A stretch of 49,144 nucleotides of DNA, taken from a virus. Position numbers and translations under genes: made by a program. Under the pieces are notes generated by a model. The model did not search any database. It saw only the letters and a list, made by a program, of their open reading frames with translations, and was not told the DNA's origin. Of the stretch, positions 1 to 49,144 are shown piece after piece. The stretch lies in the IMG/VR virus record IMGVR_UViG_3300038696_000455, positions 1 through 49,144 of that record. The stretch is one strand, 5' to 3'. How positions within the stretch are numbered: position 1 is the stretch's first letter; each line of letters opens with the position of its first letter.

Positions 1-82
1 TCGTCCACAAGCCGCCAAAACCACCTCAAATCCCGACCGCTGTCTGGATCAATCCACCAACCCATACGGAAGACGAACAAGT

Positions 83-1987
83 CTAAAGTCCAAACCACGC
101 TGTCTCAAAGTCGTTGACACGTTCCGTGAAGCGTTCGACTCCGCCCTTGACCGAAAGCGAGTCTAATTCCCTGCTTTCGGTACTAGAAACCAATCCGGAT
201 ACATACCCTCCCACATCGAATATGCGAGCACTGCTTGCCTCTAACTCTCCAAAATTCGCTTCGATACTCTCTCCAACCGTGGAGTTCTCCAGTTTTGCAA
301 TCGCCCGCTTCAACAATTGTAAGCGGGCTTTCATGGCATCTTGCGCACCGATAATTTCATGGCCAAAGACGCTAACGGACAGACCTAACGAGGCAAGTAG
401 CCTAAGCATTTGCTCGTATTCCATCGAGGCGCGATTCTTTTCCTCAACCGTTTCTTCATACTTCTTAACCTCTTCAGCAAGCTCCTCGAGTTCTTCCAGA
501 ACAGTATCTTCGTCAACTTCCTGACCCTGATCGGCGTCTTCCGGTTTACTTTTGAGCTTCTCCTTCAGGTCTGCAATTATTGCGGAAGGTTTTCGGACTA
601 TAGACTCGAAACCTGGCTGATGTGCCGATGTCTTACGCCCACGTACAGATGCGATATTTTGCGCTGCCCATACCACCGCACCATGCACAAATTCTTGGAG
701 TTCAGCAAAAGCGTCGTTTTCCATCAAGCCTTCACGGCTGGCGGTCTCCTCAAACAGGACATTTTTTGTTTCGGACAGTTCAACATGGCCAAAAAGGTTT
801 CGGTTCGAAGCAACCACCAAGACACTTCTTCTGGCTGTATCGTAATCTAGCTTAAGCCAGTCGTCGTTTGGCTCACCATAGGGAAGTACCCTGAACCCAT
901 TGCGGTAAATTCGGACGCCACCAAACTGCCGCCCCATTTGACCAGCAGCTCTTTGGTTTATACCAACTAGGTATTCATTGTCGTAAAGAAAATATTTTGT
1001 CGTAAAAGATAACTCGCCTGTTAGAAGAAACCGGTTTTCTAGAACCAAATCTTCATTCAATCCGAGGGTCTTTGAAGCGACATTTACTCTAGCAACGCCT
1101 TTTTCATCGATAGTTCCAGAAATTGTCGCCAACGCATTAGATAGAAACGTTTTTTCGATCGACATTTCTGGAACATCAGAAAGCGCGTTACCATCGATTG
1201 TAACCCGAAACCCCGGATCAAGCTTAGGAGCTGAACCCACATCGCTTACTAAAGAGATTGGGAATGGAGGCTGAAGCAAGAGTACTGCTTTCCATACCCG
1301 TTGGATTGCAGCATCCTTCCAAGCATCTCTCAAATCGGAGATCTTCAGCGTTGTTCCATGAGCCTCTACTTCCTTAGAGAAGGTTTCAATTGCATTGAAC
1401 ACCGCTCCCAAGCTACGCCCCGGCGTGAACTCATTGTCCCAATCGAAAGTTACTCTGATGCCTTCGTCAGCACCTGCAACGCTTGTTTCCAGCACAAGAT
1501 TTTTGCCAAGCCTTTGTACTGCGAAGCGACCGATTCCTTTCCTTCCCGCATAGGTTCGATTGAACTTCTCAGAGTGCCGAGTTCCAACCTTTGACTCCGT
1601 AGCGATGCGCATCCAAGCTGTTCGGATGACATCTAGAGTCATCCCAATGCCATCATCTGAGATGATTAAAGTACCACCTTCGTCGCCGCGTCCGGTGAAT
1701 GTTAGCGAAACGTGGGTTGCATCTGCATCCTACGAGTTCTTGATTAGCTCAGAGAGAGCCGTATCCTGCTTAGCAACAAGTTCAAAACCCAGACGTTGAA
1801 TGTGACCTGCGTCGACCGAGAATCGTACGCGGTCCGGATTAAGATCAACAAGCTCACCGCTGAGCCGTTCGATAAGAGCATAGTCAGGCGACTCTTTGGA
1901 CGCTTCTGCCGCAATTTTTGATTGAATTTCTAGTTGTTTCAACTTCTTATTTAACCTTTTGGCCGTGCAGTATGATCCGCCAGCCAT
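83..1987 (-). pseudogene. GHKL/HATPase ATP-binding protein gene, interrupted by an in-frame TAG
   Basis: The reading frame runs from about 1987 down to 83 and is continuous except for one TAG at 1732-1730. Across the stop the translation reads LSELIKNS-stop-DADATHV, then ISDDGIGMT, then GRKGIGRF. These are the N box, G1 box and G2 box of GHKL ATPases (Hsp90, MutL, histidine kinase and MORC type). The N box normally reads NSYDA, so the stop replaces tyrosine. After the ATPase core come an acidic coiled-coil stretch and a segment resembling a histidine-kinase dimerisation helix (LGLSVSVFGHEIIGA). The frame then ends at a second TAG at 83-85. Relatives with this layout, as I recall them, often continue into a second ATPase domain, so the 3' end may be lost too (inference). 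The start is uncertain; the first methionine (MAGGSY) was taken. The fragment after the stop could restart at the ATG at 1642 but would lack the N box. Confidence 0.7.
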
Positions 1988-2129
1988 CTTGAGCCAAACG
2001 GCTTACTTGATTGATCTGCTTAATCTTAATCATGCGCGAGAGCCGGACGAGTGTCCATGCGGCAGCACTATTCGAGCTACAAATTACTTCTAGCAACGCC
2101 GCGCTCTGCCACGTCATAGGAGGCTCCAA

Positions 2130-2719
2130 TTGGTATCCGTGATGTTTGACTTAACCCGTTAGCTAGCTTCGCATTTGCAGCGAATGACTGCAATGACGGG
2201 CCGCACCGCAGCATACAAGATCATTGTTGGAGGGCGGCTTTGGACCGGATGCGTCGCCCCCCCCTCCCATGGTTCCTCCCGGGCTCGATCCGTATACGGG
2301 GGGGCTTAGCGCGGCATTTCGCTAGCGCGTGGCTTTTTCACCGGGGAATCCACTTGGAAGCCACCCCGGCGGCTTTGCGGTAAATTGTGACTCAATTTCA
2401 GAACCTTACGCGACAGCATCGGTGGCCAGGGTGGATTCCTTTTGGAAGCCAGGGAATCCAGTTGGTGGCTTCTTTTGGCCAGCGTAGCCATCTTCGCAAG
2501 CCACCCTCCGGCCAGATCGGCAGAACACCTTGATTCCACGCCACAAAATGGATTGACATTTCTAGCCCCCTTGACGTACCCCTTGATCATCGAAGAATAG
2601 CGCCCGCAGGAAACCCCTCGCGGGCGCTTTCGTTTTTCCCAACATCGCTGACCCCGATCTTGTCGCTGGCCATGCTGCCAGTGCGCATTGGCATGTCCGC
2701 CAGCCCGAGAGAGCCACCC
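2130..2719. other. Intergenic region left of the prophage, with short repeats
   Basis: No convincing gene lies in this stretch of about 590 bases; the long minus-strand frame here is a shadow of the methyltransferase gene. It contains two near-identical direct copies of GGAATCCASTTGG (2345-2357 and 2453-2465). An inverted GGATTCC at 2433-2439 could pair with GGAATCC at 2453-2459. Several AAGCCAC/GTGGCTT words are also scattered here. A plus-strand terminator-like hairpin closes the region at 2600-2637. The region probably separates host or accessory DNA from the prophage and may hold phage operators or an attachment junction, but no attachment site could be defined. Confidence 0.5.
2600..2637 (+). 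terminator. Rho-independent terminator
   Basis: A perfect 8-bp GC stem, GCGCCCGC (2600-2607) and GCGGGCGC (2620-2627), has a 12-base loop and is followed directly by TTTCGTTTTT. It lies upstream of the first ParB-methyltransferase gene and would stop plus-strand transcription entering from the left. No plus-strand gene precedes it in the window, so it may mark the end of a lost or untranslated unit. Confidence 0.7.
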
Positions 2720-3982
2720 ATGGACCTGGTCTTCGCGCCAAGCCAGATCGAGACCTGGCCGATCGCCCGGCTGCGCCCCTATGCGCGCAATGCCAAGATC
2801 CACGGCGACGACCAAGTCGCCAAGATCGCCGCCAGCATGGCCAAGTTTGGCTGGACCGTGCCCTGCATGGTCGCCGACGATGGCGAGTTGATCGCCGGGC
2901 ATGGCCGGGTGTTGGCTGCCGCCATGCTGGGGCTGACCGACGTGCCGGTGATCCGGCTGGGCCATCTCGACGAGGCAGAGCGCCGGGCGTACCGCATCGC
3001 CGACAATAAGCTCACCGAGTTGGGCGAATGGGACGAGGCCCTGCTGCGCGACGAGATCGCGGGGCTGTTGGCCGAGGATTTCGACCTGTCCTTGCTGGGG
3101 ATCACCGACGAGGATCTGGACGCCCTGCTGCGCGATCCGGATGCGCTGGGCGGCGACGGGCCGGTGGAGGGCGAGGATGACATTCCCGAACTGCCGGTCA
3201 CGCCAGTCTCCGTGGCAGGCGACCTCTGGCAGCTCGGATCGCACCGGCTGATTTGCGGCGACAGCACCTCCGCCGATGTGGTCGCGCGACTGCTGGGCGA
3301 TGTGCGACCGCTGCTGATGGTCACCGATCCGCCCTACGGTGTGGAATACGATCCGTCTTGGCGCAACCAGGCTGGTGCGGCCAAGACGAAACGCACCGGC
3401 AAGGTGCTGAACGATGACCGCGCCGACTGGCGTGAAGCTTGGGCGCTATTCCCTGGCGACGTCGCCTATGTCTGGCACGGCGCACTGCACTCTTCAACCG
3501 TGGCCGAGAGTTTGGTGGCGGCTGGTTTCGCAGCCCGGTCGCAGATCATCTGGGCCAAGGACCGCCACGTTCTCAGCCGGGGCGACTATCACTGGCAGCA
3601 TGAACCCTGCTGGTATGCCGTCAAGAAGACCGGCAAGGGCCACTGGGCGGGCGACCGGAAGCAGACCACGCTCTGGCACATCTCCGGCAAGGATCAGGAC
3701 GCCGCCACCGTCCATGGCACGCAAAAGCCCGTCGAATGCATGCGCCGCCCGATCTTGAACAATTCCAGCCCGGGTCAGGCGGTGTTCGAACCCTTCATGG
3801 GATCGGGCACCACGCTGATCGCGGCAGAAACCACCGGGCGGGTGTGCTTTGGCATCGAGTTGAACCCGGCCTACGTCGATGTCGCCATCGAGCGCTGGCA
3901 GTCCTTCACCGGTGCCAATGCCGTGCTGGCGGAAACGGACGAGACCTTTGCGGACCTGAAGGCAAAGAGGCTCGCGGCATGA
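2720..3982 (+). CDS. ParB-like nuclease domain/DNA methyltransferase fusion (beta-class N4/N6)
   Basis: The predicted protein has 420 residues. The first ~130 form a ParB/Srx-like domain (RLRPYARNAK, GELIAGHGR, YRIADNK). The C-terminal half is an amino-methyltransferase with DPPY at about residues 203-206 (motif IV) followed by FMGSG at about 359-363 (motif I). This order, catalytic motif before the SAM motif, defines the beta class, which methylates adenine N6 or cytosine N4. Such fusions are common orphan methylases of prophages and are thought to protect phage DNA from host restriction or to alter its regulation. The ATG at 2720 was chosen because the homology with the next gene begins right after it; an upstream in-frame ATG at 2660 adds an unconserved stretch. 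The stop overlaps the next start (ATGA), so the two genes are translationally coupled. Confidence 0.88.
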   Translation: MDLVFAPSQIETWPIARLRPYARNAKIHGDDQVAKIAASMAKFGWTVPCMVADDGELIAGHGRVLAAAMLGLTDVPVIRLGHLDEAERRAYRIADNKLTELGEWDEALLRDEIAGLLAEDFDLSLLGITDEDLDALLRDPDALGGDGPVEGEDDIPELPVTPVSVAGDLWQLGSHRLICGDSTSADVVARLLGDVRPLLMVTDPPYGVEYDPSWRNQAGAAKTKRTGKVLNDDRADWREAWALFPGDVAYVWHGALHSSTVAESLVAAGFAARSQIIWAKDRHVLSRGDYHWQHEPCWYAVKKTGKGHWAGDRKQTTLWHISGKDQDAATVHGTQKPVECMRRPILNNSSPGQAVFEPFMGSGTTLIAAETTGRVCFGIELNPAYVDVAIERWQSFTGANAVLAETDETFADLKAKRLAA

Positions 3983-5352
3983 ACGCTCCAATCCTGCCGG
4001 GCCGGATCGAGCATTGGCCGATTGACCGGCTGCGCCCCTATGCCCGCAACGCCAAGACCCATGATGCCGATCAGGTGGCAAAGATCGCCGCGAGCATGGC
4101 AGAGTTCGGCTGGACCGTTCCGGTGCTGGTCGCGGCTGATGGCGAGCTGATCGCGGGCCATGGCCGCATCCTGGCCGCCGCGCACCTCGGGTTGACCGAG
4201 GCCCCAGTCATCATTCTGGGCCATCTGACCGAGGCGCAGCGCCGTGCCTACCGGATCGCCGACAATAAGTTGACGGAGATGGGCGGCTGGGACGAGGCGC
4301 TGCTGCTGCAAGAACTGCAGGCGCTGCTGGCTGCGGATTTCGACCTTGGGCTGATCGGGATCCCCGAGGACGAGTTGGACGCCCTGTTGGCAGACGCCGA
4401 CGACCGCCCGGCGATTTCTGACGATGCCGCCGATGCAATTCCAGACCCGCCCGCCGAGCCGATCACACGGCCCGGCGACATCTGGGCGCTGGGCAAACAC
4501 CGCCTTTGCTGCGGCGACGCCACCGATCCGGACGTCGTCGCCAGGCTGATGCAGAATGAGGCGGCCACGCTGATGTTCACCTCGCCGCCCTATGCCCAGC
4601 AGCGCGACTACGGCGCGGCCAAGGAAAAACTCGGCGATTGGGATGCGCTGATGCAGGGCGTGTTCGCCGCAGCCCCGATCACCAATGACGCACAGATGCT
4701 GGTCAATCTCGGCCTCGTGCATCGCGACGGTGAATGGCAACCCTATTGGGAAGGATGGGTGGAATGGATGCGCAAATCTGGCTGGCGGCGGTTTGGCTGG
4801 TATGTCTGGGATCAGGGCCCCGGTTTGCCGGGCGATTGGCAGGGGCGCTTGGCCCCATCGCACGAGTTCATTTTCCACTTCAACCGCGCGCCCCGCAAAC
4901 CGCACAAAACCGTCCCGTCCAAGCACGCAGGCGAAACCTTGGGCGGCGGTGGGCTGCGCGGGGCCGACGGCACCGTCCACGCCAAAACCGGCACCGGCAA
5001 CGCGATCCAGAGTCATCGTATCCCGGACTCGGTGTTCAGGATCATGCGCCACAAGGGCGGGCTGGGTGCTGCCGGATCGCACCCGGCCGTGTTCCCGGTG
5101 GCGCTGGTCGAGGCGGTGCTGACGGCGTTCTCGGATCCGGGCGATCTGATCTATGAGCCGTTCTGCGGCTCCGGCACGCAGATTGTCGCCGCCGAGCGCA
5201 CTGGACGACGGTGCTTTGCGATGGAACTGGACCCGATCTATTGCGACGTCGCCATGCGGCGGTGGGAGATGGCGACGGGACGGACGGCCATCCGTGTCAC
5301 CGAACAAAAGCGAGCCCCGCAACCGACACGACGCGCAGGGAAACGCGCATGA
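3979..5352 (+). CDS. Second ParB-like/DNA methyltransferase fusion, tandem paralogue
   Basis: The predicted protein has 457 residues and the same architecture as its upstream neighbour. The ParB-like domains are nearly colinear (IEHWPIDRLRPYARNAK versus IETWPIARLRPYARNAK; both have GELIAGHGR and YRIADNKLTE). The methylase half has diverged. It carries SPPY at about 202-205 instead of DPPY, and FCGSG at about 395-399. SPPY is typical of N4-cytosine methylases, DPPY more of N6-adenine methylases, so the two probably have different products or targets (inference). The start ATG overlaps the previous stop, and its own stop overlaps the next start. A gene duplication followed by swapping of the catalytic domain is the simplest history. 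Confidence 0.87.
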   Translation: MNAPILPGRIEHWPIDRLRPYARNAKTHDADQVAKIAASMAEFGWTVPVLVAADGELIAGHGRILAAAHLGLTEAPVIILGHLTEAQRRAYRIADNKLTEMGGWDEALLLQELQALLAADFDLGLIGIPEDELDALLADADDRPAISDDAADAIPDPPAEPITRPGDIWALGKHRLCCGDATDPDVVARLMQNEAATLMFTSPPYAQQRDYGAAKEKLGDWDALMQGVFAAAPITNDAQMLVNLGLVHRDGEWQPYWEGWVEWMRKSGWRRFGWYVWDQGPGLPGDWQGRLAPSHEFIFHFNRAPRKPHKTVPSKHAGETLGGGGLRGADGTVHAKTGTGNAIQSHRIPDSVFRIMRHKGGLGAAGSHPAVFPVALVEAVLTAFSDPGDLIYEPFCGSGTQIVAAERTGRRCFAMELDPIYCDVAMRRWEMATGRTAIRVTEQKRAPQPTRRAGKRA

Positions 5353-5558
5353 AACAGTCGCGCCGCATGTCGCTGATCGAGGCCGTCACGAATGTCGCGG
5401 TGGGTTATGTGCTGGCTGTCGCCACGCAGATCATCGTGTTCCCATGGTTCGGCCTGCACGCGAGCATCCGCGAGAACTTGGCCATCAGTGCCCTGTTCAC
5501 CGGCATCTCGCTCCTGCGCAGCTTCGCGCTGCGCAGGCTATTCGAGCGCTGGCGGTAA
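5349..5558 (+). CDS. Small membrane protein (DUF7220-like)
   Basis: This 69-residue protein has two hydrophobic segments (about VAVGYVLAVATQIIVFPWF and AISALFTGISLLRSFA) and a basic C-terminus. It follows the second methyltransferase with an ATGA overlap, so it is the last gene of that three-gene unit. Short proteins of this pattern recur next to phage ParB-methyltransferase genes in Rhodobacterales; the DUF assignment is from memory. Its role is unknown. A holin-like or superinfection-exclusion role is possible, but nothing here shows it. Confidence 0.7.
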   Translation: MKQSRRMSLIEAVTNVAVGYVLAVATQIIVFPWFGLHASIRENLAISALFTGISLLRSFALRRLFERWR

Positions 5559-5567
5559 CACTCGGGA

Positions 5568-6125
5568 TCAGGATGAATGGTGTTTGTACACGGTGCCGCG
5601 CTGATCAGCCTTCTCGGCGCTGATCTGCAGGCCCAGCTTTTTCTTGAGCCCTCCCGAGATCAGACCACGGACGCTGTGGGGCAACCAGCCGGTCGCCTCG
5701 ACGATCTCAGAGATGGACGCGCCCTTTGGCCGCTGGAGCAGCGCGATGATCTGCGCCTGCTTGGTGCCAGCGCGGATGGCGACGGGTTTCGGGGTTTGCA
5801 TCTCGGGTGTCGGCGCGGGTTCCAGCTTTGCCTTGCGCGCGCTGGCGATGGCGCTGGCCACTACCGGCTCGATGCCGATGGCTTGCAGCCCGGCTTCGGT
5901 GGCGATCAGCGTGGTGCCGTGGCCATCGCCGGTCTCGCGCCAGAGCGGCTCGCCTTGGCGCAGGTCGGCGTCGACCTCCTCGAGCCAGCCATTGGTGATC
6001 ATTCGGGTGACAGCCATCTTGGCGGCTGCGCCATGCAGTCCATCGGGCAGCGGCATGGCGAGATTACCGGGGCGCGTTGCGGCGCGGCTGAGGATGATGG
6101 TTTGGGTGTCGGTGAGTTTGGGCAT
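5568..6125 (-). CDS. DUF3489-type helix-turn-helix phage protein
   Basis: This 185-residue protein has an N-terminal part resembling a winged-helix domain (TDTQTIILSRAATRP). The C-terminal part, TKQAQIIALLQRPKGASISE followed by GWLPHSVRGLISGGLKKK, is the characteristic DUF3489 helix-turn-helix region. It is likely a DNA-binding protein of the prophage; the target is unknown. The start is well supported by GGAGGT four bases before the ATG. It converges on the preceding plus-strand methyltransferase operon, with nine bases between the stops. It is the last gene of a run of seven minus-strand small genes read away from the packaging operon. Confidence 0.82.
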   Translation of the reverse strand: MPKLTDTQTIILSRAATRPGNLAMPLPDGLHGAAAKMAVTRMITNGWLEEVDADLRQGEPLWRETGDGHGTTLIATEAGLQAIGIEPVVASAIASARKAKLEPAPTPEMQTPKPVAIRAGTKQAQIIALLQRPKGASISEIVEATGWLPHSVRGLISGGLKKKLGLQISAEKADQRGTVYKHHSS

Positions 6126-6195
6126 GGGGACCTCCGATGCTGGTCTGGCGGCGCGGAATACGCCGCCTTCTACCTGGTGAAGCCCGCCGCACTGG

Positions 6196-6225
6196 CGGGC
6201 CTTGGCTGGGCGGGCCTTGGCTGGG
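6196..6225. repeat. Two tandem copies of a 15-bp unit
   Basis: CGGGCCTTGGCTGGG occurs twice head to tail, with a partial third copy, in the gap between two minus-strand small genes. It may be a simple slippage product; no function is apparent. Confidence 0.6.
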
Positions 6226-6237
6226 CGGGATCCGGCA

Positions 6238-6507
6238 TTACTCAGCGTGTTCGCCCTCGCCGAAGGCGCTGTCGGTGATGCGTTTCAGCAGGCTTGCGTA
6301 ATGCTCCAGCGTGCCGACCATGGCCCAGCCCGCTTCGTCGAGGGTGCAGTTGAAATGGTCATCGCTGAGCGCCTGCAGGCGAGCCAGCCTCTCGTCGATC
6401 TCGGCCTTTTTGCCGATGAAAGCGGCCAATGCGGCGTCCTTATTGCGCCGGGCCTTCTCGGCGCGCAGCTGGTGGCGAGGCGTGGTGATCGGGTTGAGGC
6501 GTGTCAT
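6238..6507 (-). CDS. Hypothetical phage protein
   Basis: This 89-residue protein is charged, has a basic N-terminus (RLNPITTPRHQLRAEKARRN) and is likely all-helical. I do not recognise its family. The start has AGGAG about nine bases upstream. It belongs to the minus-strand block of small accessory genes between the methylases and the terminase. Confidence 0.65.
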   Translation of the reverse strand: MTRLNPITTPRHQLRAEKARRNKDAALAAFIGKKAEIDERLARLQALSDDHFNCTLDEAGWAMVGTLEHYASLLKRITDSAFGEGEHAE

Positions 6508-6643
6508 CTTGGTGGCTCCTTACTTTTGCGCTATCGCTGCGCTGCTTGAGCGCGGTGGTGAGTTGCATCGTTTTCCTATGACAACCATCGCTCTGATCGG
6601 GCGATTGTCGTAGGCAATTCTGAGCAATATCATGGCCTTGCAA

Positions 6644-7009
6644 TCACGCGATCCGGTCCGGATCGGTCAGCGCCGCCTGTTCCGCCTCATGGCGCTGGGC
6701 GGCGTCGGGCGGGTCACGGCGCGCATTGACGATGGAGACAAACAGCGCGCGGGCGATGGCTGCGACCTCGTCGGCCCCGGTGCTGGTCAGGTCTGCGTCA
6801 TGGATCGCGATGGCCTCGCCAAGATCGGTCAGGGCTGAGAGCGTCGCAAATTCGGCCTCGGTCGGGTCGCAGGTTTCTGTGTCGCGGTCATGTTCGGACA
6901 CGGCGACGCTGCGGCAAAAGCGCAGGTCAAACCCGATGGCACATTCGCGGCGGGCAAGATCGGCGAGCGTCTCGCCCTCAGGCAAGCAGTTGGGGGATAG
7001 ATCGGTCAT
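6644..7009 (-). CDS. Hypothetical phage protein
   Basis: This 121-residue acidic protein with alanine-rich helices is not recognised as any family. Its ATG overlaps the stop of the upstream gene (ATGA), with GGGAG as ribosome-binding site, so the two are co-translated. About 136 bases separate it from the next downstream gene. It is part of the minus-strand accessory block. Confidence 0.65.
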   Translation of the reverse strand: MTDLSPNCLPEGETLADLARRECAIGFDLRFCRSVAVSEHDRDTETCDPTEAEFATLSALTDLGEAIAIHDADLTSTGADEVAAIARALFVSIVNARRDPPDAAQRHEAEQAALTDPDRIA

Positions 7010-7311
7010 TCGGCGCTCCCTTCAGGGGCATGTGTTTCGGGGGCCAGTTCGACCCAAACGCCGTCCTGCCAGACGTAGAGGTGGCAAAACTGGCAAGTCG
7101 GGTGCGGCAGGATCACGGGGTCGCGGGGCCTCTCGAATGCCTCGATCCCGTCGGCCATTACCTGCCGGATTTCTTTCGCGGCAAGGATGTCCTCGGGCGT
7201 CCACGGTGCCAGCGCGGGCAGCATGTGCGACGGATAGCCGTCATAATGCACGTATGTGTGGGCCCATTCTTCGGGGCCGATTTCGATGGCGATTTGCGCG
7301 CGCGTGCTCAT
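7006..7311 (-). CDS. Hypothetical phage protein
   Basis: This 101-residue protein starts MSTRAQIAIEI and contains VHYDGYPSHMLPAL and a single CQFC pair. The opening MSTRAxIxI followed by a YxHWDGYP-like motif is common in small phage-encoded hypothetical proteins; no function is established. GGAG lies about nine bases before the ATG. It overlaps the next gene by four bases. Confidence 0.72.
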   Translation of the reverse strand: MSTRAQIAIEIGPEEWAHTYVHYDGYPSHMLPALAPWTPEDILAAKEIRQVMADGIEAFERPRDPVILPHPTCQFCHLYVWQDGVWVELAPETHAPEGSAE

Positions 7312-7335
7312 GTGGATCTCCGTATTGGGGGCGGC

Positions 7336-7548
7336 TCAAATGAGCCCGTGCTGTTTCAGGACGGGAACGACATCGCCCAGCTCGATGGTGAGGCAGTCGA
7401 TCCCGATCCGGCCCACCATCTCGAAGACCTCTGCGTTCAGGTTCTGGTCGTTGAAATGGCCCTGCAGCGCGGCGACGCTCATGGCCTGAATGAAGCGGGC
7501 GCGGTCGATGAAGATGCGGGTCGTGTCGGTGGGGGTGGCGATGGTCAC
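7336..7548 (-). CDS. Hypothetical phage protein
   Basis: This 70-residue protein is predicted from a GTG start (7548) with AAGGA nine bases upstream. It is mostly helical with no known motif. It lies between two other small minus-strand genes in the accessory block, and the tight spacing suggests one transcript. Confidence 0.6.
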   Translation of the reverse strand: MTIATPTDTTRIFIDRARFIQAMSVAALQGHFNDQNLNAEVFEMVGRIGIDCLTIELGDVVPVLKQHGLI

Positions 7549-7560
7549 GGGCGTGTCCTT

Positions 7561-7773
7561 TCAGGATTGGGGTTTGGTGGTTTCGGTGACGCGGCGTCCG
7601 GCCTCAAAGGCTTCCTCGAGTGCGGCGCGGATCGCCCAGACGGCGACATCGTGGAAGTCGAGCCTGTCCCAGTTGCGGGTTTCCAGCGTCTCGATGCGGA
7701 ACTGACGCTGGGCGATCTCAAGGAGTTGGGCGTCGCGCCGGGCGGGGGGATCAGGTTGCTTGCGCTTTGCCAT
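7561..7773 (-). CDS. Hypothetical phage protein
   Basis: This 70-residue protein has a lysine/arginine-rich start (MAKRKQPDPPARR) and a helical remainder. A longer open frame exists upstream, but the ATG at 7773 has GGAGGAG six bases before it and avoids overlap with the upstream gene, so this start was chosen. No family is recognised. Confidence 0.62.
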   Translation of the reverse strand: MAKRKQPDPPARRDAQLLEIAQRQFRIETLETRNWDRLDFHDVAVWAIRAALEEAFEAGRRVTETTKPQS

Positions 7774-7775
7774 GA

Positions 7776-7994
7776 TCACTCCTCCCAGCGGTGTTCGGGG
7801 TGGGTCGTCCGCGCGCGGGCTTCCTCGCGCATCATCTCTTGGGCGCGTTCCATCTCGACCATCCCGTCGGCCTGGCTCATCCGCCCGGACATGACCTCGT
7901 CCATCACCCAGTTCACCCGCTCCTGCGCGGGGCTGGTGTGGCGGCGCCACCCCTCGCTCATCGAGCTGTGTCCCATCTTCTCTTGTGCGCTCAT
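7776..7994 (-). CDS. Hypothetical phage protein, first gene of the minus-strand block
   Basis: This 72-residue methionine- and glutamate-rich helical protein starts MSAQEKMGH. The ATG at 7994 has GGAG at optimal distance; the earlier in-frame ATG at 8048 lacks one. It is the promoter-proximal gene of the minus-strand block, facing the terminase operon across the AT-rich gap at 8049-8133. The function is unknown. Confidence 0.6.
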   Translation of the reverse strand: MSAQEKMGHSSMSEGWRRHTSPAQERVNWVMDEVMSGRMSQADGMVEMERAQEMMREEARARTTHPEHRWEE

Positions 7995-8048
7995 GGCTGT
8001 CTCCGATCCTTGTGTGCGAGATACGATGCACCCGCTTTCTGACACCAT

Positions 8049-8133
8049 GAATCGCTCTATCGGGGAGTGTAATCAACTCAAATAGACAATATTTCCTGTT
8101 TATTTCCAATATCTTGAGGGTAATCACAGCGCC
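8049..8133. promoter_or_regulatory. Divergent AT-rich control region
   Basis: This 85-bp gap is sharply AT-rich against its surroundings and separates the leftward small-gene block from the rightward packaging operon. It has ATTTCC twice 11 bases apart, embedded in CAATATTTCC and ATTTCCAATAT, which together form an imperfect dyad. GTAATCA occurs on both sides of this dyad. This is where the late promoter and its control should lie; the exact promoter boxes could not be fixed. Confidence 0.5.
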
Positions 8134-8703
8134 ATGGAAGGTCTGTCTGAACGCGCCTATTCCGCCCATTCCGGCCTCTCGCGCGGGGCCGTGCAGAAGG
8201 CCCGCAAGACCGGGCGGCTGGTGCTGTTTGGCGATGGATCGATCAATGCCGCCGCCTCGGATGCACGGCGTGGGGTGATGACGGATCCCGACCAGCAAAT
8301 GCGCTCGCGCGGTGGGCTGGGCGCGGGTGGTGATGGTCCGGGGATTGGCGGCAGCGGTGTCTCCGGCCCCGGCGACAGCACGTCCTACCTCAAGGCCCGC
8401 ACGGCGCTGACGGTCTATCAGGCGCAGGAGCGGCAGCTCGCGATCCAGAAGAAAAAGGGTACGCTGGTCGATCGGGCGCGGGCCGAAACGCTGGTGTTTC
8501 GCCTCGCGCGACAGGAGCGCGATGTCTGGGTCACCTGGCCCACCCGCGTGGCCGCCCTGATGGCCGCGCAATTATCCGCAGAGATGGAGACAGCATCGGG
8601 GGTGCCCGTGACAATCGAGGCTGCGATCCTGCAAAGGGTGCTGGAAACCCATGTCCGAGAGCAGCTCGACGCCTTGGCCGACCTCCGGGTCTCGCTTGCA
8701 TGA
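8134..8703 (+). CDS. Terminase small subunit (Nu1-like)
   Basis: This 189-residue protein opens with a helix-turn-helix-like stretch (SERAYSAHSGLSRGAVQKAR) that would recognise the packaging site. A glycine-rich linker and a long charged helical region for oligomerisation follow. The position directly before the large terminase, and the length, fit the lambda Nu1 type. The 3' end overlaps the annotated 5' end of the large subunit gene by about 50 bases. Recognition rests on layout and the helix-turn-helix rather than on strong sequence identity. Confidence 0.78.
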   Translation: MEGLSERAYSAHSGLSRGAVQKARKTGRLVLFGDGSINAAASDARRGVMTDPDQQMRSRGGLGAGGDGPGIGGSGVSGPGDSTSYLKARTALTVYQAQERQLAIQKKKGTLVDRARAETLVFRLARQERDVWVTWPTRVAALMAAQLSAEMETASGVPVTIEAAILQRVLETHVREQLDALADLRVSLA

Positions 8704-10705
8704 AGGAGACCAAGGCCAGAGCCTGACCGATAGTGACCTGAACGTTGATCTCGATCTCGCCTTTGACGGGGCCGAGGATATGCTGCGGGCTTGGCGTCGC
8801 GGAATGCGGCCCGACCCCGATCTGACAGTGTCGGAATGGGCCGATGCGCATCGCTGGCTGTCGTCGCGCGCGGCGGCCGAACCGGGGCGGTATCGCACCG
8901 CCCGCGCGCCCTACCTTCGCGAGATCATGGACGCGCTGTCGCCCAGCCACCCGGCGCAGCGTGTGACCTTCATGAAAGCGGCGCAGGTCGGGGCCACCGA
9001 GGCCGGCAACAACTGGATCGGCTTTGTCATTCACCACGCACCGGGCCCGATGCTGGCGGTGCTGCCGACGGTCGAGATGGCCAAACGCACCTCGCGCGGG
9101 CGGATTGATCCGCTGATCGAAGACAGCCCGGCGCTGAAAGAGCGCGTCAGCCCCGCGCGGTCCCGCGATGCGGGCAATTCGATGCTGTCCAAGGAATTCC
9201 CCGGCGGCATCCTGGTGCTGACCGGCGCGAACTCGGCGACGGGCCTGCGGTCAATGCCCGCGCGCTACATCTTTCTCGACGAGGTCGACGCCTATCCGGC
9301 CTCCGCCGACGAGGAAGGCGATCCGGTCACCTTGGCCGAAGCGCGCACCACCACCTTTGCGCATCGGCGCAAGGTGTTCATGGTCTCGACCCCGACGATC
9401 CGGGGGCTGTCGCGCATTGAGCGGGAGTTCGAGGCGTCCGACCAGCGGCGCTACTTTGTGCCCTGCCCGCATTGCGGTCATCACCAGTGGCTGCAATTCG
9501 AGCGGCTGCGCTGGGCCAAGGGCAAGCCCGAGACGGCGATGTATCACTGCGAGGGCTGCGAAAAGCCCATTGCCGAGCACCATAAGACGGAAATGCTGGC
9601 ACGGGGCGAATGGCGCGCAACGGCGGTCTCAGAAAATCCGAATGCGATCGGCTTCCACCTGTCGGCGCTCTACTCCCCGCTTGGCTGGAAGAGCTGGGCG
9701 CAGATCGCACGGGACTGGCTAGCCGCGCAAGGCTCAGAAGAGATGCTGCGCGCCGCGCGCAATACGCTCTTGGGCGAGACCTGGACCGAGAGCGGCGACG
9801 CGCCGGAATGGCAGAGGCTGGCGGATCGGCGCCGCGCGTTCCCGGCGCAGATCCCCGCCGGTGGTCTGTTCCTGACCGCAGGAGCCGATGTGCAGAAGGA
9901 CCGGATCGAGGTCGATGTCTGGGCCTGGGGTCGCAGTCTCGAAAGCTGGCTTGTCGATCACATCGTGATCCCGGGCGGGCCGGATGATCCTGCCTGCTGG
10001 GACCGGCTGACGGCCTTGCTGGGCCAAACGTGGACGCACCAGAACGGCGCGATCATGACGCTGGCCAAGCTGGCCATAGACACCGGCTACGAGTCGGCCG
10101 CCGTCTATGCCTGGTCGCGCCAGCAGGGCATCGCACAGGTGGCGCCTGTGAAGGGGGTCGAAGGGTTCAATCGCGCCACGCCGGTGTCGGGACCGACCTT
10201 CGTCGATGCGACTGTGAACGGGCGCAAGCTGAAGCGCGGCGCGCGGCTCTGGACGGTCGCCACGGCCACCTTCAAGGCCGAGACCTATCGCTATCTGCGC
10301 ATTGAACAGCCCTCAGATGAAGATCACGCGCTTGGCGTGGCCGCGCCTGCGGGTACGATCCATCTGCCCGACTGGACCGACAGCGAGTGGCTGAAGCAGC
10401 TGGTGGCCGAACAGCTGGTCACCCTGCGCAACAAGCGCGGCTACGCCCGACAGGAATGGCAAAAGATGCGCGAGCGCAACGAGGCGCTGGACTGCCGGGT
10501 CTATGCCCGCGCCGCCGCCTGGATCCTCGGCGCGGACCGCTTTGACGAGCGGATGTGGCGGCAGTTGGAGAAACAGGCAGGGGTCGAGACCCTTACTGCC
10601 GCGCCCAACACTGAGCGCGAGAAACCGACATCCCCGCAAGCCGGGCAAATGACAACGCCAAGGCGGCGCGGCTGGAAAATCAGCACGCCCAGATACATGG
10701 AATGA
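8651..10705 (+). CDS. Terminase large subunit, GpA family
   Basis: This protein of up to 684 residues is the packaging ATPase and nuclease. The ATPase shows a GpA-type Walker A variant around residues 107-118 (FMKAAQVGATE) and a Walker B at about 209-213 (LDEVD). Two CxxC pairs at about 272-275 and 300-303 suggest a zinc knuckle, as in many GpA proteins. A C-terminal RNase H-like nuclease should follow; GADVQKDRIEVDVWAWG is its usual opening. The start is uncertain. The ATG at 8651 lies within the small subunit gene, and the next in-frame ATG is at 8780. It leads a head operon of the lambda kind. Confidence 0.95.
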   Translation: MSESSSTPWPTSGSRLHEGDQGQSLTDSDLNVDLDLAFDGAEDMLRAWRRGMRPDPDLTVSEWADAHRWLSSRAAAEPGRYRTARAPYLREIMDALSPSHPAQRVTFMKAAQVGATEAGNNWIGFVIHHAPGPMLAVLPTVEMAKRTSRGRIDPLIEDSPALKERVSPARSRDAGNSMLSKEFPGGILVLTGANSATGLRSMPARYIFLDEVDAYPASADEEGDPVTLAEARTTTFAHRRKVFMVSTPTIRGLSRIEREFEASDQRRYFVPCPHCGHHQWLQFERLRWAKGKPETAMYHCEGCEKPIAEHHKTEMLARGEWRATAVSENPNAIGFHLSALYSPLGWKSWAQIARDWLAAQGSEEMLRAARNTLLGETWTESGDAPEWQRLADRRRAFPAQIPAGGLFLTAGADVQKDRIEVDVWAWGRSLESWLVDHIVIPGGPDDPACWDRLTALLGQTWTHQNGAIMTLAKLAIDTGYESAAVYAWSRQQGIAQVAPVKGVEGFNRATPVSGPTFVDATVNGRKLKRGARLWTVATATFKAETYRYLRIEQPSDEDHALGVAAPAGTIHLPDWTDSEWLKQLVAEQLVTLRNKRGYARQEWQKMRERNEALDCRVYARAAAWILGADRFDERMWRQLEKQAGVETLTAAPNTEREKPTSPQAGQMTTPRRRGWKISTPRYME

Positions 10706-10715
10706 GCAAATCCTG

Positions 10716-10925
10716 ATGACCCTCGATGACCTCAAATCCCGCCACAGCGCCCTGCTGGCCGCGCGCTACAGCGGCACGCGCAGCGTGAGCTATGACGGCA
10801 AGAGCATCACCTATGGCTCGGACGCAGAACTGGCAGCGGCGGTTTTTGACATAGAACGGCGGATTGCTGCGCTGGAAAAGCCCGGCCGCCGCGTGCTGCG
10901 CCCTTTCGCTGTGAAGGATCTGTGA
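10716..10925 (+). CDS. gpW-family head-tail joining protein
   Basis: This 69-residue protein matches the size and order of lambda gpW, which sits between terminase and portal and stabilises the filled head for tail attachment. The pattern of an N-terminal helix (LDDLKSRHSALLAARYSG), a beta hairpin (SVSYDGKSITYGS), then a second helix (ELAAAVFDIERRIAAL) is the gpW fold signature. Its stop overlaps the next start. Confidence 0.85.
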   Translation: MTLDDLKSRHSALLAARYSGTRSVSYDGKSITYGSDAELAAAVFDIERRIAALEKPGRRVLRPFAVKDL

Positions 10926-12451
10926 TGACCGGCGCTCTGAACTGGCGGCAGCGCCTCGGTGCCTTCATCGGCGGGTTCGATGCCGGTCAGCATCACCGCC
11001 GTCTGCGCGGCTTCCGCGCGACGCGGGCCCATGTCAACGCGCTGATTGCGGCCTCGGGGCCCGACATCACTGCCCGCGCCCGCTGGCTGGTGCGCAACAA
11101 CGGCTATGCGGTGAATGCGGTGGAAAGCTGGGCGGCCAACACTGTCGGCGACGGCATCAAGCCGATCTCGAAGATCGGGGATGCGGCAAGGAAGGAGGAG
11201 CTGCAGCGCCTCTGGCTCGCCTGGACCGACGAGGCCGATGCCGAAGGGTTGACCGATTTCTACGGGCTGCAGCGGCGCGCCGCCCGCGAAGTCTTCATGG
11301 CCGGTGAGGTGTTCTTCCGGATCCGGATGCGCCGCGCGGGCGATGGGCTGAGCGTGCCCCTGCAGTTGCAGATGCTGCCCGCCGAGATGCTGCCACTGGA
11401 GCAGACAGGTGTAGCCGCCAATGGCAATGCGATCCGCCAGGGGATCGAATTCGACCGGATCGGGCGGCGCGTCGCCTATCACTTCCTGCGCCGCCACCCC
11501 GGCGACAGCACCGATCCGGGGCTGGCGGGCGAGATTGTGCGCGTGCCCGCCACCGAGGTCATCCATGTCATCGACCCGGTCGAGGGCGGCCAGCTGCGCG
11601 GGGTGTCGAAACTGGCCCCTGCCATCGTGAAGCTGTTCCTGCTCGATCAGTACGACGATGCCGAGCTGGACCGCAAAAAGGTCGCGGCGATGTATGCGAT
11701 GTTCGTCACCTCGCCTGCACCCGAGAACCCGCTGGCACCGGCCGAGGACGATGGGCCAGACGGGGTTGAAATCAGCCCCGGTCAGATTGTGCGGCTGGAT
11801 CCGGGCGAAGACGTCACCGTCGGCCAGCCTGCCGACAGCGGTGGCACCTATGAGCCGTTCCAGTACCGGACACTCCTGCAAATCTCGGCCGCCCTCGGCA
11901 TCCCCTATCCCTACATTGCCAATGATATGGTGAAGGGCAACTTCTCGAACTCGCGCCTCGCCCTGATCGAATTCCGCCGCCGCGTCTCGGGCTGGCAGCA
12001 TGCGGTGATTGTGTTTCAGCTCTGCCGACCCGTCTATGCGCGCTGGATGGATGCGGCCGTGCTGTCGGGCGCGCTGGATCTGCCCGGCTATGAGGGCAAC
12101 CGCACCCGGCTGCTGACCGCCGACTGGCTGCCCACCAAATGGGACTGGGTCGATCCGCTGAAGGACGCCAATGCCGAGATCGCCCAGATCGAAGCCGGGC
12201 TGAAGTCTCGCACGCAGGCCATTGCCGAGCGCGGCTATGACGCCGAACAGGTCGACCGCGAGATCGCCGCAGAACGCGCCCGCGAGCGGCTGCTGGGCCT
12301 CGACTTCCGCCGCCCCGGATCGCCTGCGCAGGGCGTGCAGGCAGTGCCGGGCCCGCAGCAAGAGGACGGGGGCAGAGACGATGACACTGACCAAACCGAT
12401 GAAACCGATGACGCGGAAGACCGCCCGCGCACCGAAGAGGACCGACCCTGA
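10925..12451 (+). CDS. Portal protein, lambda gpB family
   Basis: This 508-residue protein forms the dodecameric ring at the head vertex through which DNA enters. Typical features are RARWLVRNNGYAVNAVESW near the N-terminus, the aromatic-rich middle and KGNFSNSRLALIEFRRRV, as in lambda-type portals. The last ~50 residues are acidic and low-complexity. ATG at 10925 overlaps the previous stop; a GTG one codon earlier is also possible. The stop overlaps the next start (TGATG). Confidence 0.95.
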   Translation: MTGALNWRQRLGAFIGGFDAGQHHRRLRGFRATRAHVNALIAASGPDITARARWLVRNNGYAVNAVESWAANTVGDGIKPISKIGDAARKEELQRLWLAWTDEADAEGLTDFYGLQRRAAREVFMAGEVFFRIRMRRAGDGLSVPLQLQMLPAEMLPLEQTGVAANGNAIRQGIEFDRIGRRVAYHFLRRHPGDSTDPGLAGEIVRVPATEVIHVIDPVEGGQLRGVSKLAPAIVKLFLLDQYDDAELDRKKVAAMYAMFVTSPAPENPLAPAEDDGPDGVEISPGQIVRLDPGEDVTVGQPADSGGTYEPFQYRTLLQISAALGIPYPYIANDMVKGNFSNSRLALIEFRRRVSGWQHAVIVFQLCRPVYARWMDAAVLSGALDLPGYEGNRTRLLTADWLPTKWDWVDPLKDANAEIAQIEAGLKSRTQAIAERGYDAEQVDREIAAERARERLLGLDFRRPGSPAQGVQAVPGPQQEDGGRDDDTDQTDETDDAEDRPRTEEDRP

Positions 12452-13899
12452 TGCTCCATGCCCGCATTGCCGCGCGCGCTTTCAATACGCCGTTGCTGGT
12501 TGAACCTTCCAAGGCCATGGCGTTTCTGTCCGGTCTTGGGCCGCGCATTTTGGGGCGGCGGGTCGAGCTGGGGGACCATGACCTGCCCGATGCGCCCGGC
12601 ACCACACTGCCCGCCCGCGCCAGCATCCGCGCCAGCATTCTCGCGGGTGGCCTGACTGAGCACTATCGTCAGCATGGCGACGCACCCTATCCGGTCGTCG
12701 ATGGCATTGCCGTGATCGAGATCGCGGGCGTGCTGATCCATCGCGGCGGCTGGATCGGGCAGTCCTCGGGCCAGACCAGCTATGAGGGGATCGCCGCCCA
12801 GATCGAGGCGGCGGCCAACGACCCTGCTGTGCGCGGCCTTGCATTGGACATCGACAGTTTTGGGGGCGAAGTCGCGGGTGTTTTTGACCTTGCAGATCGC
12901 ATTCGTGCCATTCGCGGCATCAAACCCGTCTGGGCTTTTGTCGCCGAACACGCCTTTTCGGCGGGCTATGCGTTGGCGAGCCAGGCCGACCGCATCCTGC
13001 TGCCGCGCACCGGGGCGCTCGGCAGTATCGGGGTGGTGGTGCTGCATGCCGACATGAGCGGCCAGCTCGATCAGGACGGGGTGCGCGTGACGCTGATCCA
13101 TTCGGGGCGCCACAAGGTCGACGGCAATCCCTACCAGCCTCTGCCCGAAGCAGTCCGGAACGATATCCAGCGCGAGATTGATGTGCTGCGGTTTCTGTTC
13201 GCCGAAACCGTCGCGGCTGGTCGTGCTGGCAGGATCAGCCATAAGGCCGCGCTGGCAACCGAGGCCGCAACCTATCGCGGGGTCGATGCTGTTGCCGCAG
13301 GTCTTGCCGATGAGGTCATCGATCTGGCGCGCGGCTTCGCTGGTTTCCGGCAGATGCTTGCACGCACGCCGATCCTTTCGCCCTCGCGCAGCCAGCGCGT
13401 GGCCGCAATTAAGTCTCTTACATCAACCCAACCCAGACAGGAGGCACACATGGCCAACGAGAACGAGCCCGAAGACCGCCCGCAGGACACCGAGATCGGA
13501 GTGACTGATATCGACGATCACGACTCCGCTGCTGCCGATGACACACCTGACGTTCCGGCTCCGTCCCCAGCGGCGGCTGAACCGAGCGCTCCCACGGCTA
13601 CGACAGCACCAACTTCCAACCTGGCCGAGCTTTCAGCACAGCTTCGTGAGGCGGCGGCAGAGATCGCCGAGATTGCCGCGCAGGCGGGTCGCCTCGGGAT
13701 CGCGATCGACGCGGCCAAAGCGCTCCGCGAAGGCACCGCGCCCGAGGCCCTGCGTCGGCTGGTGCTGGAACGCGCCAGCGCTGCCGCAGATGCCCGCGAT
13801 ATCGTCGCCGCCCCGCCCTCGCCGGTCCTGCCGCAGGCGAAGGAAAGCCCGATCGTGGCCGCCGCGAAACGCGCAGCCGCATCGGGCAACCGGGCCTGA
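12451..13899 (+). CDS. S49/ClpP-class prohead protease with C-terminal scaffold
   Basis: The predicted protein has 482 residues. The protease domain (about 70-310) is of the SppA/S49 type as in lambda gpC. Serine 170 in HAFSAGYAL and lysine 222 in [11 protein letters not shown] form the expected Ser-Lys dyad. The C-terminal third (from about residue 334) changes to an acidic, proline/alanine-rich stretch followed by a helical region. This is the scaffold part, which can also be made alone from an internal start (separate entry). The protein should guide prohead assembly and then digest the scaffold. The stop is immediately followed by a 12-bp tandem repeat array. Confidence 0.93.
13450..13899 (+). 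CDS. Nested scaffold protein (Nu3-like), internal in-frame start
   Basis: Within the protease gene an in-frame ATG at 13450 (MANENEPED) is preceded by AGGAGG six bases upstream, the best ribosome-binding site in this region. Translation from it would give a 149-residue acidic helical protein identical to the protease C-terminus. This is the same arrangement as lambda C/Nu3, where the nested product is the main scaffold. The domain boundary matches: the protease fold has ended, and the residues before the start ([12 protein letters not shown]) look like a linker. Confidence 0.8.
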
Positions 13900-14029
13900 T
13901 ACTGGGCCCGATACTGGGCCCGATACTGGGCCCGATACTGGGCCCGATACTGGGCCTGACACCGGGCCTGACACCGGGCCTGACACCGGGCCTGACACCG
14001 GGCCTGACACCCGGCCTGACACCCGGCCG
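13898..14029. repeat. Eleven tandem 12-bp units
   Basis: The array has eleven head-to-tail 12-bp units starting at the last bases of the protease stop: five GATACTGGGCCY, then four GACACCGGGCCT, then two GACACCCGGCCY. The first four contain the palindrome GGGCCC. The unit is a multiple of three, so frames through it read as (TGPD)n on the plus strand. The graded variants suggest successive slippage duplication. It lies outside recognised coding sequence, between the scaffold gene and a terminator. Confidence 0.95.
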
Positions 14030-14075
14030 CTGTCTCACGCCACTGTCAACGTCTTCAATCTGTTCACAGCCCTGA

Positions 14076-14117
14076 CCCCTGCTGAAGGCCTCGGCAGGGG
14101 CGTTTTCTTGCATTTTT
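14076..14117 (+). terminator. Terminator between scaffold and decoration genes
   Basis: CCCCTGC (14076-14082) and GCAGGGG (14094-14100) form a 7-bp stem with an 11-base loop, followed by CGTTTTCTTGCATTTTT. It sits 18 bases before the gpD start. As an intrinsic terminator or attenuator it could adjust capsid gene expression relative to protease/scaffold, or be read through by a phage antiterminator. Confidence 0.6.
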
Positions 14118-14134
14118 GAAACAGGACCCCCGCC

Positions 14135-14515
14135 ATGACCGTTCTTCACCAGCCCGCCACCATGGGCGATGTCCTCAAATACGAGGTCAACCCGAACTAC
14201 ACCCGCGAGATCATCACCCTTCTGCAGGGCATGCCCTATCCAGTCGGCTCTGTGCTGGGCCGCATCACTGCCAGCGGCAAATACAAGCTGGCCACGTCAG
14301 GTGGTTCAGATGGTGCGCAGACCGCCGCGGCTGTGCTGCTTTATGCCGTCGATGCCACGCTGGCGGATGCGACCGGCATCGTCATCGTGCGCGGCCCCGC
14401 CATCGTCTCGCGAGCAGCCCTTGCCTACGACAGCACGGTCGATGACGCGGCCAAGATCACCACCAAGATCGGCCAGCTCGCAAGTCTCGGCATTCTGCCA
14501 CGCGACACCGCCTGA
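14135..14515 (+). CDS. Head decoration protein, lambda gpD family
   Basis: This 126-residue protein matches gpD in size and place, between the protease/scaffold and the major capsid protein. It is expected to bind as trimers on the expanded head and stabilise it. GSVLGRITASGKYKLA and the alanine/valine-rich beta segment with RGPAIVSRAALAY are typical of the bacteriophage lambda head decoration family. It is followed by a short gap before the capsid gene. Confidence 0.9.
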   Translation: MTVLHQPATMGDVLKYEVNPNYTREIITLLQGMPYPVGSVLGRITASGKYKLATSGGSDGAQTAAAVLLYAVDATLADATGIVIVRGPAIVSRAALAYDSTVDDAAKITTKIGQLASLGILPRDTA

Positions 14516-14559
14516 TCCGGTCCCGCTCACCCTTTCTCACCCATTCCCCGGAGTTCCCC

Positions 14560-15582
14560 ATGACCATCACCCGCAACCCGTTCGACGCGGGCGGCTATTC
14601 GCTGTCCGAGATGACGCAGGCCATCAACATCCTGCCCAACCTCTACACCCGCCTCGGCCAGATCGGTCTCTTCCGTTTCGAGGGCGTCAGCCAACGCTCT
14701 ATCGTCATCGAACAGCGCGAGGGCGTGTTGAGCCTGCTGCCCTCCGTCCCGCTCGGCGCGCCCGCCACCGTCGGCAATCGCGAAACCCGCTCGATGCGCA
14801 GCTTTGCCCTGCCGTGGATCCCGCATGACGACGTGATCCTGCCCGCCGATGTCCAGGGGATGCCTGCGCTGGGGCTGTCGGATGCGCCTGATCCGCTGGT
14901 CGAGGTGATGAACCGCAAGCTGACGCTGATGCGGCGCAAGCACGCCCAGACCCGCGAATATATGGAGATGAACGCCCTGCGCGGCATCGTGAAGGACGGG
15001 GCTGGCACCACGCTCTACGACTACTTTACCGAGTTCGGACTGGACATGATCTCGGTCGACTTCATCTTTGGCACGGCGGGCACCAACATTCAGGGCAAGG
15101 TCCGCGCGACGCTCCGGGCCATCGAGGACAATCTGATGGGCGAGACCATGACCACCGCCCACGCGCTGGTCAGCTCGGAATTCTTCGACAAGCTGATCAG
15201 CCACCCCAAGACCGAGGACGCCTACAAGTTCTTCTCGGCCACCGGCGGCCAGCCCCTGCGCGAGGATATGCGCCGGGCCTTCCCCTTCGCCGGCATGCTG
15301 TTCGAGGAATACAACGGCTCTGTCACCCTCTCGAACGGCACGTCCGAACGGCTGATCCCGACCGGCGAGGGCATCGCCTTTCCGATGGGCACCTTTGACA
15401 CCTTCACCACCTATGGCGGCCCCGCAAACCTGCTGGAAACCGCCAATACCATCGGTTTGCCACTCTATGCCCGCCAGATGATCGACGCCAAGGGACGCTG
15501 GATCGACCTGATGACCGAAGCCTCGATCCTGCCGGTGAACAAGCGCCCGCGCCTCGCGATCCGCCTGCACAGCGCGAACTGA
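14560..15582 (+). CDS. Major capsid protein, lambda gpE family
   Basis: This 340-residue protein is the main head subunit with an HK97-like fold. The N-terminal DAGGYSLSEMTQAINILPN and the region RSMRSFALPWIPHDDVILP are characteristic of the gpE family. GGAG lies upstream of the ATG. Gene order (D then E) is as in lambda. Codon use is strongly GC-biased, as expected for a highly expressed gene in this genome. A mirror open frame of similar length exists on the other strand but lacks recognisable features. Confidence 0.95.
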   Translation: MTITRNPFDAGGYSLSEMTQAINILPNLYTRLGQIGLFRFEGVSQRSIVIEQREGVLSLLPSVPLGAPATVGNRETRSMRSFALPWIPHDDVILPADVQGMPALGLSDAPDPLVEVMNRKLTLMRRKHAQTREYMEMNALRGIVKDGAGTTLYDYFTEFGLDMISVDFIFGTAGTNIQGKVRATLRAIEDNLMGETMTTAHALVSSEFFDKLISHPKTEDAYKFFSATGGQPLREDMRRAFPFAGMLFEEYNGSVTLSNGTSERLIPTGEGIAFPMGTFDTFTTYGGPANLLETANTIGLPLYARQMIDAKGRWIDLMTEASILPVNKRPRLAIRLHSAN

Positions 15583-15593
15583 TCGATCAGGTC

Positions 15594-15905
15594 ATGTCCC
15601 TCTTTGCAGACGCCATCGACACTCTCTTCGCCGATCCAAACATCGCCCGCGATGCGGTCTATGTCGCCGACGGTGGAACGCCCGTCCTTGTCCGCGTGAC
15701 CCTGCGCCGCGCGGACGACATTACTGCGTTCGGCGATGCGCGGCTCTGGTCCGAGACCACCCGCATCGACCTGCGCGTGGCCGAAGTCCCCAACCCGCGA
15801 CCCGGCGATAGGGTCGAAATCGACGGCGAAGCGTTCCTCATTCAGGGCGAGCCGGTGCGCGACCGCGAGCGACTGATCTGGACCTTGGACCTGCGCCCGG
15901 CATGA
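15594..15905 (+). CDS. Head-tail joining protein (gpFII-like)
   Basis: This 103-residue, mostly beta protein carries VPNPRPGDRVEIDGEAFLI, a motif common in the small head-tail attachment proteins that follow the capsid gene. It probably completes the head vertex and docks the tail. Its stop overlaps the start of the next gene by four bases. Confidence 0.75.
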   Translation: MSLFADAIDTLFADPNIARDAVYVADGGTPVLVRVTLRRADDITAFGDARLWSETTRIDLRVAEVPNPRPGDRVEIDGEAFLIQGEPVRDRERLIWTLDLRPA

Positions 15906-16531
15906 GGTTGAAAATCGACATCGCGCCGGACATCGTCGCCCTGATGGCCGCCGAAGTCGCCGCCGGTGAAAAGGCGGTGTCCGCCGCCATGCGCGAGGCC
16001 GGGACCGGTCTCAAAACCGCATGGCGAACACAGATCACCGGCGCGGGCCTTGGCACGCGGCTCGGCAACAGCATACGCCTCGCCAACTTCCCCAGGTCCA
16101 GCGACAGCCTGAACGCGGCGGCGCTGGTCTGGTCCAAGGCACCGGAGATCATGGGCGCGCACGACACAGGCCCACTGATCCGGTCCAAGAATGGCTTTTG
16201 GCTGGCAATCCCCACCCCCGCAGCTGGGAAAAGCAACAAAGGTGGCCGCATCACGCCCTTTGAGTGGGAACGCCGCACCGGCTTGCGCCTGCGGTTCATC
16301 TATCGCCGTCGCGGGCCAAGCCTGCTGGTCGCCGAGGGGAGGTTGAACACCAAGGGTCGCGCGGTGGCATCCAGATCAAAGACAGGACGCGGCGTGGCAA
16401 CCGTGCCGATCTTCCTGCTGGTGCCGCAGGTCAAACTGCGCAAACGGCTGGATCTGGCGCGGGATGCAGAGCGGGCGGTGGACGGCGTGCTGGGGCTGAT
16501 CGTGGCGCATTGGGTAGAGGCGAGGCGGTGA
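15902..16531 (+). CDS. Tail completion protein (DUF6441-like)
   Basis: This 209-residue protein is coupled to the joining protein by a four-base overlap. It carries conserved-looking patterns (TAWRTQITGAGLG, ARR at the end) of a family found at this place in Rhodobacterales phages, which I recall as DUF6441. By position it corresponds to lambda Z or an HK97 gp10-type protein, the tail completion factor at the head-tail interface. The following ~820 bases break the tight spacing of the operon. Confidence 0.68.
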   Translation: MRLKIDIAPDIVALMAAEVAAGEKAVSAAMREAGTGLKTAWRTQITGAGLGTRLGNSIRLANFPRSSDSLNAAALVWSKAPEIMGAHDTGPLIRSKNGFWLAIPTPAAGKSNKGGRITPFEWERRTGLRLRFIYRRRGPSLLVAEGRLNTKGRAVASRSKTGRGVATVPIFLLVPQVKLRKRLDLARDAERAVDGVLGLIVAHWVEARR

Positions 16532-16798
16532 CCAATTTTGCGGTTGATGGGACTTCGAAGATATTGCGGGAAAAGAGACGAACGGCTTGCTGCGGACCTT
16601 CGTCGACGGTGCAGCTAACGGAAGCAGTGAGCCCAATGTATCAGTTCATAGTCACCCCCATTTGCCACATAAGTGCAAAACCACCCATCTTGCACCAACC
16701 CCGCAAACAAGGCCCATCGAAAGGAGTAGCTAATTCCTTAACGACGGCATAGCGTTCCAATCTAGGTCCAGCAAATAGGCCGCAACGAGGAATAGACC
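16532..16798. other. Non-coding flank of the EthD cargo gene
   Basis: No gene is seen in these 267 bases. Base composition drops relative to the phage genes on either side. It holds the presumed promoter and the ribosome-binding site (GAGGA, seven bases before the ATG) of the EthD-family gene. Confidence 0.5.
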
Positions 16799-17107
16799 AT
16801 GCCTGTATCTCTTCAAGTTCTCTATCCAACCGACAACAACACCACGTTTGATCACGAATACTATGCGGCCAAACACATGCCAATCGTCGATGAACACATG
16901 GGGCCCCATACGGATAGTGTTCTGATTGTCAAAGGCTTGGCAGGTGGACCCGATGTTCCCGCTGGTTTTCATGCGATAGCGACTATGACGTTTGCGGATC
17001 AATCTGCGCTGGATTCCGCGATGGCCGCAGCCGGACCTGCGCTTGAAGACATTCCCAATTTCTTTAGTGGGCAGCCGCTAATGCTGATAGGCCAAGTCCA
17101 AGGGTAA
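16799..17107 (+). CDS. EthD-family small protein (phage cargo gene)
   Basis: This 102-residue protein has the EthD ferredoxin-like pattern: VSLQVLYPTDNNTTFDHEYYAAKHMPIV at the start, then a beta-alpha-beta region and a C-terminal GQPLMLIGQV. Proteins of this family act as small dimeric alpha+beta barrels. The first described one, EthD, is required for degradation of ethyl tert-butyl ether, but most members have no known substrate. It is not a structural phage protein. It sits alone with its own spacing between the tail completion and tail terminator genes, as a moron does. Lower GC in the flanks supports separate acquisition. Confidence 0.85.
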   Translation: MPVSLQVLYPTDNNTTFDHEYYAAKHMPIVDEHMGPHTDSVLIVKGLAGGPDVPAGFHAIATMTFADQSALDSAMAAAGPALEDIPNFFSGQPLMLIGQVQG

Positions 17108-17349
17108 TTCCCAGCTCTGACCGAACAAAAAGTACTGCATTCACTTGGAGCTGACGCAGTGATTTTCGTTGGCTCCAGCCAAAACCCAGAGTCTTCATAG
17201 CTGTCCGCTTTGTCCGCATCTTACCAGTTCGCGACTCGCGCGGCGGAGGGCAGCTTTAGCCCATCGCGTCGCACGATGCGTTCGAGCTTTTCCGTTCTGA
17301 ATTTATCTCCAAACTGCTGCCGCGTTGAAGAAAAACAGACTGAGCCAAA
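17108..17349. other. Non-coding flank between the EthD gene and the tail terminator
   Basis: No supportable gene lies in these 242 bases. It forms the right side of the insertion carrying the EthD gene. The composition is mixed and no inverted ends or target duplications were seen. Confidence 0.45.
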
Positions 17350-17772
17350 ATGCCCACCACCCGCGAATCTGTCCTCGCTGCGCTGCATGCGCGGCTGCAG
17401 CCGCTTGCCGCCCTTGTTTTGCGCGATGAGGTTCTGCCCGAGCGAATCCCGGCAGCGGGGCTGATCATCCTGCGCGACGGCCAGCCGGGCGAGCCGGAGG
17501 TCACGCTGTCGCCGCTGCGCTACCACTATCAGCACCAGGCAGAACTGGAGGTCGTCGTACAGCCTGGAACCGGACGGGCCAGCGCCTTCGACACCCTGAT
17601 CGCCAGCATCGGCACGGCGCTGGAAGCCGACCGCACGCTTGGCGGCCTCTGCGACTGGGTTGAACCCGAAGCCCCGGCCTCGGTCGATCTGCCCATCGAG
17701 GGCGCGGCGGTGCTGAAGGCGGCGGTGATCACGCTCAATCTGCACTACACCACCACCGGCCCCTTGGCCTGA
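17350..17772 (+). CDS. Tail terminator-like protein
   Basis: This 140-residue protein has an N-terminal helix (TRESVLAALHARLQPLAA) and then a beta-rich body (RYHYQHQAELEVVVQPG), the usual look of the lambda U / DUF3168-like tail terminators. Relatives in Rhodobacterales prophages are often labelled acyl-CoA transferase, which I consider a misannotation. It lies directly before the tail tube gene, as expected for a terminator that caps the tail and connects it to the head. Confidence 0.68.
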   Translation: MPTTRESVLAALHARLQPLAALVLRDEVLPERIPAAGLIILRDGQPGEPEVTLSPLRYHYQHQAELEVVVQPGTGRASAFDTLIASIGTALEADRTLGGLCDWVEPEAPASVDLPIEGAAVLKAAVITLNLHYTTTGPLA

Positions 17773-17797
17773 CACCCCCAACATCAAGGAGACCCCC

Positions 17798-18736
17798 ATG
17801 GCACGTGCGCAAGGCGCGCGGGCGCAGATGGCGCTTGCGTTCGAGACAGTTTACGGCACCCCGCCGGTCGGCGGTTTCACCAAGATGCCCTTTGCCAGCA
17901 CCTCGCTGGGATCGGAACAGCCGCTGCTGAACAGCGAACTCTTGGGCTATGGCCGCGATCCGCTGGCGCCGATCAAGGACGCGGTGACGGCGGACGGCGA
18001 TGTCGTGGTGCCGATCGACGCCGAGGCTTTTGGCTTCTGGCTGAAGGCTGCCTTCGGCGATCCAACCACGACTGGCACCGGCCCCTATACCCATGAGTTT
18101 CAGTCTGGATCCTGGACGCTGCCATCGATGTCGATCGAGACCGGCATGCCCGAGGTGCCGCGCTTTGCGATGTATTCCGGCTGCGTGCTGGATCAGCTGT
18201 CCTGGCAAGTACAGCGCTCTGGCCTGCTGACCGCTACCGCGCGGCTGGTGGCGCAGGGCGAGGCCATCGCCACATTGAGCGGCGCTGGCACGCCTGCGGA
18301 CCTGTCGCTGAAACGCTTCGGGCATTTCAACGGCGCGATCACGCGAAACGGCTCTGCGCTGGGCAATGTGGTGTCTGCCGAGATCACCTATGCCAACACC
18401 CTCGACCGGATCGAGACCATCCGCAGCGACGGCAAGATCGATGGGGCCGACCCGTCCATCGCGGCGCTCACAGGGCGGATCGAGGTGCGTTTTGCCGACA
18501 GCACGTTGGTCAGTCAGGCGATCAACGGCGATCCCTGCGAGATCAGTTTCGCCTATGTCCTGCCCTCGGGCGAAAGCTTCACCTTCACCGTCCATGCCGT
18601 CTATCTGCCGCGCCCCCGGATCGAGATTTCCGGGCCGCAGGGCGTGCAGGCGACGTTCGACTGGCAAGCCGCCAAGGCGACCTCCCCCGCCCGCATGTGC
18701 ACCGCAACCCTGATCAACGATATCGAGGCTTACTGA
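17798..18736 (+). CDS. Phage tail tube protein
   Basis: This 312-residue protein should form the tail tube lining. The opening ARAQGARAQMALAFETVYGT, PFASTSLGSEQPLLNSELLG and the repeating beta-sandwich segments match long siphovirus tube proteins; a C-terminal Ig-like part is possible. GGAG lies about eight bases before the ATG. Its stop overlaps the start of the tail chaperone gene. Confidence 0.88.
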   Translation: MARAQGARAQMALAFETVYGTPPVGGFTKMPFASTSLGSEQPLLNSELLGYGRDPLAPIKDAVTADGDVVVPIDAEAFGFWLKAAFGDPTTTGTGPYTHEFQSGSWTLPSMSIETGMPEVPRFAMYSGCVLDQLSWQVQRSGLLTATARLVAQGEAIATLSGAGTPADLSLKRFGHFNGAITRNGSALGNVVSAEITYANTLDRIETIRSDGKIDGADPSIAALTGRIEVRFADSTLVSQAINGDPCEISFAYVLPSGESFTFTVHAVYLPRPRIEISGPQGVQATFDWQAAKATSPARMCTATLINDIEAY

Positions 18737-19433
18737 TGATCCGACTGAACCTGACCGCCACGCCCGAGTGGCTGGAGCTTGCCCCCGGCCTGCGCCTGCT
18801 GGTCGCGCCGCTGACCACCGCGCTGATGGTGTCTGCCCGCGCCGATGCTGCGCTCGAGGCCTTGCCCGAAGATGCCAGCCAGGAAGAGCTGGCGCTGGTC
18901 ATGGCCAAATCCGTGGCCCGTCGCGCCGTTCTGGATTGGGAAGGTGTCGGCGATGACGCGGGCAATCTCATCGCCGTTTCGCCCGAGGGCATCGACGCCC
19001 TGCTGGAAATCTGGCCGGTCTTCGAGGCGTTCCAGACCCAATATGTCGCGCGCGGCCTGCTGCTGGATCAGGAAAAAAACGCCTCCGCGCCCTCGCCGAC
19101 TGGTCCTTCGGCGGCGGCGACAGCTATTGCACGGCCTGCGAACCCTACGAGGGCCGCGAGCGCAACTGCGCCGACTGCCCGGCCAGACTGAACCAGCCCC
19201 AAACGCAAGACGGCTGGCAGGTCTGGGATCTGGTCGGTCGCCTTGGTGGGCAGCTGCGCGTGACCCAAGGCGCTGTGCTGGGCTGGGATATGGGCGCGGC
19301 CCTCGCCATGGCGAAAGCCCTCGGCATCGACACCCTGATCGCCGCTGAACTGCTACCAGAGATCGAGGCAGTCATGGCCCGCAAGCTGAATGAACAGATG
19401 GCCGAAACCGATCCCGGCCACCTCAGATCTTGA
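18736..19433 (+). CDS. Tail assembly chaperone with -1 frameshift (G / GT type)
   Basis: The zero frame starts at ATG 18736 (overlapping the tube stop) and encodes an N-terminal chaperone domain (MIRLNLTATPEWLELAPG). At 19074-19080 it meets the slippery heptamer A AAA AAC in the correct phase. Staying in frame gives 151 residues ending at 19191 with an alanine/proline-rich tail that looks non-coding. A -1 shift continues for 117 codons to TGA at 19431-19433. This extension has four cysteines as two CxxC pairs (YCTACEPY and NCADCPARL) and a well-formed C-terminus (WDLVGRLGG, AMAKALGIDTL, MARKLNEQM). The ~232-residue fusion would recruit the tape measure protein, like lambda gpGT. A single-base indel in the run of seven A is the alternative explanation. 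Confidence 0.8.
19074..19080 (+). promoter_or_regulatory. Slippery heptamer A AAA AAC (programmed -1 frameshift site)
   Basis: The zero-frame codons read GAA AAA AAC, so both AAA and AAC can re-pair after slipping one base back. A GC-rich segment follows within ten bases (CGCCTCCGCGCCCTCGCC) and may give the stimulatory structure. The position in the gene matches that of the lambda G/GT slip site. Confidence 0.75.
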
Positions 19434-19803
19434 TCTTTTCGATCAGGGTAATGCCGGGTAATCCCTCGAAATGTTTGTCGCAAGTCAAGAGCGTTGCGTT
19501 CTGCGCCCGCGCCGTCGCGAATATGATGGCATCGGCGCTGGCAAGTTTGTGGACCCGGCACGCATCGGCCGCCGCAAGGGCGATTTCAGTGTCGAGCGGG
19601 ACGACCTCGCAGACCTGCGTATAGGCGATCACCTGATCAGCTTTGTCCTCACCAACCTCACGCGTCAGCCATTTCGTAAGTTCCATCTGCACCATCGTCG
19701 GTACCAGCCAGTCAGCCTGATCCGGTAGATGCATGGTCAGTTTCTCGCCGGTGGGCGATCCCATCAGCCATTCGATCCAGGCTGATGTGTCGACGAGAAT
19801 CAT
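19423..19803 (-). CDS. vapC: VapC-type PIN-domain toxin
   Basis: This 126-residue protein has the PIN fold signature: VDTSAWIEW at the N-terminus with the first catalytic aspartate (D5), a mid-protein acidic VQMELTKW, and HKLASADAIIFATA with a further metal-binding acid, ending with TCDKHFEG. PIN toxins are Mg-dependent ribonucleases that cut tRNA or rRNA. The start overlaps the antitoxin stop (ATGA). The gene lies antisense between tail chaperone and tape measure, and its 3' end overlaps the end of the frameshifted chaperone frame by about 11 bases, so it was inserted very precisely. Confidence 0.93.
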   Translation of the reverse strand: MILVDTSAWIEWLMGSPTGEKLTMHLPDQADWLVPTMVQMELTKWLTREVGEDKADQVIAYTQVCEVVPLDTEIALAAADACRVHKLASADAIIFATARAQNATLLTCDKHFEGLPGITLIEKIKI

Positions 19804-20021
19804 CCGACCCGGTCCTCGCGGTCACGGTACTCGGTGGCAGAGGCGCCGCGCGCAAGACCCTTCAGGGCGTCGCGCTTCGGGACCGGGACCAACAGAACGC
19901 CGGTGCCCTTGGGAATAAAGGCAAAGGTCAGCCCTGCTTCCCAGGCTTGCGCGCTGCGGATCGCCTTCGGGATCGAGATCTGGAACTTCGAAGAAAGGGT
20001 CGCGGTCTCGGACATGATCAT
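19800..20021 (-). CDS. vapB: AbrB-type antitoxin (VapB)
   Basis: This 73-residue protein has the SpoVT/AbrB swapped-hairpin pattern: LSSKFQISIPKAIRSAQAW, then a glycine/lysine beta segment (FAFIPKGTGVLLVPV) and a C-terminal tail that would block the toxin. It is expected to bind DNA and autorepress the pair. Two ATG starts two codons apart (20021, 20015) share one GGAG, which is four and ten bases upstream respectively. The pair faces away from the tape measure gene; only about 65 bases separate the two starts, and these must hold both promoters. Confidence 0.9.
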   Translation of the reverse strand: MIMSETATLSSKFQISIPKAIRSAQAWEAGLTFAFIPKGTGVLLVPVPKRDALKGLARGASATEYRDREDRVG

Positions 20022-20085
20022 ACAACTCCACGATCGATGCGCAAAACGTAAGATGAATCCATCGCAATTTCAAGGACGCTGAGTC

Positions 20086-22536
20086 ATGACAGAAAAACGC
20101 GTATCCGTGCGCCTCGTGGCGGAAGGCGGCCGCCAGGTGCGGGCCGAGTTGGAAGGCGTCGGTGAGGCCGGGGCGCGCGGCTTTGGTCGGCTGTCGCGCG
20201 AGATGGATCTGGCGAATGCCCGCGTCGCGGCCTTCGCCCGTCGCGCCACGCTGGCGGCCGCAGCGGCAACTGCTGCGCTGGCCGCTGCCGGGGCCGCGAT
20301 GATCCGCTCTGGCCTGCAAACGGTGGATGCGCAGGCCAAGCTTGCGGCCTCGCTCGACACCACGGTCGCCAGCATTCAGGTGCTGGACCGCGCGGGCGAT
20401 CTGGCGGGCGTGTCGATGGGTCAGGTCGAACAGGCCACGGTGCAGCTGACGCGGCGGTTGTCACAGGCGGCGGCCGGGACCGGGCCCGCCGTGGACGCCC
20501 TGCGCCGCCTGCACCTCACGGCCGAAGACCTGCAGCGCCTGCCGCTCGACCAGCGCATTGCGGCCATTCAGGAGGCGCTGGGCCAGTTTGTCCCCGAGGC
20601 CGAGCGCGCGGCTGTCGCTTCGCAGCTGTTCGGCGACCGCGCCGCACTGGTGTTCACGCGCATCGACACGGCGACCTTGCGGCAGGCTACGGCAGATGTG
20701 CAGGATTTCGGGGTGGTGGTCAGTGATCAAGACGCCGCGCAAATCGAACGCACGAATGATGCGATCTCGCGGCTGGGGCTGATCTGGCGCGGGGTCTCGA
20801 ACCAGCTGGCAGTGGCGGCGGCCCCGGCGCTGGAGGCGGTGGCCAATGCGCTGGCCAGCGTCGCGCGCACGACCGGGCCGGTCGGGATCGCGATCAAGGC
20901 GCTCTTCGACAATATTGGGCGGCTGACCAGCTATGCGGCCACCTTCGCAGGCCTCATGGCCGGGCGCTGGGTGGCCGGGCTGGCGGCGGCGGCCCTGTCC
21001 GTGCGCGGGGTTGCCACGGCGCTGGTGGTCCTGCGCGGCGCACTGATCCGCACCGGGATCGGGGCGCTGATCGTCGGCGCGGGTGAGTTGGTCTATCAAT
21101 TCTCGCAGCTGGTGACCAAGGTTGGCGGGGTTGGAGAGGCCTTCCGGCTGCTGGGTGATCTCGCCAAAGAGGTCTGGTCGCGCATGGGTCTGGCGCTGGA
21201 CAGCGCCTTTGCCAATATGTCCGCAGGCTGGGAGGGGCTGAAGGCGTCCGGGCTTTCGGCGCTTGAAGGCACCATCGCAGGCGTTGTCAGCTTCGGCGAC
21301 CGGACAGCGGCGATTTTCCAGGGGGCCTATGATGCAGCGGTGGCGATCTGGGGCAGCCTGCCCGGTGCCATCGGTGACTTTGCGTTTCAGGCGGCGAACG
21401 GGCTGATCTCTGGCGTCGAGGCCATGCTGAACGGCGTGGCCATGCGCATCAACATGTTCATCACCGGCCTCAATGCCGCGCTGGACCTGCTGCCCGCCTG
21501 GGCCGTGGGCGAAGACGGCGTCCGGATCGGCATGCTCGACCCGGTGGACCTTGGGCGGATTGAAAACCCTTTCGAAGAGGCGGCCACGACCGCCGGAACT
21601 GCGGCCGCAGATGCCTTTTCGGCCGCCCTGTCACGCAGCTATCTGGAACCGCCAGACCTTGGCCTTGGCGCAATGGCCGACGACGCCCGCGCCCGCGCCG
21701 ATGGATACCGTGAGACCGCAGGCATGCTCGCCGAGGCCGCAGGTCAACCGCTGGCCAGCTGGCAGGCGCTGCGCGACGCGGTGTCGGGCAGCGGGACCGA
21801 GGCCGAGACCGCGCTGGCCGGTGCTGCTTCTGTCGCCACCGCGCTGGGCGAGGACCTGGACGACACCAGCGGTGCCGCAGGTCGCGCCGGGGCGGCTGGT
21901 CGCGCGGCGGGGGCAGCAACGGCTGAGGGCGCGGAAACCGCCCTGACCGGCTGGGCAGCCGTCACCGCCACCCTCGCCAACTATGCCGCCAAGGCGCGCG
22001 AGATTGGCGGGGATATCGGACAGGCGCTGGTCGGGGCCTTCCAGAGCGCCGAGAATGCCGTGGCCACCTTCGTCAAAACCGGCAAGCTCGATTTCCGCGA
22101 CCTCGTCACCTCGATGATCGCCGATCTGGCCAAGCTTGGCGCGCGCAAGTTCATCCTCGGACCGATCGCGAACGCGCTCGGTGGGGTGCTTGGCGGCGCA
22201 GGTGGCGCTGGCGGACTCTTTGCCAATATCCTGCATGCAGGCGGCGTGGTCGGATCGCCGGGCCCGGGCCGCATGGTCCCGGCCATGGCCTTCGCCAATG
22301 CCCCGCGCATGCATTCCGGTGGCTGGGCCGGACTGCGCCCGGACGAGGTTCCGGCAATCCTGCAGCGGGGTGAGCGGGTTTTGTCGAGGCGAGAGGTCGC
22401 GGGCTATGGGCAGTCCTCCGCGCCCACCGTCAATGTCACCATCATGTCCCGCGACGCCGAAAGCTTCCGGCAATCGCGCACGCAGGTCGCGGCGGACATC
22501 GCCCGCGCCGTGTCCCTCGGGCGGAGGGGCATGTGA
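20086..22536 (+). CDS. Tail tape measure protein
   Basis: This 816-residue protein sets tail length and is ejected with DNA. The N-terminus (about 1-100) has an alanine-rich coiled coil. The centre (about 290-350) has several hydrophobic segments (GIGALIVGAGELVYQF). The C-terminal ~160 residues match the lambda gpH-type C-terminal domain: LDFRDLVTSMIADLAKLGARK, then the glycine-rich ALGGVLGGAGGAGG, and RPDEVPAILQRGERVLSRRE. This region is typical of tape measures in GTA-like and lambda-like tails. The size predicts a tail of ordinary siphovirus length, roughly 120 nm by the usual 0.15 nm per residue rule (inference). Confidence 0.93.
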   Translation: MTEKRVSVRLVAEGGRQVRAELEGVGEAGARGFGRLSREMDLANARVAAFARRATLAAAAATAALAAAGAAMIRSGLQTVDAQAKLAASLDTTVASIQVLDRAGDLAGVSMGQVEQATVQLTRRLSQAAAGTGPAVDALRRLHLTAEDLQRLPLDQRIAAIQEALGQFVPEAERAAVASQLFGDRAALVFTRIDTATLRQATADVQDFGVVVSDQDAAQIERTNDAISRLGLIWRGVSNQLAVAAAPALEAVANALASVARTTGPVGIAIKALFDNIGRLTSYAATFAGLMAGRWVAGLAAAALSVRGVATALVVLRGALIRTGIGALIVGAGELVYQFSQLVTKVGGVGEAFRLLGDLAKEVWSRMGLALDSAFANMSAGWEGLKASGLSALEGTIAGVVSFGDRTAAIFQGAYDAAVAIWGSLPGAIGDFAFQAANGLISGVEAMLNGVAMRINMFITGLNAALDLLPAWAVGEDGVRIGMLDPVDLGRIENPFEEAATTAGTAAADAFSAALSRSYLEPPDLGLGAMADDARARADGYRETAGMLAEAAGQPLASWQALRDAVSGSGTEAETALAGAASVATALGEDLDDTSGAAGRAGAAGRAAGAATAEGAETALTGWAAVTATLANYAAKAREIGGDIGQALVGAFQSAENAVATFVKTGKLDFRDLVTSMIADLAKLGARKFILGPIANALGGVLGGAGGAGGLFANILHAGGVVGSPGPGRMVPAMAFANAPRMHSGGWAGLRPDEVPAILQRGERVLSRREVAGYGQSSAPTVNVTIMSRDAESFRQSRTQVAADIARAVSLGRRGM

Positions 22537-22597
22537 GTGCGACCCCGCAAGTGGGATCCGGTTGCGGGGACCAGAGCACGAAGAACGGAGAGTATTG

Positions 22598-23224
22598 ATG
22601 GCGTTTCACGAGGTGCGTTTTCCCGACAACATCAGTCGCGGTGCGCGCGGCGGGCCGGAACGCCGCACCCAGATCGTGGAGTTGGCGAGTGGCGACGAGG
22701 AACGCAACGCCAGCTGGGCCAACTCGCGCCGACGGTATGATGTGGCCTACGGTATCCGCCGTGCCGACGATCTGGCAGCGGTGGTTGCGTTTTTCGAGGC
22801 CCGCAACGGTCGCCTGCACGGCTTCCGCTACAAGGACTGGGCTGACTACAAATCCGGTCTGCCCTCGCAGGCAGTCACCCCGACTGACCAGCAGATCGGC
22901 ACTGGCACAGGTAGCCTGCAGAGTTTCCAACTGTCAAAACGCTACACGTCCGGCGCGCAGACATGGGTCAGAACCATCACCAAACCTGTCGCGGGAACCG
23001 TCCGCGTCGCGCTGGGCATGGTGGAGCAGATGTCAGGCTGGACGCTGGATACCGCCACCGGCGTCATCACCTTCACCACCGCGCCCGCCAATGGCGTCAT
23101 CGTCCGCGCTGGCTTCGAATTCGATGTGCCGGTGCGTTTCGACAGCGACACGCTCGACGTGACCCTCGACTTTGAACGGCTGGGGTCGATCACCTCCATC
23201 CCTCTCTTGGAGATCCGCAGATGA
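22598..23224 (+). CDS. DUF2460 tail protein (GTA g12-like)
   Basis: This 208-residue protein begins MAFHEVRFPDNISRGARGGP and contains GFRYKDWADYKSG, both hallmarks of DUF2460. It matches the distal tail protein of the Rhodobacter capsulatus gene transfer agent. It should form the ring that links tail tube to tip. The ATG at 22598 has GGAG seven bases before it; an upstream frame extension inside the tape measure gene is not conserved-looking. It overlaps the next gene by four bases. Confidence 0.92.
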   Translation: MAFHEVRFPDNISRGARGGPERRTQIVELASGDEERNASWANSRRRYDVAYGIRRADDLAAVVAFFEARNGRLHGFRYKDWADYKSGLPSQAVTPTDQQIGTGTGSLQSFQLSKRYTSGAQTWVRTITKPVAGTVRVALGMVEQMSGWTLDTATGVITFTTAPANGVIVRAGFEFDVPVRFDSDTLDVTLDFERLGSITSIPLLEIRR

Positions 23225-24105
23225 AAGCCATCTCCCCTGCGCTGCAATCCCATCTCGATGAAGGCACGACGACGCTGTCTTGGTGCTGGCGGATTTCGCG
23301 GTCGGATGGCGCGAGTTTCGGCTTCACAGATCATGATCGCGCGCTGGCTTTCGATGGCACCGAGTTTGAACCCGAAAGCGGATTTGCAGCTTCAGAGATC
23401 CGCGCTGGCTCTGATCTTGCGGTCGATGCGCAGGATGCCAGCGGCGTTCTGACCTCGGATCGGATCACCGAGACCGACATCCTTGACGGGCGTTGGGACA
23501 ATGCTGCCGTCGAGCTTTGGCGGGTCAATTGGTCTGATTCCAGCCAGCGCGTTCTCTTGCGCCGGGGTGCGGTTGGGCAAATCCGGCGTGGTCGGATGGC
23601 CTTTGTGGCCGAGGTCCGCTCGCTGGCGCATGTGCTGGGCCAGACCGTGGGGCGGACGTTTCAGGCGGGCTGCGACGCGGCGCTTGGCGATGCGCGCTGT
23701 GGCATCGATCTGGAAAACGCCATCTACAAGGGCGCGGGCGTGGTCGCTGACCTGTTGCGCGACCGGGCGTTCATGGCGTCTGGATTGTCCAGTTTTGACG
23801 CGGGATGGTTCGCTTCCGGCACCCTCACCTGGACCAGCGGGGCCAATGCCGGGCGCATGACTGAAGTGTTGGCGCACGGGCTGGATGGCAACATCACCAC
23901 CCTTACACTGCTCGAAGCGCCCGTGCGCGCCATCACCGAGGGCGACAGCTTTATCGCCCGGGCGGGCTGCGACAAGCGGATCACCACCTGCAGCGCGAAG
24001 TTCGCGAACACCGCAAACTTCCGGGGGTTCCCGAGCATCCCCGGACAAGACGCAATCCTTCGGTATGCATCGCAGGACGGCGGGCATGAAGGCAACGTGC
24101 TGTGA
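23221..24105 (+). CDS. DUF2163 / BR0599-family tail tip protein (GTA g13-like)
   Basis: This 294-residue protein starts with a beta-rich N-terminal half (DUF2163). The C-terminal half has cysteines in AGCDAALGDARCGID and AGCDKRITTCSAKFANTANF, then RGFPSIPGQD. This pattern is shared with GTA hub proteins, which bind an iron-sulphur cluster in R. capsulatus GTA (recalled from structural work). It builds the hub of the tail tip. Both ends overlap neighbours by four bases. Confidence 0.92.
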   Translation: MKAISPALQSHLDEGTTTLSWCWRISRSDGASFGFTDHDRALAFDGTEFEPESGFAASEIRAGSDLAVDAQDASGVLTSDRITETDILDGRWDNAAVELWRVNWSDSSQRVLLRRGAVGQIRRGRMAFVAEVRSLAHVLGQTVGRTFQAGCDAALGDARCGIDLENAIYKGAGVVADLLRDRAFMASGLSSFDAGWFASGTLTWTSGANAGRMTEVLAHGLDGNITTLTLLEAPVRAITEGDSFIARAGCDKRITTCSAKFANTANFRGFPSIPGQDAILRYASQDGGHEGNVL

Positions 24106-24536
24106 AGACCGCTGATCCCGCCTTGGTCATTGCCACCGCCCGCAGCTGGCTCGGCACGCCCTACCATGATCAGGCCAGCTTGCGGGGCGTTGGCTGCGAT
24201 TGTCTTGGACTGGCGAGGGGTGTCTGGCGCGAGGTGGTCGGCGATGAGCTTTTCACAATCCCGCCCTACAGCCGGGATTGGGGCGAGACCGGGCCGCGTG
24301 AGGTTCTTGCGGATGGCGCTCGGCGCATGATGCCGGAGATCGCCAATTCTGATGTTGTTTCGGGCGCGCTGGTCCTGTTCCGCATGGCTCCCCGCGCCAT
24401 TGCCAAACATGTCGGGATCCTCACCGCGCCCGACCACTTCATTCATGCCTATGAGCGCCTTGGCGTGGTCGAGGAACCGCTCACCCCATCCTGGCGGCGG
24501 CGCATCGCCTTCGCCTTCCTGTTTCCCAAAAGCTGA
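24102..24536 (+). CDS. NlpC/P60 tail peptidase (GTA g14-like)
   Basis: This 144-residue cysteine peptidase is expected to cut host peptidoglycan during DNA entry. Cysteine 34 lies in GCDCLGLARG and histidine 103 in AKHVGIL, with H115 possibly third. The start is GTG at 24102, overlapping the previous stop. The order DUF2460, DUF2163, NlpC/P60 is identical to the gene transfer agent tail tip. Confidence 0.93.
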   Translation: MKTADPALVIATARSWLGTPYHDQASLRGVGCDCLGLARGVWREVVGDELFTIPPYSRDWGETGPREVLADGARRMMPEIANSDVVSGALVLFRMAPRAIAKHVGILTAPDHFIHAYERLGVVEEPLTPSWRRRIAFAFLFPKS

Positions 24537-24546
24537 GATCTCGCAC

Positions 24547-27500
24547 ATGGCAACATTGGTTCTCGGTGCTGTCGGCTCCGCGATTGGCGGCAGCATCGGC
24601 GGGTCCATCCTTGGCTTTTCGGCTGCGGCCATCGGCGGCTTTGTTGGCTCGACCATCGGCTCGGTCGTCGACAACTGGATCGTGTCATCGCTCGCCCCGG
24701 CGCAACGCATCGAAGGCGCGCGGCTCGACAGCTTGCGCATCACCTCATCGACCGAAGGGGCCGTGATCCCGCGCCTCTTTGGTCGGATGCGGATCGGCGG
24801 CAACGTGATCTGGGCGACTGACTTCCGGGAGGAGGTGAACACCTCAAGCCAAGGAGGCGGAAAGGGCAGCGGGCCCAAGGTGACGACGACGGAATACCGC
24901 TACTATGCCTCCTTCGCCGTGGCCGTTTGCGAAGGCGAGATCACCGGCATTGGCCGGGTCTGGGCCGATGGCAAGCCGATGGATATGTCCGGCGTCACCT
25001 GGCGGTGGTATCCGGGCGACGAGGCGCAGGCTCCCGATCCGTTCATCTTTGCCAAGATGGGCGCGGCCAACACCCCGGCCTATCGCGGCACCGCCTATGT
25101 GGTCTTTGAAGAACTGGACCTCAGCGCCTTTGGCAATCGCCTGCCGCAGATCAGTTTCGAGGTGTTCCGGCCACTGGCGGATGCCGATACAGCGGAGGGT
25201 CTCACGCAGGCCGTGACAATGATCCCGGCCTCGGGCGAGTTCAGCTATGCGACGGTCCCGGTCAAGAAGTCCAGCGTCGCGGGTGGTGCGATCGTGGCGG
25301 AGAACCTGAACGCGATCTCCGACACCACCGACATCGTGGTGGCACTGGACCGGCTGCAATCCATGGCTCCTGCGGTGGAATCTGTGTCGCTGGTGGTGGC
25401 ATGGTTCGGCGATGATCTGCGTGCAGGAAACTGCAAACTGCGCCCCGGTGTCGAGGTGGCGGCCAAGGCCACCACGCCCTCGTCCTGGTCCGTGAACGGT
25501 GTCGCACGCGCAGATGCCTTTATGGTCAGCCAAGACGCCGAGGACCGCCCGGTCTATGGCGGCACGCCTGCCGATTTCGCCGTGGTGCAGGCCATCCAGG
25601 AGATGAAGGCGCGCGGGCTGCGCGTGACCCTCTATCCGTTCATTCTGATGGATGTGCCGCCCGGCAATACTCTGCCGAACCCGTATTTCGACAACGCAGC
25701 CGATGCGGGACAGCCCGCGTTCCCTTGGCGGGGTCGGATCACCTGTTCCCCGGCGGCAGGGTATGCGGGATCGGTGGACAAAACCGCTGCGGCGGCCACG
25801 CAGGTCGCAGCGCTGTTTGGCGCGGCCACGCCCGCCAGTTTCAGCGTTTCCGGCGACACAGTCAGCTGGACCGGCACCGCTGGAGACTGGTCCCTGCGCC
25901 GCATGGTGCTGCACTACGCCCATCTCTGCGCGGCGGCGGGCGGGGTTGATGCCTTTCTGATTGGAACAGAGATGCCGGGGCTGACCACCATCCGCTCGGG
26001 CGCGGCCACCTATCCGGCGGTGCAGGCCTATCGGGATTTGCTCGTCGATGTACGCGCGATCCTCGGCGCGGGCACCAAGATCGGATATGCGGCCGACTGG
26101 TCGGAGTATTTCGGCCACCAACCTGCCGACAACAGCGGAGATGTGTATTTCCACCTCGACCCGCTCTGGTCGGACGCCAACATAGATTTCATCGGCATCG
26201 ACAATTACATGCCGCTGTCGGACTGGCGCGATGGCTTTGAGCATGCTGATAGTGCATTGACCCCGGCGATCTACGACCGCGCCTATCTGCAATCCAACAT
26301 CGCGGGCGGCGAGGGCTTTGACTGGTTCTACGCCAGCGCCGCAGACCGCACCGCGCAGGTCCGCACGCCGATCACCGATGACACTTTTGGCGCGCCGTGG
26401 GTGTTTCGCTACAAGGCTCTGCGCGATTGGTGGGACCGGCCGCACTATGACCGCCCCGGCGGCGTCCTGGTGGGGCTGATCCCGGACGGGCACCGGCCGA
26501 ACCTCTGGGCCAGCGGCGGCTTCGCCACATTGACGCCCGAGCCGCAGACATATCTTGGCGGGCTTTTCGGGGACGCCGTGCGCGTCACTGACGGCACGGG
26601 CCATTTTCTCTCCATGGCCCGATCGGCGGGCACCGCCATCGTTGCCGCAGAGACCTGCGACGTGAGCCTGCTCTATCAGGCGGGCAGCGCGACAACCCTG
26701 CGGCTCACCCTCGATATTCGCGACGCGGACGGCCTCTACTGGGCCTACGTCTTCGGCGCGCCGGGTGCATTGGCCGTGTTGAGCTCGGGCGGCCATGCGT
26801 TTGGCCCGGTCGAGAATATCGATCACGGGGACGGCGTTTTCGAGGCGCGGTTCACCTTCACGCCCGCCAAAAGTGATCCCGTCTCCAAATGGGGGTTCGG
26901 ACCGGGCCTGAACATTCCAGGCCGGGACGTGGTCCTCATCGCGATCCGTTTGACCTCACGGATGCGCTCGGGCACGGCATGGGGGCCGCAGTCCAAGCCG
27001 ATCTGGTTCACTGAACTTGGCTGCCCCGCCATCGACCGGGGCACGAACCAGCCGAATGTCTTCTTCGACCCGAAGTCATCCGAGAGCGCCACGCCCTATT
27101 TCTCGCGGGGCTGGCGCGATGATGCGATCCAGCGGGCCTATCTTGAGGCGACGTATCTTTGGTGGGGCACCCCGGCGAACAATCCGACCTCTTCTGTCTA
27201 TGGCGGGCGCATGGTCCACGTCCCCGAATGCGCCGCCTGGACATGGGACGCGCGGCCGCATCCGTTTTTCCCCGCGCTGACCGACGTCTGGACCGATGGA
27301 CCGAACTGGCGGCTAGGCCATTGGCTGACCGGGCGGCTGGGCGCGGTCTCTCTGGCGGCATTGGTGCGCCACCTCTGCCTACGCGCCGGAATGCCGGAGG
27401 CGCAGATCGACGTTTCCGGCCTTTGGGGCGCGGTCGAGGGCTATGTGATCTCAGCACTGGAAGCCCCGCGTGCGTCGATTTCCACGCTTGCCCGGCACTT

Positions 27501-29013
27501 CGGCTTTGATGCCGTCGAGAGCGAGGGCATGATCCGATTCCTGATGCGCGGCCGGATCGCCAGCGCCACGATTGCACATGACGACCTGGTAGCTGCCCGC
27601 GCGGGCGACCTACTGGAGCTCACCCGCGCGCAGGAAACCGAACTGCCGCAGGCGCTCAAATGGCAGATCGCCCGCGCTGATGAGGACTATGACGCAGCCC
27701 AGGTTGAGGCGCGGCGGATCACCGTGGACACCACCCGCATCGCCTCGGAAAGCTTCCCGATGGCCGTGCCGCCAGAGGAGGCCGAACGCCGCTGCCGTCG
27801 CGCGCTGATGGAGGCTTGGGTGGGCCGCGAGAGTGCCGCCTTCCGCCTGCCGCCATCCCGGCTGGCACTGGATCCCTGCGACGTGATCCTGCTTGATCAC
27901 GATGGCCGCCTGACGGAACTGCGCCTCGTGTCCATCGCCGACTCGGACCTGCGCAGCGTGGACGCCGTGCGTCAGGACCGCGCGGTCTATGATCTGCCGC
28001 CCGGCGAACCCCGCCCGGCCACGCTGTCGACGCCGACGGTCTTTGGCACCCCCGATATTATCCTGCTGGACCTGCCGCAGCTGCGCGAGGATCAGCCTGC
28101 GCATCGCCCTCTGGTCGCCGCGCATGCCAAGCCATGGCCGGGCGAGATGGCAGTGTTCCGCAGTGCCGCGACGGATGGGTTTGCCCTGCTGACGATATTT
28201 GGCGGCCGTGCCCAGATCGGGACTTTGGTCTCGGATTTTTACGCAGGCCCGACCTCGCGCTTTGATCTCGGCAATGCGCTGGTGGTCGATCTCTATTCCG
28301 GCACGCTGGAAAGCGTCACGGATATCGCCATGTTCGGCGGGGCCAATGCGCTGGCTGTCGAAAGTGCACCCGGCAGGTGGGAGATCGTGCAGGCGGGCGT
28401 GGCAGAACTGATCGCGCCGGGGCGATACCAGCTCAAACGCCTGCTTCGGGGCCAGCGTGGAACCGAAGAGGCGATGGTCAGCATGGTGCCGATTGGCGCG
28501 CGGGTGGTGGTGCTGGACGACGCTTTGGCGTCATTGCCAATCGCCGAGGCCGATCTGGGTCTTCCATGGAATTGGCGCATCGGCCCGGCCTCTCGCTCGG
28601 TCAGCGATGAGACCTTTGTCGCCACCAGTTTCACCCCCGAAGGAGTGGGTCTGCGGCCGTTTTCGGTGGCCCATGTCGAACAGCCGTGGCGCAAGCCGCG
28701 CTCAACCGGCGAATTGGCACATCTGACGATCCGCTGGACGCGGCGATCCCGCGCCCTCGCAGCCGACAGCTGGGGCGCGGTGGAGGTGCCGCTGATTGAG
28801 GACAGTGAAGCCTATGAGGTCGAGATCCTCGATGGCGCTGCGGTCAAGCGGGTGCTGAGCGCGACCACGACCAGTGCGATCTACACCGCCGCCCATCAGA
28901 CTGCTGATTGGGGCGCACCCCTCGGCCCCGGCGACACGCTCGACATCCGCATCTACCAGCTCTCCGCCCTGATCGGGCGGGGTGCGGCCAAAACCATCAC
29001 GCTCCAACTCTGA
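24547..29013 (+). CDS. GTA-type TIM-barrel megatron / host-interaction tail protein
   Basis: The predicted protein has 1488 residues, close to GTA g15. The first ~50 residues are glycine/alanine-rich and hydrophobic (VLGAVGSAIGGSIGGSILG), as in known members, and may insert into the membrane. A TIM-barrel, glycosidase-like region follows (about 400-800: DAFLIGTEMPGLT, DVYFHLDPLWSD, FIGIDNYMPLSDW). The distal half matches phage tip attachment (gpJ-like) repeats with LKRLLRGQRGTE near the end. A longer frame upstream overlaps the peptidase gene out of frame. The ATG at 24547 is chosen because the hydrophobic start follows it directly. It is the baseplate protein that contacts the cell. Confidence 0.93.
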   Translation: MATLVLGAVGSAIGGSIGGSILGFSAAAIGGFVGSTIGSVVDNWIVSSLAPAQRIEGARLDSLRITSSTEGAVIPRLFGRMRIGGNVIWATDFREEVNTSSQGGGKGSGPKVTTTEYRYYASFAVAVCEGEITGIGRVWADGKPMDMSGVTWRWYPGDEAQAPDPFIFAKMGAANTPAYRGTAYVVFEELDLSAFGNRLPQISFEVFRPLADADTAEGLTQAVTMIPASGEFSYATVPVKKSSVAGGAIVAENLNAISDTTDIVVALDRLQSMAPAVESVSLVVAWFGDDLRAGNCKLRPGVEVAAKATTPSSWSVNGVARADAFMVSQDAEDRPVYGGTPADFAVVQAIQEMKARGLRVTLYPFILMDVPPGNTLPNPYFDNAADAGQPAFPWRGRITCSPAAGYAGSVDKTAAAATQVAALFGAATPASFSVSGDTVSWTGTAGDWSLRRMVLHYAHLCAAAGGVDAFLIGTEMPGLTTIRSGAATYPAVQAYRDLLVDVRAILGAGTKIGYAADWSEYFGHQPADNSGDVYFHLDPLWSDANIDFIGIDNYMPLSDWRDGFEHADSALTPAIYDRAYLQSNIAGGEGFDWFYASAADRTAQVRTPITDDTFGAPWVFRYKALRDWWDRPHYDRPGGVLVGLIPDGHRPNLWASGGFATLTPEPQTYLGGLFGDAVRVTDGTGHFLSMARSAGTAIVAAETCDVSLLYQAGSATTLRLTLDIRDADGLYWAYVFGAPGALAVLSSGGHAFGPVENIDHGDGVFEARFTFTPAKSDPVSKWGFGPGLNIPGRDVVLIAIRLTSRMRSGTAWGPQSKPIWFTELGCPAIDRGTNQPNVFFDPKSSESATPYFSRGWRDDAIQRAYLEATYLWWGTPANNPTSSVYGGRMVHVPECAAWTWDARPHPFFPALTDVWTDGPNWRLGHWLTGRLGAVSLAALVRHLCLRAGMPEAQIDVSGLWGAVEGYVISALEAPRASISTLARHFGFDAVESEGMIRFLMRGRIASATIAHDDLVAARAGDLLELTRAQETELPQALKWQIARADEDYDAAQVEARRITVDTTRIASESFPMAVPPEEAERRCRRALMEAWVGRESAAFRLPPSRLALDPCDVILLDHDGRLTELRLVSIADSDLRSVDAVRQDRAVYDLPPGEPRPATLSTPTVFGTPDIILLDLPQLREDQPAHRPLVAAHAKPWPGEMAVFRSAATDGFALLTIFGGRAQIGTLVSDFYAGPTSRFDLGNALVVDLYSGTLESVTDIAMFGGANALAVESAPGRWEIVQAGVAELIAPGRYQLKRLLRGQRGTEEAMVSMVPIGARVVVLDDALASLPIAEADLGLPWNWRIGPASRSVSDETFVATSFTPEGVGLRPFSVAHVEQPWRKPRSTGELAHLTIRWTRRSRALAADSWGAVEVPLIEDSEAYEVEILDGAAVKRVLSATTTSAIYTAAHQTADWGAPLGPGDTLDIRIYQLSALIGRGAAKTITLQL

Positions 29014-29022
29014 GGCACCGCT

Positions 29023-29766
29023 ATGTCCGACACCACGACCAACCTGCTGCTGCCCTACATCCTCGCAGCGCAGGCCCAGAAGCATGTCACCCACAACGAG
29101 GCGCTGCGCATCCTCGACGGGCTCGTCCAGCTTTCCGTCCTCGACCGCGATCTGACCGCGCCGCCCGGCAGTCCCGCTGATGGCGACCGCTACATCGTTG
29201 CCAGCGGAGCGACAGGCGACTGGGCGGGGTGGGACGGAGATGTGGCGCTGTTCACCGACGGCGCCTGGCTCCGCCTGCCGCCGCGCGCAGGCTGGCTCGT
29301 CTGGGTGCAGGATGAAGCCTGCGCAGTTGTCCGGATCAGCGCCGTCTGGACCCCGCTGGACCGGGCCATGGGGCTGCTGTCACAGGCCGCCAGCGTGGAT
29401 GTCGCCCGGGGCGCTTTGGGCAGCACCACCGGGATGGCCGTGCTGGAGCAGACCCACACAGGCCTCGCAGGGCCCACGGTGACCTCTGACATCGAGATCC
29501 CTGACCGGGCCATTGTGCTCGGTGTCTCGACGCGGACCGCGACCACGATCACGGGGGCAACCTCGTATGATTGCGGGATTGCAGGCGAGGCCAGCAAGTT
29601 TGGCGGCGCACTTGGCATCACTGCGGGCAGCACCAACATCGGCGTGATCGGCCCGCAGGCATTTTATGCCGGAACGCCCATTCTGCTCACCGCGCGGGGC
29701 GGCAGTTTTACAGGCGGCGCGGTGCGCATTGCCATCCATTATCTGACATTGGGAGCCCCGATATGA
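29023..29766 (+). CDS. DUF2793 tail fibre-like protein
   Basis: This 247-residue protein begins TTNLLLPYILAAQAQKHVTH, the DUF2793 signature. A beta-rich C-terminal domain follows (SDIEIPDRAIVLGVSTRTAT). In Rhodobacterales phages and GTA-like elements this protein follows the TIM-barrel tip protein and likely forms a fibre or adhesin. It overlaps the next start (ATGA). Confidence 0.88.
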   Translation: MSDTTTNLLLPYILAAQAQKHVTHNEALRILDGLVQLSVLDRDLTAPPGSPADGDRYIVASGATGDWAGWDGDVALFTDGAWLRLPPRAGWLVWVQDEACAVVRISAVWTPLDRAMGLLSQAASVDVARGALGSTTGMAVLEQTHTGLAGPTVTSDIEIPDRAIVLGVSTRTATTITGATSYDCGIAGEASKFGGALGITAGSTNIGVIGPQAFYAGTPILLTARGGSFTGGAVRIAIHYLTLGAPI

Positions 29767-30086
29767 GCACCCACATGAACGAGGACACCCCCGGCCTGCT
29801 GGCCGAGGTCGGTCAGGCGTTGCGCGATCACGGACTGACGGCCGCCATCACCGCTCTGATCGGCGGGACCATTGCCCTGCTTGCCGCCGTCACGCGCCGC
29901 GCCTTCACCAATGACGCGATGCTGGCACGGCTGGACCGAGAGCTGCTGGCCGAGCGCGACCGCGTCGATCGCCAGCGCGCCGAGGATCGCAAGGGCGACG
30001 CCGACCGGCTGGAGCGCATCGAGGCCGACATCCGCGCCATGCGGGATCTGATGTTCGAGGCGTACCAGCGCGGGCACACCGACTGA
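29763..30086 (+). CDS. Small membrane protein with coiled coil (possible holin-class)
   Basis: This 107-residue protein has one transmembrane segment (AAITALIGGTIALLAAVT) followed by a charged coiled coil (RELLAERDRVDRQRAEDRKG). Its place before the endolysin suggests a lysis role, but one membrane segment plus a long cytoplasmic helix is not diagnostic of a holin. Confidence 0.6.
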   Translation: MSTHMNEDTPGLLAEVGQALRDHGLTAAITALIGGTIALLAAVTRRAFTNDAMLARLDRELLAERDRVDRQRAEDRKGDADRLERIEADIRAMRDLMFEAYQRGHTD

Positions 30087-30125
30087 GCGAGACCCAATCA
30101 CGACCCTGCCGACCCACCCAACCCG

Positions 30126-30199
30126 CCACCAACCCGCACCCGACAGGCAATGCCCACCGGATTCGAAAGTCTGCGTGGCCTTGCCACGCGAGTTGGTGG
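30126..30199 (+). promoter_or_regulatory. Nested hairpin leader of the endolysin gene
   Basis: An outer pair, CCACCAAC (30126-30133) and GTTGGTGG (30192-30199), encloses an inner perfect hairpin GCGTGGC-CTT-GCCACGC (30173-30189). It is followed by a G-run, a T-run and the ribosome-binding site of the M15 peptidase. The 144-base gap is the only sizeable one in the tail-lysis operon. It may be an attenuator or translational control element. Confidence 0.45.
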
Positions 30200-30230
30200 G
30201 GGAAGATTTTTGCATTTCTGGAGACCCATC

Positions 30231-30905
30231 ATGCCAACCACGACCTATGCCCATTTCCGCGACGTGCCTGAAAGCGCGTGGCATTGGCCCAGCTTTTCCC
30301 CGGCGGAAATCGCCTGCCGCGGCACCGGCGCGATCAGGATCAACACCGAGGCCATGGACAAGCTGCAATCCCTGCGCAACCACCTCGGCAAGCCGCTGAT
30401 CGTGCGCTCCGGCTACCGCAGCCCCAGCCACAACCGCGCGGTGGGCGGGGCACCTGCGTCCAAGCACATGCTGGGCACGGCATTCGACATCGCCATGTCG
30501 AACCACGACCCGATTGCGTTTGCCGAAGCCGCCCGCGCCGTCGGCTTCCTCGGCTTCGGCACCTATCCCCGCTCGGGCTTCATGCATATCGACCTCGGCC
30601 CCGCGCGGTCTTGGGGCGAGCCGTTTCCCGCACGTCCCACGCCCTTCGCGCCCGAAACCCCACCCGCCCGCGAAGTGCTGGCCAACAGCCGCACCCTGAA
30701 GGGCAGCGGGGCCGCAGGCATCGCCACAGCCGGCGCCGCCGGTGTCGAGGTGGCGCAGGACGTCCTCGCCGAAACCCAATCCGCCATCCTGCCCCTGGTG
30801 CCCTACCTCGACACCCTGCGCTGGGTCTTCATCGCCCTGGCGCTGACCGGCATCGCCGTCGCCATCCACGCCCGCATCGACGACTGGAAGCGGGGCCAGC
30901 GATGA
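30231..30905 (+). CDS. M15 peptidase endolysin with C-terminal membrane anchor
   Basis: This 224-residue protein carries the peptidase M15A fold: SGYRSPSHNRAVGGA, then SKHMLGTAFDI with zinc ligands H79 and D86, and FMHIDLG with H119. It should cleave peptide cross-links in peptidoglycan during lysis. A C-terminal transmembrane helix (WVFIALALTGIAVAIHARI) follows a ~70-residue linker, so the enzyme is tethered. This is unusual for lambda-type phages and may reflect a signal-anchor-like release control. The ATG at 30231 has GGAG eight bases upstream. It overlaps the i-spanin gene. Confidence 0.9.
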   Translation: MPTTTYAHFRDVPESAWHWPSFSPAEIACRGTGAIRINTEAMDKLQSLRNHLGKPLIVRSGYRSPSHNRAVGGAPASKHMLGTAFDIAMSNHDPIAFAEAARAVGFLGFGTYPRSGFMHIDLGPARSWGEPFPARPTPFAPETPPAREVLANSRTLKGSGAAGIATAGAAGVEVAQDVLAETQSAILPLVPYLDTLRWVFIALALTGIAVAIHARIDDWKRGQR

Positions 30906-31156
30906 TGGGCTGGATCACCGCGAACCTCACCAGCGGCCTGGCGCGCAAAGCGCGGCACCTCCTGCTGGCCGCCTCCACCATCGCCCTGTTCCTGCTCAAC
31001 CTCCGCCGATCTGCGGAGCGCGCAGGACGCGCCGCCGAGTGGCTCGACCAACTGGAGATCAGCGATGCAATCCACCGCCAGATGCTGGACGCCGCCAGCC
31101 GCCGCCCTCGCAGCCGCGACGATCTTGTTGACCGCCTGCGCGGGGGCGAGTTCTGA
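30902..31156 (+). CDS. Inner-membrane spanin (Rz-like)
   Basis: This 84-residue protein has an N-terminal transmembrane segment (HLLLAASTIALFLLNL) followed by a charged helical periplasmic part, as in Rz. The gene contains the start of the Rz1-like gene in another frame. The start overlaps the endolysin stop. Identification rests on topology and the nested partner. Confidence 0.75.
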   Translation: MMGWITANLTSGLARKARHLLLAASTIALFLLNLRRSAERAGRAAEWLDQLEISDAIHRQMLDAASRRPRSRDDLVDRLRGGEF

Positions 31157-31319
31157 CACCCCGCACAGGGCCTGCCCACCTGTCGTTGGGTACAGCCAAG
31201 CCGAGCAGCTGCGCGTCACCGAGGAAGTCGCCGCGCTGCCCAAGGAAGCCGTGATTGCCGAATGGCTGGCGGATTATGCCGTGCTGCGCGCGCAAGCGCG
31301 CGCGTGCCAGACGCCATAA
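31065..31319 (+). CDS. Outer-membrane spanin lipoprotein (Rz1-like), overlapping Rz
   Basis: This 84-residue protein has a short signal peptide and a lipobox ILLTAC-AG (cysteine at residue 25). The first 92 bases are read in a different frame from the Rz-like gene, exactly the Rz/Rz1 overlap of lambda. Its own GGAG lies nine bases before the ATG. The mature part is short and partly helical. The two proteins should bridge and fuse the membranes at the last step of lysis. Confidence 0.82.
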   Translation: MQSTARCWTPPAAALAAATILLTACAGASSDTPHRACPPVVGYSQAEQLRVTEEVAALPKEAVIAEWLADYAVLRAQARACQTP

Positions 31320-31377
31320 ACCCCAACACCTCAAAATCGTCTTGGCCAGACGGCCCAGCGCGCACTAAGCTTTCCCC

Positions 31378-31757
31378 ATGAACCACGACGACGAAAAGCG
31401 CATTGCAGCAAAGCTGGCCAAGATCATGGCCATATTTTGCGTGCGCAACACGCAGATCGAAACGCTGCATGCCGGCCTGCCCCCATCACCCGGACCGGCG
31501 ACTATTCGGACGTCTTTGTTCTGGATGCCGATGGTCGCCGCATCCCATGGACCGAAGTCTCACACATCGATGACGATGAAATGCGCGCGCTGATGCGCGA
31601 CATCGCCAACCGCCTCTACACGTTTCACCTGCACGCGGACGATCCCAAGCTGCAGGCGCAGATCGAGCGATGGATGGGCGTCGCAGACAAGTGGGACGCG
31701 CCGGAGGTCGATCCCAGGATGATGCTCCACTCTGGTTCATGGCCCTCTACTGATTGA
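31378..31757 (+). pseudogene. Small unknown gene split by a -1 frameshift in a C run
   Basis: The first frame (MNHDDEKRIAAKLAKIMAIF through IETLHAGL) continues logically only after a -1 shift at CTGCCCCCATC (about 31475-31485), then reads ITRTGDYSDVFVLDADGRR and IPWTEVSHIDDDEMRALM to the stop at 31757. A sixth C in the run would restore one frame of about 126 residues. Either the gene is mutated, the run is a sequencing error, or the site is phase-variable. The family is not recognised. It lies just right of the prophage lysis genes. Confidence 0.6.
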
Positions 31758-31773
31758 ACGCCGTCAAAGATGG

Positions 31774-32274
31774 TCAGCGAATACGCCCAAGCTTGTCTTC
31801 CGCGCAGGCAAGAGCTTCTTCCGCAGATTCGTTGCCAAAGTTTGCAAGCAGAATGGCCAACGAGCAAAAATCAAAACGTGAAACAGCTTCGTTGGCTTTT
31901 GCCTCAATCAAATCCGCGGATACGCCTGTTTCGGAAAATACGATCTCAATCTGGTAAAGCAGGAAATGTCCGTATCCGTCGATCAGACTAAATCTGCCAG
32001 GTGCTACAATTTTGTTCGCACTAACGATGACTTTTTGTACTTCACCAATTCGTTCAACAATCATTTCGTTGTCAAGACGCACAGTCATCGTATAGGCAGC
32101 ATAATCCGGAGCAAAAAGGAACTCAGTACAATAGCCAAAGCGATTTTGCTCCGACGGAAAAACCAGAACCATACTCTTGTCTGACATAACGTCATGATCC
32201 CAGCCGCGCTTGTTGGCCAGCGCACTAGCAATGTTCATCGCAGCGACGTTCTCACTCTCCTTGCCCACTGTCAT
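31774..32274 (-). CDS. Hypothetical protein (YbjN-like guess)
   Basis: This 166-residue alpha/beta protein is of a type III chaperone-like or YbjN-like size, but I cannot confirm the family. Its start overlaps the stop of the DUF4236 gene by four bases, making it last in a tight minus-strand operon of four. It has no signal peptide or membrane segment. Base composition is clearly lower in GC than in the prophage. Confidence 0.65.
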   Translation of the reverse strand: MTVGKESENVAAMNIASALANKRGWDHDVMSDKSMVLVFPSEQNRFGYCTEFLFAPDYAAYTMTVRLDNEMIVERIGEVQKVIVSANKIVAPGRFSLIDGYGHFLLYQIEIVFSETGVSADLIEAKANEAVSRFDFCSLAILLANFGNESAEEALACAEDKLGRIR

Positions 32275-33290
32275 ATCTCCAAGATCTTTGACACATCTTC
32301 AAACTCGGGATCAGCGGCATAGATGCGTTCGAACTCGCTTCTTGCGCGTGCTCGCTGGCCACTCTGGTCATAGAGGATGGCACGGTCATAGCGGATTTGG
32401 TGCATCAGCGCCTCGGGGCGGTCCTTGCGGCGGCGGTTTGCCAGTGTGAACACATCAATCGCCGCGTCCGGCATGCCCAGTGCAGCCAGCGCGCGGCCGC
32501 GATAGAGCAGGATGGCAGTGTCGACCGGGGTCTGATTATCGACATGCGCAGTCGCGCGCACAACCCGGTCCATCAAGGGGCGGTCATCCGGAGTGTCGAG
32601 CGCCAGTTCGGCAAGGGACAACACCACTACCGGATCAGTCGGATCGATCTCCATCAGCCGCTCGATATGCACCATCGCATCTGCATGGCAGCCTTCGATC
32701 TGTGCGATTTCCACCAGCGCCAGCCGCGTGCCGCGCTCGCACGGGAGCACATGGGCGAATAAATCGCTGGTGATCGGCAGGTTGGCCTGCGCGGCGATGT
32801 CGTATTTCGCAAATAACATCCCAAGATCAGCAATCCGGTCCAGTGCATGCTGGAAATGGGCCTTGGCGCGGTCGAATTCCTCGCGCCGCAGACGCAGCAT
32901 TCCGGCCATCCAGGCGGCGTCAGGCAAATCGCGCGCGTCTTCCAGCGCGCTCAACGCAGTGTCCTGATCACCCTCATTCAGCGTCCGAACACCGTCAATG
33001 AAGCGCCGCTCCTCTGCCGGTGTCATCAATCGCTGGAAGAAGCCCAGCTTTAGCCGATCACGCTGTGGCACAGATGGCGCCGGGGCAGCGCCACCGCGCC
33101 CACTGCGCTTGCGGTCATGGACCGTGTAGAAGAGCCCGGTGCCCGGCAGACCGGCCGTCGCCCGATTGCCACGCGGGCTGATCGTATATTTTGCGCCGCG
33201 CGGGTCGAAAGACAGTGACGCGGTCGACTTCGACAGGTTCAGCGTCACACCGGGGGCGAGGCGAACGCGGCGCCAGAAACGGAAAGCCAT
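32271..33290 (-). CDS. DUF4236 domain protein with TPR-like repeats
   Basis: This 339-residue protein begins with a DUF4236 domain in the first ~65 residues (MAFRFWRRVRLAPGVTLNLS, then GNRATAGLPGTGLFYTV). A long helical region of TPR-like repeats follows (ALEDARDLPDAAWMAGMLRL; FDRAKAHFQHALDRIADLGM; VVVLSLAELALDTPDD). DUF4236 is a short beta domain of unknown function often fused to other modules. TPRs would mediate protein contacts. The start is set at ATG 33290, which overlaps the upstream stop (TAATG); an earlier ATG four codons upstream is possible. Confidence 0.82.
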   Translation of the reverse strand: MAFRFWRRVRLAPGVTLNLSKSTASLSFDPRGAKYTISPRGNRATAGLPGTGLFYTVHDRKRSGRGGAAPAPSVPQRDRLKLGFFQRLMTPAEERRFIDGVRTLNEGDQDTALSALEDARDLPDAAWMAGMLRLRREEFDRAKAHFQHALDRIADLGMLFAKYDIAAQANLPITSDLFAHVLPCERGTRLALVEIAQIEGCHADAMVHIERLMEIDPTDPVVVLSLAELALDTPDDRPLMDRVVRATAHVDNQTPVDTAILLYRGRALAALGMPDAAIDVFTLANRRRKDRPEALMHQIRYDRAILYDQSGQRARARSEFERIYAADPEFEDVSKILEI

Positions 33291-33520
33291 TATGCGCCCC
33301 ACCGCTTGCTGACATGGTGCTCTCGCTTTTCAAAGCACAACCTATCCCCGCGCAACCCTGCAACAAACACCTCATCCACATCGACCTGCCAGTGGCGTCC
33401 CAGATCCGTCAGATCCTCAGAACCATCGGGCAGGCGCAGCTTCATCATCTGCACCAGTTTGCCGACATGACGCTTCAGAAGTGGCAACCGGTGCTGAAAA
33501 TCAACAGCAGAAAGGCTCAT
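33290..33520 (-). CDS. Hypothetical protein
   Basis: This 76-residue protein overlaps both neighbours by one to four bases, so it is certainly part of the operon. It has no recognised motif; a helical N-terminus is followed by a short beta segment (WQVDVDEVFVAGLRGDRLCF). Confidence 0.6.
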   Translation of the reverse strand: MSLSAVDFQHRLPLLKRHVGKLVQMMKLRLPDGSEDLTDLGRHWQVDVDEVFVAGLRGDRLCFEKREHHVSKRWGA

Positions 33521-33777
33521 TTTGTCCAGCCTGCCATGGTTCGGAGCTGATCAATCGTGGCAATCGCGTCCTCAAGGGTTTTTTCGCAGCCGAATTTCTC
33601 TCGCGTCGTCATATTGGGGTTGTCTTTTATTGCTCCCAAGCCCGCCGCCAGCGAGTGTCGCAACTCTGCCCCCCCATCAGGGCCATGGAGCGTCACTTGC
33701 CCAATCAACATCTGCAGCATCATATTCTGCGCCACAAGTTGGCCGGATAGGACTTCGATGTCATCTTTGCGGTTCAC
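33517..33777 (-). CDS. Hypothetical helical protein
   Basis: This 86-residue helical protein is predicted from GTG at 33777; an ATG at 33801 would add eight residues. It is the first gene of the four-gene overlapping operon that runs to 31774. No family is recognised. The frame is supported mainly by the four-base overlap with the next gene. Confidence 0.55.
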   Translation of the reverse strand: MNRKDDIEVLSGQLVAQNMMLQMLIGQVTLHGPDGGAELRHSLAAGLGAIKDNPNMTTREKFGCEKTLEDAIATIDQLRTMAGWTK

Positions 33778-34007
33778 TGTCGCACCACTTCGCCATTGCA
33801 ATCGCCAGATATTGATCGAACTTGTCTATCGGCCTGCGCAGAACGATTTACCATGTGTATTCCACGGCACTTGGCCAGCTGTTCCACGACCATGTGGCCA
33901 CCCCCCATGACGTGATCTATTGCAGTCACCCCAAGTTTCACCAGATTAATGTTCGCTACTCGATTTGGAAAAAAATAGCGCTCAATCATCAAAATCGTCA
34001 TAACCAA

Positions 34008-35162
34008 TTAAGTATTTTCCCCATTGACCCCTAGCCCAAACGAACGTGAACGCACATCAGAATTCAATTTTTGAAGCGGCTCCCGAAACGTCCGCTCAAT
34101 TCGCACCATCGAATCAGTCATAAACTCGATCATACGAGGCCAGTCCTCACGTTCAAACATATCGGCGTCAGCCTCAGATTTGATCCGACATGCGCGCCGA
34201 TGATCTAATCTTTCCCAAACAAGCTGGCCCCCAAACGCTTCTTCAAGCGTAGCGCGCTGCTCATAAAGCTGATCAAAGACATACTTGTTTTCAGCCTGTT
34301 CACCTCGATCAATATAGATCTCGGCACGGCCATACTTTCCAGATGCCGCGAAATTGAACCCAGCTCCACGCATGCATGATCCAGCACCGATCCAGTTCGC
34401 AACGCCGGCAGATATATTGTCATAGAGGCGTGATTTTGTCTGCATCACACGAATTACCTCGCCCCAAAATTCTCGCCGTATTGTGTTTCGGGCAGCCTCA
34501 GCTGATGTGGTCTGGACCTCGTCCTGCGCCTTGTCTGCGAGGCCAATGACGAAATCTTGCGTATCCTTTACCGGGATAATTTGCTCCACGTTCAGGAAAA
34601 GATCCTCCGCCATGGACCAAGGCGTAACCTTGAAACATTGAACCTGAAGCTTGAAGTTCATCAACCACAGAACGGTAGAGGTGACTTCTTTCCGGAAATT
34701 TGCCGCGATCAGGATGATACGCTGCGTGACACCGCGATTGAGCGTAATTTCGGCGAGGTCAGCCACTTCCAAAAAATCTGCGATCAGTTCGCCGGCCGTT
34801 CCCGGCTGCCCGGTTTTGCTCAAATGCTCTTGGTAAATGGAGCAAATGTTTTCAGTCTTCAGACCCGCGCAGTAGGAGGCGTATTTTAAGGCCTGCCAAG
34901 TCACGTCCTTACCCGTATCATCAAGCTTGTTTTCGACGATAACCAATCGGCCCTTCTTGTCCAATGCCAAGAGGTCCAGACGTTCCTGCGTGTCTGAGAA
35001 ACCGGAAAACTCTTTCTGAATGACCAACAGGTCCTCGCCAAGACAAGACGGATACTTTGCGATCCACTCTTGCAGATGCTGGCGTTCCTTGAAACCAAGC
35101 TCCGTGAAGCTGCGCGATTTCAGGGGCTGAATTGAATTGCTGTCTCTATCGATACGAAACAT
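34008..35162 (-). CDS. DUF4268 protein with PD-(D/E)xK-like N-terminal nuclease domain
   Basis: This 384-residue protein starts MFRIDRDSNSIQPLKSRSFT and continues ELGFKERQHLQEWIAKYPS, the typical opening of DUF4268 proteins. The N-terminal half contains QERLDLLALDKKGRLVIVEN followed by K, i.e. D-x(n)-ExK, the active-site pattern of PD-(D/E)xK nucleases (RLDLLALD, IVENK). The C-terminal half is the DUF4268 domain. Such genes are often found next to defence loci. It follows brxL on the same strand; the ATG at 35162 lies just after the brxL stop with AGGGA seven bases upstream. An earlier ATG at 35189 overlaps brxL. Confidence 0.85.
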   Translation of the reverse strand: MFRIDRDSNSIQPLKSRSFTELGFKERQHLQEWIAKYPSCLGEDLLVIQKEFSGFSDTQERLDLLALDKKGRLVIVENKLDDTGKDVTWQALKYASYCAGLKTENICSIYQEHLSKTGQPGTAGELIADFLEVADLAEITLNRGVTQRIILIAANFRKEVTSTVLWLMNFKLQVQCFKVTPWSMAEDLFLNVEQIIPVKDTQDFVIGLADKAQDEVQTTSAEAARNTIRREFWGEVIRVMQTKSRLYDNISAGVANWIGAGSCMRGAGFNFAASGKYGRAEIYIDRGEQAENKYVFDQLYEQRATLEEAFGGQLVWERLDHRRACRIKSEADADMFEREDWPRMIEFMTDSMVRIERTFREPLQKLNSDVRSRSFGLGVNGENT

Positions 35163-35166
35163 AAAA

Positions 35167-36378
35167 TTATCCCTGATCATTCCGGACATAGGTTACATAG
35201 AAATTCTTCAGCATCCGATGCTCCTGCATCCGGTCCCCAAGCGAAAACCCATCCGTCTTAATCGGGGGCTGGAAAATGTCCAAGCCTCGGTCCAGCACGA
35301 TTTTCCAGCCTGTATCCGTTACAATATCGCGCGCATGCGCCGTACCAGACGTGTCAAACGCCCAGCTGAACTCGACCCCGGTGCCGGTACAGGCCGTGGT
35401 TATAGATTCAAGCAATTCACGCTGTCGGGAGATGTTGCCTTCGTCGGGTCCGGTCACCAGATGGACCTTGACCTGATCCTCGGGTGGCTTGCGACGGATC
35501 ACCATCTCGATGAATTCCATCATATTCCGGTTCTGGTAGAAGATGCGGATATAGGGATCCGTCACGATAATGCGGCTGGCCCCATCGATGTAAGGGCCAA
35601 AAAGCTTGTCATAGCTCACGCCTTTACGGTTTTCGGCGAAGACATGATGGCCTTCGGAGACCTCGACCGCAGGTTCATCCCTAGACGCAATTTGAACAGT
35701 CGATTTCACCGCTTGAGCGGCGTCTTCAGACGGCGCTTGCGAGCTGGGCCGAGCATCACCAGCCGTCGACTGATCCTTGGGGTCAAGCGCGGGCTTGAGG
35801 TTATAGAACTGCGGGTATTCCTCTTCCTCCACCGTGGTCACGCGCCGCTTGGCACTGTCTGAACCGACGTAATGGAAATCAACCTCTGGGTATGTGCTGT
35901 CGATGCGCGCCAGCTGGTCCTTGACCCGCTTGCGGCTTTCCATGGCAAGGCGCAGCAGTTCCTCGACTTCAGCTTCGGTTTGACTGCCATCGGGAAAGAT
36001 CAGCTTCAGCAGACCTGACATCGTTTTGTAAATTGCATCCCGATCTCGAGTCGAAATCTTCTCGCTGACCTGAAAGAACTGGTCTGGCCGGTTCGAGAAG
36101 TCTTCTGATCGCAAATGACGCAGGATCTCGGCCAGGTAGTCGACAATGAAGCCATACCCCTTGGTGAACATCTCACCGCGAATGACGTCGATCTCCCAGC
36201 CAGGCAGATAGGCGTGCAGCCGGTCGATGAAGGCGGAATCGTGAAACTGGCTTGGCAGCGCCTCGAAGAGATCGCTGTTCTTCAACATGAAGGGCACATT
36301 GTGGTCGGTATTGCCCACGAACGAGAAGCTGGCCTCCGCGCCCATTTGAATCGCCCCGAGTTTGTCGGAGACCATCAA
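35167..36378 (-). pseudogene. brxL: brxL 3' part, 5'-truncated by the IS element
   Basis: The native part begins at 36346, directly at the IS edge, with MGAEASFSFVGNTDHN and continues LHAYLPGWEIDVIRG, which is the middle of BrxL, the BREX Lon-like AAA+ protein. The ATPase P-loop and earlier N-terminal parts are gone. The C-terminal half retains a MIT_C/phospholipase-D-like domain (VSYDKLFGPYIDGASRIIVTD, RGLDIFQPP). The open frame of 403 residues begins inside the IS (ATG at 36378), so 10 residues come from the IS end. Full-length BrxL is usually about 680 residues. The remnant is likely inactive. The product could still be made from a promoter at the IS end. Confidence 0.88.
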
Positions 36379-36389
36379 CTTAAGTAAGG

Positions 36390-36731
36390 ATGATGGTTAT
36401 GACAAAAAGCAAAATGGCAAATCGCTACTCGCCAGAGGTCCGCGCACGTGCGGTCCGGATGGTGTTTGAACATCAAGGTTCATACGAAACGCAGGCGGGC
36501 GCGATTGCGGCCATTGCACCAAAGATAGGCTGTATTCCCCAAACCCTGCGCGAATGGGTCAAGCAGGCCGAGAAAGACAGCGGTATGCGCGACGGTGTCA
36601 CGACCGAGGAACGGGACCGGATCAAGGCTCTGGAACGAGAGGTTCGAGAACTGCGCCAGGCGAATGAGATCCTGCGCAAAGCGTCAGCATATTTTGCGCA
36701 GGCGGAACTCGACCGCCCACTGAAGCGATGA
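36390..36731 (+). CDS. IS3-family transposase OrfA
   Basis: This 113-residue protein carries an N-terminal helix-turn-helix ([20 protein letters not shown]) followed by a leucine-zipper-like helix ([20 protein letters not shown]). It binds the inverted ends and pairs with OrfB. The start may be ATG 36390 or 36399; the latter is eight bases after AAGGA. A T TTT tract near the end (about 36690) is a possible -1 slip site producing the OrfAB fusion, since OrfB is in the -1 frame and open upstream of its ATG. Confidence 0.93.
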
Positions 36732-37633
36732 TCGCCTTTATTGAAGATCAGCGCGTTGTCTACGGCGTCGAGTCGATCTGCAGAGTTCTGCCGATCGCGC
36801 CGTCGACATATTACCACCGCCTGGCATGCCTCGCTGATCCGTCCAAAGCTTCGGCGCGGCATCAGCGTGACCGAGAGCTTTGCCCGGAGATCCAACGGGT
36901 CTGGGATGAGAATTACCAGGTCTACGGGGTCCGCAAGGCGTGGCATCAGCTAAAGCGGGAAGGCTATACGCTGGCGCGCTGCACGGTGGAGCGACTGATG
37001 AAACAGATCGGCATCCGTGGTGCCGTGCGTGGCAAGGTGATCAAAACAACGGTTCCTGACACGTCAGCGCCCTGTCCGCGTGACAAGGTGAACCGCGTGT
37101 TCCGGGCGCCTGCACCGAACCTGCTCTGGGTCAGCGATTTTACCTATGTGTCCACGTGGCAGGGCTTCATCTATGTGGCTTTTGTCATCGACACATTCGC
37201 TGATCGCATCGTCGGATGGCGAGTCTCACGATCGGCCAAAACTGACTTTGTTCTCGATGCTCTTGAACAGGCCCTGCATGATCGACGGCCGGTCCAAAAG
37301 AGCGGATTGGTTCATCATTCGGATCGCGGCGGGCAATATTTGTCCATTCGTTACACCGAGCGTTTGGCCGAAGCAGGCATCGAACCATCGGTCGGCAGCG
37401 TCGGGGACTCGTATGATAACGCCCTGGCTGAGACGATTAACGGTCTCTACAAAACCGAGCTGGTCCATCGCCAAGGACCGTGGCGCAACATGCAGGATCT
37501 GGAACTGGCCACCCTCGGCTGGGTCGATTGGTTCAACAACCGGCGCCTGCTTGGACCCATCGGAAACATCCCGCCAGCAGAGGCCGAAGAGAACTTCTAT
37601 GCACAGCGCGACGTGCTCGATATGGTCGCATGA
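36728..37633 (+). CDS. IS3-family transposase OrfB (DDE integrase)
   Basis: This 301-residue protein is the catalytic subunit. The N-terminal part has the HTH_21-like region ([20 protein letters not shown]). The rve core has D137 in WVSDFTYV, D199 in HHSDRGGQY and E235 in NALAETING. The 35-residue D-E spacing is diagnostic. It overlaps orfA by four bases. It appears intact, so the element may still be mobile. Confidence 0.95.
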
Positions 37634-37669
37634 AGTGAAGCTATAGGTCTCCGGTAAACCCGGGGCGAT

Positions 37670-40474
37670 TCAGTACCAGGTCGCAGGCTTGCCGATCATG
37701 GCAACGATCTGATCGCGAAAGGGCTCAAGTGCTGCGAGGAACGGATACTTTAACTTTTCGATGACACGCTGGTTCAACTCATCCGCGAGCTTGCGAATGC
37801 TGTCTGCCCATTCGGCCCCCAGAACCCGTGCATCCGACCCGTCGGCAGGCAGGCCGAACAGCTCTTTGTACATGTCCTTCGCGGCCTTCATTTGCGACGC
37901 GGTGAACTCCAGTTGTGGGGTCAGAAGCACATTACCAAGCATATGGCTGTTGTTCAGGGCCCGCGCCAGATCGGCGCCTTCCAGAGAGGTGCCATCCGAG
38001 CGTGCCTCGCATTTGCCCTTTCCAGACAGGCTGGCCGCAAGGCAAAGCGTCGCAACTGTGGGCCAACCATAGGGCTTCGCACCAAAGCGCTCGGTCAAGT
38101 ATTTGGCCGATACTTTTACTCCGGTACGCGCCTGACCCTGAACGTGGTGCAGAACATCCTGTTCAGCTTCGGTCAGCCCAGTCCCGGTGTTTCCAAAAAG
38201 GCCCCCTGTCGGGCTGGCAGCTTTGGCAATGTCGGCCTCGACATAGTTCACGCCGCGCAACATCGTCAGGTTGACGTAAACCTTGTCAACGAGCGCCTGA
38301 AACGCCTTCACAACACGGTCCTGGGGCTCATCACCTCCGATGTCCAACTCGTCACCGCGCACGAAGAGGCGCGCAGAGGCCATCAGCTTGCGAAGCCTCA
38401 GTTCAAGGTCTTTCGCGCGACGTCCATTCTGCTCGCCCTTTTCAAGAATGATCCGGTCACGGCCGGGCTGTGGCGAGCCACTGCGGGATTGTCGGATGAA
38501 CTTGTCGGTTTGGCGAAAGAGCGTCAGATCCCGAATAAATCGGACATCGGGCTGCAGCACGATGGCCAGTTCTTCGCGCCCCATGTTGCGCATGCGAATA
38601 GCCTCGGGGGCTGCGGCATCGTCATTGAAGGGGCTGATGATGTTGATCGAGAGCTCATATTCCCGGCCCAGCAGGTGATCGTCGAGCTTGCGGCTGAAAG
38701 CGTATTCATAGCCCGTCGCCAGATGCTTGACCTTACGGTGTCGAAGGATCGTGTCGAAAGCGAGGGTTTCTAACTCTTTACTGATCTCTGTCGGATCGAC
38801 ATCAAGCGCTTTGATCTCGGCTTCGACGTCCTTCTCTTCATTGGTCAGGAATTCATAAACCTCGCCATTGCGCTGGATATAGGTGTTGCGCTCAAGAACG
38901 CCCAGAGCCTCCTCAATCTTGCGGCGCTGGCCCACTTGATCGGCTTCGAACTCAGAGAGCAGCAAAATGCTGATGTTGCGAACCGACGGTTTGAATTCCT
39001 TGACGTATTTGACAAGGAACAAGGCTTTGAGAACCCGAACAGCGAACGGATCATCAAGGTTCTTTTCAGCGATCTGGATCGACTGCTGAACAGCAGATTT
39101 CAGCGCTGTACGGATCCCCTCGAACATCAGATCAAAGGTTGCAAGTCCCCCAACCGGGCAATCTGCAAGGGCCTTGGCTACCTCCTGGAATACGCCCAGC
39201 ATCGAGCGTTCCCCGACTGAGCTGTGCTTGCCCTCAAAGGCATTGTGCTGCGAGAGTGATGTGATCGCCATCTGGAACAGCGTGTACTGATAGGGTGGGA
39301 ATGGGTAGCTCGCGATGAAATGCTTGCGGTCCCTGTAGTTCTTCAAGCGGATCGAACCATCCGAAAAGTCAAACAATGTCTTGAGGTTGTTCTCTTCCTT
39401 ATCATGCAGATTGCCCAACATGATCTGGGCTGTATCGCTCTTGAACAAAAGACGGCGCTGGATCACCTCTGCCACATCGGCGGAGTTCAGGGGCATGCGG
39501 TTACTGAACCTGGCCTGTATTTTGGAGAAGTCGTTTTCCTGCTGGCTTGTCATATCACCCACCACTTCAGTGATCGCCTGCTGCGCCGTCACGATGATCC
39601 AGGCCTGGCCCTTGCACTTCGTGTTCAGGCTTTCAGCAATGGTCTGAAGGTTGGTCATAAGCTTGATGTTGTCAGCGATGTATTGGCCGACCTCATCCAC
39701 GAAGAAGTTCAGGCGAAAATTTGGAACCTGACGGTCGATCCACGCTTTGACCGTATTGGCGAAGTCCTCGATCGAAACCCGCGTATCCTTTCGGTACTGC
39801 GCAAGAATATCCTTGGCATCAGCAGCATCCGTGCCTGTTGCCTTTGCAAAAGCTGCAGCGATACTGCGCCCCTCGAGCAGAGCCTCTTCCCGACCGCGCG
39901 TCTCCCAGGGTTTACCGGAAACCTCCTGAAACGCTGACTTGAAGGCTTCGAACTGGTTTCTTTCGTCCAGTTGACGCTCAAACTGTGCGATATGGGGCTG
40001 CTTGCCATAATAGCCGCACATCTCGTCAAATACCTTCTGAAACACCGCCAGAAGAGCATCGACGTCAGTTTTCGAGATCACATCGGCCTTCTGGTCGATG
40101 TTAAACAGGATCGACTTTGATGGGATCGACACGGCCTTGCGCAAAGCGCCGGCAAGCATCGGCTCATCCTTCAGCTTTTCGGCAAATATGTCGAAGGCCT
40201 TCACCCCTTCGACTTCGCGGTTTTCCAAAAGCAGGGCCAGCATCTTCAAAAGATGCGATTTGCCTGAGCCAAAGAACCCAGAAATCCAGACGCCGTTCGC
40301 AGTCTCGTAATTGTTATAAGCATCAAGGAACTGCTCAAGCCGCTGCCCGATTTCGCCGGTGATGACATATTCGTCGAGTTCAACCCGGAGGCTCGCTTCA
40401 TCATCAGCCTTGATGACGCCATCAATAGCGCGGTCGACGGGCTTTTCAAAAATATCACGCATTGAAATCGTCAT
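37670..40474 (-). pseudogene. brxC: brxC, 3'-truncated BREX P-loop protein
   Basis: This frame of 934 residues starts MTISMRDIFEKPVDRAIDGV, the BrxC N-terminus. It has Walker A GFFGSGKS at residues 66-73 and a Walker B-like FFVDEVGQY around 260. Intact type I BrxC proteins are about 1200 residues, so the C-terminal fifth is missing. The stop codon is the terminal TGA of the IS, i.e. the last codons read AC TGG TAC then TGA at 37672-37670. The loss of the 3' end together with the pglX/pglZ position makes BREX non-functional here. The remaining ATPase domain could still be expressed from the brxR promoter. Confidence 0.93.
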
Positions 40475-40478
40475 TGTA

Positions 40479-41081
40479 TCAAACCTCGTAGTTCAGGATG
40501 TTGAAGGCCCGGTAATACTTGTCGTCATGCAGGCGCCCAAAGAGATCGAGCGAGGCCCCTGTTGCAAGCGCATGGGTGTAACTGCCCGGGAAAAACAGAA
40601 CTGTCGGCTTGTCTTTTGCTGTACTTTGCAGATTGTTCAGCACGCTGTGCGACCGGATGTAGGGATAGACCTCGCCTACACCCGATAAAAAGATGACGTC
40701 GTGTGGCGTTGCCTCAATGGCTTCCCCGATCCTCGGGATCAGATTGGCTTTGGGGTCCAGCACCGACTGCAGCAGCTCGCGGATTTCACTCTTGTCTGTG
40801 TCGCGTTCGATCTCGAGGATCTGATCCAGAATGCCCCGCTCCTCGAGAATGCCGAGAGACAGGTCGTACAGACTGAGGTCCAGCACCGTTGTCCCTGCAT
40901 GGGTAATCCGCGTCACCAGATCCAGCCGATCCTCATTCATCGACAGCCCCTCTTCCGCCGGATAGGGGCATATAAAAAATGGCACCTCATTGCCGAGGCC
41001 TTGCTTGGTCAGAAACCGCTGGCTGGTAACCACCTTGAAGAGATGTTCTGAACGCTCTCTGCGGCTGGTAGGTTTGTTCAC
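40479..41081 (-). CDS. brxB: BrxB (DUF1788)
   Basis: This 200-residue protein is complete. DUF1788 features are present: RSEHLFKVVTSQRFLTKQGL, then VPFFICPYP and DVIFLSGVGEVYPYIRSHSV, ending PTVLFFPGSYT. BrxB is a conserved BREX core component of unclear activity. It starts with GTG at 41081, overlapping the brxA stop. The next gene, brxC, follows four bases after its stop. With no pglX and pglZ in the window it cannot serve a complete system. Confidence 0.95.
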   Translation of the reverse strand: MNKPTSRRERSEHLFKVVTSQRFLTKQGLGNEVPFFICPYPAEEGLSMNEDRLDLVTRITHAGTTVLDLSLYDLSLGILEERGILDQILEIERDTDKSEIRELLQSVLDPKANLIPRIGEAIEATPHDVIFLSGVGEVYPYIRSHSVLNNLQSTAKDKPTVLFFPGSYTHALATGASLDLFGRLHDDKYYRAFNILNYEV

Positions 41082-41698
41082 GAAGCACCTCCATCATGGG
41101 CAAGCCCCGGAAACAGCACGAGGTCTGCAGGGCACTCCTGCTCGAGCATTGCCCTGAGCCGAGAAGAAACGATGGCAGACTGAATCCTGCGGTTGTCCGA
41201 AATGATACGTGCCTCACGCATCATCCGAAACAAAACTTGCCGAAGTTTTGCGCGGGTTGAGGGGCTGATGCTCGCCAGTCCATCAACCCACTCCGCTTTG
41301 GCGGCAAAGAGGATGTCAAAGCTCTCCAATGGCAGATCGAGCTGAAACGAAAGATAACGCTCGCGCAAGACATCAGTCGCAAATTCACGGACGAAACGAT
41401 ACGCACGGCAGGTGGCGAGCCAAAGCAAGGCGAGTTGATCGCCGCGATCAGCCTCGGTGAGAAGGTAGTCGCGCTCCATATCAGTGAGCGTCGAAAGACG
41501 ATTCACGATTTCGCGCAGGGTGCGGCGCTGCGATGCCGCTTTGGGCAGCGAGGTTGCCCCCTTGGCAAGCGCACGGCTGATTGTTACCGACCATGGCTCG
41601 CCTGCTACGTGCAGCCGCGCGACCGCCAGCGTTTCGTTCAGGAAGAGACCGCCTGTCGAGAACGACATCTTGTAGTGTGACGGATCGGCGCGCGTCAT
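41078..41698 (-). CDS. brxA: BrxA (DUF1819)
   Basis: This 206-residue protein matches BrxA in size, operon position and motifs: MSFSTGGLFLNETLAVARLH, then RTLREIVNRLSTLTDMERDY and LLWLATCRAYRFVREFA. BrxA is a small DNA-binding helical protein of the BREX core. It is overlapped at both ends by brxR and brxB (ATGA type), so the three are co-translated. Confidence 0.95.
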   Translation of the reverse strand: MTRADPSHYKMSFSTGGLFLNETLAVARLHVAGEPWSVTISRALAKGATSLPKAASQRRTLREIVNRLSTLTDMERDYLLTEADRGDQLALLWLATCRAYRFVREFATDVLRERYLSFQLDLPLESFDILFAAKAEWVDGLASISPSTRAKLRQVLFRMMREARIISDNRRIQSAIVSSRLRAMLEQECPADLVLFPGLAHDGGAS

Positions 41699-42570
41699 AC
41701 AGAAGACACCGTGGGTTGGCGTGCGAGCACTTCAGGGTTCAAAAGCACAATTTGCTGATCCTGAGGTCGCCGCGCAGCCGGATCCGTGTCGAGACCGAGG
41801 CGTTTTAATGCATAGAACAGAAGTGCACGGCGCAACGGAATCTGAGCCCGACCATTTTCCATGCCGTAGTCCATCTCGATGGCGCGACGCTGCGTCGGCG
41901 AGAGGTCTGGATGCGGCCCAATCTCGAGCACCACTTCGCTGTGCCAATCTTTGTCGCTTTGCTGGTCGGCCGTGACCGGTGCCCGCTTGCCAATTTCGAC
42001 AATCCGCGAGAGCAGGAAATCCTTGAACACCTGATCGTTCTGACAAAAGGCGCGCGCATGCCAGCGAAAGCCGTCAAAGGCCAGCGCATGCGGCTCGATC
42101 CAGCGCGCGCTGGGCTCTGGCCGTGACATCGACTGGTAGGTCACTTGCAGGGCTGCGGGTTCATGGATTGCGGCCAACACGTCGCGCAGGGTCTCGGGCG
42201 CAACACCGCGTGCAGGGGTTGGCGTCGCGCCATAACCCGGAAACACGCTGATCCAGCTCTGCTCGCGTGAGACCAGACCCTGATCGACGGCACGCAACTG
42301 GGCGAAATAATCCTCGGCGCTGGGCGTGATGAAATGTGGAGTGAAGTTTTTGCCGCGGACATAGGCACGCTGGCTCTTGTCATAGACGAGGTTGCGCTTC
42401 CATTGGTCGGAATAGCCGCTCAGATCGAGCGAGGCCTGCTGAAGCGAGATACCGAACGTTTCCATAAGGTCAGAGCGGTTGATCCGTCCATGCCAAAACA
42501 CCCGAAACTCGATGAACGCGTTGCGCCGCTTCGCGCCCCAGTTCAGCTGTTTGACGTGTTTGTGCGGCAC
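41695..42570 (-). CDS. brxR: BrxR-type WYL regulator
   Basis: This 291-residue protein has an N-terminal winged helix (RNAFIEFRVFWHGRINRSDL), then a WYL domain (ALQVTYQSM, WIEPHALAFDGFRWHARAFC) and a C-terminal dimerisation region (HSEVVLEIGPHPDLSPTQRR). BrxR/CapW-type regulators are autorepressors placed upstream of BREX and other defence operons. They bind inverted repeats at the promoter and may respond to phage infection through the WYL domain. The gene is intact. A perfect palindrome in its promoter is the probable operator. Confidence 0.92.
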   Translation of the reverse strand: MPHKHVKQLNWGAKRRNAFIEFRVFWHGRINRSDLMETFGISLQQASLDLSGYSDQWKRNLVYDKSQRAYVRGKNFTPHFITPSAEDYFAQLRAVDQGLVSREQSWISVFPGYGATPTPARGVAPETLRDVLAAIHEPAALQVTYQSMSRPEPSARWIEPHALAFDGFRWHARAFCQNDQVFKDFLLSRIVEIGKRAPVTADQQSDKDWHSEVVLEIGPHPDLSPTQRRAIEMDYGMENGRAQIPLRRALLFYALKRLGLDTDPAARRPQDQQIVLLNPEVLARQPTVSSV

Positions 42571-42597
42571 ACACTTACCTTCCGATCACTCTTCGCA

Positions 42598-42627
42598 AGT
42601 ATAGGACTAATAATTAGTCCCACGCAA
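42598..42627 (-). promoter_or_regulatory. brxR promoter with palindromic operator in the spacer
   Basis: On the minus strand a -10 box TATACT (42603-42598) lies immediately after the palindrome GGACTAATTATTAGTCC (42620-42604, two perfect 8-base arms around one base). A -35-like TTGCGT follows upstream with an 18-base spacing. Repressor bound here would cover the whole spacer. The start codon of brxR is 27 bases further downstream of the -10 box. Confidence 0.75.
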
Positions 42628-43038
42628 TAAAATGATTCAATCTGAGGAACAGTCGATGGCCGCTAGCATTCCCCACCCGACGAAAGATCCCCACTGACGG
42701 CTTCAAGCCAGAGCAGCCCCGCTGACAGGCAGCAGCACGGGTTGGCAATGCAGGTGCAGTGGAACACACCCGGCCCTTTGCAGCCGTTGGCCACGACGTC
42801 TCAATGCTGCAGTCGCAGCCCGCATTGCTGCCATTCGCTGCATCCGCAAAATAGGGGGATGGTCGAACTTGCAGTTTGCGGTGAAACCAGAAAGCTCGGT
42901 TTCCCGCGATGTGCTTGGTCTCGGCATGGGCTCGGGCACCGTATGCGTGCAACTCACGACGACAATCCAGTATGTCAGAGTTTCTAGGCCAGGTACCGCT
43001 TTTTGGTGGCAGCGATGGGTCCAGAGCCTGTCCGTCTC
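42628..43038. other. Intergenic region between brxR and the stress protein
   Basis: No gene could be supported here. Several short frames exist on both strands but none has a ribosome-binding site or a recognisable family. Sequence resembling a degraded coding stretch is possible at 42700-42950. Confidence 0.5.
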
Positions 43039-43473
43039 CTACTTCACAGTCAGAAACGCACAGGGGGCATCATGCGCGATTTTCTGCGACGTGCTGCCCA
43101 TCAAAAGGCTTTGAATGCCGCCTACGCCACGTCTGCCGGTGACAATCAGATCAGAACCTGTTTCCTCTGCGGCGGCGATTGCCTCTGCTGAAGGGGTGCC
43201 GTTGCGCACGGTCTGACTTGCAGGTTCTAAACCTGCTTCGCGCACCGTAGTTGCGGCCTCAGCCATGACCGCGCGACCGGCCTCAGCGATGGCCTCGTCC
43301 GTCGGTGGAATTTCAACCGCACCGGACCCGACGGCAAGGCCGGTTGTTGCGATTTCTGGCGTGTGAACCAGATGGATCTGGCCATCGTAGTGCTGCGCGA
43401 GATCGCAAGCGACCTTCAACGCTTTTGTGGCATGGTCCGATCCATCTACGGCGACGATAATATTCTTGAACAT
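43039..43473 (-). CDS. Universal stress protein UspA family
   Basis: This 144-residue protein starts MFKNIIVAVDGSDHATKALK. It has the ATP-binding G-2x-G-9x-G-S motif in TGRRGVGGIQSLLMGSTSQK, so it likely binds ATP. Start at 43473 has AGGAAGGA seven bases upstream; the longer frame from 43542 has none. It is a housekeeping-type cytosolic stress protein and looks like ordinary host DNA separating BREX from the right-hand island. Confidence 0.95.
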   Translation of the reverse strand: MFKNIIVAVDGSDHATKALKVACDLAQHYDGQIHLVHTPEIATTGLAVGSGAVEIPPTDEAIAEAGRAVMAEAATTVREAGLEPASQTVRNGTPSAEAIAAAEETGSDLIVTGRRGVGGIQSLLMGSTSQKIAHDAPCAFLTVK

Positions 43474-44061
43474 AATACAATCCTTCCTGTGAGTCGTAAG
43501 GAGTGTAGATGCTTCAGACATAAGTACCTTGATCCAAGTCAATAGCCAATGTTTTAGGTTTTGAGCTGGAAGGCGGGTAAACCTTGCATTGCCGAGAACC
43601 GCGCCCGGTCATCAATCAGAATTGCTTTTTATCGTACGGGAAACAGGTTGCGGAAGGGCGAGGCAATGCGGCGAGGTAGGTTGATGGACCTTGTAGCCGT
43701 TCAGAATGCTGACCTCAAACAACATCGGCCCAAAGCCGACATCTGACCCTTAATCTCGATGCCGCGCTCGCGACCCGCTTTCCTGCCATTCGCTGCGAAA
43801 GCACTACCTCAATCGCAGAAAATTCGTATTTCGCGGGGTATGGGGTATAGTGGGCAATCTGGCCAGCTCTCGCATCCGGCCCTCTAGACACTGCAGTGAT
43901 AGTCAACCATTGTCGAGCTATGTCGATGCCATGTTCATTCGTCTGGATATCTCAGACAAAGGATGTATCATTTTTCTAACAACGATACATAGAACCTGGA
44001 ACAATCTGGTACACAAGACACACCGGTTGTTTTCGAGTCAAAAACCTACAGGCATGTCAAA
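43474..44061. other. Intergenic region with inverted repeat upstream of the right-hand island
   Basis: No gene is supported in these 588 bases. Composition falls toward AT near 43900-44060. An inverted repeat ATGTATC (43963-43969) and GATACAT (43984-43990) with a 14-base spacer lies 72 bases before the next start and may be an operator. Confidence 0.5.
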
Positions 44062-45267
44062 ATGATAGATTTCCGAAACGCTGAGTTGCTGCACGATACT
44101 AGGGTCAATTGCGCGTCGTTTATGACGTCAATGACCGTGCAAGAATACATAGGATTGGTTAACGATGCTTACAAAGAACGCGGTGGTATTGCTGGGCAGC
44201 GGGAGCCGCTGAAAACAACCAGTGCTAAGCGTATTCGGAAGCGAATGGTGGAGGATCTTCTCGCCGGTGCAGTCCTTCCACCTGTGGTCATTGGTAAGGT
44301 GGTTGATGACCTAGCTAGCCTTGATACCACAGATGCGTTGAAGACCGCGATTTCTGATGAGGATAAAGGCGAACTTTCAATCATTGATGGGATGCAACGT
44401 ACTACGGCTCTTTTAGAAGCATTCGCTGAGTCTGAAGAAGTGATCAAAGACCGCTTCTTGCGGGTGGAGTTTTGGGTTGCAGAGGAGACCGAGAGCTTAA
44501 TCTATAGAATGTTGGTGCTAAACACAGGCCAGGTTCCCTGGAATCTTAGCAGGCAGCTGCAGGTCGTGTACGCGCCGTTGGTTGCCGAGATGAAGGAAAA
44601 AATCAATTTTGATCGCGTATTAGAAATTCAGGGCCCTAATCCTGAGAGGCGCACTAAAGCAGGTCAGTACAGGCCTGATGATCTCGCAGAGTTGTTTATT
44701 GCATTTGGATTGCGCAAGACTGATGTTGATACCAAGGAAACATTAGCGGATGAATTCTCGCGCCTGGATATGGCGGAAGCGCTTTCTTCTCATCTCTACA
44801 AAGAGTTTTTCTACCCGACAGTTCAATTGATGGTCGATCTTGATGGAGCTATTTCTCGCCTTGATGATCAGTTAATTCAGCCCAACGGGGATGACGAAGC
44901 AGATGGAAAAAAATTAGTTGGAAGAAATGTCTTTGATAGTAAGCCTGCCCGCATTGGGTTCGTCGTGGCCGTCGCCATTGCAGTAATGGGGCGAATTGGA
45001 ATGGAGAAAGACAAGGATCAGCATGCTATGGAGCAGCGTATTGCAGCCATCAAGGATGGGTTGGCGCAGCTAACAGACAAACTCGGCAAAATGGATGCTG
45101 ACGGCATGAACGATTTCCTCAAGTTAGGTGTCCTTCAACAACGACTTTACGGAACAAAGCGCTCCGCGGTTGGACGATATGAACGCGCCTTCTTTGAAGA
45201 TGCGTTCAAAATTTTGATCGAAGAAAGCTTTGACATACCTACGTTGGAGACGTGCTGGCGCGGGTAA
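44062..45267 (+). CDS. DGQHR/ParB-like protein of an unknown two-gene unit
   Basis: This 401-residue protein has a central motif SIIDGMQRTTALLEA (DGMQR at 109-113). It is preceded by RMVEDLLAGAVLPPVVIGKV and followed by LVLNTGQVPWNLSRQLQVVY. This combination resembles DGQHR-domain (DndB-like) and ParB/Srx or DUF262-like proteins, in which the DGQxR motif binds a nucleotide. The family is not certain. Codon use is less GC-rich than in the prophage. The next gene begins directly after its stop with no gap. Together they look like a defence or regulatory pair. Confidence 0.65.
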   Translation: MIDFRNAELLHDTRVNCASFMTSMTVQEYIGLVNDAYKERGGIAGQREPLKTTSAKRIRKRMVEDLLAGAVLPPVVIGKVVDDLASLDTTDALKTAISDEDKGELSIIDGMQRTTALLEAFAESEEVIKDRFLRVEFWVAEETESLIYRMLVLNTGQVPWNLSRQLQVVYAPLVAEMKEKINFDRVLEIQGPNPERRTKAGQYRPDDLAELFIAFGLRKTDVDTKETLADEFSRLDMAEALSSHLYKEFFYPTVQLMVDLDGAISRLDDQLIQPNGDDEADGKKLVGRNVFDSKPARIGFVVAVAIAVMGRIGMEKDKDQHAMEQRIAAIKDGLAQLTDKLGKMDADGMNDFLKLGVLQQRLYGTKRSAVGRYERAFFEDAFKILIEESFDIPTLETCWRG

Positions 45268-46335
45268 ATGGCAAACCGGAATAGAGTGCAAATGTCCAAT
45301 GACCTGTTTGCGAAGCTGGTGCATGCCGTGGAAGCCTCGCCGGATCGAGTGCTTTCCAATAGTGACGGATCACGGTGGATAAAAAGGCTATCAGAAGAAG
45401 ACGCCGTCCTAATGTCTCAGGCAGACGTTATGGAGGCTTGTCTTGTAACACGTCATCTAAGGGCCTTTTTGATAGAGCATGAAGGAAAAAGGTTCTTAGG
45501 CGTTTCAGGGCTGGACGCCGATGATGATTTGCCTGACGGGTTTGAAGCACATGAACTCACACCTGCTTTTCTTGCGTTAGCTGTTTCTGAATTGAATCTG
45601 GTTCCAACAGCAAGTCCGATTGAGATTTTTGACAACATTGATAGCAGCTTTTTAGGTGAAGACGGCTACGAAGGTCACGAGCTCGAAGATGTCGCAAAGC
45701 TCTTCCCTGATGTGTCTATCTTTAAGCTGAACGAGGATGCAGATTCATCTAGATCAATTTGGAGGTCCATGGGCGTACTTCTTTCGGCATTCTATGGGCA
45801 AGGTCCGATTGAATTGAGCGAAGAGGCACTTAAAAGTCTAAAGGAACTCTATGAGGCGGGGTCAAATCATGTCCCATTTAGAATCATTGTGCAGGGCCAA
45901 CTAGCCATGACCTGGAGTGGCTTGTTTTTGGAATTGTACAGAGCCATTGAACAATTGTACTCAGTGCCAAAGTTAACCAACCTGACTGATGAGTGGGCTT
46001 CTCCGAAACCATTCTATGAGCTTGCCGAACTGTTAGAGAACCAACTGGGGTGGCGCCCAAAAGAGGAAGATGCACTGCGAGAGCTTATCGAGAGCTGCGG
46101 AGGCTCACTTCTTGATATGCTGACCAGCGAGCTTTGCCCAAATGCCGAAAACAAAGCCAAAGCCGTAGCTAAGGCGATTTATAAGAAAAGAAATTCGTTG
46201 GTTCATTTTCGTTCAGCTATGCCAGAACAGGATTATTCTACCGAACAATGGAACAACAGAATCTACCTGATGATTAAACTCGTATCTAAATTATACGAGA
46301 GGCATGGTGAAAACTACATGTTATCCCGCGCATGA
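45268..46335 (+). CDS. Unknown protein with C-terminal HEPN-like motif
   Basis: This 355-residue protein is translationally coupled to the DGQHR-like gene (TAA then ATG). The N-terminal ~200 residues have no recognised domain. The C-terminal part carries LFLELYRAIEQLYSVPKL and then KKRNSLVHFRS. R308-N-S-L-V-H313 is the R-x4-H signature of HEPN ribonucleases, and the preceding tyrosine-rich helix fits the HEPN fold. HEPN enzymes are common toxins in abortive-infection systems. The function is inferred from the motif only. Confidence 0.6.
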   Translation: MANRNRVQMSNDLFAKLVHAVEASPDRVLSNSDGSRWIKRLSEEDAVLMSQADVMEACLVTRHLRAFLIEHEGKRFLGVSGLDADDDLPDGFEAHELTPAFLALAVSELNLVPTASPIEIFDNIDSSFLGEDGYEGHELEDVAKLFPDVSIFKLNEDADSSRSIWRSMGVLLSAFYGQGPIELSEEALKSLKELYEAGSNHVPFRIIVQGQLAMTWSGLFLELYRAIEQLYSVPKLTNLTDEWASPKPFYELAELLENQLGWRPKEEDALRELIESCGGSLLDMLTSELCPNAENKAKAVAKAIYKKRNSLVHFRSAMPEQDYSTEQWNNRIYLMIKLVSKLYERHGENYMLSRA

Positions 46336-46414
46336 TGAGCTCCCGATGCTGGGTTTAGGTAAGTTGCGGCATGTGATAGGAACATAGAGTGAACGCCTAT
46401 GCTGCATCTGGCGT

Positions 46415-46434
46415 GCTGCACAATATCTTGCAGC
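46415..46434. promoter_or_regulatory. Inverted repeat upstream of the C5 methyltransferase
   Basis: GCTGCA (46415-46420) and TGCAGC (46429-46434) form a 6-bp dyad with an 8-base AT-rich spacer, 45 bases before the GTG start. It may be an autoregulatory site for the methyltransferase or simply a short hairpin. Confidence 0.35.
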
Positions 46435-46478
46435 GATTCAGGGTGTGTGGTCTAAGTCAACGAAGTAATGGAGCAGTT

Positions 46479-47678
46479 GTGAGAACTTTTTTCGAATTTT
46501 TTGCGGGTGGTGGCATGGTCCGGGCTGGTCTAGGTTCTGGCTGGTCCTGCCGTTTTGCAAATGACTTCGATGCCAACAAAGGTGAAGCATACCGCGACAA
46601 CTGGGGTGACGGTGAGATGGTTGTCGATGACATCCGCAACCTGAGCCCAGATGATATGGTCGGCACACCCGATCTCGCCTGGGGTTCTTTTCCTTGTCAG
46701 GATCTCTCTCTGGCAGGCGGTGGCGCTGGCCTCAAAGGCGATCGTAGCGGAACGTTCTATCCGTTCATCTCGATCATGAAAGAGCTGCAAGACCGCAACC
46801 GAGCACCATCCATCATCGCGCTGGAAAACGTCGTCGGCACGCTGACGTCCCACAAGGGTAAAGATTTCCAGGCGATCTGTGATGCGCTGGATGAGCTTGG
46901 GTATCGATATGGCGCGCTAGTGGCCGACGCATCTCTCTTTGTTCCACAGAGTCGCCCTCGGTTGTTCGTGATTGCAGTGAAGTCTGGCGTCAAATTGCCT
47001 GATGGTATCACCGGTGATGGACCTGAGCAGCCCTGGCACACGGCCGCTCTGCGCCGCGCGATGACCAATCTTTCTGATGATCAGCGGGATAACTGGATCT
47101 GGTGGTCTATGCCTGAGCCCAGTGAGCGCGAGACGGACTTCTGCGATCTCATCGAAGACGAGCCGAAGAGCGTCAACTGGCACACCGCATCCGAGACTAC
47201 AGCACTTCTGTCCATGATGAGTGAAGTCAATCTTGCGAAGGTTGAGACCGCCAAAGCTGCGAAAAAGAAAATGGTGGGCGCGATCTATAAGCGCACACGT
47301 TGGGAGCACGGTATCAAAGTGCAGCGCGCCGAGATCCGTTTCGATGACATCGCAGGATGCCTGCGCACACCTGCCGGCGGTTCTTCGCGCCAGCTGATCA
47401 TGACTATTCATGGTAGCAAGATCCGGTCACGCTTGATCTCAACACGTGAGACAGCGCGCCTAATGGGGCTGCCCGACACTTACAAGCTGCCCAAGAAGTA
47501 CAACCAAGCATATCATTTAACTGGAGACGGGGTCGCGGTGCCTGTAGTGCGGCACATCGCAGAGAGTATCTTCGAGCCGATCGTCAAATTAAATATGGAA
47601 GTGGATTTGATGGATGGCGGGCGCGACTCCTTGCGAGAACAATGCAGCACTGAAAGCGCGGGTGGCCGCTCTCGCTGA
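46479..47678 (+). CDS. C5-cytosine DNA methyltransferase
   Basis: This protein has 399 residues from GTG 46479 (GGAG five bases upstream; an earlier ATG at 46389 adds an unlikely extension). Motif I is FFEFFAGGGMVRAGLG, motif IV is PCQD with catalytic Cys73, motif VI is ENV with Glu116, and motif VIII is QSRPRLFVIAV. All C5 motifs are in order, so it should methylate a specific cytosine. The target recognition region (about 200-300) is of moderate length. The downstream gene overlaps by 65 bases, as in many type II restriction-modification pairs. Confidence 0.95.
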   Translation: MRTFFEFFAGGGMVRAGLGSGWSCRFANDFDANKGEAYRDNWGDGEMVVDDIRNLSPDDMVGTPDLAWGSFPCQDLSLAGGGAGLKGDRSGTFYPFISIMKELQDRNRAPSIIALENVVGTLTSHKGKDFQAICDALDELGYRYGALVADASLFVPQSRPRLFVIAVKSGVKLPDGITGDGPEQPWHTAALRRAMTNLSDDQRDNWIWWSMPEPSERETDFCDLIEDEPKSVNWHTASETTALLSMMSEVNLAKVETAKAAKKKMVGAIYKRTRWEHGIKVQRAEIRFDDIAGCLRTPAGGSSRQLIMTIHGSKIRSRLISTRETARLMGLPDTYKLPKKYNQAYHLTGDGVAVPVVRHIAESIFEPIVKLNMEVDLMDGGRDSLREQCSTESAGGRSR

Positions 47679-48474
47679 AGTCCTCAAGACTGAGGCGCAC
47701 ACTCTCGGTGATCACGGTCTTGATGATCAGGAATTCTACAACTCAGGTCTATTTCGGGGTGCCATAGAACAGATCCGAGGAGAATTCGTCGCATCGATGA
47801 CGCCGAAACGTGAGTATGTGTCACATGTTCTCAATCATATGGTCGACGAAGGCTTCATTCAAGATTGGCTGTCGGCGGGCGCTGCAAACCGTCACGATTA
47901 TTCGGTTACTCTGAATGATGGTAGGACGGCGGCCATCGAATTGAAGGGCTGTCTGGACGGCAACAACACGAACATTTTCACTCGGCCGCCACACGCTGAT
48001 GAATTCATCATCTGGTCAGTTTGCACAAATCCATCTGCGGATCCTGCCAAGAACGTCTGGTCGGGGATACACACGCGGCTGAGTGCTGAAATGATTGACC
48101 GTGATCAGCGAATAGACGGGCTTGTAGTGTGGGATTTTGTCTGTGGGACTGTGGGGCGGCCATGCCCGAAGCTTGTCGAAGCTCCAGAGCGGCTAATTGA
48201 GCTGGGGCCGTATCGTCTTCCGCCGCCATGCGTCTACATGTTCCCTTCATCCGTCCCAGCGCCACGGAACAACGCAGCGCCTCAGCCGCAGCGAGTTGGA
48301 AGTGTCGGGATACTTAATGCGATGCACCGTTGCTTTGGTGGGCGTGATGAAGAAGTTCACAGCGTCTTCTTTGAGGCGCGGTATGATGGGGCTGACCTGC
48401 AACGCAAGACCCGCATCGAACGCAACGGGGCGCTGATGCGAGAGTCTGGGTTTACATCAATCAAGCGGGATTGA
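47614..48474 (+). CDS. Probable type II restriction endonuclease
   Basis: This 286-residue protein is translationally coupled to the C5 methyltransferase. No family is recognised by name. It shows NRHDYSVTLNDGRTAAIELK, i.e. D95 or D102 followed by E109-x-K111, the PD-(D/E)xK active-site pattern, in the right secondary-structure context. Gene pairing and motif make it the most likely partner nuclease. The start ATG 47614 lies inside the methyltransferase 3' end and has a GGAAGTGGA stretch upstream. Confidence 0.65.
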   Translation: MAGATPCENNAALKARVAALAEVLKTEAHTLGDHGLDDQEFYNSGLFRGAIEQIRGEFVASMTPKREYVSHVLNHMVDEGFIQDWLSAGAANRHDYSVTLNDGRTAAIELKGCLDGNNTNIFTRPPHADEFIIWSVCTNPSADPAKNVWSGIHTRLSAEMIDRDQRIDGLVVWDFVCGTVGRPCPKLVEAPERLIELGPYRLPPPCVYMFPSSVPAPRNNAAPQPQRVGSVGILNAMHRCFGGRDEEVHSVFFEARYDGADLQRKTRIERNGALMRESGFTSIKRD

Positions 48475-49144
48475 TCAGCCTGCTTCGTCGAAAATTTTTG
48501 AACACCCGCGATCCTGCCGTCCTTTCTTCAGATCAGTGCGCCATCGAACCTGAAGCAAACGTCCGCTTCTCACATGGTTGCTCGTGATTTTGCCCTCGCA
48601 GCGAATGACCGGAATCCGCCCATTCTGTGGAAAAACACCGTGCTGCATCTGCAAATTTTCGAGAATTGGAAAGTTGTTCTCTGATACTCCGGTTTGGCTA
48701 AGGGACCCCGGGAAAATTTGAAGACCTCGGGAAATTGTTCTGCAAAATTTGACGTCAACGCGCTGAATCGGAGTTTTTCAACGGAATACGCCCTCCACGT
48801 CGGTCATGCTGTGACTGCGAGCAAAATCTGAGTAACCAAATTGAAAGCCAAGAAGGTCCCGCAAAGCTGCCCGTCGCGAACCCTTCGCCTAGCCCGCTGG
48901 AACCTTTTGTTAAGTGGATAACACTAGCTTGCTATATTATCAAAACCTTGCAGGTAAGCTGCGATCTCGGCGACCAGTGTCTGATCCAGCCCGTTTTTAC
49001 CTCGTATTTCATCAAGGGCCCTCCGTGCCAATAAGAGTGAGACATTTGACTGTCTGAAGTTTACACTTGAGGGCGAAGGAGACCGAACCCATGGTAATGC
49101 CTTCACAGATGCCGCTTTCACCGGATGCCGGATCTGAGATTTCG
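48475..49144. other. Right-hand intergenic end of the window
   Basis: These 670 bases hold no convincing gene. A 65-codon minus-strand frame at 48924-49121 has a helical look but no supporting context. Composition stays lower in GC, matching the island to its left. Confidence 0.45.

Follow-up and report, generated by a model that had tools for sequence, protein, structure and literature searches.

A palindrome filling the -35/-10 spacer as the probable autorepression operator of a BrxR/CapW-family regulator ahead of a broken BREX operon

Our data suggest that a 17-bp palindrome, GGACTAATTATTAGTCC, found upstream of a WYL-domain regulator gene in a 49,144-nucleotide viral DNA (IMG/VR record IMGVR_UViG_3300038696_000455; hereafter the window), is very probably an autoregulatory operator of the BrxR/CapW type, by far the best reading of this element. 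We put the probability that it serves for autorepression of the adjacent WYL/winged helix-turn-helix (HTH) regulator at roughly 0.86, because its symmetric core is conserved, the element is unique before the regulator, and the DNA-contact residues of the regulator are retained. Comparison with related loci further suggests that regulator and promoter-operator together make up a single conserved cassette, behind which the defense genes vary between relatives. In the window, these defense genes have been wrecked through an IS-associated deletion.

The two arms of the palindrome match at all eight positions around a lone central T at 42612. On the minus strand, positions 42627 to 42598 read TTGCGT-G-GGACTAATTATTAGTCC-TATACT, with the palindrome taking up 17 of the 18 spacer bases between the two hexamers, abutting TATACT, and ending 33 bp before the GTG of the 291-residue regulator; the first-pass annotation had described these perfect 8-base arms against TATACT at 42598-42627, exactly as the sequence has them. 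It had also named TTGCGT and TATACT as the -35 and -10 boxes. Both are poor matches to sigma-70 hexamers, and a consensus scan of the palindrome region called no sigma-70 promoter, so we base the assignment, which we retain, on conservation in relatives. From these boxes, the transcript is predicted to start about 21 nt 5' of the GTG. A second TTGCG is present in the window, inside TATACTTGCG.

Table 1. Positions of the promoter elements, the regulator, the BREX remnants and neighboring genes in the window.
Feature	Position	Strand	Basis or remark
brxL remnant	35167..36346	minus	residues ~303 to end (~400 residues)
ISDsh1-like IS3-family element	36347..37672	plus	ends TGAATCGCCCC/GGGGCGATTCA; flanks ATT / GTA, no target duplication
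brxC remnant	37670..40474	minus	934 of ~1173 codons; IS end supplies the stop codon
brxB, intact	40479..41081	minus	4-bp overlap with brxA
brxA, intact	41078..41698	minus	4-bp overlap with the brxR stop
Intact WYL regulator of 291 aa (brxR by position)	41695..42570	minus	Pfam WYL and structure matches; R32, S42, Q45, S47 present
Shine-Dalgarno-like GGAAGG	42578..42583	minus	sequence; 7 nt 5' of the GTG start
Putative -10 hexamer TATACT	42598..42603	minus	conservation; spacing 16-18 bp in relatives
17-bp palindrome, proposed operator	42604..42620	minus	two 8-bp arms, 1-bp center; sequence and shuffles
Symmetric core ACTA-N5-TAGT	42606..42618 (half-sites 42618-42615 and 42609-42606)	minus	alignment of relatives; spacer of 5 bp, matching published BrxR sites
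Putative -35 hexamer TTGCGT	42622..42627	minus	conservation (aligned relatives: TTGCGA)
Strongly conserved GAATCATTTTA, candidate UP-like element or second contact site	42628..42638	minus	abuts the -35 upstream
Universal stress protein	43039-43542		within ~6.3-kb block
DzbA/B-like genes	44062-46335		within ~6.3-kb block
C5 methylase	46389-47678		within ~6.3-kb block
Type II restriction enzyme	47614-48474		within ~6.3-kb block
sbcB end, at window edge	48927-49121		48927-49028 aligned

The regulator scores above the Pfam cut-off for WYL and combines this domain with an N-terminal winged HTH in about 290 residues, and the inverted repeat sits at the promoter of its own defense operon. Near full-length matches to solved structures place it closest to Stenotrophomonas maltophilia (Sm) CapW (E = 9.6e-64) and more weakly to Acinetobacter BrxR (E = 1.9e-50), with a more distant match (E = 3.5e-31) to the WYL structure 7QFZ, which we take to be the BrxR protein of pEFER. 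Residues R32, S42, Q45 and S47 (Sm CapW numbering) are invariant in our regulator alignment A1 and occupy identical positions in the window protein; in CapW of S. maltophilia C11, mutating these residues abolishes DNA binding (PMC9122588; PDB 7TB6). The regulator thus appears to be a member of the CapW/BrxR family of WYL defense regulators. The earlier name brxR derives from local context only, as the nearest relatives of the protein head defense operons other than BREX1.

We compared the promoter with those of two clades of related regulators, one of nine proteins at 84-93% identity identified by genome scan (L024, L044, L027, L028, L026, L041, L029, L025, L035) and one at 75-81% identity identified by genome scan and other scans (L014, L030-L034, L036-L040, L003). 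The first clade has a common promoter block, GAATCATTTTATTGCGA, with small variants in L044 and L029, followed in most members by GGG-ACTA-N5-TAGT and then by a TATA-like -10 located 16-18 bp from TTGCGA; in L029, CCC replaces GGG and ACTAATTATTAGT is retained. Among eight aligned relatives (the window's own pairing was read directly from its sequence), symmetric pairing was found at offset 3 in 8/8, at offsets 4 and 5 in 7/8 each, at offset 6 in 6/8, at offset 7 in 0/8 and at offset 8 in 4/8, and the other axes that we tried in the promoter block gave best scores below that of the palindrome axis. Because the right arm drifts and position 7 is unpaired in all of these relatives, the perfect symmetry of the window palindrome is partly accidental. 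Perfect 8-bp symmetry is peculiar to the window copy, and the conserved core is ACTA-N5-TAGT.

Members of the second clade carry TCTA-N5-TAGA in a promoter that cannot be aligned with that of the first, with one arm altered in some members. The core common to both clades is thus CTA-N5-TAG at equal spacing, and the two differ at position 6 of each arm. The palindrome is not shared by Paracoccus sediminicola, whose intact BREX operon has an 81% identical regulator and a different promoter. The search before other homologues that the first-pass annotation had suggested accordingly recovers the core, as ACTA-N5-TAGT or TCTA-N5-TAGA, and not the full perfect palindrome. Of 40 homologue promoters retained after dereplication, 19 have inverted 4-mers separated by 5 bp at 28-60 bp before the start, compared with 5.1 in shuffles that ignore kinship. 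The promoters of more distant homologues (57-62% identity; L004-L009, L015-L020) have other striking inverted repeats in the same place, for example TAACTAGGCATGCCTAGTTA and GCGCATAGTTTCAATGCGC.

A block upstream of the palindrome, GAATCATTTTATTGCG, is nearly invariant in nine sequences and no less strictly conserved than the palindrome itself. This conserved upstream block could be the real target of the regulator, or that of a second protein. If the regulator bound the promoter through GAATCATTTTATTGCG, the palindrome would be a by-product, a reading favored by the drift of its right arm beside a near-invariant block. We nevertheless consider this unlikely, given that the second regulator clade lacks the GAATCATTTTATTGCG block and yet keeps CTA-N5-TAG, that N5 inverted repeats are enriched family-wide, and that the characterized BrxR and CapW proteins bind palindromes (PMC9122588, PMC9122589, PMC9122601).

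When the 150-bp region before brxR was dinucleotide-shuffled, perfect arms of 8 bp or longer appeared in 36 of 4000 shuffles (0.9%) if gaps up to 8 were allowed, and in 9 of 4000 if the gap was limited to 1. Over the whole window, palindromes were not enriched (7 observed, 9-17 in shuffles), so it is position rather than occurrence that carries the signal. These window-wide counts are what one would expect if the palindrome were due to chance; this reading, or one that makes it an RNA terminator or attenuator stem, is very unlikely, as the symmetric core is conserved at a fixed place and the palindrome region has neither a T-run nor a terminator call nor a match in Rfam. Least probable of all is a site for a MerR-type activator, whose dimer would twist a promoter with an overlong spacer into an active form: MerR proteins also use sites between -35 and -10, but the spacer here is 16-18 bp and variable among relatives rather than fixed at 19-20 bp, and the protein is a WYL/winged HTH protein of a family whose characterized members BrxR and CapW repress.

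The distribution of the element in genomes also points to an autorepression operator. At zero mismatches, the full element occurs exactly once per genome, before the regulator, in 8/8 relative genomes. When 393 genomes of the order were scanned blindly with the pattern, one match came up besides the center genome, located before an 84% identical regulator. Hits with one or two mismatches, which might have indicated a wider regulon, were few in the relatives' genomes and not clearly above a reversed-pattern control. The 49-kb record itself, in line with a search proposed in the first-pass annotation, holds no other copy of GGACTAATTATTAGTCC at up to three mismatches besides its own complement, and so no further operator of this sequence, for instance an R-BOX2 ahead of brxA. 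The original proposal of an operator for the WYL regulator is well supported by the symmetric core, this uniqueness and the contact residues; its emphasis on perfect 8-bp symmetry does not extend to the relatives.

Published sites resemble the window element in kind and differ in placement. The BrxR operator of Acinetobacter sp. NEB394 is ATACCGTAAA-AATAA-TTTACTGTAT, with a 5-bp spacer (PMC9122589; PDB 7T8K/7T8L). As in the window, a WYL regulator stands first in a type I BREX operon with 5-bp-spaced half-sites at its own promoter, and the deduced 5' leader of the window transcript is similar in length to the 23 bp measured in Acinetobacter from transcript start to start codon (PMC9122589). 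The Acinetobacter half-sites differ in sequence and overlap the -35, whereas the window site lies between the -35 and -10. The sites of CapW, palindromes of 19-24 bp, overlap the -10 (PMC9122588); CapW shares with the window regulator its four contact residues and a palindrome at a defense-operon promoter, but controls CBASS, whereas the window regulator heads a BREX remnant. In Escherichia fergusonii pEFER, R-BOX1 is an inverted repeat with a 5-bp spacer before brxR (PMC9122601), located downstream of the -10, unlike the window site.

By analogy with these characterized relatives, we infer binding, repression and induction as follows. A regulator dimer would most likely occupy ACTA and TAGT, the half-sites of the core, within the -35/-10 spacer, and would thereby keep RNA polymerase off the promoter. 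The repressed promoter would serve the regulator itself together with the coupled brxA, brxB and truncated brxC, and repression would be lifted by some signal or ligand at the WYL domain.

The genes behind this promoter, in the order regulator-brxA-brxB-brxC, join by 4-bp overlaps or a 4-bp gap. The first-pass annotation called the controlled system broken, and the type I BREX set is indeed incomplete: brxA and brxB are whole, brxC is open to residue 934 and then runs into the IS element, pglX and pglZ are absent, and beyond the IS only the C-terminal part of brxL is found, without its first ~302 residues. Compared with the intact operon of P. sediminicola (L014), ~7.6 kb are deleted, the gap running from codon ~937 of brxC to codon ~302 of brxL, and both remnants are open frames collinear with that operon. 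The IS shares ~90% identity with copies of the ISDsh1 type carried by Rhodobacterales plasmids; a related copy in L112 is flanked by a 3-bp duplication, TTT, and the window copy by ATT and GTA. We infer that the break arose either by insertion followed by IS-adjacent deletion or by recombination between two IS copies. It looks recent, as every remnant frame is still open. For the same reason, the survival of regulator and operator, which the first-pass annotation had singled out, is not special: all undeleted genes persist alike, brxA, brxB and the still-open brxC and brxL remnants among them, and leave no proof of selection on either. In a viral contig (L002:1-1200), an intact brxR precedes a brxA fragment fused to the C-terminal part of brxL, which may be a second BREX deletion sparing the regulator, or an assembly artifact.

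The closest regulators, those of the first clade, head different defense operons, none of them BREX1. Their payloads include DruE/DpdE-like helicases (L024, L044, L026; also found in L113), an MmeI-type enzyme (L025), ResIII and NYN proteins (L028), BrxF/BREX3 (L041) and an SNF2 helicase (L029); BrxR homologues have been reported with diverse defense systems before (PMC9122601). In the regulator tree, the window protein pairs with L024 (support 96/91) within a ten-member clade (100/99) that spans six payload types. The median local score between promoters was 33.5 for regulator pairs at least 83% identical with different payloads; for pairs below 80% identity, it was 11 when the payload was shared and 10 when it was not. 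Promoter similarity tracks the regulator, not the payload.

In the nine clade relatives and in L113, sbcB (exonuclease I) directly precedes the regulator with a gap of ~95-110 bp. In the window, the end of sbcB is separated from the brxR promoter by an insert of ~6.3 kb encoding restriction-modification, DzbA/B-like and universal stress proteins. The locus behind sbcB in L024, L025, L026, L028, L029, L041, L044 and L113 looks like a defense hotspot in which the regulator is fixed. Several contigs in this set come from metagenome bins or have odd species labels (L024, L026), and their host names are unreliable. We tentatively propose, at somewhat less than even odds, that this locus is a Rhodobacterales sbcB "socket" in which the orthologous WYL repressor and its promoter-operator stay fixed while the defense operon is exchanged, so that newcomers would at once come under the same switch. 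The exchanged payloads would be BREX1, BREX3, Druantia/Dpd-like helicases, MmeI-type restriction, ResIII with NYN, and the SNF2 helicase. In Roseovarius autotrophicus (L027:1430-9430), a prophage whose DNA is 77-85% identical to the prophage at ~21-31 kb of the window lies on the far side of the sbcB-linked regulator, and we found no defense operon in between. Within the prophage region of the window, reading frames at 13900-14120 contain a GPDTGPDT repeat encoded by a short tandem DNA repeat.

The consensus ACTA-N5-TAGT or TCTA-N5-TAGA, with its natural variants, would describe a part of the BrxR/CapW family beyond the characterized examples. As the sequence of the operator goes with the regulator rather than with the defense system behind it, these loci may offer a route to studying how acquired, potentially toxic defense genes are controlled. 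The operator itself would be a known type of on/off switch; the more interesting part is the apparent cassette with exchangeable payloads behind sbcB.
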